Positions 1-64,000 of a stretch of 64,000 nucleotides of DNA are shown piece after piece. Position 1 is the first letter of the stretch. The number at the start of each line of letters is the position of its first letter. A program made the translations under genes and the position numbers. Where the stretch lies: assembly GCF_001691555.1 (NCBI RefSeq), contig NZ_MAYN01000004.1, forward strand, positions 1 to 64,000. Direction: 5' to 3'. This stretch comes from Pantoea eucrina. Its GTDB lineage: Bacteria > Pseudomonadota > Gammaproteobacteria > Enterobacterales > Enterobacteriaceae. The notes below the pieces were generated by a model. That model did not search any database. It was not told the DNA's origin and saw only the letters and a list, made by a program, of their open reading frames with translations.

Positions 1-60
1 CGAGTGCCCACACAGATTGTCTGATAAATTGTTAAAGAGCGGTGCGTCCAGCGCCTTAAG
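1..60 (-). promoter_or_regulatory. rRNA operon leader with boxA antitermination element
   Basis: Read on the minus strand, this is the conserved leader that precedes 16S rRNA in enterobacteria. The boxA core GCTCTTTAACA lies at 40-30 and is followed by the usual ATTTATCAGACAATCTGTG and GGGCACTCG sequence. BoxA binds NusB/NusE and lets rRNA transcription resist Rho. The 16S gene itself must lie to the left, outside the window. In E. coli an rRNA operon (rrnA) also follows hemG directly, so the position agrees. Confidence 0.9.
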
Positions 61-80
61 CGTCTGTCGCGAGGTGGCGT

Positions 81-108
81 ATATTACGCTTTCCTCCTTC
101 AGAGTCAA
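81..108 (-). promoter_or_regulatory. rrn P2 promoter
   Basis: The minus strand shows -35 TTGACT at 108-103 and -10 TAATAT at 86-81 with a 16-bp spacer. It is the second, weaker promoter of the rRNA operon and lies about 125 bp downstream of P1. The spacing and the -35 sequence match the E. coli rrn P2 pattern as I recall it. Confidence 0.85.
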
Positions 109-205
109 ACACTTTTTTCAGCGTTTTTCTCCGGCGGAAGTTCTTACCGAATCTTCCTGTCAACGCCGTTTCCCGTAAGCCGGTGTGCCGTGTCGATGGA
201 GGCGC

Positions 206-233
206 ATTATAGGGAGTTCTTCCGGGCTGACAA
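206..233 (-). promoter_or_regulatory. rrn P1 promoter with upstream AT-rich UP element
   Basis: The minus strand shows -35 TTGTCA at 233-228, a 16-bp spacer and -10 TATAAT at 211-206, followed by the GC-rich discriminator GCGCCTCC. The 16-bp spacer and this discriminator are typical of growth-rate and ppGpp-controlled rrn P1 promoters. The A/T-rich stretch at about 275-234 fits an UP element. Fis sites are expected further upstream, inside the 3' end of hemG, but I cannot place them by eye. Confidence 0.9.
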
Positions 234-288
234 GCGTTAAATGCAAAAAAAGTATCGTTCGCGCTATTTTTCGCCACAACGCTCTATT

Positions 289-825
289 TCACAACGATTT
301 GCCTGGTAACTGCGCAAATTCATGCGCAAATGCGCTTACTGCAGACCAGTCGGTGTACTCCACTTCTTTAGAAGTATCGGTTTCACCCCCGGTCATCCGC
401 ATGATTAACTGAATCATGACCCGGTCAAACCAGCGATAGCGTGGATAACGTAACGCGCCGGCAAACACTGCGCAGCAGTCGGGCTGCCATGGCGACTGCT
501 CAAGAAATTTGCGGGTATAAGCATTAGTCTGCGGAGTACGCTTGTCCGCTTTGCGTGCCGTCAGGTTCACGCTAAAAAACCCGCTTGCCCGCTGCTGCAG
601 CGCCTGCAGGTGCTGCGCGATAAATTTCATCAGTGCCGCATCAAAATGCCCATAGCGGATAGAGGCACCTATCAGCACGCGATCGTACTGTGACCAGTCA
701 ATCTGTCTCGTCTCTGCAAGGTCCTGCACATCACACAGCTGTTGGGGTACCAGCGTCTGGGCAATACGCGCTGCAATTTCGCGGGTTTGTCCGTCGCGGG
801 TAGAATAAAGTATCAATGCTTTCAT
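289..825 (-). CDS. hemG: Menaquinone-dependent protoporphyrinogen oxidase HemG
   Basis: HemG oxidises protoporphyrinogen IX to protoporphyrin IX in heme synthesis and passes electrons to quinones at the inner membrane. The 178-residue protein has a flavodoxin fold. The FMN phosphate loop STRDGQT sits at residues 8-14, and the GASIRYGH and ALRYPRYRW segments match E. coli HemG. The ATG at 825 was chosen because AGGAA lies about 8 nt upstream; a GTG directly before it at 828 is the alternative. It follows trkH by 15 bp on the same strand, and the rRNA operon starts just downstream, as in E. coli. Confidence 0.95.
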
Positions 826-843
826 CACGGGTTCCTGTTTCTT

Positions 844-2295
844 TTATTCGCGCCAGAACGTTGGCGTGAACAGTACCAGCAGCGTAAAGACCTCAAGACG
901 CCCGAACAGCATCGTCAGGATCAATATCCATTTCGCCACATCATTCATGGTTGTGAAATTGTCTGCGACTACGCCCAGTCCCGGCCCGAGGTTATTCAGT
1001 GTGGCTGCAACGGCAGCAAACGCGGAGAAGTCATCAACGCCGGTTGCGATAATGGCCAGCATGCTGAGCAGAAACACCAGCGCATAGGCAGAGAAGAAAC
1101 CCCATACCGCCTCCAGGATACGCTCCGGCAGTGCCCGGTTACCCAGCTTGATGGTGTAAACCGCATTAGGATGTACCAGACGTTTCAGCTCGCGCGAGCC
1201 CTGCTTGAACAATAGCAGAATACGAATAACCTTCAGGCCGCCCCCGGTTGAGCCTGCCATACCGCCGATGAAAGCGGAACAGAGCAGCAGCACCGGCAGG
1301 AACAGGGGCCAGCGCGCAATGCTGTCGGTGGTGAAGCCCGCCGTTGTGGCCCATGACACGACCTGAAAGAAAGCCTGATTCAGCGTTTGCCAGCCGCTGT
1401 CATAAACATTATGCAGCCAGAGGACCAGCGTGCAGATCACCACCAGCGTAAACTGCACGCCAATAAACATCCGGAATTCAGGGTCACGCCAGTAAACCTT
1501 CAGATTACGACCGCTCAGCAGTGAAAAGTGCAGACCATAGTTACAGCCGGAAATCAGCAAAAAAACCGCAACAATCGTATTGATCGTCGGGCTGTTGAAA
1601 TAGCCAATGCTGGCATCGTGCGTGGAAAAACCGCCAATCGCGATGGTAGAAAAGCTGTGTCCGATAGCATCAAACATCGGCATACCGGCCAGCCACAGGG
1701 CCAGCGCGCAGGCGATGGTCAGCACCACATAGATCAGCCACAGCGTTTTTGCTGTTTCTGCAATGCGCGGCCGCATTTTATTGTCTTTCAGCGGTCCCGG
1801 CATTTCAGCGCGATAAAGCTGCATACCGCCGACGCCCAGAATCGGCAGAATGGCGACGGCCAGAACAATGATCCCCATGCCGCCCAGCCACTGCAGCATC
1901 TGCCGGTAAAACAGAATCGCTTTCGGCAGAGAGTCGAGCCCTACCAGCGTTGTTGCGCCTGTGGTTGTCAGACCGGAAAAGGATTCAAAGAAAGCATCCG
2001 TAGCGGAGAGGTGGGGCTGTTCCGCAAAGATGAACGGCATCGCACCGACGCTGCCCAGTACAGTCCAGAACAGCACCACAATCAGAAAGCCTTCGCGCGG
2101 TTTGAGCTCGGTCTTCTGTTTACGGTTGGGCCACCAGAGCAGCGAACCAATGACAATCGCCATCAGGAACGTCTGACTGAAGGCACGGCCGGCACCGTCG
2201 CGATAAATCAGCGCCACTAAACCCGGTACAATCATGGTCACCGAGAATAAAATAACCAGCAGACCCACTATGCGGGTAATGGCGCGAAAGTGCAT
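844..2295 (-). CDS. trkH: Trk potassium uptake protein TrkH
   Basis: TrkH is the ion-conducting inner-membrane subunit of the Trk potassium transporter and works with the NAD-binding regulator TrkA. Its 483 residues equal the E. coli length. The four selectivity-filter-like loops characteristic of the family are visible: TTTGATT near residues 110-116, then AIGGFSTHD, ATTAGFTTDS and NNLGPGLG. Hydrophobic helices surround each loop. It lies between yigZ (17-bp gap) and hemG (15-bp gap), probably in one transcript. Nothing is unusual. Confidence 0.96.
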   Translation of the reverse strand: MHFRAITRIVGLLVILFSVTMIVPGLVALIYRDGAGRAFSQTFLMAIVIGSLLWWPNRKQKTELKPREGFLIVVLFWTVLGSVGAMPFIFAEQPHLSATDAFFESFSGLTTTGATTLVGLDSLPKAILFYRQMLQWLGGMGIIVLAVAILPILGVGGMQLYRAEMPGPLKDNKMRPRIAETAKTLWLIYVVLTIACALALWLAGMPMFDAIGHSFSTIAIGGFSTHDASIGYFNSPTINTIVAVFLLISGCNYGLHFSLLSGRNLKVYWRDPEFRMFIGVQFTLVVICTLVLWLHNVYDSGWQTLNQAFFQVVSWATTAGFTTDSIARWPLFLPVLLLCSAFIGGMAGSTGGGLKVIRILLLFKQGSRELKRLVHPNAVYTIKLGNRALPERILEAVWGFFSAYALVFLLSMLAIIATGVDDFSAFAAVAATLNNLGPGLGVVADNFTTMNDVAKWILILTMLFGRLEVFTLLVLFTPTFWRE

Positions 2296-2312
2296 GGAGC
2301 CGTGTCCTTTGT

Positions 2313-2930
2313 TCAGTTATCCAGCGGGAGCAGCGATAGCGCCCCCCGGCTGTAATCAGAGAGGTTTTGCTTAAAGGCCGCTATCTGCGCATGAGGCAGC
2401 GCAATGCGCAGCGTAATGCAATCTTCATAGCGGCTCTCTTCAGTGATGCCGTTAAAACGCTGCAGCAGACGTTCTATATCGCTCATCTGCGCATAATCAC
2501 AACGCAGCATAAAAGATTGCATCGGCACTTTGCGCTGACGCGGCAGCTGTTTCAGCCCCTGCTGCACCCCGCCACCGTAAGCTTTGACCAGCCCGCCGGT
2601 CCCCAGCATAACGCCGCCATAATAGCGTACGACGACGGCGGTGATCTCACCCAAACCGCTTCCCATCAGCTGCGCCAGCATCGGCTTGCCTGCCGTGCCG
2701 GAAGGTTCACCATCATCGGAGAAGCCCAGCTGTTGCGAATCGTCCGGTGCGCCGGCAACCCAGGCCCAGCAGTGATGCCGCGCAGCGGGATGCGCGCTTT
2801 TAACCTGCTGCACAAAAGCCCGTGCCGCTTCAGCGCCCGGCGTATGGGCCAGCAGGGTAATAAAGCGGCTTTTTTTGATCGTCTCTTCGCTGCTGCTTAC
2901 CGCGTCAGCCGGAATATCATAAGCGTCCAT
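2313..2930 (-). CDS. yigZ: IMPACT/UPF0029 family protein YigZ
   Basis: This 205-residue protein belongs to the YigZ/IMPACT family, whose bacterial role is not settled (a link to translation or to nutrient stress has been suggested). The family signature is seen in GFSDDGEPSGTAGKPM and VRYYGGVMLGTGGL, followed by a C-terminal ferredoxin-like half with many hydrophobic residues. Its start codon overlaps the pepQ stop (TGATG at 2930), so the two are probably translationally coupled. Length equals the E. coli protein within one residue. Confidence 0.9.
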   Translation of the reverse strand: MDAYDIPADAVSSSEETIKKSRFITLLAHTPGAEAARAFVQQVKSAHPAARHHCWAWVAGAPDDSQQLGFSDDGEPSGTAGKPMLAQLMGSGLGEITAVVVRYYGGVMLGTGGLVKAYGGGVQQGLKQLPRQRKVPMQSFMLRCDYAQMSDIERLLQRFNGITEESRYEDCITLRIALPHAQIAAFKQNLSDYSRGALSLLPLDN

Positions 2931-4261
2931 CAGGCCAGATGCAGATCGCGCGTCATGTTCTCAATGCGATTAGGATGGATCACCACATTATCCTCAATGC
3001 GAATTCCGCCATACGGCTTCAGCGCATCAATCGCCTGCCAGTCAAAATGCTGGCTGTACTTGCCGCCGCGCAGTGGCGCCAGCAGCGAATCGATAATATA
3101 GAAACCGGGTTCGATAGTCAGTACCATGCCGGGCTCCAGAACCCGGGTGCAGCGCAGATAGGGATATTGCGCCGGCGCAGCCAGATGCGTGCCGTGGTCA
3201 TCCTGCATAAAACCGGCCACATCATGCACCTGCAGCCCGAGTGGATGACCCAGGCCATGCGGCATGAAAGGCCCGGTCAGATTTTCAGCCACCAGCGCCT
3301 CTTCTGTCAGGCCTTTTACCAGACCAAATTTCAGCAGCAAACGCGCAATGCGCTGATGCATCTGCAGATGATAATCGGTATAGCGTACGCCCGCTTTCAG
3401 CGTGGCTATCAGCGCCAGCTCCTCTTTATTCATCGCCTCAACCAGTTCGGCATAGCGCGTTTTGCTTTGCGCCGCATAGCTGCGCGTTAAATCTGCTGCG
3501 TACCCTGAATACTCTGCGCCAGCGTCAATCAGAAAGCTGTGACGTTTGGCTGGCGGCTGGTGATCGAGCCGGGTGTAGTGCAGCACGGCTGCATGTTCGT
3601 TCAGCGCCACAATATTGCCGTAAGGCACATCGGTATCCCGGTGGCCGGTAGCGGTGAGGTAGGCAAGGTTGATATCGAACTCGCTCATGCCGGAGAAAAA
3701 CGCCTCTTTGGCCGCGCGATGACCAGCAACCGCGAGCTTCTGCGCCTGACGCAGACAGGCCAGTTCATAATCAGTTTTGATACTGCGATGGTAATGCAGG
3801 AAATCGATCACCGCCTGCGGGTTAATCTGCGCGCTGCCGAAGCCCAGCTGCGCAGCACGTGCCGGTACCGGGCCAATATAGGCCACGTTTTCACGCGATG
3901 CAGGCAGCAGCGGTGCAATCTCATCTGCATTTTTCAGCCCAATGACCTCAACGTCTCCCGTCCAGAAGCTTTCCGGTAGCGGCTCGACGTTATGCCAGTA
4001 GTCGACGGGAGAATAGAACCACAGCTTGGGTTTATTGAGGCCATCGACCCACAGCCAGCAGTTTGGCACCTGCGTGACCGGCACCCAGGCTTTGAACTGC
4101 GGATTCACTTTAAACGGATAGGTGTGATCATCCAGAAAAACGGTCTGTAGCTCGCCGGAGTGGATCAACAGCGCATCCAGTTTGCCACGCGCCAGAATCT
4201 GTTGCGCCCGCTGCTGCAGCGTTTTGATATGCGCCTGATACAGTGTTTTCAGTGAATCCAT
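2930..4261 (-). CDS. pepQ: Xaa-Pro dipeptidase PepQ
   Basis: PepQ hydrolyses dipeptides with C-terminal proline in the cytoplasm. The 443-residue reading starts at ATG 4261 with GGAG 8 nt upstream and matches the E. coli N-terminus. The open frame extends further upstream but that part has no similarity. The pita-bread metalloprotease ligands are visible: two Asp in [20 protein letters not shown], His in [10 protein letters not shown], Glu in TIEPGFYI and Glu in [10 protein letters not shown]. The gene is divergent from fadB and heads the pepQ-yigZ-trkH-hemG group. Confidence 0.95.
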
Positions 4262-4403
4262 GAACGAGTCTCCGATGTCGCGAAAGTGGCCGCAGTGTAG
4301 CATAGCCGCGGCGCTATTGGCGCGCCAGCCAGCCTGTGATCGCGGTATCAAATAAGCACACTGCCGTTTGCAAAACATGAGCAGGCCGCCCACACTCCTG
4401 TTC

Positions 4404-4420
4404 ATCTGGTATGACCAGAT
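4404..4420. promoter_or_regulatory. FadR operator upstream of fadBA
   Basis: ATCTGGTATGACCAGAT is a 17-bp near-perfect palindrome that differs by one central base from the E. coli fadB operator as I recall it, and fits the FadR consensus (TGGTNNGACCA core). FadR without long-chain acyl-CoA represses fadBA, and acyl-CoA releases it. The site ends 27 bp before the fadB start codon, so it should cover the promoter or initial transcribed region. Confidence 0.9.
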
Positions 4421-4447
4421 CACTTTTCGCGGTTTCAGGAGACGGAC

Positions 4448-6631
4448 ATGCTCTACCAAGGCGATACCCTTTCATTACACTGGCTTGACGATGGCATCGC
4501 CGAGCTGGTTTTCGATGCTCCCGGCTCGGTCAATAAACTTGATATCAAAACCGTCGCCAGCCTGGGAGAGGCTCTGGATGTACTGCAGCAGCAGCCCGGC
4601 CTGCGCGGTCTGCTGTTAAGCTCCGCTAAACCCGCTTTTATCGTCGGCGCGGATATCACCGAATTTCTCTCGCTGTTTGATGCCCCCGAAGAGAAATTAA
4701 GCGCATGGCTGACTTTTGCTAACAGCATTTTTAACCGGCTGGAAGATCTGCCGGTGCCGACCATTGCCGCCATTGATGGCTATGCGCTGGGCGGTGGCTG
4801 TGAATGTGTTCTGGCAACCGACCTGCGCGTCGCGACGCCGGAGTCACGTATTGGCCTGCCGGAAACCCGGCTCGGTATCATGCCTGGCTTTGGCGGTAGC
4901 GTACGTCTGCCGCGCCTGCTGGGTGCCGACAGTGCGCTGGAGATTATTGCCGCCGGTAAAGATGTGGATGGGCTAAGCGCGCTGAAGCTGGGTCTGGTAG
5001 ATGCCGTGGTCAGCCGCGATAAATTGCGCAGCGCTGCGCTGACGATGCTGCACGACGCCATTACCCAGCAGAGCTGGCAGGCACGCCGGGCGCCGAAGCT
5101 GGCGCCGCTGAAGCTGAGTCCGGTTGAAGCCGCGATGAGCTTTACGCTGGCGAAAAGCATGGTGCTGCAGACGGCAGGTAAACATTACCCTGCCCCGCTG
5201 ACAGCGGTGAAAACGATTGAAGCCGCCGCCGGGCTGACGCGCGATGATGCGCTTAAGCTTGAAACGGCTGCCTTTGTGCCGCTGGCGCAGAGCGATGTCG
5301 CCCGCGCCCTGGTCGGGATTTTCCTCAACGATCAGTATGTTAAAAGCCTGGCGAAAAAACATAGCGCCCGCGCAGAGGTGCCGCAGCAGGCCGCCGTGCT
5401 GGGTGCCGGTATCATGGGGGGCGGGATTGCCTGGCAGTCGGCGTGGAAAGGCGTACCGGTTATCCTGAAAGATATCAGCGAGAAAGCGCTGACGCTGGGT
5501 ATGAATGAAGCCAGCAAGCTGCTGAATAAACAGCTGGCGCGCGGCAAAATTGACGGAACCAAACTCGCCGCCGTGCTGACCACTATCCAGCCGGTGCTGG
5601 AGTATAGCGGTTTCAGACGCGCTGATGTGGTGGTGGAAGCGGTGGTGGAAAACCCGGCGGTCAAAGCGAAAGTGCTGGCCGAGACTGAACAGCAGCTGCG
5701 GGAGGATGCCATCCTCGCCTCCAATACCTCGACGATCCCGATTAGCGAACTGGCAAAAGCGCTGCAGCGCCCGCAAAACTTCTGCGGTATGCATTTTTTC
5801 AATCCGGTTCCGCGTATGCCGCTGGTGGAAGTGATCCGCGGCGAACAGACCTCAGAGGCAACCATCAGCAAAGTGGTCGCGTGGGCCAGCAAAATGGGAA
5901 AAACGTCCGTAGTGGTTAACGACTGCCCCGGTTTCTTTGTTAACCGGGTGCTGTTCCCCTATTTTGCTGCTTTTAGCCTGCTGCTGCGCGACGGTGCTGA
6001 TTATCGCCAGGTCGATAAGGTTATGGAGCAGCAGTTTGGCTGGCCGATGGGCCCGGCGTGGCTGCTGGATGTGGTAGGTATCGACACCGCGCATCATGCG
6101 CAGCAGGTCATGGCACAGGGCTTCCCGACGCGCATGCAGAAAACGTATCGCGACGCCATTGATGTGCTGTTTGATGCGGGCCGGTACGGCCAGAAAAACG
6201 GGCTGGGCTTTTACCGCTGGGAACAGGATAAAAAAGGCAAACCGCAGAAGATACACGATCCGGACGCCGATACGCTGCTGAGCAGCGTCAGTGAACCAGC
6301 ACGCGCATTCAGCAATGAAGAGATTATCAACCGTATGATGCTGCCGATGCTGCATGAAGTGGTGCGCTGTCTGGAAGAGAAGATTATCGCCTCACCGGCA
6401 GAAGCAGATATGGCGCTGGTCTATGGCCTCGGCTTTCCGCCATTCCGCGGCGGCGCTTTCCGCTATCTTGATACGCTCGGTAACAGCAATGTGGTCGACC
6501 AGGCCAGACGCTACGCACATCTCGGCACGCTTTATACGCTGCCGGAGGCGCTGCTGCAGCGTGCACACGCGCATCAGAGCTGGTATCCCGCCGTTCAACC
6601 TATTGATGAAGCGTCGCTGCAGCGCGCCTGA
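4448..6631 (+). CDS. fadB: Fatty acid oxidation complex subunit alpha FadB
   Basis: FadB carries enoyl-CoA hydratase, 3-hydroxyacyl-CoA dehydrogenase and epimerase/isomerase activities of aerobic beta-oxidation and forms an alpha2-beta2 complex with FadA. The 727 residues compare with 729 in E. coli. The N-terminal crotonase domain holds GGGCE (catalytic Glu119) and LPETRLG (Glu139). The NAD-binding loop is [14 protein letters not shown], and the dehydrogenase His lies in [13 protein letters not shown] precedes the ATG. A FadR operator lies upstream, and fadA follows after 9 bp. Confidence 0.97.
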
Positions 6632-7804
<1,173 letters not shown>

Positions 7805-7831
7805 AACTGAGACCTGTGAATCGCACGTGTT

Positions 7832-7856
7832 CCCGCCCTGCCGGGCGGGTTTTTTT
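7832..7856 (+). terminator. Rho-independent terminator of fadBA
   Basis: The stem CCCGCCC/GGGCGGG (7832-7838 and 7843-7849) has loop TGCC and is followed by seven T residues at 7850-7856. There is no A-tract on the left side, so it acts for fadBA only and not for fre, which ends at 7868. Confidence 0.92.
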
Positions 7857-7867
7857 ACGGCTGCGTC

Positions 7868-8569
7868 TCAAATAAACGCAAAGGCGTCGCCATACATCTG
7901 CGCTTCCAGTGCGCCGCGCTCGCTGCAGAAACGTTCACGGGCAATTTTTGCCATCTCAAAGCGTCCGGCGATATAGATATCATGTCCGCTCAGATCCGCA
8001 TGATCCTGCATAACGGCGGTCAGTACCGTACCGCTGCGCCCCTGCCAGCCATCCGCAGGCTGCTCAACCACCGGGATCACCTTGAGATTCGGGTGTTTCA
8101 CCGCCAGCGCTTCCAGTTCGTCCATATCGTAGAGGTGCTGCAGCTCACGTCCGCCCCAGTAAATGGCGATATCGCGATCGGGCTGCTGCGCCAGCGCGGT
8201 CAGCAGCAGTGAACGCGCGTAGGAGAAACCGGTGCCGCCGGCGATCAGAATCACCGGCCGCTCGCTCTCTTCCCGCAGCCACGCATCGCCGTGCGGCATA
8301 TCAATCGTTACCTGCCGATCGCTTCTGATACGATCCATCACGGCCATGGCGTAAAGATTGAGATCGGATGCCCCAATGTGCAGCTCAATAATCTCTTTTT
8401 CCATTGGCGTTGAGGCAATGGAGAAAGGACGCTTGTCGCGTTCATCCATGACCACCATCAGATACTGACCGGCGCGAAAGCTAAATTCCGCTTCCGGGAT
8501 CAGGCGAACGCGATATACCGTGTCGGTAATGGCCTCAACCGAAGTCACTTTGCAGCTTAACGTCGTCAT
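7868..8569 (-). CDS. fre: NAD(P)H-flavin reductase Fre
   Basis: Fre reduces free riboflavin and FMN with NAD(P)H. The reduced flavins serve UbiX-made prenylated FMN, ferric iron release and ribonucleotide reductase activation. The 233 residues equal the E. coli length. The ferredoxin-reductase flavin motif RPFSIAS and the NAD-binding [10 protein letters not shown] are present. It lies 31 bp downstream of ubiD on the same strand, a pairing conserved in enterobacteria, and converges with fadA. Confidence 0.95.
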
Positions 8570-8600
8570 AATTGCCCTTTCTTATGGTTCTCTGCTGCCG

Positions 8601-10085
8601 TCAGCGCTGCGGCGGTTCGGCAAAGATTGCTAACTCATCCCAGATTGCATCAATGCGCGCGGTAACCGCCGGATCTTTGACAATCGGCGTGCCCCATTCG
8701 CGCTGCGTTTCACCGGGCCATTTATTGGTGGCATCCAGCCCCATCTTTGAGCCCAGCCCCGAGACCGGTGAAGCAAAGTCGAGGTAATCGATCGGCGTAT
8801 TCTCTACCAGTACGGTATCGCGCGCCGGATCCATACGGGTGGTAATCGCCCAAATCACATCATTCCAGTCACGCGCGTTTACGTCATCGTCACACACAAT
8901 AACAAATTTGGTATACATAAACTGACGCAGAAATGACCAGACGCCAAACATCACGCGCTTGGCATGCCCCGCGTACTGTTTTTTAATCGTCACTACCGCC
9001 AGACGATAGGAGCAGCCTTCAGGCGGCAGATAAAAATCGACAATTTCCGGAAATTGCTTGATTAAAATTGGCACCAGCACTTCATTCAGTGCCACCCCCA
9101 GTACCGCAGGCTCATCGGGTGGACGGCCGGTATAGGTGGAATGATAGATCGGTTTACGCCGCTGCGTAACGTGCGTAACGGTAAAGACCGGAAAGCTGTC
9201 TACTTCATTATAGTAACCGGTATGATCGCCATAAGGGCCTTCCGGCGCCATGTCGCCCGGTTCAATGTAGCCTTCCAGCACGATCTCCGCGCTGGCAGGC
9301 ACTTCCAGATCGCAGGAGACACATTTTACCACTTCGGTTTTGTTGCCGCGCAGCAGCCCGGCAAAGGCATATTCCGAGAGCGTATCCGGCACCGGTGTGA
9401 CTGCGCCCAGTATGGTGGCGGGATCGGCACCCAGCGCCACCGCGACCGGAAAACGTTCACCGGGATGGGCTTTGCACCACTCCTGAAAATCGAGCGCGCC
9501 GCCGCGGTGTGACAGCCAGCGCATAATCAGGCGGTTTTTGCCGATGACCTGCTGGCGGTAGATCCCGAGGTTCTGGCGCTCTTTATGCGGCCCGCGCGAC
9601 ACGGTCAGCCCCCAGGTAATCAGCGGTGCCGCATCGCCCGGCCAGCACTTCATCACCGGAATACGCGACAAATCGACCTCATCGCCGCTGAAAATCTCTT
9701 CCTGACAGGGTGCATTACGCAGGCGCTTTGTCGGCATATTCAGCACCTGTTTAAACTGCGGCATCTTATCAAAGAGATCGCGGAAGCCTTTGGGTGGCTC
9801 TGGTTCTTTCAGAAACGCCAGCAGTTTACCGACGTCGCGCAGTGCGCTGACCTCCTCCTGCCCCATACCCATGGCCACGCGCTTTGGGGTGCCAAACAGG
9901 TTACACAGCACCGGCATGTCATACCCTTTAGGGTTTTCAAACAGCAGCGCCGGGCCGCCGGCACGCAGCGTGCGGTCGGCGATTTCGGTCATCTCAAGTT
10001 CAGGATCGATCTCCTGAGTGATGCGCTTGAGCTCGCCACGCTGTTCCAGCAGCGAAAGAAAATCTCGTAAGTCCTGGTATTTCAT
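8601..10085 (-). CDS. ubiD: 4-hydroxy-3-polyprenylbenzoate decarboxylase UbiD
   Basis: UbiD removes the carboxyl group of octaprenyl-4-hydroxybenzoate in ubiquinone synthesis using prenylated FMN supplied by UbiX. The 494-residue protein matches E. coli UbiD (497) from its N-terminus through the cofactor-binding region [15 protein letters not shown] and the [12 protein letters not shown] segment. The gene is divergent from rfaH across 236 bp, in which I see no clear promoter, and is followed by fre. Confidence 0.95.
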
Positions 10086-10321
10086 GTGGCTTCATTTTTC
10101 CGGCCAGAGTGAATCGGGAAATCGTGCAGATCCGTAATGGTCTGGCAGTCTGATACAGATGCGCCCTGGTCGTCAATTCTCTTGCCGCAAAGCGCGCAGA
10201 TAACGCACTAATCAGAAAATTCGCAGAGAATTTCTCTGGCCGGCACGGTATACGCCAGCCGATACGCTATAACTCTGACTGCAGGTTTGTTATTCTTGGC
10301 ATCCATTATTTGGGAGCAGTT

Positions 10322-10810
10322 ATGGAATCCTGGTACTTACTCTATTGCAAACGTGGACAGCTGCTGCGCGCTAAAGAACATCTTGAGCGTCAGGCGGTGA
10401 CATGCCTCAGTCCAACGATAGCGATGGAGAAACTGGTGCGCGGTAAACGCACCACCGTCAGTGAGCCGCTGTTCCCTAACTATCTGTTTATCGAATTCGA
10501 TCCGGAAGCGATCCATACCACCACCATCAGCAGCACGCGCGGCGTCAGCCATTTTGTACGCTTTGGCGCTATGCCCGCCACGGTGCCCTATGAAGTGATT
10601 GAAGCGCTGCAGACCGATACACCGCAGATTGTTCTGGACCCTGAAACGCCGCAGTCGGGCGATGAAGTGCTCATTACCGACGGTACATTTGAAGGGTTAC
10701 GGGCTATTTTTGCCGAGCCCGACGGTGAAACCCGCTCGATCCTGCTGCTGAATCTGCTGAATAAGCAGGTGATGCGCAGCGTGGATAACAAACTGTTCCG
10801 TAAGGTTTAA
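10322..10810 (+). CDS. rfaH: Transcription antiterminator RfaH
   Basis: RfaH is a NusG paralogue recruited to RNA polymerase paused at ops sites. It suppresses Rho-dependent termination and couples ribosomes to long surface-polysaccharide operons. The 162-residue reading from ATG 10322 equals the E. coli length; GGGAG lies just upstream. Residues 1-100 form the NGN domain ([32 protein letters not shown]-like core) and about 115-162 form the KOW domain that refolds on activation. Its stop overlaps the convergent tatD stop within a TTAA. Confidence 0.95.
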
Positions 10811-11589
10811 GCCAGCCTGAACAGCTGACGTGCGTTTGCGTCAGCCTGCGCACTCAGCGCCTCCGGCGTCTCTCCGCGCCAGCCCGCCACCTGCTGCACC
10901 AGATGAGGCAAAAAGCAGGGTTCATTGCGCCGTGAGGCCGGACGGGGCCGCATGTCGCGTGGCAGCAGATAAGGCGCGTCCGTCTCCAGTAATAAACGCT
11001 CAGCCGGGATCAGCGGCAGCATCTCACGCAGTGCCATCCCGCGGCGTTCATCACACACCCAGCCGGTAATGCCCACGGAGAGGCCCAGCGCCAGACAGCT
11101 TTCCAGCTCTGCGCGCGTGCCGGTAAAGCAGTGCACCACTGCTCCTGCCAGCTTCGGCAGCCACGGCTCCAGCACCGCAACAAAGCGATCGTGCGCTTCC
11201 CGGCAGTGTAAAAACACCGGCAGCTGCAGCTCGGCTGCCAGCGCCAGCTGGGCATCAAATGCATATTCCTGCTGCTGATGTGCAGCCAGATTACGGTTGA
11301 AGTCGAGGCCGCACTCTCCGATGGCAACCACCTGTTCGCTCTCTGCCAGACGGCGCAGCGTACTGGCTGTTTCTGCTGACCATTCACTGGCGTGATGCGG
11401 ATGAACGCCGGCCGTAGACCAGCAGTAGCCGGGATGCTGTGCTGCCAGCTGTCGTGCCTGCTGGCTCTCCAGCGCGTTCGTGCCGGTAAGCAGCATGCCG
11501 GTGACACCTGCTTCACGCGCGCGCTTTACCACCTGAACGCGATCTTTTGCGAATTGCGTGCTGGTCAGGTTTACACCGATATCAAACAT
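10807..11589 (-). CDS. tatD: 3'-5' ssDNA/RNA exonuclease TatD
   Basis: TatD is a metal-dependent nuclease of the TIM-barrel amidohydrolase family, active on single-stranded DNA and RNA and linked to oxidative damage repair. It is not needed for Tat export. The 260-residue protein shows metal ligands in [34 protein letters not shown] and [20 protein letters not shown] precedes the start. Unlike the continuous tatABCD transcript described for E. coli, a terminator lies between tatC and this gene, so it may have a separate or attenuated transcript. Confidence 0.93.
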
Positions 11590-11600
11590 CTCTTTCCCCC

Positions 11601-11629
11601 AAATAAAAACCGCCCGGCAGGCGGGCGGT
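11601..11629 (-). terminator. Rho-independent terminator after tatABC
   Basis: On the minus strand the stem ACCGCCCG/CGGGCGGT (11629-11622 and 11616-11609) is followed by TTTTATTT at 11608-11601. A second hairpin, CACCCCGT/ACGGGGTG at 11643-11663, lies just before it in transcription order and has no T-tract. The pair sits between the tatC stop and the tatD start. Confidence 0.85.
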
Positions 11630-11679
11630 CTGTAAAACGCTTCACCCCGTGCGCAACGGGGTGTCCTGCGTAAACGCGA

Positions 11680-12426
11680 TCAGGAGTCTTCCTCTGCCGC
11701 GCTACGCCCTTTACCCACGTAGTAGCGGGAAAAGAATACGCCGACTTCAAACAGGCAGTACATCGGAATAGCGAGCAAAGTTTGGGAAAAAACGTCTGGT
11801 GGTGTGAGCAGCATCCCAACAACGAAAGCGCCGACCAGGATATAAGGCCGTTTTTTTCGCAGGTCGTCTGGCGTGGTGATCCCGGTCCAGCAAAGCAGCA
11901 CGATGGCTATCGGCACTTCAAACGCGACGCCAAACGCCATAAACAGCGTCATGACAAAGTCGAGATAGTTAGTGATGTCAGTCGCAATGGTGACGCCCTG
12001 CGGCGCGGTTTTGGCAAAAAAGCCAAACGCCAGCGGAAAGACAATAAAGTAGGCAAAAGCCACACCAACGTAGAACAGCAGCGTGCTGGAGAACAGCAGC
12101 GGCATCACCAGCCGGCGTTCGTGCCGGTAGAGCGCCGGGGCGATAAACGCCCACACCTGATAGAGGATCACCGGAACGGCCAGAAACACCGAGACGATAA
12201 GGGTCAGCTTGATCGGTGTAAAAAAGGGCGAAGCAACATCCGTGGCAATCATACTGGCGCCAACTGGCATCTGGCTGATCAGCGGCGCGGCGATCGCGTG
12301 ATAGATATCATTAGCGAAATAGACCAGACAGAGAAAGATCGCAAACACGGCGATGATGCAGTTCAGCAGACGCTTACGCAGCTCGATCAGATGGCTGATG
12401 AGCGGCTGGGTATCTTCAACAGCCAT
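11680..12426 (-). CDS. tatC: Sec-independent protein translocase TatC
   Basis: TatC is the multispanning inner-membrane receptor that, with TatB, binds twin-arginine signal peptides of folded cargo and recruits TatA. The 248 residues (258 in E. coli) contain six hydrophobic segments, and conserved regions are visible: LIELRKR at the N-terminus, the first periplasmic loop, FGVAFEVPI and the [12 protein letters not shown] segment. It starts 2 bp after tatB ends and is followed by a terminator. Confidence 0.95.
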
Positions 12427-12428
12427 GG

Positions 12429-12941
12429 TTATCGTTCATCTTTTGCAGAAAGGGGAGTGGATGAGTGCGCCGCATCAGTCCGATCGCTGACGGTTTCTGC
12501 GGCAGCAGGTGCCTGCGCCGGTGCGCTGGCGTGATGTTCTGCCTGCGCCGGCGTGACAGCAGCAGCAGCCGGAGGCACATCAGGCTTAACCGCGGCGGGC
12601 TGATGAATCGTATTGGCTTCATCTTCCGCTTTTTCGATATCAATACTCTGCTGAACAGATCGCTTCATGGAATCAGCGGTTTTGCGCAGCTCTTCCATTG
12701 ACTGCTTCAGCTCCGGAGAGAGCGTTCCCTTTCCCGCTTCTTCCACTTTTGTCAGGCTGTCCTGCAGCTCCTGCAGCTTTAGCTCCTGCGCCAGCTCATG
12801 CTGCACATTCGCCGCCAGCGAGCGAATTGCCCGGATCCAGCCCACTACCGTTTTTACCGCCACCGGTAAACGCTGCGGCCCGAGTACAATCAGGCCGATC
12901 ACGAACACCAGAACCAGTTCACTAAAGCCAATATCGAACAC
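12429..12941 (-). CDS. tatB: Sec-independent protein translocase TatB
   Basis: TatB partners TatC in recognising twin-arginine signal peptides. The 170-residue protein (171 in E. coli) begins with the membrane helix [20 protein letters not shown], has the Gly-Pro hinge LGPQRLP, an amphipathic helix, and a long charged, Ala/Pro/Gln-rich tail from about residue 105. It lies 9 bp after tatA and 2 bp before tatC. Confidence 0.95.
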
Positions 12942-12950
12942 AGTTACACC

Positions 12951-13196
12951 TTACTTATCCCGCGGCTGATCTTTATTCACCGGGTCATGCTGTTTATCCG
13001 CCAGCGTTTTGGCATTGAAGTCAGCATCCTGCTCTTTAGGCAGATCTTTTTTCTCATCGTCATCACTCATCGCCTTTTTAAAGCCGCGAATGGATGAGCC
13101 CAGATCTGAACCGAGGTTGCGCAGTTTATTGGTGCCGAACAGAAGTACAACGATGACGGCAATAATGATTAATTGCCAGATACTGATACCGCCCAT
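12951..13196 (-). CDS. tatA: Sec-independent protein translocase TatA
   Basis: TatA oligomers form the translocation step of the Tat pathway. The 81-residue protein has an N-terminal membrane helix (about residues 5-20), the [14 protein letters not shown] hinge and amphipathic helix, and a short acidic/basic tail. It is the first gene of tatABC and follows a terminator-like hairpin after ubiB. It is a little shorter than E. coli TatA (89). Confidence 0.95.
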
Positions 13197-13227
13197 GAGA
13201 TATGCCTCTGAAATACTTAATAAAACG

Positions 13228-13278
13228 AAAAACTGTAATGTGGCGGGCCGGGAAACCGGCTCCGGCCTGCGACATTAC
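13228..13278 (-). terminator. Probable terminator between ubiB and tatA
   Basis: Long imperfect minus-strand hairpin: GTAATGT at 13278-13272 pairs with ACATTAC at 13241-13235, with an inner GC-rich arm (CAGGCCGG/CCGGCCCG). It is followed by AGTTTTT at 13234-13228. It would end ubiEJB transcripts before tatA. The arm has internal mismatches, so efficiency is uncertain. Confidence 0.6.
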
Positions 13279-13300
13279 GCGATTTGCCCCAGGCAAACAA

Positions 13301-14938
13301 TTAGTTTGTCTTGCGCCAGCCCACCAGCCAGGTCACGATGCCCGCCGCCATCAACAGCGCCGGGAAAAAGTCCCAGTCAGGCCGGCTCAGCAGTACTGCC
13401 GTCCCGCTTAACAGCAGCGTGGCTCCCACGCCAAACAGGTAGCGCGACTGGTGATGCCGGGTACGCTGCGCGTTCATTTCATTCACCAGTTTATCGACGC
13501 TGTGCTGCAATAACTTATGCTGGCGCATACTGTCGTAAAACAGTTCCGGCAGCTCCGGCAGTTTCTCAGCCCAGAAAGGCGCTTTCTCTTTCACCTTACG
13601 CACCAGCGCCGGAAGACCGATCTGATCTTTAATCCACTCTTCCAGGAACGGCTTCGCGGTTTTCCATAAATCGAGCTGCGGATAGAGCTGACGTCCGATC
13701 CCTTCAATATAGAGTAGCGTTTTTTGCAGCAGCACCAGCTGCGGCTGTACTTCCATATTAAAGCGACGCGCCGTGTTGAACAGATTCAGCAGCACGTGAC
13801 CAAATGAGATCTCCGCCAGCGGCTTCTCAAAAATCGGTTCACAGACGGTGCGGATAGCAAACTCAAAATCTTCAACGTTGGTATCAGGCGGCACCCAGCC
13901 GGAATCCACGTGCAGTTCCGCTACCTTGCGGTAGTCGCGGTTAAAGAAGGCAATAAAGTTTTCCGCCAGATAGCGCTTATCTTCTTTGTTAAGCGATCCC
14001 ACAATCCCGCAATCGATGCCGATATATTGCGGATCTTCCGGACGATCGTAACTGACAAAAATGTTGCCCGGATGCATGTCGGCGTGAAAGAAGCTGTCGC
14101 GGAATACCTGGGTAAAGAAAACCTGTACGCCGCGTTCCGCCAGCAGCTTCATATTGACGCCGTGCTGCTCCAGCGTAGCGACATCGGAGATCGGGATCCC
14201 GTAAATCCGCTCCATCACCAGCATGGTTTCGCTGCAGTAATCGGAGTAGACCTCCGGTACATAGAGCATGCGGCTCTGATCAAAATTACGGCGCAGCTGA
14301 ATCGCATTGGCCGCTTCCCGCAGCAGATTGAGTTCATCAATCAGCGTTTTTTCATAATCGCGCACCACTTCCATCGGACGCAGCCGGCGGCCATCCGGCA
14401 ACAGGCGCGGCACCCAGCGTGCCAGCCGGTAGATCAGCTTCATATCCGCTTTGATTACCGGCAGGATATCAGGGCGGATCACTTTGATGACTACTTTGCG
14501 GCCGTTGGATTTCAGCGTGGCGGTATGGACCTGGGCAATAGAAGCGGAGGCGAGCGGTTTGATATCAAAATCGTCAAACCAGGTCTCAACCGGACCGCCA
14601 ATTGAGCGCTCAATCTGCGCTTTGGCTTTCACCCCGTCAAAGGGCGCGACGCGGTCCTGCAGGATTGCCAGTTCGTCGGCAATTTTTGGCGGAAACAGAT
14701 CGCGACGGGTTGAGAGCATCTGACCAAACTTGATCCAGACCGGGCCAAGCTGCTCCATTGCCAGACGCAAACGCAGGCCCAGCTCCGCCTCTTTATGCTG
14801 GTTAGGGATCCAGAATACGCAGCGCCGCCACAGCCGCAGCGGCAGGGTGATGCGCATGTGGGGTATGAGCTCATCCAGCCCGTAGGTCAGAAAAATTTTG
14901 ATAATAAAATATAAGCGCCGAAGTTCTCCGAGCGTCAT
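13301..14938 (-). CDS. ubiB: Ubiquinone biosynthesis ATPase/kinase-like protein UbiB
   Basis: UbiB is an ADCK/ABC1-family membrane-associated ATPase needed for ubiquinone synthesis, probably helping extract or deliver lipid intermediates. The 545 residues compare with 546 in E. coli. The family signature [11 protein letters not shown] (KxGQ), an Ala-rich loop SIAQVH, the kinase-like lysine in VVIKVIRP, and HADMHPGN plus DCG in IGIDCGIVG are visible. Two C-terminal hydrophobic segments fit membrane helices. The start overlaps the ubiJ stop by 4 bp. Confidence 0.96.
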
Positions 14939-15540
14939 TTCGCCTCCCGCTGTGCCAGACGTGCCTCAAAGGCGTTTAGTGAACGCTCCATTGCTTCAAC
15001 CTCTTCTGCAAACCAGGCCAGCTCCAGCGCACCCGGCGCCAGCCGCCACTCTTCGGTCAGCACCTGACTGAGATAGTCCTGACGGCGCGTAACCTGCTGC
15101 TGCGCGAAAGCCAGCGCCCGTCTGCCGGCCTGACTGATACCCTGTGCTGCAATATCACCGGTCCAGGGCGCGAGATACTCTGCCGGATCGAGTTCAGCCA
15201 GATCCATTAACGCGGAGAACTGCTGCACCACCTGCAGATCGCCCTCAACGTTCAGCTCGCCGCTGCGGATCAGTCCGGTCAACTGCTGGCGATCGCGCAG
15301 TTTAGGCAAGGTGCTCAGGCGCAGGCTGACGCTGCAGTCGCTGCTGTCCTGCCAGTCGCCCAGCACGTCCAGTCGCGTTTCGCTGAATACCAGCACGAGA
15401 GGAAAATCGAGCTCCTGCAGGCGCAGCAGCAGCACTTTGCCTGCCAGGCGCTGCCGGGCGGCTTTCAGACTCCGATCGCGATAAAGTACACGATTCAGCG
15501 CGGTTTCAAGCGCGCCGGTAATAAGAGGGGTTAGCGTCAT
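14935..15540 (-). CDS. ubiJ: Ubiquinone biosynthesis accessory factor UbiJ
   Basis: UbiJ is an SCP2-domain lipid-binding factor that, with UbiK, organises the soluble Ubi metabolon. The 201-residue reading from ATG 15540 equals the E. coli length; an in-frame GTG at 15546 is the alternative. Conserved segments [29 protein letters not shown] and EEWRLAPG...WFAEEV match. It lies 6 bp after ubiE and overlaps ubiB by 4 bp, so the three form one coupled operon. Confidence 0.92.
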
Positions 15541-15546
15541 GATCAC

Positions 15547-16305
15547 TCAGAACTTAAAGCCACGATGCAGCGCGACAATGCCGCCAGTCATGTTGTGATA
15601 CGTACTGTTTTCAAAACCGGCGTCGTTCATCATCGCTTTCAGGGTTTCCTGATCGGGATGCATACGAATAGACTCAGCCAGATAGCGATAGCTCTCAGCA
15701 TCATTCGCTACCAGCTGCCCGATACGCGGCAGAATATGGAAAGAATAGGCATCATACGCCTTGCTCAGCGGATCCAGCACCGGTTTAGAAAACTCCAGTA
15801 CCAGCAGACGACCGCCCGGCTTCAGCACGCGAAACATGGAAGCCAGCGCTTTCTCTTTTTCCGTGACGTTGCGCAGGCCAAACGAGATGGTAATGCAATC
15901 AAAATAGTTATCCGGGAACGGCAGGGCTTCTGCATTCGCCTGCACATAGCTGACGTTGCCGGTGACTCCGAGATTACGCAGTTTTTCACGGCCCATTTTC
16001 AGCATTGAGCTGTTGATATCAGCCAGTACCACCTGCCCGGTTTCCCCTACCAGGCGGGAAAATTTCGCCGTGAGATCGCCGGTGCCACCAGCAAGGTCGA
16101 GCACGCGCTGACCGCGACGCACGCCGCTGCTGTCAATGGTAAAACGTTTCCATACGCGATGGACGCCGAACGACATCAAATCGTTCATCAGGTCATATTT
16201 TGCCGCAACGGAATGAAACACGTCCGCGACTTTGTCGGCCTTTTCACTTTTTGCTACAGTCTGAAAGCCAAAGTGAGTAGTTTCCTGCTGTGATTCATCT
16301 GCCAT
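15547..16305 (-). CDS. ubiE: Ubiquinone/menaquinone C-methyltransferase UbiE
   Basis: UbiE transfers methyl from S-adenosylmethionine to demethylmenaquinol and 2-octaprenyl-6-methoxybenzoquinol. The 252-residue reading from ATG 16305 matches E. coli UbiE (251) from its second residue region onward. The SAM loop [22 protein letters not shown] and the C-terminal GGIVALHRG are family motifs. The open frame continues 21 codons upstream, but that part is not conserved, and AGGT lies at reasonable spacing before 16305. Confidence 0.96.
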
Positions 16306-16379
16306 CGGTTTTACCTGTTCCACAAATAATTCTCTCCGAAGTGTATCAGAGTCGCGCGATCCGAGCACGTTGCCGCCGG

Positions 16380-17867
16380 TTATTCATTGATACGGCGCAC
16401 TTCTGCCGCCGTTTCTGCGTCATCCTCTGCCCAGCGCTCATCCGCGTCATCCGGCAGTGCCTGCTGCACCAGCTGCGGATTAATGGGCCGCTTAACTTCT
16501 ACGCCCAGCGACTTAAATGCCTCGCTCTGAGCGATAAGATTGCCGCGCCCTTCTGCCAGCTTTTTCATCGCCTGCTGATAGCTCTGCTGCGCCTTTTCCA
16601 GATTATGACCGATGCCGCTCATATCATCGACAAACAGCCGCATTTTGTCATAAAGCCGGGCGGCGCGATCGGCAATCCGCTGGGCATTGCGGCTCTGGTG
16701 TTCGTAGCGCCACAGATTATTAATAGTACGCAGCGCCACCAGTAGCGTGGTCGGACTGACCAGCATGATATTCTGCTGCAGCGCCTCGCTAATCAGCTCC
16801 GGCTGACGATCAATGGCCAGCAAAAATGCAGGCTCTACCGGTATAAACATCAGCACATAATCCAGCGAGCGTAAACCGGGCAATTGTTGATAATCTTTTC
16901 GTCCCAGCAGACGAATATGACCGCGCATCGCCGCAACATGATCCTGAATAGCCAGCTCCCGCGCGGCATCATCCTCAGCGTTAAAGTAGCGCTCATACGC
17001 GACCAGCGTCATTTTGGCATCAACCACCACGTCTTTGCCCTGCGGCAGCCGCACAATCACGTCCGGCTGCATGCGCCCCTGCTCCAGCGCGATGTTAACC
17101 TGGGTTTCATACTCATACCCTTCGCGCAGGCCGGACGCCTCCAGCACCCGGCTCAGCACCACTTCGCCCCAGTTACCCTGAATTTTATTGTCGCCTTTCA
17201 GCGCTTTAGTGAGGTTCAGCGCCTCCTGCGCCATCTGTGCGTTGAGCTGCTGCAGCTGGCGGATCTCATACGTCAGCGTATGACGCTCACGCGCCTCCTG
17301 ACCGAAACTTTCATTAACCTGACGGCGGAAGCCATCCAGCTGATCGCGCAGCGGCGCAATCAGGCTGTTCAGACTCTGACGGTTTTGCTCATCGACACGG
17401 CGACCGCTGTTTTCAAAAATGCGGTTCGCGAGATTTTCAAACTGGGCGCTCAGGCGCTGTTCACTGTTGGTCAGCAGCCGCTGCTTCTCTTCTGCAGCAA
17501 AACGCGTCTCTTCCAGCCGGATGGTCACCTCGCGCAGTTCCGCTTCCTGCGCGCTATTGACCTCAAGCTGATTACGCAGCTCACGACTGAGCTGTTCACT
17601 TTCAGCACGCCAGTAATCCAGCTGCTGCAATCGCTCCTGCGCCCCGCTCAGGGTGCCATGCAGCTGCCGCAGCTCCTGTTCACGCTGCCGGAGCTGTTGC
17701 TGCAGCTGCTCCTGTTCCTGCTGCTGACGCCGCTGTGCCGCTTCCAGCAGGCGATGCTCCGCGGTTATGCTGGCGTGCTGCTGACTGGCACGCAGCTGCG
17801 CCAGCAGCCAGCCGATACCCAGACCGGCCAGTGCCAGTACAAGCGTGATAATAAGTTGCTGATCCAT
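16380..17867 (-). CDS. rmuC: DNA recombination protein RmuC
   Basis: RmuC limits rearrangements at short inverted repeats and is thought to be a nuclease or a nuclease partner. The 495-residue protein starts with a membrane-anchor-like segment (about residues 5-24), continues with a long Gln/Glu-rich coiled coil to about 190, and then the conserved RmuC domain with [41 protein letters not shown] and [12 protein letters not shown]. It is slightly longer than E. coli RmuC (475), mainly in the coiled coil. It lies 75 bp upstream of ubiE. Confidence 0.93.
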
Positions 17868-17958
17868 GATCCCCCCGCGCCTCGCGATGCTCAGGGGAAA
17901 GGTAAGGTTGGCCTGGCGGAATGTCTACTGAAATCTCTGGCAGCCAGGCCGCAGGACG

Positions 17959-19230
17959 TCAGCAGGCTCTGACCGTGAGTTCGCCCGCTTTCCAGGCGTC
18001 GATCAGGAAAAATGGCATCGGCAGCACCCATTCGCTCTCATTCACCACGCGTGCCGGATAACAGCAGCTCTGGCCGCCCCAGGCGATTTCAACCTGCTGC
18101 GTACCGTTATGGGGGGCTGTCACCTTACCGGTCATGCTGGCATAACCGGCGTTACTGCCGACGTGAAAATGTTCTGTCTGCCAGCGAACGGGCGCATGTG
18201 CCGGCCACGGCTGCGCCTGATGAAAATGAAAAAGGTCATCGTGACTGAGCAGGCTGGCGCGAACGGTGGGCCATAGCGCCACTTTGAGGAAATATTGATC
18301 GGTAAAGCGCTGACTGCCGGTGTAGTGTGCCATAAAGTCGCGCATCTGCTGCGCAAGGTTGCGGAATACGCCGTGACAGCCGCCCCACATACCGGCCAGC
18401 AGCAGCTCGGTGTGGGTAAAGTAGTCGCGCATATGATGAAACCAGAACGGCGAGTCGAGCCAGGCCTGTACCGCCGCGGCTTCACGCTCCGACAGCAGCG
18501 AGTCGGCGTCGCGGATGATAAAGCGTCTGACCGCAGGATCATCCATGACCAGAAAGCGCCAGAGCGTAGGCTGGATCTCTTTTTCATCAGACATATCAAC
18601 CAGCTGCGCCCCGGCGTGCTGCAGGCGCTGCCAGACGTGCTGCGGCACGCTCGCATCGAGATACACGCGGCAGTGCCAGGCCGGATAGAGCTCGCGCGCG
18701 ACCTCAACGTTTTTAATCAGCGTTTCGCAGTAGCGCGGCTGATTGCCATACAGGCTGAACGCAATACTGTTTTCAGCCGGATTGTGCGGGTTAAACGCGG
18801 GCGGCGCATCAGCCGGAAACGGGTGCTTTTGTCCGGCAGAAAAGCGGGCGTCAGAATGCATCAGCGAAGCCTGGCCGTAGCGCGCCACCTCATCCGGCTT
18901 CTGCAGCCAGCCGCAGACTTCAGTCAGGCCATCCAGCCAGGTCTCTGATGCCTGCGCACGCTGCGCGTCAGGGGCCTGGCAGATCTTCTGATAAACGTTG
19001 TACGACTTTTTATAGTCACCGGTGCGCATCAGCGTCAGGGCATAGTCGCTGAGCACCTGCATATTATGTGGCATCACCCGCAGTACCGCTTCACAGCACT
19101 GGCGTGCCCGCGGGTAGTCGCCGTCGGCCATGGCCTGGCGAAACTGCGCGGCGGCGTGTTCAACGCGCGCCTGCGCAGCAGCAGAGTTATTGACAGAGGC
19201 GGAACGGGGAGCGGAGAAGGTTTTGCGCAT
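17959..19230 (-). CDS. Unrecognised TPR protein with glycosyltransferase-like C-terminal domain
   Basis: I do not recognise a named gene. The 423-residue reading from ATG 19230 (GGGA upstream; an upstream ATG at 19266 is the alternative) has helix-turn-helix repeats typical of TPR at about residues 22-88 (FRQAMADGDYPRARQ, ALTLMRTGDYKKSYNVY). A second domain at about 150-345 begins with a beta-strand region and contains RDADS at 240-244. This resembles the Asp-x-Asp nucleotide-sugar site of GT-A glycosyltransferases, followed by a Trp/His-rich stretch and HDDLFHFH at 330-337. No signal peptide or membrane helix is obvious. E. coli has no gene here between rmuC and udp, so it is a lineage-specific insertion. 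The sugar donor and acceptor are unknown. Confidence 0.6.
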   Translation of the reverse strand: MRKTFSAPRSASVNNSAAAQARVEHAAAQFRQAMADGDYPRARQCCEAVLRVMPHNMQVLSDYALTLMRTGDYKKSYNVYQKICQAPDAQRAQASETWLDGLTEVCGWLQKPDEVARYGQASLMHSDARFSAGQKHPFPADAPPAFNPHNPAENSIAFSLYGNQPRYCETLIKNVEVARELYPAWHCRVYLDASVPQHVWQRLQHAGAQLVDMSDEKEIQPTLWRFLVMDDPAVRRFIIRDADSLLSEREAAAVQAWLDSPFWFHHMRDYFTHTELLLAGMWGGCHGVFRNLAQQMRDFMAHYTGSQRFTDQYFLKVALWPTVRASLLSHDDLFHFHQAQPWPAHAPVRWQTEHFHVGSNAGYASMTGKVTAPHNGTQQVEIAWGGQSCCYPARVVNESEWVLPMPFFLIDAWKAGELTVRAC

Positions 19231-19329
19231 ATAAGGGATCCCAAAGTTCGCTGAATAGGTGCGCATCCTGATTCGTCAGCGGCTGAGTTCCCTGTGAGGC
19301 TGGTCCCGCATCCATTACCGACTGGCGCG

Positions 19330-20091
19330 CTACAACAAGCGACGCGCGGCTTCAACCACGATTTTCACGGCGTCGCTCTCGGTCTGCTTCATGGTCGCCG
19401 CGTCCGGGATCTCTTTTTGCGTACGGTTCACAATGACGCCAGCCACCATGCCGGCACGCAGTCCCTGACTGGCGCACATGGTTAACAGTGTAGCGGATTC
19501 CATCTCATAGTTAAGCACGCCCATCGCCTGCCACTCCTGCATGGAGCCCTGGAAGCGATTCACCACGCGCCCGGAAAAGGTGTCGTAACGCTCCTGCCCC
19601 GGGTAGAAGGTGTCAGAAGAGGCGGTGATGCCGATATGGGTACGCGCGCCGCAGTTTTCTGCTGCCGCGACCAGCGCCGTGGTACAGGTAAAATCAGCCA
19701 CGGCCGGAAACTCCATCGGCGCAAAATGCAGGCTGGCACCATCAAGGCGTACTGAGGCGGTGGTGACCAGCACATCGCCCACGTTGATGTGCGGCTGAAT
19801 GGCACCGGTGGTACCCACGCGCAGGAATGTCCGGACGCCAAGCTGCGCCAGCTCCTCTACTGCAATTGAGGTTGAAGGACCACCGATACCGGTTGAGCAG
19901 ACGACCACCGGCTTGCCGTCGATCTCCGCCAGCCAGGTGGTGAATTCGCGATGTGACGCCAGATGCTGCGGGTTATCCATCAGCGCAGCAATTTTTTTCA
20001 CCCGCTCCGGGTCGCCCGGGACGATCGCCAGCGTAGCGCCTTTCAGGTCAGCTTTAGTGATACCAAGGTGGAAAACGTCAGACTGGGTCAT
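19330..20091 (-). CDS. udp: Uridine phosphorylase Udp
   Basis: Udp splits uridine with phosphate to uracil and ribose-1-phosphate in pyrimidine salvage; the active enzyme is a hexamer. Its 253 residues equal E. coli Udp and are highly similar: [44 protein letters not shown] and NYEMESATL (substrate-binding Glu-Met-Glu) are intact. Two CRP-like sites upstream with 52-bp spacing agree with the known CRP/CytR control of udp. Confidence 0.97.
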
Positions 20092-20152
20092 ATCAGACTC
20101 CTGCTAATTAAGTAGTGTGACGCGCACTCTACGTGAGGCAGCGCGACAAATA

Positions 20153-20168
20153 TGTGATGCCACTCACT
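20153..20168. promoter_or_regulatory. CRP site, promoter-proximal, of udp
   Basis: TGTGA-N6-TCACT. With udp on the minus strand it is the site nearer the gene; its centre lies 52 bp from the second CRP site. That spacing is what CytR-controlled promoters such as udp and deoP2 use, with CytR binding between the two CRP dimers. Confidence 0.75.
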
Positions 20169-20204
20169 TCAAATAATGAAAGTTACATTAGCAACCGCTT
20201 CATT

Positions 20205-20220
20205 TGTGATTTTAATCACA
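20205..20220. promoter_or_regulatory. CRP site, promoter-distal, of udp
   Basis: TGTGA-N6-TCACA is a perfect match to the CRP half-site consensus on both arms. Between this and the proximal site the minus strand has GTTGCTAATGTAACTTTCAT, which contains a GTTGC element like the CytR half-site. The dlhH start lies 172 bp to the right, so this site could also affect that gene. Confidence 0.85.
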
Positions 20221-20392
20221 ATATGACGCGCCATTTCGCCTATTTGTCAGCTACCGTGCTGCGTAAGCTTGAGTAGCAATGTTAATACAGAAACCGCATC
20301 TGAAAATCTGTTCCTTTTTACCCTGTAAACGTCCGGCCATCATGACCAGGCTATAGTTACCTGATTGCGCACCTGCCAGCACGGAGAGAACC

Positions 20393-21229
20393 ATGAAAAC
20401 CACAGACAATATGGCACAAGAGTCGGCCCCGGGTGGCTTCGCCTCGGCGGCGCAGCCCGCTGCCAGCAGCACAATAATTACCCAAAGCGATACGATTCAG
20501 TGCGGCGAAACCTCTATTCCCAGCCAGGGTGAAAATCTGCCTGCCTGGTATGCACGTCCTAAGTCATTCAGCGGTACGCTGCCAGTAGTACTGGTGGTCC
20601 AGGAAATTTTTGGCGTACATGAACATATCCGTGATCTGTGCCGCCGCCTGGCGCTGGAGGGCTATCTTGCCGTGGCGCCGGAGCTCTATTTTCGCGAAGG
20701 CGATCCGCAGGAGTATCACGATATCCCGACGCTGCTCAGCGAGCTGGTAAGCAAAGTGCCTGACAGCCAGGTACTTGCCGATCTCGATCACGCAGCAAAC
20801 TGGGCGGCACGGCACGATGGCGATATTCGTCGCCTGGCGATCACCGGCTTCTGCTGGGGCGGTCGGATCAGCTGGCTGTTCGCCGCGCACAATCCTCAGG
20901 TGCGTGCCGCAGCCGCATGGTATGGCCGTCTCGAAGGAGAAAAAACGCTGAAGCAGCAGAAACATCCGATTGATATCGCCGTCGATCTGAACGCGCCGGT
21001 GCTCGGCCTGTATGGCGGCCAGGATGAGGGCATTCCGCTGGAAAGCATCGACAAAATGCGTCAGGCGCTGCATGCCGCGAATGCGAAAGCGGAAATTGTG
21101 GTCTATCCGGACGCCGGACACGCGTTCAACGCCGATTATCGTCCGGGCTATCATGCGGAATCCGCCCGGGATGGCTGGCAGCGTATGCTGGCCTGGTTTA
21201 AACAGTATGGGGTGGCCCCTGACGCATAA
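20393..21229 (+). CDS. dlhH: Dienelactone hydrolase family protein DlhH (YsgA)
   Basis: Alpha/beta-hydrolase of the dienelactone hydrolase family; the physiological substrate in enterobacteria is not known. The 278 residues (271 in E. coli YsgA) hold the Cys-Asp-His triad: Cys in ITGFCWGGR, Asp in YGGQDEGI, and His in DAGHAFNADYR. GGAG precedes the ATG. It is divergent from udp, as in E. coli, and followed by its own terminator. Confidence 0.93.
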   Translation: MKTTDNMAQESAPGGFASAAQPAASSTIITQSDTIQCGETSIPSQGENLPAWYARPKSFSGTLPVVLVVQEIFGVHEHIRDLCRRLALEGYLAVAPELYFREGDPQEYHDIPTLLSELVSKVPDSQVLADLDHAANWAARHDGDIRRLAITGFCWGGRISWLFAAHNPQVRAAAAWYGRLEGEKTLKQQKHPIDIAVDLNAPVLGLYGGQDEGIPLESIDKMRQALHAANAKAEIVVYPDAGHAFNADYRPGYHAESARDGWQRMLAWFKQYGVAPDA

Positions 21230-21237
21230 CGTTATCC

Positions 21238-21258
21238 GGGCGCTCAGGCGCCCTTTTT
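21238..21258 (+). terminator. Rho-independent terminator of dlhH
   Basis: GGGCGC/GCGCCC stem (21238-21243 and 21248-21253), loop TCAG, then five T residues. It sits 8 bp after the dlhH stop. Confidence 0.85.
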
Positions 21259-21408
21259 CCTGCGCGACCGGCTTCAACGCCCGCGTTCGTTGCCGGCAAC
21301 AGGCAGCGGTTCACTTCATTTAGCCATCCAGATGTTTACACCGCCACAATCTGCGGGTAGTGTATAGCTTACCGCGTCATCCGTTTTGTCCCGCTGCAAA
21401 GGATTCTC

Positions 21409-22344
21409 ATGATCGAACTCAAACACCTGCGAACGCTGCAGGCGTTACACAACACCGGCTCGCTTGCCGCGGCGGCGGCGCAGCTGCACCAGACGCAGTC
21501 TGCCTTATCGCATCAGTTCAGCGATCTGGAGCAGCGCCTTGGATTCCGGCTGTTTGTGCGTAAAAGCCAGCCGCTGCGCTTTACGCCGCAGGGTGAGATC
21601 TTGCTGCAGCTGGCAGAACAGGTGCTGCCGCAGATCCAGCAGGCGCTGCAGGCGTGTCATGAGCCGCAGCAGCAGGCCACGCTGCGCATCGCCATTGAGT
21701 GCCACAGCTGCATTCAGTGGCTGACGCCTGCGCTGAACAACTTCCGCAAGAGCTGGCCGCAGGTCATGATGGATTTTAAATCCGGCGTCACCTTTGATCC
21801 GCAGCCGGCGCTGCAGCAGGGTGAGCTTGATGTGGTGCTGACCTCGGATATTCTGCCGCGCAGCGGACTGTTTTATACGCCGATGTTTGATTTTGAGATG
21901 CGGCTGGTGCTGGCGCCCGATCATCCGCTGGCGCAGCGTACGCATATTACGCCGCAGGATTTCGCTGATGAAGTGCTGATGATCTACCCGGTGCAGCGCC
22001 AGCGTCTGGATGTCTGGCGTCACTTTCTGCAGCCCGCCGGCGTCAGTCCGGCGCTGAAAAGCGTGGACAATACGCTGCTGCTGATTCAGATGGTTTCGGC
22101 GCAGATGGGGATCGCCGCTCTGCCTCACTGGGTCGTTGAGAATTTTGAAAAGCAGGGACTGGTGGTAACCAAAACGCTGGGCGACGGTCTCTGGAGCCGG
22201 CTCTATGCTGCCGTACGTGAAGGTGAACAGCGTCAGCCCGTGCTGGAAGCGTTTGTGCGCTTTGCCCGTCAGCACGCCTGCGATCATCTGCCGTTTGTGC
22301 GCGACGCTTCACAGCCGGGCGCGGTATTACCTGGCGCATCCTGA
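21409..22344 (+). CDS. metR: LysR-type regulator of methionine genes MetR
   Basis: MetR activates metE, metH and other methionine genes with homocysteine as co-inducer. The 311-residue protein is close to E. coli MetR. The N-terminal winged helix ([20 protein letters not shown], residues about 16-35) and the effector domain ([32 protein letters not shown]) are conserved. AAAGGA precedes the ATG. In E. coli metE lies divergently between metR and ysgA; here only 179 bp separates dlhH and metR and no metE is present. MetR must therefore act on targets elsewhere. Confidence 0.96.
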
Positions 22345-22438
22345 TGGTCGGGCGCGGCGGGCACGCTCCGCGCTGTTATCCCCGCCCCGCCTGCACTATA
22401 ATGCGCCGCCTTTACTGCTTACCCCGGAGAGTTTCACC

Positions 22439-22921
22439 ATGACCAATAACGATGTTCTGCGCAGCGTGCGCTATATGCTTGATCTGAGCGATAGCAAAGT
22501 GGTGGAGATTTTTGCCCTTGCGGGAAGCGATGTGCCGCTGGAGGATGTGCAGGCCTGGCTGAAAAAAGAGGATGATGCCGCGTTTCGCAAACTGCCTGAT
22601 GTACTGATGGGCTATTTCCTCAACGGCCTGATCTACCATCGTCGCGGCAAAAGTGACGATGCGCCGGCGCCGTCCATTGAGCGTCGCATGAGCAATAACG
22701 TCTTTCTGAAAAAGCTGCGTATCGCATTTGCGCTGAAAACCACGGATATTCCTGACATCCTGCTGAAAGCCAATTTCAAGGTTTCACAGGGCGAAATCGG
22801 CGCTATCTTCCGCAATCCGGATCACAAAAACTATCGCGAATGTGGCGATCAAATCCTGCGTAATTTCCTGAAAGGGTTAACGCTTATCCAGCGTCCGGGA
22901 ACGCCGGCGAAGAAAAGCTGA
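22439..22921 (+). CDS. DUF1456 family protein, YehS-like
   Basis: The 160-residue protein has the two-fold repeated DUF1456 architecture: each half starts with a helical segment (DVLRSVRYMLDLSD; NNVFLKKLRIAFALK) and holds a PDHKNYRECGDQ-type motif near the C-terminus. It resembles E. coli YehS, whose function is unknown and whose gene lies elsewhere (near 47 min). GGAGAG precedes ATG 22439, and TATAAT at 22397-22402 is a possible -10 element. It lies between metR and yigM, which are adjacent in E. coli, so it is an insertion or relocation. Confidence 0.8.
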   Translation: MTNNDVLRSVRYMLDLSDSKVVEIFALAGSDVPLEDVQAWLKKEDDAAFRKLPDVLMGYFLNGLIYHRRGKSDDAPAPSIERRMSNNVFLKKLRIAFALKTTDIPDILLKANFKVSQGEIGAIFRNPDHKNYRECGDQILRNFLKGLTLIQRPGTPAKKS

Positions 22922-22927
22922 TCGCAT

Positions 22928-22949
22928 GGCGCAGCCTGAAGGCTGCGCC
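22928..22949. other. Strong hairpin between convergent genes
   Basis: GGCGCAGCC/GGCTGCGCC 9-bp perfect stem with loop TGAA lies between the yehS-like gene stop and the yigM stop. Neither side has a T-tract, so it is not a classical terminator. It may protect 3' ends or aid Rho-dependent termination from both sides. Confidence 0.6.
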
Positions 22950-22958
22950 CGCACGTTC

Positions 22959-23819
22959 TCAGGTGTGACGCCTGCCGATCACCCAGCGTTTATGCACATA
23001 GAGTGAAGCAAAGATCACCGCCGCGCCCGCAATAAAGCTCGGCCAGTGCGGCTTCTCCTGCCAGATCGCCAGATTGACCAGCAGCCCCGCCGGGACGTGC
23101 ATATTGTTCATAATGCCCAGCGTGCCGGCATCCACCTGCGTGGCCCCGTAGTTCCACATAAAATAGCCCAGCCCGGATGCGGCAACGCCCAGCCATATCA
23201 GCACGCTCCACTGCAGCGTGGTAGTGGGCAGTTTCTGCGGATTGCCCCACAGCGACCAGGCGAGCGCGGCAATCAGCACCGCACCCAGATAAAACCAGGA
23301 GAATGCGGTATGCTGCGGCATGGGCCGCGTCTCCTGCAGCCGCTTGTACCCCACCATGCCGACAGCAAAGCAGAGGTTCGCCGCCTGCACCAGCAGCAGA
23401 CCCAGCCAGAAATGCTCGCTGACTTTGTCATAGCGAATAATGGCTGCACCCGCTACCGCCAGCAGCGCGCTGAACGCGTAACCAATACGCAGCGGACGCC
23501 TGCTCAGCAGATCATAAATCAGCGTGATATAGAGCGGCGTCATCACCGTAAACAACAGAAACTCAGACACGCTCAGGTAGAGATAGGCTTCAAAACTGAG
23601 CAGATACATAATGCCGAGCTGCAGCATTCCCACCAGCATATAAAGCAGCAGCGTTGATGCCCGGTAGCCACGCCAGCGCAAAAACGGCAGAAAAATCAGT
23701 GCGGCCAGACCCAGGCGCATCAGCACGGAAAACCAGCTATCAACCTGACCTGCCAGGTATTCGCCAATCAGACTGAAAGAAAAAGCCCACAAAACAGTGG
23801 TCACAATAAGTAACAGCAC
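22959..23819 (-). CDS. yigM: DMT-family transporter YigM (biotin transporter BioP)
   Basis: Inner-membrane EamA/DMT transporter; the E. coli homologue is reported to import biotin. The 286-residue reading starts at GTG 23819 with GGGGAG nine nt upstream and lines up with the E. coli N-terminus. A longer frame opening with TTG at 23861 is less likely. About ten hydrophobic helices are visible in two EamA repeats, with conserved TVMTPLYITLIYD, MVGYKRL and GYFMWNYGATQVDAGTLGIMNN in short blocks. E. coli also has yigM next to metR. Confidence 0.92.
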   Translation of the reverse strand: MLLLIVTTVLWAFSFSLIGEYLAGQVDSWFSVLMRLGLAALIFLPFLRWRGYRASTLLLYMLVGMLQLGIMYLLSFEAYLYLSVSEFLLFTVMTPLYITLIYDLLSRRPLRIGYAFSALLAVAGAAIIRYDKVSEHFWLGLLLVQAANLCFAVGMVGYKRLQETRPMPQHTAFSWFYLGAVLIAALAWSLWGNPQKLPTTTLQWSVLIWLGVAASGLGYFMWNYGATQVDAGTLGIMNNMHVPAGLLVNLAIWQEKPHWPSFIAGAAVIFASLYVHKRWVIGRRHT

Positions 23820-24013
23820 GGTACACCACTCCCCGATAAACAGACGCGCTAGTGTAATCAAACCCGCGTGAACCAGCTGAATAATCTGGTTTACAACTGA
23901 TTATATTTAACTCACTCGCGGCAGGCGGCTGCAGATATGCCCTGGTCAGCGGTTTACGCTCAGACACATTTTCCGGTCAGGATGCGCATTAACCGCGGGT
24001 GCAAACGCAGCAA

Positions 24014-24033
24014 AATGCGCGAAATCCAACATT
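24014..24033. promoter_or_regulatory. Candidate GlpR operator upstream of glpT
   Basis: AATGCGCGAAATCCAACATT matches 17 of 20 positions of the GlpR consensus as I recall it (WATKYTCGWTAWCGAACATW). It lies about 190 bp before the glpT start, upstream of the CRP site. GlpR repression relieved by glycerol-3-phosphate is the known control of glpT. Confidence 0.6.
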
Positions 24034-24076
24034 TCCTGGTTTTTTTCGCTCCTGATTGTCATAAAACTGTAACATA

Positions 24077-24092
24077 TGTGTCACACGTCACA
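24077..24092. promoter_or_regulatory. CRP site upstream of glpT
   Basis: TGTGT-N6-TCACA matches the CRP consensus with one mismatch. It lies about 130 bp before the glpT start. CRP activation of glpT is established in E. coli. The region 23820-24222 holds no other gene that I can support. Confidence 0.7.
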
Positions 24093-24222
24093 GTAACGGG
24101 CAGCAACCATCTCTATTCTTTGCGCGATATGGAAACACCAGGTTTCCTTTGCGCTTATGCGTATTTCTGTCCCAACCTGCTGGGAAATTCATAACTATTC
24201 TGCGCCCCGGAGGGCCACACTC

Positions 24223-25563
24223 ATGCTGAGTATCTTTAAACCTGCACCGCATCAGCCTCAGGTGGCTGACGATCGTGTTGATCCGCTTTATCGTCGGCTG
24301 CGCTGGCAGATCTTTCTCGGGATCTTTTTTGGCTATGCTGCTTACTATCTGGTACGCAAAAACTTCGCGCTGGCGATGCCCTATCTGGTGGAACAGGGAT
24401 TTTCACGGGGGGATTTAGGGTTTGCCCTCTCCGGTATCTCTATTGCGTACGGCTTTTCCAAATTCATCATGGGTTCCGTTTCCGATCGCTCAAATCCGCG
24501 CGTTTTTCTGCCGGCGGGCCTGATCCTCGCTGCCTCGGTCATGCTGTTTATGGGTTTTGTACCCTGGGCGACCTCCAGCATTATGGTGATGTTTGTGCTG
24601 CTGTTCCTGTGTGGCTGGTTCCAGGGAATGGGCTGGCCGCCGTGTGGCCGCACCATGGTGCACTGGTGGTCACAGAAAGAGCGCGGCGGTATCGTCTCCG
24701 TGTGGAACTGCGCGCATAACGTCGGGGGCGGTATCCCGCCGCTGCTGTTTCTGCTCGGTATGGCGTGGTTTAACGACTGGAAAGCCGCGCTCTATATGCC
24801 CGCCTTTGGGGCGATTCTGATCGCGCTGTTTGCGTTTGCCATGATGCGCGATACGCCGCAATCCTGTGGCCTGCCGCCGATTGAAGCGTGGAAAAATGAC
24901 TATCCGCCTGATTACAGTGAGAACCATGAACAGGAGCTGACCGCAAAGCAGATCTTTATGCAGTACATTCTGCCCAACAAGCTGCTGTGGTATATCGCGC
25001 TGGCAAACGTCTTTGTCTACCTGCTGCGCTACGGCATTCTCGACTGGTCGCCAACCTATCTGAAAGAGGTCAAACACTTTACGCTGGATAAATCCTCCTG
25101 GGCCTACTTCCTGTATGAATATGCGGGCATTCCGGGAACGCTGCTGTGCGGCTGGATGTCAGACAAAGTGTTCAGAGGCAATCGCGGCGCGACCGGCGTG
25201 TTCTTTATGACGCTGGTGACTATCGCTACCGTGGTCTACTGGCTTAACCCGCCGGGCAATCCGGGTATCGATATGCTCTGTATGATTGTGATTGGCTTTC
25301 TGATCTACGGTCCGGTGATGCTGATTGGCCTGCACGCGCTGGAGCTGGCACCGAAGAAAGCTGCCGGCACCGCAGCGGGCTTTACCGGCCTGTTTGGTTA
25401 TCTGGGCGGCTCTGTAGCAGCCAGCGCTATTGTTGGTTATACCGTTGATTTCTTTGGCTGGGATGGCGGATTTATGGTGATGATCGCCGGCTCGGTACTG
25501 GCAGTGGTGCTGCTGCTGCTGACCATGATCAACGAACATAAGCATAAAAAACAGCTGGGATAA
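24223..25563 (+). CDS. glpT: Glycerol-3-phosphate:phosphate antiporter GlpT
   Basis: GlpT imports glycerol-3-phosphate in exchange for phosphate and also lets in fosfomycin. The 446-residue reading from ATG 24223 (GGAGG upstream) is nearly identical to E. coli GlpT over long stretches, with twelve hydrophobic helices and the OPA-family signatures [13 protein letters not shown] and [15 protein letters not shown]-type loop. E. coli glpT is followed by glpQ near 50 min. Here it stands alone between yigM and yigL with its own CRP and GlpR-like sites and a terminator. Confidence 0.95.
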
Positions 25564-25569
25564 GCGAGG

Positions 25570-25601
25570 CGGGCCGGGATGCACTACCGGCCCGTTTTTT
25601 T
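25570..25601 (+). terminator. Rho-independent terminator of glpT
   Basis: CGGGCCGG/CCGGCCCG stem (25570-25577 and 25587-25594) with a 9-nt loop and seven T residues at 25595-25601. The T-run overlaps the stop codon of the convergent yigL at 25600-25602. Confidence 0.9.
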
Positions 25602-26400
25602 ACTCCAGAAAGAGTTTACGCAGCGTGTGCGGCACCGCATCGTCCGCGTTGCTGCCAATGACCTCCAGCGACGGCAGCGTATCCTTCAGGCGCTGCTGTC
25701 CGTTATGCATAATGCAGCCTTTACCGGCCATACTCAGCATCTCCACATCATTCATGCCATCCCCGAATGCGATGCACGCCTTCAGCGAATGGCCCAGCTG
25801 TTTCGCGACGGCCTCCAGCGCATGTCCTTTCGACACGCCGCCCGCCATGACTTCCAGACAGGTTGGCAGCGAAAAACTGACGTTAACGCGATCGCCCCAG
25901 CGTGCTTCAATCGCCTGCTCAAGCGGCAGCAGACTGGCCGGATCGCTGCTGGTGAAGAAGACCTTACTGATGCCGTCGGTGGGCAACATTCCCGGTTCAT
26001 AGAGCTGATACATAAACTCCGACTCCTGAAAATAGTCCTGCTCATCGGGATGGTGACGGCTCATAAACCACTCATCATCGCGATAAACATGGGTCAGGAT
26101 ATTTTCATCCTGATATTTCAGGGCGTAGAGCTCGCTGGCGATATCGCTGTCGAGATTGTGGCTGAAGATCAGCTCGCCTGCGGCGTTATGCACGCGCGCG
26201 CCGTTGGAGGTGATCATATACGCCGGAATGCCGAGTTTGTCGCGCATTTGTCCCACGTCGATATGATGACGGCCGGTGGCAAAAACAAAATGGATATCAC
26301 GCGCCACCAGCGCCTGCAGCGTGGTACGGGCAAACGGCGTCAGACGATGTTGCGGAGAGAGCAGCGTGCCATCCAGATCGGATGCAACGATGTGAAACAT
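25600..26400 (-). CDS. yigL: HAD-family phosphatase YigL (pyridoxal phosphate/sugar phosphate phosphatase)
   Basis: Cof-type HAD hydrolase. The E. coli enzyme dephosphorylates pyridoxal phosphate and hexose phosphates and is part of the SgrS glucose-phosphate stress response. The 266 residues equal the E. coli length. The nucleophile motif SDLDGTLLSP (residues about 6-15), the FATGRHH motif II, the GVSKGHAL lysine and FGDGMNDVEM motif IV are intact. It is 32 bp downstream of pldB on the same strand; in E. coli SgrS acts on the pldB-yigL message. Confidence 0.94.
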   Translation of the reverse strand: MFHIVASDLDGTLLSPQHRLTPFARTTLQALVARDIHFVFATGRHHIDVGQMRDKLGIPAYMITSNGARVHNAAGELIFSHNLDSDIASELYALKYQDENILTHVYRDDEWFMSRHHPDEQDYFQESEFMYQLYEPGMLPTDGISKVFFTSSDPASLLPLEQAIEARWGDRVNVSFSLPTCLEVMAGGVSKGHALEAVAKQLGHSLKACIAFGDGMNDVEMLSMAGKGCIMHNGQQRLKDTLPSLEVIGSNADDAVPHTLRKLFLE

Positions 26401-26432
26401 GGAAACCTCGGGTTGTAATAGCGGAAATAACG

Positions 26433-27428
26433 TCAGCTGAGATGACGGGCAAAAAAATCCACGGTGGCATTGAGCGCTTCAGCGCGCATTGCATCTGACT
26501 CAAACAGAATTTCATGTCGCGCGCCTTTAATGACGCGCGGCGCATTACCTTCACAGGGATGCCCGGCAGCGGCCAGTGCCTGGCAGAAGAGATCCTGTGA
26601 ACGGTTGTCCACCACATCATCTTCGCTCGCCTGCAGCAGCAGCAGCGGCGTGGTGATATTTGCCGCCTGACGCATAATATTGCGTCCGGCCTGCACGCCT
26701 TCGCGTACCCAGTGATAGGTCGGGCCGCCGACGCGAATAGCCGGATCGTCAGCATAAAAGCGCAGATTGCGCCGGTAACGCTCGCGGCTGTGCGTCAGGC
26801 GGTTAATGCCAAACGGATGCGCGCGCCAGCGTCCGGTGCCAAGCGCGTATCCGTCGCGCAGCGCCGGTCGCTTCTCTGCCCAGTCAAGAATACGGTGTGC
26901 CAGAAAGGGCGGCAGCGGCAGCACAATACCAAACATCGGTGCGCACAGCACCGCCGCATGAAATGCCCGCGGCTGCCGGGCCAGAAAAAGCGCGACAATC
27001 GCGCCGCCCATTGAGTGTGCCAGTACATAGCGCTGCTGATAATGCTGACTGACAATCTCTTTCAGATAGAGGGTTTCCAGATCGTCGACGTAGTCACTGA
27101 ACTCCACCACATGGCCACGGTGGGAATCGGCCAGCAGCCGCTCAGATCGTCCCTGCCCGCGATGGTCAATAATCACCACGTCATAGCCACAGTGAAACAG
27201 GTCGTAGGCCAGCTCGGGATACTTGATATAACTTTCAATACGCCCCGGCACAATCAGGATCACGCGCGTGTGCTGCGGAGAGGTAAAGCGCACATAGCGC
27301 AGGGTAAGATTACCGGTGCCGGTGAACTCACACTCTTCCCGCTGCCGCCAGAAGTCGAGCAGCGGGCCGGTAGCAAACGCCGCAAAAGCGCGTTCGCGTC
27401 TGAGCCAGCTCTCTTTATGATGCTGCAT
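26433..27428 (-). CDS. pldB: Lysophospholipase L2 PldB
   Basis: PldB hydrolyses lysophospholipids, mainly 2-acyl-glycerophosphoethanolamine, at the inner membrane. The 331-residue alpha/beta hydrolase has the nucleophile elbow LAHSMGGA (Ser), the oxyanion-region [27 protein letters not shown], and a C-terminal His in [10 protein letters not shown]. The Shine-Dalgarno region GGGAGGGG lies directly upstream. It is followed by yigL and divergent from rhtB, as in E. coli. Confidence 0.94.
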
Positions 27429-27532
27429 CTGCCCCTCCCGGAGAGTTCAATCCGCCCTGCTGGTATGCCGTAGCGCAGCGCAATTTTCTGGCGTATTGTG
27501 TCATACTTCGCTCGCTTCAGGGAATGTCACGC

Positions 27533-28156
27533 ATGACTACAGAATGGTGGTTAACCTACCTGCTTACCACAACCATCCTCAGCCTTTCGCCAGGCTCAGG
27601 CGCTATCAATACCATGAGCACCGGTATCAGCCACGGCTACCGTGGCGCGGCCGTGTCGATTACCGGCTTACAGCTCGGACTGGCGGTACATATTGTGCTG
27701 GTAGGGGCCGGACTCGGCGCGCTGTTTTCGCAGTCACTGCTGGCGTTTGAAATCCTGAAATGGGCCGGCGCAGCCTATCTGATCTGGCTGGGCATTCAGC
27801 AGTGGCGGTCCGCAGGCAGTCTCGATCTGAACGCCGTTGCCAAAGCGATGCCGCGTCGTCACCTGTTTCAGCGCGCGCTGCTGGTTAACCTGACCAACCC
27901 CAAAAGCATCGTATTTCTTGCTGCGCTGTTTCCGCAGTTTATCCTGCCCCATCAGCCGCAGCTGATGCAGTATTTCATCCTCGGCGTGACAACGATTGTG
28001 GTCGATATCATCGTGATGATTGGCTACGCCACGCTGGCGACGCGCATTGCGGTCTGGATCAAAGGCCCCCGGCAGATGAAGCTGCTGAACCGTATTTTTG
28101 GCGGATTGTTTATGGCGGTCGGCGCGCTGTTAGCCAGCGCGCGCAGAATAGCGTAA
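27533..28156 (+). CDS. rhtB: Homoserine/homoserine lactone efflux protein RhtB
   Basis: LysE/RhtB-family exporter that pumps out homoserine and its lactone. The 207-residue reading from ATG 27533 has AGGGA nine nt upstream; an ATG at 27524 overlaps that site and is unlikely. Six hydrophobic helices and the signature [28 protein letters not shown] and [18 protein letters not shown] match E. coli RhtB (206). It is divergent from pldB across 104 bp and convergent with rhtC. Confidence 0.94.
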
Positions 28157-28162
28157 AAAGCG

Positions 28163-28190
28163 GCCGGGTGTGCAGTCAGCCACACCCGGC
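28163..28190 (-). terminator. Hairpin between rhtB and rhtC
   Basis: GCCGGGTGTG/CACACCCGGC 10-bp perfect stem (28163-28172 and 28181-28190) with an 8-nt loop. On the minus strand it is followed, after CG, by CTTTTTAC, so it probably ends rhtC transcripts. On the plus strand there is no T-run. Confidence 0.65.
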
Positions 28191-28218
28191 GCAGCGTCGC
28201 CGTTTCAGGCGACCGGGC

Positions 28219-28842
28219 CTAGCGCGAAATAATCAGGTGAAGGCCAAAACCGGCAAACAGCACGCCCGCCATGCCATCTACCCACTTTGCCATGCGCTGA
28301 TATTTCTCACGCATCCACGGCAGCGCAAAGATAGTGGCCACCAGCGCAAACCATGCAAAGGTTTCCGCAATAATCAGCAGGAACAGCCCCCAGCGCGTAG
28401 CGGCACCAATATCATTGCCGACAAACAGCGAGAAGACGCTGCCAAAATAGATAATCGCTTTGGGATTGGACAGGTTTGTCAGCAAGCCTTTAAGAAAGCT
28501 CATGCCGCGCTTCGGCAGCTCCACCACGGGTGCGTCACTCTGCGACTGCTTATGACGCTGACGCGCCGAGCGCAGCAGCTGCCAGCCCATCCACAGCAGA
28601 TAGAGCCCGCCACCCACCATGATAATTTCATGCAGCCACGCCATTTTTGCCAGCAGCAGATGCAGACCCATCAGCGCTACGCCCGCCCAGACAACAATGC
28701 CCAGCGTAATGCCCAGCACGCCCATCATCGCCTCTTTACGCGAGCGGCTGGCCGCAGTTTGCGACACAAAAAAGAAGTCAGGTCCGGGGCTCATCAGCGC
28801 AACCAGGTGCACCAGCGCAACGGTGGCAAACAATATCAGCAT
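28219..28842 (-). CDS. rhtC: Threonine efflux protein RhtC
   Basis: LysE/RhtB-family exporter specific for threonine. The 207-residue protein has an N-terminal helix, the family motif MSPGPDFFFVSQTA near residue 17, six membrane segments and NLSNPKAIIYFGSVFS. Length equals E. coli RhtC within one residue. AAAGGA precedes the start. It follows recQ by 12 bp, as in E. coli. Confidence 0.94.
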   Translation of the reverse strand: MLILFATVALVHLVALMSPGPDFFFVSQTAASRSRKEAMMGVLGITLGIVVWAGVALMGLHLLLAKMAWLHEIIMVGGGLYLLWMGWQLLRSARQRHKQSQSDAPVVELPKRGMSFLKGLLTNLSNPKAIIYFGSVFSLFVGNDIGAATRWGLFLLIIAETFAWFALVATIFALPWMREKYQRMAKWVDGMAGVLFAGFGLHLIISR

Positions 28843-28854
28843 ACGTTTAGTCCT

Positions 28855-30681
28855 TTACTCGTCATTATCAAGATGTTCTCTGATCATCAGCAGAAACGGC
28901 TTACCAAAGCGTTCCAGTTTGCGATGACCCACGCCGTTTACGCTCAGCATATCTGAAGCGCTGACCGGTAACTGTTCTGCCATTTCAATCAGCGTGGCGT
29001 CGTTAAACACCACGTAAGGCGGAATATTCTCTTCATCAGCAATCGCTTTACGCAGCTTACGCAGCTTGGCAAACAGCTTGCGATCGTAGTTGCCACCGTA
29101 CACTTTTGGCGCACTGCTGCGACTTTTCGCCGTCACGGTACGCGGTACGGCAAGCATCAGCGGTATTTCAGCGCGCAGGACCGGACGCGCAGCTTCAGTG
29201 AGCTGCAGCGCAGAGTGCAGGGCGATGTTTTGTGTCACCATGCCGAGATGAATGAGCTGACGCAGCACGCTGATCCAGTGCTCCAGACTCTGCTCGCGTC
29301 CCAGACCATAGACCGGCAGTTTGTCGTGGCCGTTATCGCGGATACGCTGACTGGCTGAGCCGCGCAATACCTCCACGATGTAGCTCATGCCAAAACGCTG
29401 GCCGGTACGATAGATGCACGATAGCGCTTTCTGTCCGTCGACCAGACCGTCATAACGGCGGGGAGGATCGAGGCAGATATCGCAGTTACCGCAGGGCTGC
29501 TGACGCCCTTCGCCAAAGTAGTTCAGCAGCACCAGACGCCGGCAGGTTTGCGCTTCCGCAAACGCGCCCATCGCATTGAGCTTGTGCCGCTCGATATCCT
29601 GCAGCGGCCCCGGGACTTTCTCCTCCAGGCATTTGCGCAGCCAGACCATATCCGCCGGATCGTAAAGCATCATCGCTTCAGCAGGCAGGCCATCGCGTCC
29701 GGCGCGGCCGGTCTCCTGATAGTAGGATTCAATGTTACGCGGAATATCAAAATGCACCACAAAGCGGACATTGGGTTTGTTGATACCCATGCCAAACGCC
29801 ACGGTAGCGACCACAATCTGCAGATCGTCGCGCTGAAACGCTTCCTGAACATGCGCGCGCTGTGCGCTGTCGATGCCGGCGTGATAGGCACCCACGCTCA
29901 GGCCACGGCTTTGCAGACGTGCGGCGGTATCTTCCACTTTCGCCCGGCTGTTACAGTAAATGATGCCGCTTTTGCCGCGCTGCTCCTGCACATAGCGCAG
30001 CAGCTGGTCGGTGGGTTTAAACTTCTCCACCAAGGTATAGCGGATATTGGGACGATCAAAGCTGCTGACCTGAATCAGCGGATCGCGCATCTGCAGCAGA
30101 TGTACGATGTCGTTACGCGTGGTTTCATCGGCCGTGGCAGTCAGCGCCATCACCGGGAGCTGCGGAAAACGCTGCCTCAGCTGCCCGAGTGCGCCATACT
30201 CCGGCCGGAAATCATGTCCCCACTGTGAGATGCAGTGCGCTTCATCGACGGCCAGCATCACCGGATTCCAGTGCTGCAGACCCTCCAGGAAGTTGTCCAT
30301 CATCAGCCGTTCCGGGGCGATGTACAGCAGTTTCAGCTTACCGGTGCGGCAATCGGCAAAAACCTGCTGCTGCTGTTCGCGCGTCTGCGTTGAGTTGAGA
30401 CACGCCGCCGCCACGCCGTTGGCCAGCAGCTGGTCAACCTGATCTTTCATCAGTGAAATCAGCGGGGAGACCACCAGCGTCAGTCCCTCCTGAACCAGCG
30501 CCGGGATCTGGTAGCAGATCGATTTACCGCCGCCGGTCGGCATCACGACCAGACAGTCACGTCCTGAGAGCGCTGACTCGATAATGGATTGCTGACCCGG
30601 ACGAAACTGCTGATAGCCGAAGGTGTCATGTAACACCTGTTGCGCCAGCGTTTCCTGATTGTGCACTGCCGAAATTGCCAC
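28855..30681 (-). CDS. recQ: ATP-dependent 3'-5' DNA helicase RecQ
   Basis: RecQ unwinds DNA in RecF-pathway recombination and suppresses illegitimate recombination. The 608 residues compare with 609 in E. coli. The Walker [11 protein letters not shown] (about residues 45-54), DEAH box, [10 protein letters not shown] motif VI, zinc-binding Cys cluster ([19 protein letters not shown]) and C-terminal HRDC domain are all present. The start is GTG at 30681 with AGGA at usable spacing. It lies between pldA and rhtC. Confidence 0.96.
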
Positions 30682-30700
30682 GGTAATCCTGTTTTACTGA

Positions 30701-31579
30701 TTAGAACAGATCGTTAAGCGTTACGCCCACGCCTAAACGGGTCTGACGGTGGTTATAGTCGATAAGCGATTCACCATAGCCGCTGAAAAGCTGCGTATAA
30801 AAGCGGACATGTTCAGTGAGAGGATAGCTCCAGGCGAAGGTCGCGCCGCCGTAGCCGCTGTTCCAGTTATAGTTGCCTTCCACGCTAAATATGCTGTCGC
30901 CCATCATATAGCCGAGTTTCGCGCGGTAATAACCCATGTATTTGGTAATGTCCGGGTTATCATCTTCGCCGGCGCTTTCCGGCAGACGATACCAGGGTTT
31001 GATCTCCGCAAGGAAGTTGCCGTTCTCTGCCATCAGACGGGCGTAAAGGCGGTTCCAGCTGCGGGAAGTGGGATCGCTGCGACCATTAGACTGATGATTA
31101 ACGCCCAGCTCCACATCACGCAGCGTCCAGCCTGCCAGCGAATAATCCGTTGCCCAGCCAAGAAACAGCTGCGGCTCATAGTTTGTTTCGCGGAAAGGTG
31201 ACGATGCGCCACGATTCGACAGCTGCCACCATGAACGCTGAGTATACGAGGCGGCCAGCACGGAGTTCTCACCTAAAATGCCGCGCCACAGCGGAAACGC
31301 CAGGCTGAGCTGGAATTTTACTTCATCTTTTTTCGCTTTGTCTGCCCAGTTGTAAGAGGAAATCGCCTCTTTATTCATGTCGCTGGTGTAGGTGTAAAGC
31401 AGGTAGTTGTTTTCATAGGGGTAAAGCACAAAGGGGTTGTCGTGCTTTTCCAGCAGATTTGCGATCACGCTCCCCTTCACCGCAGGTGCGTCGTGAATAT
31501 TTTTAATCGTGGCTTCATCTGCCTGCGCCAGTGCAGGAACGGTTAATGCCGCGGCCAGCATGACGTATTGCTTACGCAT
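30701..31579 (-). CDS. pldA: Outer membrane phospholipase A PldA
   Basis: PldA is a 12-stranded outer-membrane barrel that hydrolyses misplaced phospholipids in the outer leaflet; it is active as a calcium-dependent dimer. The 292-residue precursor from ATG 31579 has a signal peptide ending at the Ala-Gln-Ala before DEATIKN (about residue 20). The active-site His and Ser lie in NHQSNGRSDPTSRSWNR, and the C-terminus ends in Phe as barrel proteins do. The open frame extends upstream, but that part carries no signal sequence or similarity. Confidence 0.95.
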   Translation of the reverse strand: MRKQYVMLAAALTVPALAQADEATIKNIHDAPAVKGSVIANLLEKHDNPFVLYPYENNYLLYTYTSDMNKEAISSYNWADKAKKDEVKFQLSLAFPLWRGILGENSVLAASYTQRSWWQLSNRGASSPFRETNYEPQLFLGWATDYSLAGWTLRDVELGVNHQSNGRSDPTSRSWNRLYARLMAENGNFLAEIKPWYRLPESAGEDDNPDITKYMGYYRAKLGYMMGDSIFSVEGNYNWNSGYGGATFAWSYPLTEHVRFYTQLFSGYGESLIDYNHRQTRLGVGVTLNDLF

Positions 31580-31745
31580 AGTGTTCTCCAGTGCGCTGCG
31601 TGGGAAGGTTTTCAGGGCGGTGGTACAAAAAGCAGGCCATTCTACACGCAAAGCGGGACGTTGATCAGTGCCGATTTCTGAAACTGGAAAGCGGCGCGGG
31701 AGCAGCATAATATACACAACTTCTTAACATCTTAAGGCCGTAACT

Positions 31746-32216
31746 ATGTCATCTCCGATGCTGACTCAGCAGGACGCGCGCCAGCTGATTGGTGAAATTT
31801 TTGTTTATCATATGCCGTTTAATCAGGCGCTGGGCCTGGAGCTGGAACACCTTGATGCTGATACTACCCGGCTCGCATTTGCCAATAAAACCATGCTGGT
31901 GGGCAATGCCGCGCAGCAGATCCTGCATGGCGGCGTGATTGCTTCAGTGCTGGATGTTACCGCCGGTCTGGTCTGCGTCAGCCATGCGCTGACGCGGCAG
32001 GAGAGCATCAGCGAAGAAGATCTGCGCCAGCGCCTGGCGCGAATGGGTACTATCGATCTGCGGGTTGATTATCTGCGTCCGGGTCGCGGCGAACACTTTG
32101 TCGCTACCGGTCATCTGCTGCGTGCCGGTAATAAAGTCGCCGTGGCGCGCGTTGAACTGCATAATCAGCAGCACGATTATATCGCTACGGTCACCGCCAC
32201 TTACCTGATTGGTTAA
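31746..32216 (+). CDS. yigI: Hotdog-fold thioesterase YigI
   Basis: The 156-residue hotdog-fold protein is similar to E. coli YigI (155), reported to be a medium/long-chain acyl-CoA thioesterase. The hotdog signature lies in [18 protein letters not shown] (residues about 58-75), followed by [19 protein letters not shown] precedes the ATG. It is divergent from pldA and lies 36 bp upstream of the rarD start used here. Confidence 0.9.
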
Positions 32217-32252
32217 TCAGCGCAACCGGTGCGCCGCCTTATGGACAATACA

Positions 32253-33152
32253 ATGGACAGTCAGCAAACGCGACAGGGCATTTTTTATGCGCTGGGCGCT
32301 TACTTTATCTGGGGCATCGCTCCGGCCTACTTCAAACTGGTCAGAGAGGTGCCGCCCGCCGAGATCATGACCCACCGGGTGATCTGGTCAGTACTGTTTA
32401 TGCTGATACTGATTACGCTAAGCCGCAGCTGGAAACAGGTGCGCCGCGTGGCCGCCCAGCCAAAAAAAGTTCTGCTGCTGGCGCTGACCGCCATTACCAT
32501 CGGCGGCAACTGGCTGCTGTTTATCTGGGCAGTCAATAATCAGCATATGCTGGAGGCGAGCCTCGGCTACTTTATCAACCCGCTGATTAATGTGGTATTC
32601 GGCATGCTGTTCCTGCGTGAACGCTTTCGCCGTCTGCAGTGGCTGGCAGTCGCGCTGGCCGCGGCAGGTGTGCTGGTGCAGCTATGGCAGTTTGGCTCAC
32701 TGCCGGTGATTGCGCTGGGGCTGGGGCTGAGCTTTGCGCTGTATGGCCTGGTGCGAAAAAAGATTCAGGTAGATGCACAGAGCGGCATGCTGATCGAGAC
32801 GCTGTGGCTGTTCCCGCTGGCAGCGATCTATCTTTTCGGTGTTGCCGACAGTGCGACCAGTCATCTCAGCGCCAATCCCCTCAGCCTTAATCTGATGCTG
32901 GTGGCCGCCGGGGTGCTGACCACTATTCCGCTGATGCTGTTTGCCGCCGCCTGCACGCGCCTGCGTCTCTCAACCGTGGGGTTTTTCCAGTATCTTGGCC
33001 CGACGCTGATGTTTCTGCTGGCGGTACTGTTTTATGGCGAGCGCCTGACTCCCGATAAGCTGGTCACCTTTGGCTTTATCTGGCTGGCGCTGGCCCTGTT
33101 TATTTTTGACGCCGTACTCTACTCAGCCCGCACGCGGATGCGCAAAGCGTGA
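32253..33152 (+). CDS. rarD: EamA-family transporter RarD
   Basis: RarD is a DMT-superfamily inner-membrane protein linked to chloramphenicol sensitivity; its substrate is unknown. The 299-residue reading from ATG 32253 matches E. coli RarD (296) from TRQG onward; an in-frame ATG at 32241 is an alternative, and neither has a strong Shine-Dalgarno sequence. About ten helices are visible with YFIWGIAPAYFKL, GGNWLLFIWAVNN and STVGFFQYLGPTLMFLLAV in blocks. Its last 30 bp overlap the convergent AbrB-family gene. Confidence 0.93.
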   Translation: MDSQQTRQGIFYALGAYFIWGIAPAYFKLVREVPPAEIMTHRVIWSVLFMLILITLSRSWKQVRRVAAQPKKVLLLALTAITIGGNWLLFIWAVNNQHMLEASLGYFINPLINVVFGMLFLRERFRRLQWLAVALAAAGVLVQLWQFGSLPVIALGLGLSFALYGLVRKKIQVDAQSGMLIETLWLFPLAAIYLFGVADSATSHLSANPLSLNLMLVAAGVLTTIPLMLFAAACTRLRLSTVGFFQYLGPTLMFLLAVLFYGERLTPDKLVTFGFIWLALALFIFDAVLYSARTRMRKA

Positions 33153-34175
33153 GATAAAGCGCGCCAGTGCCGGGCCAGTGAGCAGAATGGTAAACAGACG
33201 CAGCGTCTGCAGCGCCATCACAAAAGTCATATCGACCCGGCTGCCGGCTGCAATGATGGCAACGGTATCCAGCCCGCCCGGGCTGGTAGCCAGATAGGCA
33301 GTCATCAGGTCGATATGCAATACCCGCGTCAGCATCCACGCCAGCGCCGCACACAGCACCATCAGTCCGAGGATTGAGGCGAGCATCTGCGGCAGCGTTC
33401 GCAGCGCCAGCAGGAAAATCGGGCGCGTAAAGCGCAGCCCGACGCTCCAGCCAATCAGCGCATAGGCCAGCGCCAGCAGCCACTCGGGCACCTGCAAGGT
33501 TGCGATCTGGCTTCCCTGCAGCATGGCTCCAGTCAGCGCTGGCAGCAGCAGCGCACCGGAGGGGATCCGCAGACGCTGCCCCAGCCAGGCCCCGGCCGCC
33601 ATTACTCCCAGCGTCAGCAAAAAACCGCGATTCAGCGCCGGAAACCAGATCGGCTCTGCCGCGCCGCCGCTGGTATCCAGACCGATGCGCGCGACCACCG
33701 CCGCCGCCGTGGCGACGAACAGCACGCGCAGATACTGCATAAACGCGACCAGACGCACGTCAGCCCCGAAATCTCCCGCCATCGCCACCATCGCCGAAGC
33801 GCCGCCGGGCGATGATCCCCAGGCACCGGTAGGCCCCGGCAGGTTACTGAAGCGCACCAGCAGAAAGCCGGAGAGGCCGCTGGCGGCCAGCGTGAGGATC
33901 AGTACCGCCAGCACCACCGGCCAGTCATTCAATAAGGGAGTCAGAATGGCGGGCGACAGGCTCTGAGCAATCATGCAGCCCAGCACCGCCTGCGCCAGAA
34001 TAAACAGCCGTTTATCGATACGCAGCGTTGCGCCGCACAGCCCCATTACGGTTCCGGTGATCATCGGGCCCAGCAGCAGCGCAGCAGGCAGGTGAAACAG
34101 CTGGAGAGCAACGCCCAGCGTCAGAGACGCAATCAGCAGCAGCATCCATTGTAAGCGCAGAGAGTAGTGTGACAT
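33123..34175 (-). CDS. AbrB-family membrane protein
   Basis: The 350-residue, very hydrophobic protein has two related halves of about five helices each, with the repeated motif LPxGALLLxPxxTG (visible as LPAALLLGPMITG and IPSGALLLPALTG) and ATSPGGLDTVAII/SSPGGASAMVAMA. This is the COG3180/AbrB (YbgN) family, often labelled ammonia monooxygenase-like; transport function is assumed, not shown. The start at 34175 was chosen to fit the family length; the frame opens at 34241. E. coli has yigF/yigG, not this gene, near rarD. Its 3' end overlaps rarD by 30 bp. Confidence 0.75.
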   Translation of the reverse strand: MSHYSLRLQWMLLLIASLTLGVALQLFHLPAALLLGPMITGTVMGLCGATLRIDKRLFILAQAVLGCMIAQSLSPAILTPLLNDWPVVLAVLILTLAASGLSGFLLVRFSNLPGPTGAWGSSPGGASAMVAMAGDFGADVRLVAFMQYLRVLFVATAAAVVARIGLDTSGGAAEPIWFPALNRGFLLTLGVMAAGAWLGQRLRIPSGALLLPALTGAMLQGSQIATLQVPEWLLALAYALIGWSVGLRFTRPIFLLALRTLPQMLASILGLMVLCAALAWMLTRVLHIDLMTAYLATSPGGLDTVAIIAAGSRVDMTFVMALQTLRLFTILLTGPALARFISRFAHPRAG

Positions 34176-34257
34176 GACCAGAATCAGACAAAGATAAGAG
34201 GTCCACAGGTTACGCAGGTTGCGCCCCCGGAGCCAGCGCAAATCGGTGTTAATCAGC

Positions 34258-34586
34258 AGACGGGTGCGGTATTTGGCCAGGGCGCCATGAATGGCATCAT
34301 CAAACGGGTGCGGTTATTCAACCAGGGCGCCATGAATGGCGCCCCTACAGAACGTAGGGGGCGCATTAATGCGCCCCTGGCAGCAGACGGATGCGGTATT
34401 CAACCAGGGCGCCATGAATGGCGCCCCTACAGAACTTAGGGGGCGCATTTATGCGCCCCTGGCAGCAGACGGGTGCGGTATTCAACCAGGGCGCCATGAA
34501 TGGCGTCATCAAACGGGTGCGGTTATTTGGCCAGGGCGCCATGAATGGCGCCCCTACAGAACGTAGGGGGCGCATTTATGCGCCCC
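34258..34586. repeat. Palindromic repeat array A (paired hairpins)
   Basis: Full units of 59 bp start at 34322 and 34404, and a nearly full one at 34531; truncated units start at 34277 and 34486. Each full unit holds two hairpins: GGGCGCCAT-GA-ATGGCGCCC and GGGCGCAT-TT-ATGCGCCC, flanked by CCAGG and CCTGG. Starts are spaced 45, 82, 82 and 45 bp. The linker word AAACGGGTGCGGT recurs at 34302 and 34511, with variants at 34258 and 34468. This resembles a REP/BIME element. It lies between the AbrB-family gene and corA and ends 4 bp before the corA stop codon. Confidence 0.9.
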
Positions 34587-34590
34587 GCGA

Positions 34591-35544
34591 TCACAGCCAG
34601 TTTTTGCGTTTGAAATAGAGATAAGGTGCCAGGCCCGCCAGCATCATCAGGCAGATGGCCCCGGGATAACCGAAGCTCCATTTTAGCTCAGGCATAAACT
34701 CAAAGTTCATACCATAGCTGGAAGCCACCAGCGTTGGCGGCAGGAATACCACCGATACCACCGAGAAGATCTTAATGATGCGGTTCTGCTCAATATTGAT
34801 AAAGCCCATCGCCGCCTGCATCAGAAAGTTGACCTTCTGAAACAGAGACTCATTGTGCGGCAGCAGCGATTCGATATCGCGCAGGATCTCACGCGCCTGT
34901 TCCAGCTGGTTGCCCGGCAGGCGCGCCTTACGTACCAGAAAGTTCAGCGCGCGCTGGGTATCCATCAGGCAGAGGCGAACCTTCCAGCCGATATCCTCCA
35001 GTTCGGCGAGGCGCGACAGCGCCTCGTCATACTCTTCGCCCTGCTGACCTTCCATAATCACGCGGCTTAACTTCTCCAGCGCGCTATAGATGTTTTCGAT
35101 CTCATCCGCCAGCTGCTCAATTTTCGTTTCGAACAGATCCAGCAGCAGCTCATAGGCGTTGCCGTCAGTCAGCTGCTGATTACGTGCCCGCATACGGTAA
35201 AGGCGAAACGCCGGCAGCTCGCGCTCTCGCAGCGTATAGAGGCGATCTTCGCGAATGGTAAAGGCCACGGTTGAGTTACCGGCGTGATCTTCAGCATCCT
35301 CAAAGAAAAAGAACGAGTGGATATGCAGGCCATCTTCATCTTCAAAGAAGCGCGCCGAGGCTTCAATATCTTCCAGTTCCGGACGCGTTGCCAGACTCTG
35401 TCCCAGCTCCGACTGCACGCGCTCGCGCTCGCTGTCATCCGGTTCGATGAGATCGACCCATACCGACGTGTTGAGTTTATCGTTGTTGTCTTCCAGCTCG
35501 ATACGCGTCAGGCGATCGCGCTCAAGTTTAAATGCGCTCAGCAT
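34591..35544 (-). CDS. corA: Magnesium/cobalt transporter CorA
   Basis: CorA is the constitutive pentameric magnesium channel, also passing cobalt and nickel. The 317-residue reading from ATG 35544 (GGGGAG upstream) is nearly identical to E. coli CorA (316). It has a large acidic cytoplasmic domain, a long stalk helix, and two C-terminal helices with the selectivity motif YGMN in [12 protein letters not shown]. An upstream leader of about 270 nt contains a small ORF (corL-like) and hairpins. Repeat array A forms its 3' flank. Confidence 0.96.
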
Positions 35545-35706
35545 AGCAATACTCCCCATTGCAGACCAAATGGGACAGGGCGGTGCCCGTCACGTCCGAA
35601 ACGTAACGGACACGGCAAAGCCTTAACGCGGAAACTTTCGCTTCAGGATGTGATCAGTGCTGACTCATGCGACGGATAAGCAAAGGAGGTCGCGGATAAC
35701 CTTTCA

Positions 35707-35730
35707 GGCTACCTGCGTAAAGAGGTAGCC
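35707..35730. other. Hairpin at the end of the corA leader ORF
   Basis: GGCTACCT/AGGTAGCC 8-bp perfect stem with an 8-nt loop covers the last codons and the stop of the leader ORF. Ribosomes reading that ORF would disrupt it, which fits a translation-sensed attenuation device. Confidence 0.65.
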
Positions 35731-35789
35731 TTAGATATTCCTGGTAAACAGGATGTTGAGCCAGCATCGACTGGGCGCGTCCAAGGCAT
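35709..35789 (-). CDS. corL: corA leader peptide (CorL-like)
   Basis: A 26-codon ORF starts at ATG 35789 with GAGAGGA seven nt upstream and stops with TAG at 35711-35709. The predicted peptide begins MPWTRPVDAG and contains three Arg and two Pro in its first half and at its end. In Salmonella a short ORF, corL, in the corA leader couples its own translation to escape from Rho-dependent termination. This ORF is at the same place, but I cannot compare sequences. The 160 nt between it and corA are C-rich with few strong stems, as a rut region would be. Confidence 0.65.
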   Translation of the reverse strand: MPWTRPVDAGSTSCLPGISKATSLRR

Positions 35790-35815
35790 TGTCCTCTCAT
35801 GATAATAGTGCGCGC

Positions 35816-35844
35816 ATGTTACGCTGAGACGAAAAAGTCGTCAA
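35816..35844 (-). promoter_or_regulatory. Predicted corA promoter
   Basis: -35 TTGACG at 35844-35839, 17-bp spacer, -10 TAACAT at 35821-35816 on the minus strand. It begins 15 bp after the uvrD stop and would start transcription about 20 nt before the leader ORF. Confidence 0.6.
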
Positions 35845-35859
35845 GGTAGCGCAGCCGCG

Positions 35860-38022
35860 CTACATCGCCTCCAGTCGCGCATAGGCGGCGACCAGCCACT
35901 TAATGCCCTGCCCCTGAAAGGCGACCTGCAGACGGCTGTGTTCGCCGCTGCCTTCCAGATTAACAATAGTGCCCTCGCCAAACTTCGCGTGGCGTACCCG
36001 CTGACCCAGCGTAAAACCGCTGTCGCTTTTGCTGGTGGGCGTGCCCATGCGCTGATGGCTGACCGGGCGACTGACGCTGGCGCGCAGGCGTACTTCCTCG
36101 ACGCACTCTTCCGGCAGTTCGCCAATAAAGCGCGACGGGCGATGATACACTTCCTTACCGTAAAGCCGCCGCGTCTCGGCATAGGTAAGCGTCAGTTTAA
36201 CCATTGCCCGGGTAACGCCAACATAGGCCAGCCGTCGCTCCTCCTCCAGACGCCCGCCCTCATCCAGCGACATCTGACTCGGGAACATGCCCTCTTCCAT
36301 GCCAACGATAAAGACCTGCGTAAACTCCAGCCCTTTTGCCGAGTGCAGCGTCATCAGCTGTACGGCATCCTGCCATTTGTCCGCCTGGCCTTCGCCCGCT
36401 TCCAGCGCCGCATGCGATAAAAACGCCTGCAGCGGCATCAAATCTTCATCTTCATCCTGATAGCTGAACTGTCGGGTGGCCGTGACCAGCTCCTCTAAGT
36501 TCTCAATACGCGCCTGGCCCTTTTCGCCTTTTTCCTGCTCATACATCAGCCACAGGCCGGAGTCTTTGATCACGCGATCGGTCTGCACATGCAGCGGCAT
36601 CTCTGCGGTTTCATGCGCCAGCGCATCAACCAGTTCGCAGAAGCGCTGCAGTGCCGACGCCGCCCGGCCCGCCAGGGCCCGGTTCTGCAGCAGTTCCCGC
36701 GTGGCCTGCCACAGCGTCAGCTGTTTTTCGCGCGCCGTCTGCCGTACCACATCCAGCGTTCTGTCGCCCACGCCGCGCGTCGGCGTATTGACCACGCGTT
36801 CAAACGCGGCGTCGTCGTTGCGGTTGGCGATCAGGCGCAGATAGGCGAGCGCGTCTTTGATCTCCTGACGTTCAAAGAAGCGCATACCGCCATAAATACG
36901 GTAGGGCATGCTGGCCTGCAGCAGCGCTTCTTCCAGCACGCGCGACTGGGCGTTACTGCGATAGAGAATCGCGCAATCCTGCAGCGCATTGCCGTTCTCA
37001 TGCCAGGTTTTAATGCGGTTAACCACAAAGCGCGCTTCATCCAGCTCGTTAAACGCGCAGTAGATTGAAATCTTTTCGCCGTCGCTGCCGTCGGTCCAGA
37101 GCTCTTTTCCAAGCCGCCCGCTGTTGTTGGCGATCAGGGCGTTGGCGGATTTCAGGATATGGTTGGTGGAGCGGTAGTTCTGCTCCAGGCGGATAGTTTC
37201 CGCCCCGGGAAAGTCCTGCAGGAAGCGCTGGATATTTTCGACCTGCGCACCGCGCCAGCCGTAGATGGACTGATCGTCATCGCCGACAATAATTACCCGG
37301 CTGCTGTCGCCGGCCAGCATGCGGATCCACGCATACTGAATGTTGTTGGTATCCTGAAACTCATCAACCAGAATATTGCTAAAGCGCTCGCGGTAGTGAT
37401 TGAGGATCTGGGGCTTATGCAGCCACAGCTCATGCGCCCGCAGCAGCAGCTCGGCAAAATCGACCAGGCCGGCGCGATCGCACGCTTCCTGGTAAGCCTG
37501 GTAAATACGCAGCCACGTCTGCTCAACCGGGTTGTTGTAGCTTTCGATATGTTTTGGCCGCAGACCTTCATCTTTCTTGCCGTTGATGTACCACATGCCC
37601 TGGCGCGCCGGCCACTGCTTATCATCCAGGTTCATTGACTTGATCAGGCGCTTCAGCAGCCGCAGCTGATCTTCGCTGTCGAGGATCTGAAAATCCTGCG
37701 GCAGCCCGGCGTCAAGATGATGCGCCCGCAGCAGGCGATGCGCCAGGCCATGGAAAGTGCCAATCCACATGCCGCCCTGCCCGCTGCCAATCAGCTGATC
37801 GATGCGATGACGCATCTCGGCCGCTGCTTTATTGGTGAAGGTGACCGCCATGATGGAGTAAGGTGAGCAGTTCTCCACCGACAGCAGCCAGGCGATGCGG
37901 TGCACCAGCACACGGGTTTTGCCGCTGCCTGCTCCGGCCAGCACCAGCAGATTGCTGCGCGGTGCGGCAACCGCCTCACGCTGTTTGTCATTCAAGCCGT
38001 CGAGCAGATCAGAAACGTCCAT
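35860..38022 (-). CDS. uvrD: DNA helicase II UvrD
   Basis: UvrD is the SF1A 3'-5' helicase that removes UvrC and the incised oligomer in excision repair, unwinds the nicked strand in mismatch repair and dislodges RecA. The 720-residue reading from ATG 38022 equals the E. coli length; the frame opens 14 codons earlier. Walker A GAGSGKT, the TFTNKAAAEM motif Ia, DEFQDTN motif II, GDDDQSIYGWRGA motif III, QNYRS motif IV and the C-terminal Tudor-like VKHAKFGEGT-type domain are intact. An SOS box and promoter lie upstream in yigB. Confidence 0.97.
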   Translation of the reverse strand: MDVSDLLDGLNDKQREAVAAPRSNLLVLAGAGSGKTRVLVHRIAWLLSVENCSPYSIMAVTFTNKAAAEMRHRIDQLIGSGQGGMWIGTFHGLAHRLLRAHHLDAGLPQDFQILDSEDQLRLLKRLIKSMNLDDKQWPARQGMWYINGKKDEGLRPKHIESYNNPVEQTWLRIYQAYQEACDRAGLVDFAELLLRAHELWLHKPQILNHYRERFSNILVDEFQDTNNIQYAWIRMLAGDSSRVIIVGDDDQSIYGWRGAQVENIQRFLQDFPGAETIRLEQNYRSTNHILKSANALIANNSGRLGKELWTDGSDGEKISIYCAFNELDEARFVVNRIKTWHENGNALQDCAILYRSNAQSRVLEEALLQASMPYRIYGGMRFFERQEIKDALAYLRLIANRNDDAAFERVVNTPTRGVGDRTLDVVRQTAREKQLTLWQATRELLQNRALAGRAASALQRFCELVDALAHETAEMPLHVQTDRVIKDSGLWLMYEQEKGEKGQARIENLEELVTATRQFSYQDEDEDLMPLQAFLSHAALEAGEGQADKWQDAVQLMTLHSAKGLEFTQVFIVGMEEGMFPSQMSLDEGGRLEEERRLAYVGVTRAMVKLTLTYAETRRLYGKEVYHRPSRFIGELPEECVEEVRLRASVSRPVSHQRMGTPTSKSDSGFTLGQRVRHAKFGEGTIVNLEGSGEHSRLQVAFQGQGIKWLVAAYARLEAM

Positions 38023-38170
38023 AAGCACCGTTTTTAAAGAATAGAGTTGCGTACCCTGAGTCATTCGCCCTGCAGCGATGCTGCAGGTCTCTGAATGGTC
38101 GCGCGCTTACGCAGGTAAGTCACCAGAGTGAACCGGCACAGCCCGTAAAGCCGTGCGCCGGAGGATACGA

Positions 38171-38186
38171 CTGGATAAATTTACAG
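38171..38186. promoter_or_regulatory. LexA (SOS) box of uvrD
   Basis: On the minus strand CTGTAAATTTATCCAG fits CTGT-N8-ACAG with one mismatch, the same departure (CCAG) as the E. coli uvrD box. It starts 2 bp downstream of the -10 element, so LexA would block initiation. Confidence 0.85.
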
Positions 38187-38188
38187 CC

Positions 38189-38216
38189 ATTATAGCAGTG
38201 AGGTCAGGGATGCCAA
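38189..38216 (-). promoter_or_regulatory. uvrD promoter
   Basis: -35 TTGGCA at 38216-38211, 16-bp spacer and a perfect -10 TATAAT at 38194-38189 on the minus strand. It lies across the 3' end and stop codon of yigB. The transcript leader of about 160 nt then carries two hairpins, one with stem CCTGCAGC/GCTGCAGG near 38070-38090. E. coli uvrD also has an attenuator after its promoter. Confidence 0.8.
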
Positions 38217-38906
38217 CCGATGAATTTCAACGTGCGGCAGCAGACGGGCGTCATCCATCTGCATCAGATTGCCGCTGTTCAGGTTGATCCAGCACGCCTG
38301 CAGGCCGGCACGCAGCGCGCCTGCCACATCGGTCGTCAGGTCATCACCAACGTGCAGGATCGCCTCTGGCGCAATAGCAAGACGCTCCGCTGCGAGATGA
38401 TACATATCCTGCCACGGCTTCGCGCGTCCGTGCGGACCGGCGCGCAGCGTAAACTGAAAGTAGTGCTGAATACCGAGCTTTTCCGGATCGGCGTTGCCGT
38501 TGGTGATCGCCACCAGCGGCACGCGCTCGCCGAGCCAGCGCAGCGTCTGATGCGTCTCTTCCGGCATCGCAACCTGACTGCGCCAGTGATGAAAAGTGCG
38601 CATGACCTCTCCTGCGCCCGTGGCAGCATCGGCGGCCGGCAGGCCAGCATTCAGCAACGCCAGTTCCACCGAACGGCGGCGCCACTCTGAGACGTCGTGA
38701 TAAATATCGGGCTCGCGCGCCAGCAGCTCATCACGCAGCTGCTGATAGTCTGCAGGTGTGAATTCGCGCAGCGCCGGATGAAATGCCTGCAGCGCCGCGT
38801 GCGTTTCCTGCGCGGTTTTCCGGATCACCGGACGGTTGTCATACAGCGTATCATCCAGATCGAAGGTCAGCGCCTTAACCGGATGCAGGGAGCGGTAAAA
38901 CTTCAT
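38190..38906 (-). CDS. yigB: HAD-family phosphatase YigB (FMN/5-amino-6-(5-phospho-D-ribitylamino)uracil phosphatase)
   Basis: HAD hydrolase; E. coli YigB dephosphorylates the riboflavin precursor phosphate and FMN. The 238 residues equal the E. coli length. Motif I is [12 protein letters not shown] (residues about 15-26), motif II Thr in AITNGNAD, and motif [15 protein letters not shown]. It is the last gene of the coupled set dapF-yigA-xerC-yigB and overlaps xerC by 4 bp. Its stop codon lies inside the uvrD promoter. Confidence 0.94.
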
Positions 38907-39805
38907 TCTGATTTTCCTCGTTTGGCACGCGGGTGCGCGGCATCATAGACCGAGGCCAGATGCTGGAAATCGAGATGGGTATAAATTTGTGTGGTCGAGA
39001 GGTTGGCATGCCCCAGCAGCTCCTGTACCGCGCGCAGATCGCCGCTTGACTCCAGCAGGTGCGTGGCAAATGAGTGGCGCAGCTTATGCGGATGAATATG
39101 GCTCGCCACACCCTGTTTAATGCCCCATTCGGCAAACCGTTTCTGCACGTTGCGCGCAGAAATCCGGCTGCCGCGTGAAGAGACAAACAGCGCATCATCC
39201 TGCGGAGCAAAGCTGTCGCGCAGCGCCAGCCAGTGCTGCAGCCAGGTCACCGCCGTTGCGCCAACCGGCACGCGCCGCTCTTTACTGCCTTTACCCAGCA
39301 CCTGAACTTCACCGGACTCCGCATCGAGATCGCGGCAGTTGATCCCTACCAGCTCGCTGAGTCGCAGGCCGCCGCCGTACATGGTTTCAAGCATCGCGCG
39401 ATCGCGCACCGCCAGCGGATCATTAAGGTCAATCTCCAGCAGCTGCGTGACTTCATCCACGTCCATATTTTTTGGCAGATGGCGGGCGTTACGCGGCGTG
39501 GCGATACCTTTCGCCGGATTTGCACTCAGCATGCCCTGACTGACCTGCCAGTCAAGAAAACTGCGCAGAGCGGACATACGCAGCGCCAGACTGCTCGCCT
39601 GCAGACCATCGCGCCGGCTGCGCGCAGCCAGGCTGCGTACCTGCGCCGGCTCCAGCGTCGACCACTCTGTCAGCTGCATCCCCTCTGCCAGGGAGACGAT
39701 TGCCAGCAGCTGGCGACGATAGTTTTTCTGCGTCAGCGGACTGAGCTGACGTTCTACCTGCAGGTAACGCAGAAAGGCATCGACAGCGGGCAGTAGCGTG
39801 CTCAT
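38903..39805 (-). CDS. xerC: Tyrosine recombinase XerC
   Basis: XerC with XerD resolves chromosome dimers at dif under FtsK control. The 300-residue protein (298 in E. coli) has the SAM-like N-terminal core-binding domain and the catalytic domain with Arg in [11 protein letters not shown], Lys in [10 protein letters not shown], His and Arg in [12 protein letters not shown], His in [12 protein letters not shown] and the nucleophilic Tyr in IYTHLDF. It overlaps yigA and yigB by 4 bp each. It is a housekeeping recombinase here and not a sign of a mobile element. Confidence 0.97.
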
Positions 39806-40506
39806 ACGCGTTCGATCCAGCGCGCCAGCAGCGCCGGCAGCATCTGGGCCAGATGCTGCAGTAAGAGTGTCCCCATACCGGCCTGATAGTGCTGATTATC
39901 GCGGCTGCTGAAGATCACAATGCCCGCTTCACCCCGCTCGCCCAGCAGCGACATGGCAACCGAGCCGACCGCTTTCGCCTGCGGCAGCAGCAGCAGCAGC
40001 TCCGGTCCGTTCAGGCTGCCAAGATAGTGCTGCTGCTGACCGAAGCGCTGAATACGCAGCGGCTCAAACGCCTGTCGTGCCAGACCCAGCTGGATAAAAT
40101 CGGAGGGTGCGCCGAGACGCCATTGATCGCTGAACAGCCGCACATTGGCGCCTGCCAGACCCAGCTCGCGCGCCCAGCGCTGCAGGCGGTTCAGCATCTC
40201 CTGCAGGCTGTCAGCGGCAGCAAGATGCCCCTGCAGCGCCAGCAGGCGATCAAACAGCTGATGGTTGGCGTTGGCCTGCTCCATCAGCAGCGTGATCTCC
40301 TCTTCCAGCTGACGGATGTGGTTGCGCTGGCGCGCCATGTGCCACTCTACCAGCGAGACGCTGCCGCGCACCGCGTGCGGCACCGCCATCTGTTCAACCT
40401 GACGGGCGTTACGGATAAAAAAGTCGGGGTTCTGCTGCAGATAAGCGCTGACCGCGCGATCGTCGGGCTGTACCGCGCTGTCAGTCTGCTCTTCCGGGTA
40501 TTTCAT
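39802..40506 (-). CDS. yigA: DUF484 family protein YigA
   Basis: The 234-residue protein (235 in E. coli) has a short helical N-terminus ([19 protein letters not shown]), a coiled-coil segment at about 60-85 ([19 protein letters not shown]) and a C-terminal GAF-like domain. Its function is unknown. It is conserved between dapF and xerC and overlaps both by 4 bp, which suggests translational coupling. Confidence 0.9.
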
Positions 40507-41327
40507 AAATGAATAAATCCGTCATAAACGTGGGTGGCGGGTCCGGTCATATACAGCGGCTGTCCGGCCCCCTTCCAGGCGATATGCAGCGTCCCGCCCG
40601 GCAGATCGACGCGTACTTTTTCTGCCAGCAGCCCCTGCTGAATACCACAGGCCACTGCTGCACAGGCGCCGCTGCCGCACGCCTGCGTTTCGCCAGCGCC
40701 GCGCTCATACACGCGCAGGCGCACATGCTCGCGGCTGACCACTTCCATAAAGCCGACGTTAACGCGTTCCGGGAAACGCTCGTGGCTTTCCAGCGCCGGT
40801 CCCAGCGTCTCAACGGCTGCAGTTATCACGCTCTCCACCTGGATCACGCAGTGCGGATTACCCATTGAGACCGCACCAAACATCACGGTCTGCTCAGCGA
40901 CGCGCTGCAGATAGAGATTTTCCGCTTTATTCGCGCGCAGCGGCACACGCTGCGGATCAAAGTCAGGCTCGCCCATATTGACGCGTACCAGTTCATCACT
41001 GGTCACGCTCAATACCATACGTCCGGTTTGCGTGCTGACGCGAATGTCACTTTTATTGGTCAGCCCTTTCAGGCGCACAAAGCGGACAAAACAGCGCGCG
41101 CCGTTGCCACACTGTGCCACTTCACTGCCGTCAGCGTTAAATATGCGATAGTGAAAGTCGAGATCCGGATCGTAGGGTGGCTCTACGATCAGCAGCTGAT
41201 CAAAGCCGATCCCCAGATGCCGATCCGCCAGGCGGCGAATCAATTCCGGCGAAAAAAAGACGTTTTGTGTCACGGCATCCACGACCATAAAGTCATTGCC
41301 GAGACCGTGCATTTTCGAGAACTGCAT
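40503..41327 (-). CDS. dapF: Diaminopimelate epimerase DapF
   Basis: DapF converts LL- to meso-diaminopimelate for lysine and peptidoglycan synthesis. The 274-residue reading from ATG 41327 (CGGAG seven nt upstream) equals the E. coli length. Both catalytic Cys residues are seen: CGNGARCF and CGSGACAA. The open frame extends 85 codons upstream across lptM in another frame and is not coding there. The gene leads the coupled set dapF-yigA-xerC-yigB. Confidence 0.97.
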
Positions 41328-41356
41328 TTTCTGCTCCGCCGGATTACTCATTGAAT

Positions 41357-41560
41357 TTAGTTTGACTGTACGCCTGATGAGCTGCCGGTGACCAGGCTCC
41401 CGGTATCCGCCTGCTGAGCGGCCTGCTGCTGCTGTTCTGTCGGCTTGTCGTTCTGCTGCGGCTTGTCCGCGGGCGGGAAGTATAACGGGCCTTTCAGGCC
41501 GCAGCCTGCCAGGCTGACCAGCATCAGCGCCATGCCCAACTGGCTTATGACTCGTCTCAT
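41357..41560 (-). CDS. lptM: LPS assembly lipoprotein LptM (YifL)
   Basis: LptM is a small outer-membrane lipoprotein that binds the LptD barrel and helps its disulfide maturation. The 67-residue precursor has a signal peptide ending in lipobox LAGC with the lipidated Cys at residue 20, then the conserved [13 protein letters not shown], and a Gln/Ser-rich tail. It lies 29 bp before dapF, as in E. coli. Confidence 0.95.
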
Positions 41561-41672
41561 TTTCTCTGCTCGTATTGTCCAATTCTCAGCTGCTTATCAT
41601 CGCAGCTGATGGTGTAAAAGCAACAGGAAATATCGGACAGAGTGGCCGCGCAGGCCGTCAGAAAAGAGATGC

Positions 41673-44231
41673 TCAGTGCACCTGATAACGCGGCATAAAA
41701 TCGCCGTTATCGTTGTCCGGCGGGGTCGCACAGAGCTGCGTCAGCGTCTGGCTGCGGAACGGGATCACCTGAAAACGGTCGCCGGTGTTCACGATTTGAT
41801 AAAACTGCGGCAGATTGAAATTGATAAAGCTTGAGCCGTAGGTAAAGCGATCGTGTGATGAAGAGTAGAAGCGGCTGACGTCGCGCACCAGCTCCTCTTT
41901 ACTGCCCTCACAGTGGTGGTAAATCTCCACGCGATTGCTCTCGTCGAGAATATAGATGTTGAATCCGCGATCGTCGCTGGTGTCTTCAAAGAAAAACTGA
42001 ATGATGCCTTCGCTGGCGTAGCCGTTTACCACCGGCGGCAGCGGGGTCTGATTCGATTCCACTTTGATTGATAATCCATGCAGCTTGTTATTGGAAATCG
42101 CACCGTAAAACTCTACCGCGTTCTCCAGCTTCTGTACCGAGACGCTCATGCGCTCAAAGAAGAGCCCCCAGGTTTGTCCCGCGACGCGAATCGCTTTGAA
42201 GCGACCCGGCTCCTGCCGCGTACTCGACAGGCGCAGCTCGATGCACTCTGACACCAGCTGCTGTACCCGCGTGCGGATCAGGCCACGCAGATGCTGACTG
42301 TAGCAAAATACCTCAACCGTATCGGGCGGGGCGGCATCCTGATGCATCTTACCCAGAATGGTTTTCAGCGCGTCAATCATCGCCTGTTCACCGCTGAAAT
42401 GCAGGGTGCGTACTTCATTCCACGAGTTACGGTAGAGCAGATCGACACTGCCAATCAGGCACTGCTGCTGCTGACCAAAGCTGAAGACGTCCAGCTTGCG
42501 GAAATCAAAGTGCACGACCTGATTGCGGAATGCGGCAGTGGGATCGTGCTCAAGATTGACAATGATCGCCAGATGACGAATTTCACACGGGCTGTAAAGT
42601 GCTTTTGGCGTTGGTGCCGGCAGGCGCAGCGGAAAGTGGCCAGAGACATCGCTGACCAGCTCCTGCAGACGTGCCAGATCGCACAGCTCATTCCCTTTAA
42701 TATGCAGCCGCGTTTTCTGCGTCAGTAAGCCGTTGAACCATGCCCACGCCACCAGCTTGTTCAGATAACGGTTATATTCCAGCGGCTGATGGCTGATAAT
42801 TGAACTCATATCCGGCGACTGGTTATAGAGATACCAGCCTGACCGGTTAGCACGCCCGGCGGGCACGTGGATAAAGGTCAGATTTTCTTCTGACAAATCA
42901 GGGGATATTTGCGGGTTGACCAGCGTGACCTTACCCGGCAGCGCTTCAAAAGCGGCATACAGTTTACGCGTCAGCACGCCGATATCCTGCGGGCTGGCAC
43001 TGACGCTTAAATTGTTCCGGCGCGCAAAGCGGATCAGGTTACGATAGCTCTGCATCATCGCATCCAGCAGCTCATTATGCGCTTCGCGCACGCGCTCGAT
43101 CTTCCACCCGGCACGGTTGTCCAGTACGGCGAGTTTCTCTTCGTCCCAGCCCCAGGATTTTACCAGCTGCAGCAGGATTTCGCGCCGCCAGCCGTTGCGG
43201 GCGTGCTGATCGTCTCCGGAAAGCTTCTCGCACACTTTCAGATAGAAGCAGCGCCGCACCAGGTCCAGGCGGGCGTGATCTTCCACGCTGGTCAGATAGC
43301 GCGTAACCCGCTCCAGCATCATGCAGTAGGGATCCAGCCCGAAACTAACGATTTCGCCTTCATGCAGGCGCTGTCTGATATCCATCGCCAGCAGCTGCGT
43401 ATTCGGATACTCCCAGCTGTACGCCTCCAGTAGCAGCGTTTTCAGGACAGCTTTATAGGGCGAGTCGATACTTTTATAGAGCTGCCACAGGCTGGCGCCA
43501 AAATACTCTTCTGCCGACAGCGTACCGAGGCCGCCTAAATCGAGCCATTCGTTAGGAGTCAGTACGCCCTGGGAATAGAGTGACATGACATAGTCGTCAT
43601 AATGATGCTCTTCCTCATTCGGCACCATATTCCACAGAATGCGCTTGCCTGCCATGCGCACCGCCGTGCGATAGAACTCATCAAGCAACAGAATATGCTG
43701 GGTCGATCCGCAATCTTCGCCCCCGAGGCTGCCGCTCTCATTATGTCGAAAGCGGTTTTCATCAATGAGGAAAAAGCTGACTTCCACACCCATTGACACA
43801 CACCATTTCTGTAACAGCGTACACTTACGCTGCAGGGCCAGACGCTCTTCATTATCAAGCCAGGAGTGGTGGCATACCCAGATATCCAGATCGGACACGC
43901 TGTTCTGTCCGACTGACGAGGTGCTGCCCATAGAGTAGATAGCGGTAATTGGCCGTTCACCCTCAGCCGCAGGCGTCAGATCTGTCGCAGGCTTACCGGT
44001 GACGGTATGCAACAGCTGCTGTTGCTGTTCATCAGGCGTGAAAAAGCAGACGCCGTGTGGAACGTTACCTTCAACGTAACCCGGCATCAGAGGATGATGA
44101 TAGTGCAGTAATGTTGGCAGCAGACTGTAGACGTGCTGGAAGGCAGGCCCCATAGCAGCCAGCGCGCGGTCAACGCGCAGCTGGTTAATTGCATCCAGTC
44201 TCTGTTTAAGTGTCTCAATGTAGAGGTACAA
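41673..44231 (-). CDS. cyaA: Class I adenylate cyclase CyaA
   Basis: CyaA makes cAMP from ATP and is activated by phosphorylated EIIA-Glc. The 852-residue reading starts with TTG at 44231, as in E. coli, where TTG and the preceding CAGGCG sequence are also conserved. The N-terminal catalytic half holds [20 protein letters not shown] (nucleotidyltransferase Asp pair) near residues 90-110. The C-terminal half is the glucose-sensitive regulatory region. cyaY, which normally follows convergently, is absent: only 112 bp separate the stop from lptM. Confidence 0.97.
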
Positions 44232-44323
44232 GACGTTTCGCCTGATTGTCCCAGTGTTAAGCACCCTGCTTCCAGCGTTTGCCATTTTAATAATAAGGTG
44301 TGCAGGCAAATCATTGCTGGAAA

Positions 44324-44339
44324 CGTGATCAATCTAACA
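44324..44339. promoter_or_regulatory. CRP site over the cyaA promoter
   Basis: On the minus strand TGTTA-N6-TCACG overlaps the -10 element of the main cyaA promoter and matches the E. coli cyaAP2 CRP site in sequence and position. Bound cAMP-CRP would repress cyaA and so limit cAMP. Confidence 0.85.
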
Positions 44340-44359
44340 CCAGAAGGATTGACCGTAAA
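44331..44359 (-). promoter_or_regulatory. cyaA P2-type promoter
   Basis: -35 TTTACG at 44359-44354, 17-bp spacer, -10 TAGATT at 44336-44331 on the minus strand. The flanking sequence closely resembles E. coli cyaAP2. Confidence 0.8.
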
Positions 44360-44539
44360 GAAAGTTGCGCTACCTGATAGTTTAGCATCTGCCACGGGGC
44401 AACCCGCTTTTTTTGCGCCGCGCCTGATGAGGAGTGGCGAGCCACAGATGAATAGTGCGGCCTTTTCAATCCGTTGAAACTGACAGCATTCCCCTATCGA
44501 TGATAGGATAATCGATGAACGATCAAAATGGTTAACGGT

Positions 44540-45481
44540 ATGTTAAACAAAATTTTCAGAATTGCTACCCGTCAAAGTCCTCTCGCACTCTGGCAGGCAC
44601 AATATGTTCAGCAACGCCTGATGGCAGCTCATCCCGGCCTGCAGGTAGAGCTGGTGCCGATGGTGACCAAAGGCGATGTTATTCTCGATACCCCGCTGGC
44701 AAAAGTGGGCGGCAAGGGTTTGTTCGTTAAAGAGCTGGAACAGGCCATGCTGGAGAATCGCGCCGATCTGGCGGTGCATTCCATGAAAGATGTGCCGGTT
44801 AACTTTCCGGAAGGCCTTGGGCTGGTGACCATCTGCGAGCGTGAAGATCCACGCGACGCCTTTGTCTCTAATCGGTATAACGCGATCGATGAACTGCCGC
44901 AGGGCGCGGTGGTAGGCACCTCCAGCCTGCGTCGCCAGTGTCAGCTGAGCGCACGCCGGCCCGACCTGGTTATCCGTTCGCTGCGGGGCAATGTCGGCAC
45001 CCGCCTCGGCAAACTGGATGCGGGTGAATATGATGCCATCATTCTGGCCGCTGCCGGCCTGAAACGCCTTGGACTGGAAGATCGCATTCGTCAGGCGCTG
45101 CCTGCAGAGCTGTCGCTGCCCGCCGTGGGACAGGGCGCAGTAGGCATTGAGTGCCGGCTTGATGACAGCGCGTTAATTACGCTGCTGGAAGCGCTGAATC
45201 ACAGTGAGACCGCAGTATGCGTGCGTGCTGAACGCGCCATGAACACCCGGCTTGAGGGCGGATGTCAGGTGCCGATCGGCAGTTTTGCCGTACTGGAAGA
45301 TGACCAGCTCTGGCTGCGTGGTCTGGTGGGCGCGCCCGACGGCAGCCAGATGGTTACCGGTGAGCGCCGCGGTCCGCGTGAGCAGGCGGAGCAGATGGGC
45401 ATTTCACTGGCTGAAGAGCTGCTGAATAAGGGTGCCCGTGAAATTCTGCATGAGGTCTATCAGGGACAGCCGCCGGTATGA
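44540..45481 (+). CDS. hemC: Porphobilinogen deaminase HemC
   Basis: HemC joins four porphobilinogen units into hydroxymethylbilane in heme synthesis. The 313-residue reading from ATG 44540 equals the E. coli length; an ATG four codons upstream is the alternative. [35 protein letters not shown] and the dipyrromethane cofactor Cys in EGGCQVPIG are present. A possible promoter is CTGACA at 44480-44485 with TAGGAT at 44504-44509 (18-bp spacer, weak). It is divergent from cyaA and overlaps hemD by 4 bp. Confidence 0.97.
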
Positions 45482-46218
45482 CTATTCTCGTGACCCGTCC
45501 GGAACCGGCTGCCAGCGAACTGGTTGCGCGCCTGCGCAGCCTGGGCAAGCTGGCGTGGGCGTTCCCGCTGATTGAATTTACGCCGGGTCGCGATTTAGCA
45601 CAGTTACCGCAACAGCTGACGGCGCTGCGGCCGGGCGATTTGGTTTTTCTGCTATCACAGCAGGTGGTGCATTTTGCACAACCGGCGCTGCAGCACAGCC
45701 AGACAGTCTGGCCCGCGGCCGCTGATTACTATGCGATTGGCCGCTCAACTGCGCTGGCGCTGCACACCGTCACAAATCTCAAAGTAGACTATCCTCATGC
45801 GCGGGAGACCAGCGAAGAGCTGGTTCGCCTGCAGCGTCTGCAGCAGGTCAGCGGCAAGCGCGCGCTGATCCTGCGCGGCAGTCCCGGTCGGGAATTATTA
45901 GCTGAAACTCTCATCGCACGTGGCGCAGAAGTGCAATACTGTGAGTGCTATCAGCGCAATGAGAAGCACTATGACGGCGCTATCGAGGGCCGGCGCTGGC
46001 GCGACCGCGGGATTACCACGCTGGTAGTGACCAGCGGTGAAATGTTAAAACAACTCCATGCACTGTTTCCGCCAATCGACCGGCGGGAGTGGTTACTGCA
46101 CTGTCGACTGGTGGTCGTCAGTGAACGTTTGGCTACCCAGGCCGCTGAAGCGGGCTGGCAGGAGATAGACGTAGCCGATGGTGCCGATAACGACGCGCTG
46201 CTGCGTGCGTTACGCTGA
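45478..46218 (+). CDS. hemD: Uroporphyrinogen-III synthase HemD
   Basis: HemD closes and inverts ring D of hydroxymethylbilane. The 246-residue protein (same as E. coli) is poorly conserved as a family, but shows ILVTRPEPA at the N-terminus, [17 protein letters not shown], and VVTSGEML in the second domain. Its ATG overlaps the hemC stop (ATGA), so the two are coupled. Confidence 0.95.
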
Positions 46219-46241
46219 ACTTAACAATGGGATGAGCCACA

Positions 46242-47372
46242 ATGACGGAACACAAAGCTTCCTCCGCCATGGTTGAAGAAACTACCCCAGCGGACACTTC
46301 CCCGACGCCAGAAAACCAGCCGCCACGCGAAAAACAGCGCGATGGCCGGGTATTGAGCGCGGTGGCAATTGTAATTGCGCTGGCGATTGGCGCAGGCCTT
46401 TACCTGAACGGGAAACACCAGGCCGATGTACAGGCTCAGACTAACCAGCAGCTCAGTGAGCAGCTCAGCGCGCTGCAGCAGCAGCTTGGCAGCGACAAGC
46501 GCCAGCTGACGCAGCAGCTCACTGACGCCGGCACCGCCCTGCAGGAAGCGCGCACCAAGCAGGATAACAGCGCAAAAGAGCTGGAGACGCTGCGTGAAAA
46601 AGTCGCCACTATCTCAGGTAACGACACCCGCACCTGGCTGCTGGCGCAAGCCGACTATCTCGTGAAACTGGCGGGTCGCAAGCTCTGGAGCGATCAGGAT
46701 GTCACCACGGCCGCTGCTCTGCTGAAAAGCGCTGATACCAGCCTGGCTGAGATGAACGATCCCAGCATGACCACTGTCCGCCGGGCGCTGACGCAGGATA
46801 TCAGCTCGCTTTCAACCGTCAGCCAGGTCGACTACGACGGCATTATCCTGAAACTGAATCAGCTCTCTAACGGTGTAGACAATCTGCGCCTGGCGGACGA
46901 TGACAACGACGATGCGCCCATGGACAGCGATGGCGGTGAACTCTCTGGCTCGTTGCGTGAATGGCGGCAGAACCTGGTGAAGAGCTGGCATAACTTTATG
47001 GATGATTTCATTACTATCCGCCGCCGCGATAATACTGCTCAGCCGCTTCTGGCTCCTAACCAGGACGTCTATCTGCGTGAGAATATTCGTTCGCGTCTGC
47101 TGATCGCCGCGCAGGCAGTACCGCGTCACCAGGAAGAGATCTATAAACAGTCGCTGGATGCGGTATCAAGCTGGGTACGCGCCTGGTATGACACCAACGA
47201 TGCAGCGACCCGGGCGTTTCTTGCACAGCTGGATGAGCTGAGCCAGCAGACCATCTCTATGGACGTGCCGGATTCGCTGGAGAGTCAGCCGCTGCTGGAA
47301 AAACTGATGCAAACGCGCGTGCGCAATCTGCTGGCGCAGCCATCGGTTGCGGCTGAACAACAGGGAGGCTGA
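46242..47372 (+). CDS. hemX: Heme-operon membrane protein HemX
   Basis: HemX is a single-span inner-membrane protein of unclear role. It was once called a uroporphyrinogen methyltransferase, but it lacks that domain. The 376 residues begin with an acidic/Pro-rich cytoplasmic part, then a membrane helix at about 41-62 and a Gln-rich coiled coil (about 65-125) before the conserved [18 protein letters not shown] domain. It lies 23 bp after hemD and 2 bp before hemY. Confidence 0.94.
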
Positions 47373-47374
47373 CC

Positions 47375-48571
47375 ATGCTAAAAGTACTGGTACTTTTCCT
47401 GCTGTTGCTGGCCGGCGTCGTGCTGGGCCCGATGGTAGCCGGGCATCAGGGTTATGTGCTGATCCAGACTGATAACTGGAATATTGAGACCAGCGTGACG
47501 GGGCTGGGGATTATCCTGATCCTGAGCCTGCTGGTGATTCTGCTGGCAGAGTGGATCCTGCGCCGTCTGTTCCGCACCGGCGTCCGCACGCGCGGCTGGT
47601 TCACCGGCCGTAAACGTCGCAGCGCACAGCGTCATACGCAGCATGCGCTGATGAAGCTGGCTGAAGGTGACTATCAGCAGGCAGAGAAGCTGCTGGCGAA
47701 AAATGCCGATCACGCCGATCAGCCGGTAGCAAACTATCTGCTTGCGGCCGAAGCGGCACAGCAGCGCGGCGATGAAAGCCGGGCTAATCAGCATCTGGAG
47801 CGCGCCTCCGAACTGGCAGATAACAATACTATTCCGGTAGAGATCACCCGGGTACGGTTGCAGCTGGCACGCAATGAAGATCATGCGGCGCGTCACGGTG
47901 TCGACCGTTTGCTGGAGGTCGCGCCGCGTCATCCGGAAGTGCTGCGTCTGGCAGAGCAGGCCTATATTCGTACCGGTGCCTGGGGCGCCCTGCTGGATAT
48001 TCTGCCGGTGATGCAAAAAGCCCGGATTAACGATGATGCACAGCGTCATGCGCTGCAGCAGCAGGCGTGGCTGGGATTAATGAACCAGGCGATGGCCGAT
48101 CAGGGTAGCGAGGGCCTGAAGCGCTGGTGGCAGAGTCAGAGTCGCAAGACGCGACAGGAAACTGCGCTGCAGGTGGCCATGAGCGAGCATCTGATCGAGT
48201 GCAACGATCCCGATACGGCTCAGGATATTGTGCTGGATGGTCTGAAAAAGCAGTATGACGATCGGCTGGTGCTGCTGATGCCGCGCATCAAAAGCGGCAA
48301 TCCTGATGCGCTGGAGAAAGCGCTGCGTCAGCAGATCAAACAGCATGGCGCCACGCCGCTGCTGCACAGTACGCTCGGGCAGTTGCTGATGCGCCACGGT
48401 GAGTGGCAACAGGCCGCTGATGCGTTTGAGCAGGCGCTGGCGCAGCGTCCTGATGCGTTTGATTATGCCTGGCTGGCGGATGTCTACGATCGCCTGCAGC
48501 GTCCGGAGGATGCGGCCAGCATGCGTCGCGAGGGCCTGCTGCTGACGCTGAAGAATAATCCGGCCACCTGA
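47375..48571 (+). CDS. hemY: Heme-operon TPR membrane protein HemY
   Basis: HemY has two N-terminal membrane helices (about residues 3-21 and 41-63) and TPR-type repeats from about residue 85 to the end (KLAEGDYQQAEKLLAKN; LGQLLMRHGEWQQAADAFEQAL). It is thought to take part in late heme biosynthesis or cofactor assembly. The 398 residues equal E. coli HemY. It ends the hemCDXY operon and is followed by a strong terminator. Confidence 0.95.
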   Translation: MLKVLVLFLLLLAGVVLGPMVAGHQGYVLIQTDNWNIETSVTGLGIILILSLLVILLAEWILRRLFRTGVRTRGWFTGRKRRSAQRHTQHALMKLAEGDYQQAEKLLAKNADHADQPVANYLLAAEAAQQRGDESRANQHLERASELADNNTIPVEITRVRLQLARNEDHAARHGVDRLLEVAPRHPEVLRLAEQAYIRTGAWGALLDILPVMQKARINDDAQRHALQQQAWLGLMNQAMADQGSEGLKRWWQSQSRKTRQETALQVAMSEHLIECNDPDTAQDIVLDGLKKQYDDRLVLLMPRIKSGNPDALEKALRQQIKQHGATPLLHSTLGQLLMRHGEWQQAADAFEQALAQRPDAFDYAWLADVYDRLQRPEDAASMRREGLLLTLKNNPAT

Positions 48572-48591
48572 TTTATGCTTGTTGTTTGTCT

Positions 48592-48617
48592 GCCGGGCTT
48601 GTCCCGGCTTTTTTTTT
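48592..48617 (+). terminator. Rho-independent terminator of hemCDXY
   Basis: GCCGGG/CCCGGC stem (48592-48597 and 48603-48608), loop CTTGT, then nine T residues at 48609-48617. Confidence 0.92.
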
Positions 48618-48650
48618 GCCTGAACCCTGCCCGCTGCCCCGAAAACAGAT

Positions 48651-48847
48651 AAAAAAACACCTGCCAGAAGCAGGTGTAAGATCAGGTCATAAGACAACTG
48701 ATGGTATCCGACTCAACGTAATGTCCGTCTAACTACAGTAGCGCAGAGCGTTACTGCCAGGCTGGACAACGGATACCGTAAGGGGCTCTGCATCATTCCC
48801 AGGTTTATGTCGCATACGCGGACATAAGAGGTGGAATGAGCATCTAC
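48651..48847 (-). ncRNA. glmZ: Small regulatory RNA GlmZ
   Basis: The minus strand from 48847 begins GTAGATGCTCATTCCA, the 5' end of E. coli GlmZ as I recall it, and continues with CAGAGCC and the stem-forming regions. It ends in the terminator ACACCTGC/GCAGGTGT (48677-48657) plus a run of U at 48656-48651. The length of about 197 nt is near E. coli's 207. GlmZ base-pairs with and activates glmS mRNA with Hfq, and RapZ/RNase E inactivates it. The candidate pairing segment is AGTTGTCTTATGACCTG at 48699-48683. Position next to hemY agrees with E. coli. A sigma-54 promoter lies upstream. Confidence 0.9.
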
Positions 48848-48859
48848 GACAGGAAGTAT

Positions 48860-48875
48860 TGCACAAGATGTGCCA
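48860..48875 (-). promoter_or_regulatory. Sigma-54 promoter of glmZ
   Basis: On the minus strand TGGCACATCTTGTGCA has the -24 GG and -12 GC dinucleotides exactly 10 nt apart, the essential sigma-54 spacing. It places +1 at about 48847, the GlmZ 5' end. In enterobacteria glmZ and glmY can be transcribed from sigma-54 promoters activated by GlrR. Confidence 0.8.
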
Positions 48876-48982
48876 GATTGGCATTTTTCTTAAAAAGAGG
48901 TTATCCGTCAGCGTGTTAACCCAGTTCTCAAATGGCACACGAAGAATAAATCCTGCTATAAGACCCCGATTGGCGTTACTTT

Positions 48983-49000
48983 CGTCGCAAAATAACGACA
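48983..49000. promoter_or_regulatory. GlrR-like activator site 1 of glmZ
   Basis: CGTC-N10-GACA matches the GlrR consensus TGTC-N10-GACA with one mismatch. It lies about 110 bp upstream of the sigma-54 promoter, a normal enhancer distance. Confidence 0.65.
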
Positions 49001-49030
49001 GCCAAACCCTTTTTTAGAAAAACTCCATTT

Positions 49031-49043
49031 TATCAAAAGATTA
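49031..49043. promoter_or_regulatory. IHF-like site in glmZ upstream region
   Basis: TATCAAAAGATTA fits the IHF consensus WATCAANNNNTTR without mismatch. It lies between the two GlrR-like sites. IHF bending is known for the glmY/glmZ sigma-54 promoters. Confidence 0.6.
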
Positions 49044-49045
49044 TA

Positions 49046-49063
49046 CGTCGCAAAAAGGTGACA
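49046..49063. promoter_or_regulatory. GlrR-like activator site 2 of glmZ
   Basis: A second CGTC-N10-GACA, 63 bp from the first (six helical turns), so both sites face the same side of the DNA. Together with the IHF-like site this supports a GlrR enhancer. Confidence 0.65.
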
Positions 49064-49124
49064 AAAGCGCACAGGACCCATTCATACAGTCTTTAGTACA
49101 AGATCGTATCGCACGTATTTTTAA

Positions 49125-49565
49125 CCAGGGCGCCATGAATGGCGCCCCTGCGAAACCGTATCGCGTGTTTTCTGCAGGGGTCGCATTCATGCGACCCTGG
49201 CCGCAAACCGTATTGCGTGTTTAAACCACGGCGTCATTACGTACCGCACCCGTTTTAAACCAGGGCGCCATGAATGGCGCCCCTGCGAAACCGTATCGCA
49301 TGTTTTCTGTAGGGGTCGCATTCATGCGACCCTGGCCGCAAACCGTATCGCGTGTTTAAACCACGGCGTCATTATGTATCGCACCCGTTTTAAACCAGGG
49401 CACCATGAATGGCGTCATTACGTACCGCACCCGTTTTAAACCAGGGCGCCATGAATGGCGCCCCTACGAAATCGTATCGCGCGTTTTCTGTAGGGGTCGC
49501 ATTTATGCGACCCTGGCCGCAAACCGTATCGCGTATTTTCTGCAGGGTTCGCATTTATGCGACGC
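49125..49565. repeat. Palindromic repeat array B (paired hairpins)
   Basis: Full 76-bp units start at 49125, 49260 and 49441; a truncated unit starts at 49395, and a right-half remnant ends at 49565. Each unit joins GGGCGCCAT-GA-ATGGCGCCC to GGGTCGCAT-TC-ATGCGACCC by a longer middle segment. Relative to array A the second arm carries a G:C to T:A change on both sides, so the stem is kept. ACCGCACCCGTTT (49243, 49424) is the inverted form of the array A linker word. Array B lies between the glmZ enhancer region and the tRNA operon terminator, where E. coli has aslA/aslB. Confidence 0.9.
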
Positions 49566-49598
49566 GCGTTGTGAGGTGTTCTGAATTGCGCACAAACG

Positions 49599-49628
49599 AA
49601 AAAAGCCTGCTTTTTCAAGCAGGCTTTT
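49599..49628 (-). terminator. Rho-independent terminator of the tRNA operon
   Basis: On the minus strand AAAAGCCTGCTT/AAGCAGGCTTTT (49628-49617 and 49612-49601) with loop GAAA and further T residues. It lies 6 bp after the 3' end of the proline tRNA. Confidence 0.9.
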
Positions 49629-49634
49629 CGAATA

Positions 49635-49711
49635 TGGTCGGCGAGAGAGGATTCGAACCTCCGACCCACTGGTCCCAAACCAGTTGCGCTACCAAGCTGC
49701 GCTACTCGCCG
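49635..49711 (-). tRNA. proM: tRNA-Pro (UGG)
   Basis: A 77-nt cloverleaf read on the minus strand, with encoded CCA at 49637-49635. The anticodon loop contains TGG in CTGGTTTGGGACCAG, and the T-loop GGTTCGAATCC is intact. It is the last of four tRNAs in the argX-hisR-leuT-proM order. Confidence 0.97.
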
Positions 49712-49749
49712 ATTTTTTACTTCTTTACTTCTGTTACTAAAATTCTGCC

Positions 49750-49836
49750 TGGTGCGAAGAGAGGGACTTGAACCCTCACGTCCGTAAGAACACTAACACC
49801 TGAAGCTAGCGCGTCTACCAATTCCGCCACCTTCGC
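49750..49836 (-). tRNA. leuT: tRNA-Leu (CAG)
   Basis: An 87-nt class II tRNA with a long variable arm, encoded CCA at 49752-49750, anticodon CAG in GCTTCAGGTG and T-arm GGTTCAAGTCC. Third tRNA of the operon. Confidence 0.97.
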
Positions 49837-49852
49837 ATGTCCCAGCAAAATC

Positions 49853-49928
49853 TGGGGTGGCTAATGGGACTCGAACCCACGACAACTGGAATCACAATCC
49901 AGGGCTCTACCAACTGAGCTATAGCCAC
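49853..49928 (-). tRNA. hisR: tRNA-His (GUG)
   Basis: A 76-nt tRNA with the extra 5' G typical of tRNA-His (GTGGCTAT start), anticodon GTG in GGATTGTGATTCC, T-arm GGTTCGAGTCC and encoded CCA at 49855-49853. Second tRNA of the operon. Confidence 0.97.
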
Positions 49929-50018
49929 CATAATTCTGGTGCGTAAGCTGTTACGCTTACTATTCACTGCATAACGCGGTTAAAACCAACCACCGAAGCT
50001 CTTGCGCCCAAAAGAAAA

Positions 50019-50095
<77 letters not shown>

Positions 50096-50116
50096 GTAGC
50101 GCCGTTGCGGATGGGC

Positions 50117-50145
50117 ATACTACGTATTTGGCTTCACCCTGTCCA
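50117..50145 (-). promoter_or_regulatory. Promoter of argX-hisR-leuT-proM
   Basis: -35 TGGACA at 50145-50140, 17-bp spacer, -10 TAGTAT at 50122-50117, then the GC-rich discriminator GCCCATCC typical of stringently controlled stable RNA promoters. Confidence 0.75.
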
Positions 50146-50226
50146 GTGCTTTTTAAAGAAAAAAACGCGTTTGGTTATGGTTTGTGCATTCCGTCGATAA
50201 ATAGCGCAATTTCACGCTTATACGCT

Positions 50227-50250
50227 AAAAAATTGCTGGATTAATCAGCA
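50227..50250 (-). terminator. Probable terminator of the wec operon
   Basis: Minus-strand stem TGCTG/CAGCA (50250-50246 and 50238-50234) with a 7-nt loop, then A and six T residues (50232-50227). The stem is short, so efficiency may be modest. It lies 3 bp after the wecG stop. Confidence 0.6.
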
Positions 50251-50253
50251 GCC

Positions 50254-50988
50254 TCAGAGATCGCCGCGCCAGTGGTAGCGCAAATATTTCAGCAGCTTGA
50301 GTTGCCGGCGCCAGCGCGAAGGCTGACGGATCAGTCGATAGAGCCACTCCAGCCCCAGACGCTGCCAGAGATGCGGCGCGCGGGTAACGTTGCCGGTGAA
50401 AACATCATACGTGCCGCCTACCCCCATATAGAGCGCATCAGGCCAGTGCTGACGGCAGTCGCGCATCAGAAGTTCCTGCCGTGGCGATCCCTGCGCTACG
50501 GTAACTATTTTGGCACCGCTTGCGGCGATACGCGCAAACAGCGCCTCGCGTTCAGCCGGGGCGAAGTAGCCGTTCTGGCTACCGACAATGTTCACGTTCC
50601 ACTGACGCTGCAGTTTGTCACAGGTCTCCTGCAGCACCTGCTCGCGGCCGCCAATTAAAAACACCGGGATCCCGGCGCGTCCGGCGCGCTCCATCAGCGC
50701 CTCCCACAGATCGGCACCGGCAATGCGGCTGACCTGCAGTTGCGGATACTTTTTGCGCAGCGAGCGGACAATGCTGATGCCATCCGGATATTTGAATTCT
50801 GCTTCGCCAATCAGCGCGCGCAGCTGCGCATCTTCTTCCAGCGTCAGCATCTTTTCAGCATTGATTGCAATCAGCGTACCGCGGCGGGGCGTATTGTCAG
50901 GCAGCAGAAAGCTGACAAAGCTCTCCATATCATTAAAAGCATGCAGCTCAACGCCGCGTATAACGTAGTGCGGCTCAGTGGTAGTCAT
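50254..50988 (-). CDS. wecG: UDP-N-acetyl-D-mannosaminuronic acid transferase WecG
   Basis: WecG adds ManNAcA to GlcNAc-PP-undecaprenol (lipid I to lipid II of ECA). The 244-residue reading from ATG 50988 has GGAAG nine nt upstream; an ATG at 50997 sits too close to that site. WecG/TagA/CpsF family motifs are seen: [43 protein letters not shown] and [12 protein letters not shown]. It is the last gene of the operon and lies 28 bp after wzyE. Confidence 0.96.
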
Positions 50989-51016
50989 GGTTTTCATCTT
51001 CCGTTTTGCACCGTGA

Positions 51017-52360
51017 TCAGGAGGAACCGCGCAGCGACTGAATATGACGCGGGCGAATAAGCCCTGCACGCGCCAGCAGCCAGCAGAGCAGCTTTGCCAG
51101 GCCTGTACAGGCGGCAAAAATGATGCAGAAAAACACCACGCGCGAGCCGAATGCGTCCAGCCCCTCGCGAGCCAGAACGATCATATTAAAGACAGCACCA
51201 AAGCAGAAACTCTGCAGAACCGCGCCGGTATAGCGGTTATCGCTATCGCGTCCCTGCGTATAAAGCGCATCAAAACCTTTCATCAGGAGACCCACCGCCA
51301 CCGCTCCCAGCGGAATAAACAGTACGCCGCCCATGATCAGCAGCGAACCAAGCAGCGTCGGCGAAATAGCCAGGCCGGAGTGGTTGTTCAGAACCTCCCA
51401 GGTAAAATAGTTAGCGCTGTTCAGTATTGCCGCAGGGCGATCGGGCCACAGCCATCCCGGAATAAAGACATAAAAGTCGCGCCAGAGCGGAGCCAGTCCC
51501 TGAAAATCAATCTTGTCATAGTTCTGCAGCAGCAGCGCCAGGTTTTCCCACGGCGAAAACGTATCACGCGTCAGGTAAAGAAACGTGTAAAAGGCTTCTG
51601 CCCCGGCCACATCCAGGTTGTAGCGCCGCAGCGCCAGCCAGAACATACCGCAGATTGCCATCGCCCCTGCGCCTGCCAGCATCCAGAGCGTGATCCAGCC
51701 GCGCGTAATACCAATAAACAGAAACAGCGCAAAGGCGATGATGATATTCGCACGCGTGCCGCCCACCAGCGCATAGGTCAGCAAGCCAAAGGCCACTGTT
51801 ACCAGCAGAAACAGCAGCCACTGCCGCTGTGTCGGATGCAGAAAATAGCGAATCAGCATCGCCGGGATAAAGAAGTAGAAGAAGCGTTTTAGCGCCACGC
51901 CAGAAACCTCACTCGAGAAAATCTGGTTATAGGCGGAGAGCCGGAACAGCAGCAGCCCGTTGTGCATGAAAAACACGGTCACCGTGCCAATAGCGACCAG
52001 CGCCAGCAGCAGGCAGGTGAGATGGGTCTCGACCCGATCCATCACCAGCCACGGCTTGCGCGGCGCGGCGCTGGCTGGTCGCAGCCGCACTTTATAACTC
52101 ACATAGTAAATAGCGTAGAAGCTGGTTGCTGCCAGCAGCGCCTGCAGCAGAAACGTTGCCGGCACCACGGCCACATCAAAGCGAAATACCAGCACGCTGG
52201 TCAGAGGGAAACCAAAGTAGAAGGTCAGCAGAAACAGCAGCGTAAAAAAGAGATGAAAGTTAAAGCGTACGCGCCTGAACTCACGCCAGGTCAGCGTCAG
52301 GATAAAGCCCAGCGAGCAGAGATAAACCACCAGCAGACCACTAAACTGCAGCAGGCTCAT
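51017..52360 (-). CDS. wzyE: ECA polysaccharide chain polymerase WzyE
   Basis: WzyE joins ECA trisaccharide units on the periplasmic face of the inner membrane. The 447 residues (450 in E. coli) contain about eleven to twelve hydrophobic helices and a large periplasmic loop with the conserved segments [23 protein letters not shown] and [12 protein letters not shown]. It overlaps wecF by 4 bp. Confidence 0.95.
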
Positions 52361-53427
52361 GATGCACGTCCTTCACTCAGGCTGAGCGCATGGCGCCAGC
52401 CGGCAAGATAGCCCGGCGCAAAAAAGGCGATGCCTGGTTTATCACATGCCGTCAGCTGGCGCTGTGCTTCTCCGATGCGGCCGGCATCCAGTTCGTCGCA
52501 GCTGAACAGCACCGGAATGCCCTGCTCGCTGAGATCGCGCCAGAATGGATTCTTACGGTTCAGCACAAAGGGAATGTTAGCCTGAATCAGCAAACAGAGT
52601 GTGCCAATCCCCTGCTGCCGCTCAAACATAAAATAGCCAAGCTGACAGCGTCTGAGCAACTGCAGGTAGGCCGGGAAATCGAGCCTGTCGCGAATCAGCG
52701 TAACCTGTCCGGCCGGAAACAGACGCTGTGCCGCCGCATCGATCTCATCAATATAGGCATAATTGTTTGTCGGATAACCAAGCGGAACCAGTACGCTGAC
52801 CTCCTCGCCGAACTGCCGGCGTATCGCCTGCAGACCTTCAATATGCCGGTTGCTGCGGTCACCGGAGTTGCCCAGCAGAATCGTCAGTGTACCGTCCGAT
52901 GTCGCGGCTGCAGGCAGCGCAATATCAGGCATGCGCGTCGGAAAATAGAGCAGCGATGCCGGCACCTGCGGATGCCGCTGCTGATAAAAACAGAGATCGC
53001 CACGGGTGGCAAACACCTGCGCCACTCGCCCCTGCGCCATGCGTCGCAGCAGATAGAACAGGCGATATTTCAGCCCGGCTCCCTCTTCATACAGATCAGC
53101 CCCCCAGACGTGCCAGAACGCCTGATGGCGGCGGATCTTTCCGCTGAGCAGCGCCAGCCAGAGACGCGGGTTAAACTGTCCGTGGAAGAAAAAACGCCGG
53201 GAGCGATCGGCTGCGCGTGCTATCACCGCCTGTGCCAGCGCGGCTTTACTGGTGAAGGTTTCGATCTGCAACTGGCTACAGGCGGGCAGCGAGCCAGGCG
53301 CAGCAACCACCATAAAGTGGCGCGGCGCGGCGGCAGGCAATTCAGTGCTGATCACGTCATTAAAGAAACGCAGCACCGTCTGATTGTGATGCGGGATATC
53401 AGATCCCAGCACATGAAATAACGTCAT
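52357..53427 (-). CDS. wecF: TDP-Fuc4NAc:lipid II transferase WecF
   Basis: WecF adds 4-acetamido-4,6-dideoxygalactose to lipid II and completes the ECA trisaccharide. The 356-residue reading from ATG 53427 matches the E. coli N-terminus ([20 protein letters not shown]); the frame opens 12 codons earlier. [35 protein letters not shown]-type and [13 protein letters not shown] segments are conserved. It overlaps wzxE and wzyE by 4 bp each. Confidence 0.95.
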
Positions 53428-54677
53428 TTTGTCCGGCAATAAATCAGGAAAGCGCCACAGCAAAGGGCAAAATAGAGTATATAGGTCGCCATATACGCCT
53501 GCGCTGCACCAGCCGCGCCGTGAAGCGGGATCAGCCAGCGCGAAAACAGCGTCAGCAGAGCGAACTGGCTAATTTCGGTGAGAATATAGAAGCGCAGTGA
53601 CGCTTTGGCGATCACCAGATATCCGAAAACATAGGCGCCGACTTTAAAGAGATCGCCACATAACTGCCAGATAAAAAGATCGCGCATGCCGCTAAACTGC
53701 GGGGAAAACAGCAGCCAGATCGCCATGTCGCGCAGCAGCCAGACGCAGAAACTGGCTGCCGCCACCGCCGGCAATACAAAACGCAGCGCGCGTCCAATCT
53801 CCTGCGCAATTTGCGGCTTGTGCTCAAGGCGTGCCAGCGTTGGCAGCAGCCAGACGCTGAAGGTGGCGGTAATAAACTGCAGATAGGCGTCAGAAATCGT
53901 GGTGACGCCCTGCCATAATCCTACCTGAGCCCAGCCCTGCTGTTCCGCCAGCAGATTACGCATCATCACCCACGCCACCGGCAGCGTGACCGAGGTCATC
54001 AGCGCCATCAGCGTATATTTTGCCAGATTGCGTGCCAGTGCCGGCTGCCATGCCGGTCTGAGCCAGCGCAGCGGCAGCACCGCACGGTGGCGCCGCAGCA
54101 TAATCAGCGCCGGCACCACCAGCAGCGCCGGTACCAGCGCCAGGCCCGCCAGCGCCCCCTGATAACCGCCCAGCCGCCAGCACACAATATAACCGGCCAC
54201 CCCTGTCAGGCTGCCGGTTATCAGCGCCAGCGCATTGCCGCGCGCATCGCGAAAGCCTTTCAGCAGCGCCAGGGCCAGGTTCGCCCAGGCGATGCCAAAC
54301 TGCAGAAACGCCACGATGCGCACCACACTCTGATAATGATCGTGTCCAAACAGTAACCGGCTGACCGGCGCAGCGCCCAGCAGCAGACCCGCGGCCAGCA
54401 ATACTGAAAAGCCCAGCACCATTGCAGAGGCTGTGCCGGTCAGCGCCCGCAGCTGCGCGGGCTCATGCTGCAGCTGCGCCACGCTGGCGGTGACGCCATT
54501 GAAAATGCCCGCGCCGGCCAGGACGCCGAGCACGGTGATCAGCTGCCGGAAGTTACCCGCCTGCCCGACGCCTTCCGGACCAAAACTCAGCGCCAGCAGC
54601 TTTACCACCAGCAGACCGGCCGCAATTTTGACCAGCGTGGAGGCCGCGGTCCAGACCGATGCTTTTGCCAGCGACAT
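53424..54677 (-). CDS. wzxE: ECA lipid III flippase WzxE
   Basis: WzxE moves lipid III across the inner membrane. The 417-residue MATE-like protein (416 in E. coli) has about twelve hydrophobic helices, an N-terminal [21 protein letters not shown] and the [14 protein letters not shown] loop. Its start overlaps the wecE stop by one base, and its stop overlaps wecF by 4 bp. Confidence 0.95.
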
Positions 54678-55807
54678 CAGGCAAAGTAGCTCAGCAGAGA
54701 GCTAATCACGGTACGCTGATTGTTATCTGACAGGTTATAGAACAGCGGCAGGCGCAGCAGGCGCTCGCTGTCGCGCGTGGTCACACGATCCTCACCGTGG
54801 AAGCGGCCAAACCGCTCACCGGCCGGCGACGTATGCAGCGGAATATAGTGAAACACCGTGAGGATCTCCGCTTCTTTCATCCAGCGTATCAGCGCGTCGC
54901 GATCGTCACTGTCGCGCAGTTTCAGATAAAACATATGCGCGTTATGACAGCAGCTATCCGGCACTGCCGGCAGCGCAATCCGTCCCTGAGCTGCCAGCGG
55001 CTGTAGCGCGTCGTAGTAGCGCTGCCACAGTCGCAGCCGCTGCTGGTTAATGGTCTGCGCCGCTTCCAGCTGCGCCCAGAGATAGGCCGCCTGCAAATCG
55101 GCCATCAGGTAGCTTGAGCCGATATCGCGCCAGGTATATTTATCCACCTGACCGCGGAAAAACTGACTCCGGTTGGTGCCTTTTTCCCGAATGATTTCAG
55201 CACGCTCGGTGAGCGCCGCATCATTTATCAGCGTTGCGCCGCCCTCGCCTCCGGCGGTGTAGTTTTTCGTTTCATGAAAGCTAAAGCAGCCAATGTGTCC
55301 GATGGTGCCGAGCGCACGACCTTTATACTGTGACATCACGCCCTGCGCGGCATCTTCAATCACATAAAGCTGATGCTTTGCCGCCAGCGCCATAATGGTG
55401 TCCATTTCACACGCCACGCCCGCATAGTGCACCGGTACGATAGCGCGTGTTTTCGGCGTGATCGCTGCCTCAATCTGTGTTTCGTCGATGTTCATCGTAT
55501 CCGGACGCACGTCAACAAAGACAATGGTGGCACCGCGCAGCACAAACGCGTTGGCAGTAGAGACAAAGGTATAGCTCGGCATAATCACTTCGTCGCCAGG
55601 CGCAATGTTGATCAGCAGCGCTGCCATCTCCAGCGAGGCAGTGCAGGAGGGGGTCAGCAGCACTTTTTTACTGCCAAAATGCTGTTCCATCCACTGCTGG
55701 CAGCGACGGGTGAAGCCGCCGTCACCGCACAGTTTGCCGCTGGCCATTGCCGACTGCATATAGTCTGTTTCAGTGCCCACCACAGGGGGCGCGTTAAAAG
55801 GGATCAT
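54677..55807 (-). CDS. wecE: dTDP-4-dehydro-6-deoxy-D-glucose aminotransferase WecE
   Basis: WecE makes dTDP-4-amino-4,6-dideoxy-D-galactose with glutamate as amino donor. The 376 residues equal E. coli WecE. It is a DegT/DnrJ/EryC1 PLP enzyme with the cofactor Lys in CFSFHETKNYTAGGEGG, EDAAQGVMSQYKG and the N-terminal FNAPPVVGTE. It overlaps wecD by 4 bp. Confidence 0.96.
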   Translation of the reverse strand: MIPFNAPPVVGTETDYMQSAMASGKLCGDGGFTRRCQQWMEQHFGSKKVLLTPSCTASLEMAALLINIAPGDEVIMPSYTFVSTANAFVLRGATIVFVDVRPDTMNIDETQIEAAITPKTRAIVPVHYAGVACEMDTIMALAAKHQLYVIEDAAQGVMSQYKGRALGTIGHIGCFSFHETKNYTAGGEGGATLINDAALTERAEIIREKGTNRSQFFRGQVDKYTWRDIGSSYLMADLQAAYLWAQLEAAQTINQQRLRLWQRYYDALQPLAAQGRIALPAVPDSCCHNAHMFYLKLRDSDDRDALIRWMKEAEILTVFHYIPLHTSPAGERFGRFHGEDRVTTRDSERLLRLPLFYNLSDNNQRTVISSLLSYFA

Positions 55808-56502
55808 GGTGCTTTCCTGTAGAACCAGTAGGCGGTGCTTTCCAGCCGGGCACCGCAGCGTAAATAGAGGCGCAGCGCCGCAAGATTGCTGAGCTGCGTG
55901 GCAACGCGCAGTTGTGACAGCTGACGCACCCGGCCCCAGTCAGCGGCGGCCAGCAGCAGACGCTGGCCGATTCCCTGCGATCGGGCGTCCGGCAGCACGG
56001 CCAGCAGTCCGATACGTGCGTCGCCGTTCACTTCACGGATGGAGACAAAGCCCTGCAGGCTTCCCCGCTCATCGCAGGCGATCAGACACTGGTGATCAAA
56101 GGTGCCGCGCACCGCGTTTTCAATCCACTGCGCATAAAACCGGCCGCTGTCGGCCGCGTCAAACCACGGCGCGCGAAACCGGCTCTGGCTGAATGCCTCT
56201 GCGGCAGCGGCACGCAGCGCCGGGATCTGCGCCTCACGCGCAATCCGCACGCCGGACTGACGCGCTGTCTGCGTCAGCGCCAGCGTCAGATCGGCTTCGC
56301 CCTCAACCAGCTGAAAGCCGTGCTGGCAAACCGCATCAATCGCCGCGGTCTGCTCTGCCGGAATTTTTATCTGCAGCAGGCCCGTCGCCTGCTGCAGCGC
56401 CTGCGGCAGCGTCAGCTCTCCCGGCAGCGTCAGGCGCGCCGTGGGCTGATGAAAGAAGGCGCTCTCCCACTCAAGGGGATCAATACTGACGCGGACGGGC
56501 AT
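55804..56502 (-). CDS. wecD: dTDP-4-amino-4,6-dideoxy-D-galactose acyltransferase WecD
   Basis: WecD acetylates the WecE product with acetyl-CoA to give dTDP-Fuc4NAc. The 232 residues (224 in E. coli) have a variable N-terminal half and a C-terminal GNAT domain with [29 protein letters not shown], the acetyl-CoA loop [11 protein letters not shown] and [10 protein letters not shown]. Its start lies inside the 3' end of rffH (23-bp overlap), as in E. coli. Confidence 0.95.
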
Positions 56503-57361
56503 GTAAGATATCCAGCAGATACTGGCCGTAGCCGGTTTTGGTTAACGCCTCGCCTGCCGCCTGCAGCTGCGCATCGCTCAGCCAGCCGTTGCGCCAGGCA
56601 ATCTCTTCCAGACAGGCTATCTTGAAACCCTGCCGCTTTTCCACCGTCTGCACGAAGACGCTGGCTTCCACCAGGCTGTCGTGTGTGCCGGTATCCAGCC
56701 AGGCAAACCCACGGCCCAGCAGCTCAACAGAGAGTGCGCCTGCCTCCATGTACATCTGATTAATCGCCGTAATTTCCAGCTCACCGCGCGCCGAAGGCTG
56801 GACGCGCTTTGCAAACTCCACCACGCGACGATCGTAGAAATAGAGGCCGGTGACGGCCCAGCGTGATTTTGGCTGCGCCGGCTTTTCTTCGATTGAAAGC
56901 GCATTAAACGCTTCATCAAACTCCACCACGCCAAACCGCTCGGGATCCATTACCTGATAGGCAAATACCGTTGCACCTTCAGTGCGTGCAGCCACCTTTT
57001 TCAGCTTCGGACTGAAACCCTGTCCAAAGTAGAGATTATCACCCAGCACCAGACAGCAGTGGTCGTCGCCAATAAACGATTCACCAATAATAAAAGCCTG
57101 TGCCAGCCCATCCGGGCTTGGCTGCTCCGCATATGACAGCCGGATACCAAACTCACTGCCATCGCCCAGCAGACGCTCAAAGTGCGCCCGATCGTCAGGC
57201 GTGGTGATGATTAACACATCGCGGATGCCCGCCAGCATCAGGACAGAAAGGGGATAATAAATCATCGGCTTGTCATACACCGGCAGCAGCTGCTTGGAAA
57301 TTGCGCGGGTAATCGGATGCAGGCGCGTTCCTGAACCACCCGCCAGAATAATACCTTTCAT
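56480..57361 (-). CDS. rffH: Glucose-1-phosphate thymidylyltransferase RffH
   Basis: RffH makes dTDP-glucose from dTTP and glucose-1-phosphate. The 293-residue reading from ATG 57361 equals E. coli RffH; an ATG directly before it (57364) is nearer to the AAGGAG. The nucleotide loop [37 protein letters not shown] and LDTGTHDSL are family motifs. It is followed by wecD with a 23-bp overlap. Confidence 0.96.
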
Positions 57362-57383
57362 CATTGCTCCTTCTGGCTATGCT

Positions 57384-58460
57384 TCAGCGCGATGTGGTTA
57401 AGCCGAGGCGTTCAGCGCGATAGCTGCCGTTGAGAATAGCCTGCCACCACTGCGGGTTAGCCAGATACCACTCCACCGTTTTACGTATGCCGCTCTCAAA
57501 GGTTTCCTGTGGTGTCCAGCCCAGTTCGCGGGCAATTTTACCGGCATCGATGGCGTAACGCAGATCGTGTCCGGGACGGTCGGTAACAAAGGTGATCAAC
57601 TCACGATAGCTGCCGATCGCCGCAGGACGTTGCCCGGGGGCAAGCTCATCGAGCAGATCGCACAGGGCATGCACCACATCAAGATTACGTCGCTCATTAT
57701 GACCGCCAATATTATAGGTCTCGCCTGCTTTGCCGTGACTGACAACGGTATAGAGCGCGCGCGCATGATCTTCCACATAGAGCCAGTCGCGGATCTGGCT
57801 GCCGTTGCCATAAACCGGCAGCGCCTTGCCCGCCAGCGCATTGATGATGGTCAGCGGGATCAGCTTCTCCGGAAAATGGCGCGGGCCATAATTATTGGAG
57901 CAGTTGGTCACTACCACGGGGAGGCCATAGGTTCGCATCCAGGCACGCATCAGATGATCGCTGCTGGCTTTTGATGCGGAGTAGGGGCTGCTCGGCGCGT
58001 AAGGCGTGGTTTCGGTAAAAAAGTCGTCCGTGCCGTGCAGATCGCCAAACACTTCGTCCGTAGAAATATGATGCAGCAGGAAATCAGCCTGGCGCGTGCT
58101 CTCCAGCGTCTGCCAGTAGTGGCGTACCGCTTCCAGCAGATGATACGTGCCGACAATATTGGTTTCGATAAAGGCAAACGGACCATCAATCGAGCGATCG
58201 ACATGGCTTTCTGCTGCCAGATGCATCACGTAGTCGGGCTGATACTGCGCCAGTACCCGGTCAAGCTCTGGCCGGTGACAGATATCAACCTGCTCAAAGG
58301 TAAAACGCGGATCGTGCTGCACGTCAGCCAGCGACGCCAGATTGCCGGCATAGCTCAGCTTATCCACCACCACCACCTGGTGCTCCGTGCTTTCAATCAG
58401 AAAGCGCACCAGCGCTGAGCCAATAAATCCCGCGCCGCCGGTGATCAGAAAGCGCTTCAT
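57384..58460 (-). CDS. rffG: dTDP-glucose 4,6-dehydratase RffG
   Basis: RffG converts dTDP-glucose to dTDP-4-keto-6-deoxyglucose. The 358-residue reading from ATG 58460 has the Rossmann loop [15 protein letters not shown], the catalytic STDEVFGDL and [10 protein letters not shown] (Tyr-x3-Lys), and [14 protein letters not shown]. The open frame begins ten codons upstream inside wecC. It overlaps wecC by 4 bp and lies 22 bp before the rffH start. Confidence 0.96.
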
Positions 58461-59716
58461 CGCCAGACTCCTTTGGTATCGACAATCCACGGCTGGGCAA
58501 TTTGCGCGGCGTCAATCGCCCGGAACCGGGCATGATCGACCAGCATGACCAGAATGTCAGCCTGCTGCAGCGCCTGCTCTGCAGACACCAGCGACGCGTC
58601 CTGCGCCAGCCGGTCAGGGATCGTCGTAACGTGCGGCTCGACAACCCAGGTTTTTCCGCTGTGCCACGCCGCAATACGCTGCGCTACCGCCATCGCCGGA
58701 CTCTCACGCAGATCGTCGATATCGGGCTTAAAGGCCAGCCCGAAGCAGGCAATTGCGATCTCGCTGGCACGCTTATCACTCTGCGTCACACACTCTGCCA
58801 GCGCCTGTTTTACCTGTTCCAGTACCCAGCCAGGCTTGGCATCATTCACTTCACGCGCGGTGCGGATCAGCCGCGCCTGCTGCGGGTTCTGCGCCACAAT
58901 AAACCACGGGTCGACGGCAATGCAGTGCCCGCCCACGCCGGGGCCAGGCTGCAAAATATTAACGCGCGGATGACGGTTCGCCAGCGCTATCAGCTCCCAG
59001 ACGTTGATCTTCTGATCGGCGCAAATCAGTGACAGCTCATTCGCAAAGGCAATATTGACATCGCGAAAGCTGTTTTCCGTCAGTTTGCACATCTCCGCCG
59101 TACGCGCGTTGGTTTCAACGCAGGCACCGCGCAGAAAAATACGGTACAGCTCGCTGGCCCGCGCTGAGCAGGCGGGCGTCATGCCGCCAATCACGCGATC
59201 GTTCTCCAGCAGTTCGGTCATAACTTTGCCAGGCAGCACCCGCTCCGGACAGTAGGCGATAAAGATATCGCTTTCACCCTCATGCTGAGGGAAACGCAGA
59301 TCGGGACGCGCCTCTGCCAGCCACTCTGCCATCTGCTCTGTGGCGCCGACCGGCGAGGTAGACTCCAGAATAACCAGATCGCCGGTTTTCAGTACCGGTG
59401 CCAGCGACAGCGCTGCCGCACGGACAAAGCTCAGGTCTGGCTGATGATCGTTCATAAAGGGCGTCGGCACTGCGATCAGAAACGCCTCTGCCGGTTCTGC
59501 CGTTGTGGTGGCGCGCAGCAGCCCCTGCTGTACCGCCTGCCGGACGACCTCACCGAGATCGGGCTCCACGATATGGATTTCACCCCGGTTAATGGTGTCA
59601 ACGGCGCGCAGATTGACATCCACGCCCACGACCTGCTTTCCCCTTGAAGCGAAAACGGCTGCCGTTGGCAGCCCGATGTAACCCAGTCCGATGACGGAAA
59701 TGGTATTAAAAGACAT
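58457..59716 (-). CDS. wecC: UDP-N-acetyl-D-mannosamine dehydrogenase WecC
   Basis: WecC oxidises UDP-ManNAc twice with NAD to UDP-ManNAcA. The 419-residue reading from ATG 59716 has the NAD loop [16 protein letters not shown], the catalytic Cys region [15 protein letters not shown], and [15 protein letters not shown]. It starts 2 bp after wecB ends and overlaps rffG by 4 bp. Confidence 0.96.
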
Positions 59717-59718
59717 AA

Positions 59719-60843
59719 TTAAACTCTGTTGTTGTTCAGCGCCTGCAGAATGCGTGCACAGGCGTGGCCGTCGCCATAAGGGTTGTGCGCCCGGCTCATA
59801 CTCTGCCACGCCTCTTCATCCTGCAGCAGCAGGGTGACTTCAGCGACAATGGTATCGATATCCGTACCAACCAGTTTTACCGTCCCTGCCGCGACCGCTT
59901 CCGGCCGCTCTGTGGTATCACGCATCACCAGCACCGGTTTCCCCAGCGACGGCGCTTCTTCCTGAATCCCACCGGAATCGGTGAGGATCAGCCATGAACG
60001 GTTCATTAACCAGACAAACGGCAGATACTCCTGCGGTTCGATCAGAATGATATTATCGATGCCGCTAAGTATCCGGTTAACCGGCTCGCTGACGTTGGGA
60101 TTGAGATGCACCGGATAGACAATCTGCGCCTGCGGATGAAGGCGGGCAATCTGCGCCAGCGCGCTGCAGATACGCTCAAAACCCTTACCAAAACTTTCGC
60201 GCCGGTGACCGGTAACCAGGATCAGCTTTCTGTCCGGATCCAGAAACGGATAGCGCGCCGCCAGGCGGGCATTGAGATCGGCATTGGTCAGGACGCGATC
60301 GCGTACCCACAGCAGCGCATCGATCACCGTGTTGCCGGTGACGAAAATACGCGCATCAGGAAGATTTTCCCGCAGCAGGTTCTGCCGCGATGTCGTAGTG
60401 GGGGTAAAGTGATAGCTTGCCAGATGTCCCGTCAGCGTGCGGTTGGCCTCTTCCGGCCAGGGTGACATCAGGTTACCGGTGCGCAGGCCCGCTTCAACGT
60501 GCCCTACCGGGATCTGCTGGTAAAAGGCCGCCAGGCTGGCAGCCAGTGTGGTGGTGGTATCACCATGCACCAGCACCACGTCAGGTTTAAAATCGGCTAA
60601 AACGGTTTTCATGCCCTGCAGAATACGGCAGGTGATTTCGGTCAGTCCCTGCTCCGGACGCATGATATTTAAATCGTAATCGGGCTGCAGCTGAAACAGA
60701 TGCAGCACCTGATCGAGCATTTCACGGTGCTGTGCGGTGACGCACAGTCGGGATTCAAATGCAGCATCCTGCGCCAGTGCCTGCACCAGCGGCGCCATTT
60801 TAATGGCTTCAGGACGGGTGCCAAATACAGTCAGTACTTTCAC
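59719..60843 (-). CDS. wecB: UDP-N-acetylglucosamine 2-epimerase WecB
   Basis: WecB interconverts UDP-GlcNAc and UDP-ManNAc. The 374-residue reading starts with GTG at 60843, aligned to the E. coli N-terminus [19 protein letters not shown]; the upstream open frame enters wzzE and is not conserved. [33 protein letters not shown] and [19 protein letters not shown] are intact. It lies 10 bp after wzzE. Confidence 0.95.
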
Positions 60844-60853
60844 GCTGATTCTC

Positions 60854-61900
60854 TTATTGGCGAATAGCTGATAACGCACGCGGCCGGCGCACCAGCGCCA
60901 CACCCGCGCCGACCAGCGCACCGATCGCTCCCCACATCACCATCATAAACAGACGGCGCGGGCTATCGCGTGAAACGGGCTCTTCCGGCGTGCGCAGGTA
61001 GCGGTAAGTCTGGAACTGTTTATCCAGACGAGGGCCAGCCTGTAGCGTGCTCAGCATCGCCCTGTTTTGATCATAGCTTAAATCGTAGGCGGGGCCGCTG
61101 GCCTGCAGCATATCGAGCTGAGCCTGCAGTCGCTGCTGCCCCAGTAAAAAGCGGTCGCTCTCTGGCAGACTTTCACCCGCAGCGGGCGCCCGGTTATCGG
61201 TAATACCCTGCTGGCTGGCCAGCTTCAGCGCCTGTTCAATACGCTGACGCTGGCGATCGTATACTGCCTGCGCCACGGCCTGCTGCCGGTCAACCTGCGA
61301 CTGCAGCTGCACGTCTCGCGCCTGCCATGCGCCTTTCAGTTCTTCATTCAGATGACGGGCCGCACGCTCACTGGCGTAGGCAATGTACTGCCGTAAAAGA
61401 TTGTTAGCGTCACCTGCGGTTTCTGCCACCAGCCGGACCGTATCAAGCGTGTTGTGCGCGCTATCTGCCGGCATAAACTGGATATTGGTGATCATGTCAT
61501 CCAGCAGGGCGGCATCATTGTGTGCATTACCGCTTTTACGACTTTTAAAATAGTCGGTCTGCTGCCAGAAGTCGCGACGCGTATCCCATGACGCGAGCTG
61601 CATGGTGAACTCCTGATACACCTCATCCATTACGGTAGGTGCCGGATTATTCAGGCTCAGCGTAGTGCTGTGGATATCAAGGTTATTCAGAAACTGCTGC
61701 TGTACATAGTAGTCGCCCAGCATGTTCACCGTTGGCCTGTCGGTCACCGCCGTGGTGCTCCACGCCTGTTTCATCAGCATTGAAGCCAGCCAGGCCAGCA
61801 GGGCAAACAGAACAGCGCAGCCCGCTATCCAGCGTTTACCACGCCACAGCGTGCAGCCCAGGCCGCGAATATCCAGTTCATTCTCCACAACAGCGGTCAT
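60854..61900 (-). CDS. wzzE: ECA chain-length modulator WzzE
   Basis: WzzE sets ECA chain length and cyclic ECA size by acting with WzyE. Its 348 residues equal E. coli WzzE. Two membrane helices (about residues 24-43 and 316-337) flank a long helical periplasmic domain with coiled-coil Gln-rich stretches (about 175-235). The C-terminal helix carries Gly repeats typical of Wzz. It lies 33 bp after wecA. Confidence 0.95.
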
Positions 61901-61933
61901 AACAGCGGTGTCCTTATCGGATGCTTATCCAGG

Positions 61934-63025
61934 TCATGTTTTATTGATATGCGCGTGATTCCATCTGCGCTTGAGACGGCGAATCATTCGTGCCATACGC
62001 CACGCGTGCTTAATACAGTAGCCGTAGAGCAGAAATGCCACCAGGAAGAGCACCAGCATGACCCACTCAGGTATGAAAGCCAGATATTCGCCCAGCACCC
62101 CAATGCCTGCCAGCAGCGCCGCCGCCAGCGTGATCAGCAAAAAAGCCTGCCGTGACGAGAAGCCGGCACGCATGATGAGATGGTGAATATGTTGCCTGTC
62201 GGCTGAGAAGGGACTCATGCCCTTGCGTAACCGGCGATACATGATGGCTACCATATCCATTAAAGGAATGGCGATCAGCCACAGCGCGGTGACCGGCGTA
62301 ATAGGATGACTCAGGCCCTGAGTGGTTTCCAGCAGGATCCAGATAATGGTGAAACCGATCATGGTGCTGCCGGCATCACCCATAAATACTTTATAGCGTT
62401 TGCCCAGAAAACCCAGGTTCAGCAGGATATAGGGAATAGTGGCGGCGATCATAGCGAAACACCACATAGCCAGGCTGGTCATGCCGTCGAAATAGAGAAT
62501 GATACCCATTGCTCCGAACGTCACACAGGAGAGCCCGCCCAGCAAGCCATCAATACCGTCAACCATGTTAAACGCATTAATTGCCGCCCAGACGGCGAAC
62601 AGCGTTAATACATAGCCAAAGGGACCCACGACAATCTCTACCGGACCCACAATAAAACCCAGACTCAGCAAATAGAGCTTAGCGCCATACATCATCACGA
62701 CGGCGATAATCGCCTGCATACAGGCACGAAACTTTACGCTGATATCAAAGCGATCGTCGAGCGCGCCTACCAGTACCAGCACGCCAGCACAGAACAGATA
62801 GAGCAGGCCATTCGGCATATAGGACTGCGTAATAAGGAACGCGAAGCAAACGCCGGCGTAAACGGAAATACCGCCAACGAGAGGAATAACACCCTGATGC
62901 TTTTTCCTTGCATTAGGTTTATCAACTAACCCGATTTTTTTTGCGACCTTGCGGGCCATAAAAAGGAATGCCAGAGAGAAGAGAAAAGTTAAACCCAGCT
63001 CTGCACCCATAGTGAGTAAATTCAC
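61934..63025 (-). CDS. wecA: Undecaprenyl-phosphate GlcNAc-1-phosphate transferase WecA
   Basis: WecA starts ECA and many O-antigens by moving GlcNAc-1-phosphate onto undecaprenyl phosphate. The 363-residue reading starts at GTG 63025 (GAGAG seven nt upstream), which lines up with the E. coli start; an ATG at 63058 is the alternative. About eleven helices are visible with GALDDRFD, INAFNMVDGIDGL, FMGDAGSTMIGF and the HIHHLIMRAG loop. It is the first gene of the wec operon and follows the rho terminator; the 259 bp upstream show no promoter I can place surely. Confidence 0.95.
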   Translation of the reverse strand: MNLLTMGAELGLTFLFSLAFLFMARKVAKKIGLVDKPNARKKHQGVIPLVGGISVYAGVCFAFLITQSYMPNGLLYLFCAGVLVLVGALDDRFDISVKFRACMQAIIAVVMMYGAKLYLLSLGFIVGPVEIVVGPFGYVLTLFAVWAAINAFNMVDGIDGLLGGLSCVTFGAMGIILYFDGMTSLAMWCFAMIAATIPYILLNLGFLGKRYKVFMGDAGSTMIGFTIIWILLETTQGLSHPITPVTALWLIAIPLMDMVAIMYRRLRKGMSPFSADRQHIHHLIMRAGFSSRQAFLLITLAAALLAGIGVLGEYLAFIPEWVMLVLFLVAFLLYGYCIKHAWRMARMIRRLKRRWNHAHINKT

Positions 63026-63193
63026 ATTAACGCTCTCAGCTAAAATCGTGGACAACAATAACCAAAACCCCGGTTATTGCTGTATATCCCTGTCTGACCA
63101 GGCCGCAGCGCGCGCAATTGCTGAAAAAATCGCCGCCTTTCTGCTTGCGTCATTCTAAACGTTTTCTGACTCGCCTAATCCTAATGCGCACAA

Positions 63194-63224
63194 ATAAAAA
63201 ACGCCACGATAAGCCGTGGCGTTT
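63194..63224 (-). terminator. Rho-independent terminator of rho
   Basis: On the minus strand ACGCCACG/CGTGGCGT (63222-63215 and 63208-63201) with loop GCTTAT, flanked by AA/TT and followed by TTTTTATTT to 63194. It lies 60 bp after the rho stop. Confidence 0.9.
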
Positions 63225-63284
63225 AACAGAAATAATGCCGATCTATTACCTGCGTAACAATATAATTGCTTCGCTTTTAGCCGC

Positions 63285-64000
<716 letters not shown>

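Follow-up and report, generated by a model that had tools for sequence, protein, structure and literature searches.

The repeats at positions 49105 to 49565 of the window, the whole 64,000-nucleotide stretch of Pantoea eucrina DNA that was analyzed, form a tandem BIME array of GTAG-type REP elements (array B), and the matched base changes in their stems are probably the result of selection for a folded single-stranded hairpin that is read by a RAYT-type enzyme, combined with tandem copying. The assignment follows from the hairpin anatomy: a full hairpin consists of a perfect 9-bp palindrome, one foot of which carries GTAG or GCAG, and successive hairpins alternate in orientation. The plus-oriented hairpins carry TGG at the other foot.

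Array B comprises two 135-bp units, one 46-bp truncated unit, one further unit, and one decayed terminal REP. As read in the sequence, the first unit contains REP 1a on the minus strand (49125 to 49151; class GGGCG[N]CAT, GCAG head at 49148 to 49151) and REP 1b on the plus strand (49174 to 49200; class GGG[N]CGCAT with T at N, arms GGGTCGCAT/ATGCGACCC, GCAG head). The second contains REP 2a on the minus strand (49260 to 49286; GGGCGCCAT stem, GCAG head) and REP 2b on the plus strand (49309 to 49335; GTAG, GGGTCGCAT/ATGCGACCC, and TGG). The truncated unit (49375 to 49420) fits an 89-bp internal deletion from a 135-bp unit, which appears to have occurred at GGCG microhomologies. It is followed by REP 4a (49441 to 49467, minus; GGGCGCCAT stem, CTAC at 49464 to 49467), REP 4b (49490 to 49516, plus; GTAG, GGGTCGCAT/ATGCGACCC, and TGG), and the decayed terminal REP (49542 to 49564, plus). 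The array is bordered on one side by the gene for the GlmZ sRNA (48651 to 48847, minus) and on the other by a tRNA-Pro gene (49635 to 49711, minus), the nearest of four tRNAs. About 260 bp separate glmZ from the start of the array, upstream of glmZ (48847 to 49105 of the window); the glmZ promoter region is regulated in E. coli.

A second array of the same REP family, array A, lies at positions 34254 to 34586, with GGGCGCCAT stems in the minus orientation and GGGGCGCAT stems in the plus orientation, between what we take to be a corA-like ORF and an AbrB-family-like ORF. The first-pass annotation had described a change of the second arm between the two arrays. The paired substitution is real, but the arm of array A had been misplaced by one base: it reads GGGGCGCAT/ATGCGCCCC (9 bp) and not GGGCGCAT/ATGCGCCC. 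The stems of the two arrays thus differ by one substituted base pair, G4-C17 in array A and T4-A17 in array B, at unchanged length. All three full copies in array A (34358, 34440, and 34567) have GGGGCGCAT/ATGCGCCCC, and all three in array B (49178, 49313, and 49494) have GGGTCGCAT/ATGCGACCC, so the left-arm change is matched on the right in every full copy, as had been claimed. However, the copies of an array resemble tandem duplicates and are therefore not independent: they count as one event, not three, and tandem copying of a single unit is the best explanation for the uniformity of array B. The order full, full, truncated, full does recur in both arrays, but array A starts with an extra truncated unit and array B ends in the decayed REP, and the likeness in layout claimed for them holds only to that extent.

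The family is abundant across the genome. The palindrome pattern GGGNNNNATNNATNNNNCCC had 288 matches in the 3.94-Mb genome, compared to none for a backward control pattern and 186 for the exact GTAGGGG form. We read 250 of the 288 palindromes in sequence, from 39 stretches of this genome (the window and L009 to L046). Their 5' head was exactly GTAG in 171 copies and GCAG in 46. The stems are dominated by two classes: in GGG[N]CGCAT, any of the four bases is found at N, and in GGGCG[N]CAT, this base is C, G, or T. The alternative forms that the first-pass annotation had separated as subfamilies A and B are really two of several stem types within one REP family. All but 1 of the 42 arrays lie outside program-called ORFs of at least 120 amino acids; 25 are found between convergent program-called ORFs and 14 more between ORFs of the same direction. 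Neighboring REPs alternate in orientation, as in BIMEs (93 minus-plus and 74 plus-minus neighbors versus 24 plus-plus and 17 minus-minus), and their spacing is regular inside an array and variable across arrays. Like GTAG-type REPs in general, these elements have GTAG 5' of a palindrome that is capable of forming a stem-loop and are extragenic in high copy number. In silico, folding energies are −10.9 and −11 kcal/mol for two individual REPs of array B, while for the whole 135-nt unit the lowest-energy DNA structure is a single long hairpin that runs through both REPs rather than a pair of small ones.

Pairing of the two arms was assessed at the positions that the search leaves free. The stem pattern imposes GGG/CCC, T9, and A12, leaving interior pairs 4 to 7 and two loop bases free; the remainder was covered by a search with GTAG and the left arm alone, which returned 182 copies, 161 of them with nine of nine pairs. 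Because copies within an array look duplicated, independent events were not tallied from covariation across all 250 copies but from the distinct elements at each locus and from the majority stems of arrays. Arm changes paired no more often than by chance across the genome, the outcome that the first-pass annotation had set against its own reading, were not seen. Over 125 distinct locus-element combinations, 96.2% of interior stem cells were paired, while 2,000 shuffles of the right arms gave a mean of 59.8% and a maximum of 67.0%; sliding one arm by 1 to 3 bases lowered pairing to 12 to 48%. At stem position 4, the complement was kept in 243 of the 250 copies (C-G in 135, G-C in 74, T-A in 20, and A-T in 14, with 7 mismatches). 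An interior mismatch was found in 17 of the 250 copies, each seen once in its own locus, and the majority stem of every array-by-orientation group had a fully paired interior (78 of 78, at 40 loci). The paired change had been taken to imply either selection for the folded form or a copying mechanism. Both apply, but to different parts: the former to stem pairing across six main stem types at 40 loci, the latter, as tandem copying, to the uniformity of array B.

The loop is strand-specific. When copies are oriented by GTAG, with direction read solely from the feet, T stands at the first loop position in 248 of 250 copies (and in 153 of the 155 with a direction-showing loop), while the second position is nearly free (A, C, or T in 242 of them). 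A second search pattern gave T at the first loop base in 241 of 245 copies in this genome, 124 of 125 in the sister genome P. eucrina LMG 5346 (taken as G019), 88 of 89 in relative G004, and 39 of 39 in relative G006; the G004 stretch is contiguous, and the G006 stretches were picked where matches were known and are uninformative on density. With the flanking T and A, both imposed by the search pattern, the loop reads TTNA. According to the text of a study of REPtrons (PMC8266576), the Marinomonas system requires T, T, and A in its TTTA loop and leaves the third base free. In both perfect-palindrome systems assayed there, a stem mismatch strongly cuts cleavage, and complement swaps have a mostly modest effect. 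The Marinomonas exception, a change at the fourth stem position that lowered cleavage (PMC8266576), indicates that the stem letters are not wholly free. The natural variation of the Pantoea REPs matches the published assay profile, which we regard as a resemblance only. Matched mutations are expected if the shape of the hairpin, and not its exact letters, matters.

A candidate enzyme is encoded in the same genome. An ORF of 156 amino acids (G000:C8:805805-806275, corresponding to L033:3206-3676) matches the model NF047646 with an E value of 3.4e−19 and 70.6 bits. The curated cutoff of 80 bits is reached neither by this protein nor in any of 61 genomes of the genus, and for that reason we call the protein RAYT-type and not a member of NF047646. 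Its HUH motif (H75 and H77) and catalytic tyrosine (Y131) do not vary across nine aligned sequences, E. coli RayT among them, and its sole phmmer match among PDB sequences at an E value of 1 or better was TnpA_REP (4er8, E value of 0.0028). REPs of the array B family are found on both sides of the gene, as they are around its sister copy (L177), which is the layout of a REPtron; these flanking REPs are presumably the biochemically cognate partners of the enzyme. Next to the gene they are mainly GCGC-cored in this genome and ACGC-cored in the sister. The RAYT-type gene (dN of 0.094 and dS of 0.458 from the sister copy, a ratio of ∼0.2) is evolving faster than hemY (dN of 0.006, dS of 0.216). 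Synonymous divergence of the RAYT-type gene is about twice that of hemY (0.46 versus 0.22), and the gene is perhaps a recombined or fast-evolving allele.

An earlier search of this genome with PF01797 (Y1_Tnp) had returned no match. Reading this as the lack of a RAYT was a false negative, as E. coli RayT itself has no PF01797 match and NF047646 finds the gene. PF01797 matches occur in 9 of 60 genomes of the genus, and the six of these proteins that were scanned are of the IS200 type. Among the 61 genus genomes, at least 20 REP matches were found in 9 of the 11 with a RAYT-type gene and in 8 of the 50 without (Fisher's exact P = 6e−5, kinship ignored). Four genomes (G047, G035, G018, and G059) contain 144 to 362 REP matches with no RAYT-type gene detected by NF047646, so REPs can persist for some time without the enzyme; orphan REP populations left after loss of the enzyme are possible in these genomes. 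In G032, the RAYT-type frame has an internal stop (L176), and the genome has 450 REP matches. In relatives, the RAYT-type genes are bordered either by REPs whose stems are, for example, GGTCGCCAT or GGTGCGCAT, or by another palindrome. A second REP-like family, GTAGCGGCGCGATT.ATCGCGC, forms a mostly regular tandem array next to the RAYT-type gene in G023 (L179:104-1315; period of 174, six copies) and also flanks the RAYT-type genes in L182 to L184.

Comparison with P. eucrina LMG 5346, in which HemY is 99% identical, allowed us to place the T-A variant in time. The neighborhood of array B has 94 to 95% DNA identity between the two genomes, and the sister carries a single REP pair there, likewise with the T-A stem; the variant is thus most likely, on this sequence comparison, older than the split from P. 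eucrina LMG 5346. At the site of array A the sister has three REPs, and with two at the site of array B, the layout common to the two arrays is not conserved. More broadly, 23 of the 42 arrays of this genome have both flanks on one sister locus, the other 19 being set aside, and 100 of the 117 sister REP matches were used. At these 23 sites, majority stems agreed in 39 of 39 comparable cases, ties being counted as agreement, while copy number was equal at 2, higher in this genome at 14, and higher in the sister at 7. This indicates that stem types are old and bound to their sites, whereas copy number turns over fast. The site L022, for example, holds ten REPs in this genome, while its sister counterpart is a single pair made up of the same two stem types. 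An empty site that would mark a transposition was sought at L022 and at L026, and none was found: the sister L022 holds the REP pair, and the sister assembly breaks inside REP sequence at L026. No transposition event was seen among the sites compared between the two genomes. Sister contigs C2, C4, C17, C25, C35, and C43 end within ∼65 bases of REPs of the array B family; arrays seem to break the draft assembly, so that copy numbers there are lower bounds. The array L029 (L138 in the sister) has C-G and T-A stems in both species, with T.G in this genome, C.A in the sister, and G.A in both, a mixture as would be expected if stem changes arise one arm at a time.

Our preferred explanation, selection for the folded hairpin together with tandem copying, can be outlined as follows. 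The putative RAYT-type enzyme, a TnpA_REP-like relative of HUH/Y1 transposases, would bind the GTAG strand when it is single stranded and folded, reading mainly the GTAG head, the TTNA loop, and the unbroken stem. It would largely tolerate paired changes of letters, so that the change of one stem pair from G-C to T-A, probably by way of a mismatched intermediate, would be acceptable once completed. T-A would then have been fixed at the array B site before the split from P. eucrina LMG 5346, after which tandem duplications and deletions at the site would have multiplied the T-A unit into the present array. We infer from the observations above that the enzyme binds these REPs and mobilizes them, that selection acts through it, and that the events took this order.

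It is unlikely that the stems are instead kept as RNA hairpins, terminators or protectors of mRNA 3' ends, with selection acting on transcripts. The loop asymmetry tracks the GTAG orientation, with both directions within one array, and no preference for wobble pairs is visible among the mismatches on the GTAG strand, where G.T and A.C are balanced (6 versus 7 in this genome, 5 versus 4 in the sister, and 11 versus 11 in total, a small sample that is unsorted by transcribed strand). The text of PMC3733652, which describes G-T pairs as frequent in the stems of GTAG repeats and proposes roles at the RNA level, favors such hairpins, as does the placement of the arrays (25 of 42 between convergent ORFs, 14 more between ORFs of the same direction). 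An RNA role in addition to enzyme-driven selection is possible, because that convergent placement is also the one stated for REPs in the text of PMC3733652.

We consider it still less probable that a copying mechanism, template switching in the palindrome or quasi-palindrome correction, wrote the second change in the absence of selection. This would account for the agreement of the arms and for the perfect palindromes of most stems, and quasi-palindrome correction is an established mutational process. However, mismatched copies exist (19 of 496 cells in this genome and 10 of 356 in the sister), L029/L138 shows mismatches (T.G, C.A, and G.A) alongside the C-G and T-A stems that both species share, and a GTAG-linked T next to a nearly free loop base is left unexplained. 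Palindrome-correcting copy errors are a possible source of some paired changes. Descent alone, the spread of a few ancestral stem types with no force on pairing, is very improbable. Copies within arrays and at orthologous sites do agree by descent, and independent paired changes are far fewer than 250, but this genome and its sister show six main stem types, two other species, G004 and G006, have T-A at stem position 3 (82 of 89 and 35 of 39 copies, respectively) where this genome has G-C in 236 of 245, no array has a mismatched majority, and unpaired variants occur only once per locus.

The two hairpins of a unit are usually unlike. Class GGG[N]CGCAT faces class GGGCG[N]CAT in 34 of the 38 arrays with both orientations. 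Partners of the same class occurred in 3 of 38 arrays (mean of 18.3 and minimum of 7 in 5,000 shuffles), and identical majority stems occurred in 2 of 38 (shuffle mean of 9.5). Counted as pairs, identical stems made up 7 of 100 in this genome (mean of 21.9, the pairs not being independent), 0 of 45 in the sister (9.4), 0 of 14 in G006 (4.1), and 9 of 28 in G004 (10.5). The G004 value is close to its shuffled mean, so the rule is not universal and holds in three of four genomes. We are doubtful that the two hairpins are meant to differ, either as the distinguishable ends of a minimal transposon or because identical partners are lost via cross-pairing; if they were, stem letters would be constrained only to pair with self and not with the neighbor. 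Avoidance of cross-pairing as the reason is weakened by the folding of the whole unit, which is still best as a long hairpin, and by the failure of the rule in G004. According to the text of PMC3733652, heterodimers are common among GTAG repeats with "no obvious explanation," and protection from SbcCD is suggested; the in silico preference of the whole unit for a long hairpin leaves that reason unproven here.

GTAG REPs accompanied by a RAYT-type enzyme are a known kind of system, to which Pantoea is added as a host for which no description was found in the literature searched. The text of Di Nocera et al. (2013, PMC3733652) describes GTAG REP families with a GTAG head, stems mostly of 6 to 13 bp, loops of two or three bases in many families, subfamilies with alternative complementary stem residues, inverted heterodimers, and placement mostly downstream of coding regions. 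The Pantoea REPs and their BIMEs resemble these in head, stem, loop, subfamilies, inverted heterodimers, and placement, and differ from the families in that text, figure consensus sequences aside, by their GGG[N]CGCAT or GGGCG[N]CAT stem and TTNA loop. GTAG-3 families are confined to enterobacterial cluster 1, with Erwinia in cluster 2 (PMC3733652, text). Also close in kind are the group 3 REPtrons of Stenotrophomonas maltophilia (Sm) and Marinomonas (Mb) as described in the text of PMC8266576, which likewise have a perfect palindrome beside GTAG. The Mb loop (T, T, any, A) equals the Pantoea loop, whereas Sm requires G instead; stems are 9 bp in Pantoea, where the system is known here from sequence, compared to 8 bp in Sm and 5 bp in Mb. 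The Pantoea enzyme, like those of group 3, is extended at its N terminus and lacks a long C-terminal tail when compared with E. coli RayT, the one protein to which it was aligned on this point. E. coli RayT (group 2) shares the HUH enzyme, GTAG, and inverted REP pairs, but it is 25% identical to the Pantoea protein, and the palindromes of E. coli REPs are imperfect and contain a bulge (PMC8266576, text). Elements of the IS200/IS605 type (TnpA, often with TnpB) belong to the same nuclease superfamily and have subterminal hairpins; the six IS200-type proteins of relatives match a family model other than that of the RAYT-type protein, and no REPs of the GGGNNNNATNNATNNNNCCC pattern were found around such genes in the loci checked (L127 to L134). 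A search for work on Pantoea REPs, RAYTs, or REPINs found none that describes this REP family, judged by title or start of abstract, and the main texts of PMC3733652, PMC12306157, PMC6006769, PMC2817692, and PMC3686654 do not contain the word "Pantoea"; REP primers have been used for typing of P. ananatis (PMC5817063).

The counts of unlike partners bear on a puzzle raised in the text of PMC3733652, the preference of GTAG repeats for unlike partners in dimers. This genome and its near relative amount to a natural mutagenesis series of a perfect-palindrome REP, comprising several types of paired stem, a small number of copies with mismatches, a loop in which one base is fixed and another is nearly free, and a RAYT-type gene beside REPs of this family. 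Such a series makes it testable which features of a REP the RAYT-type enzyme reads.
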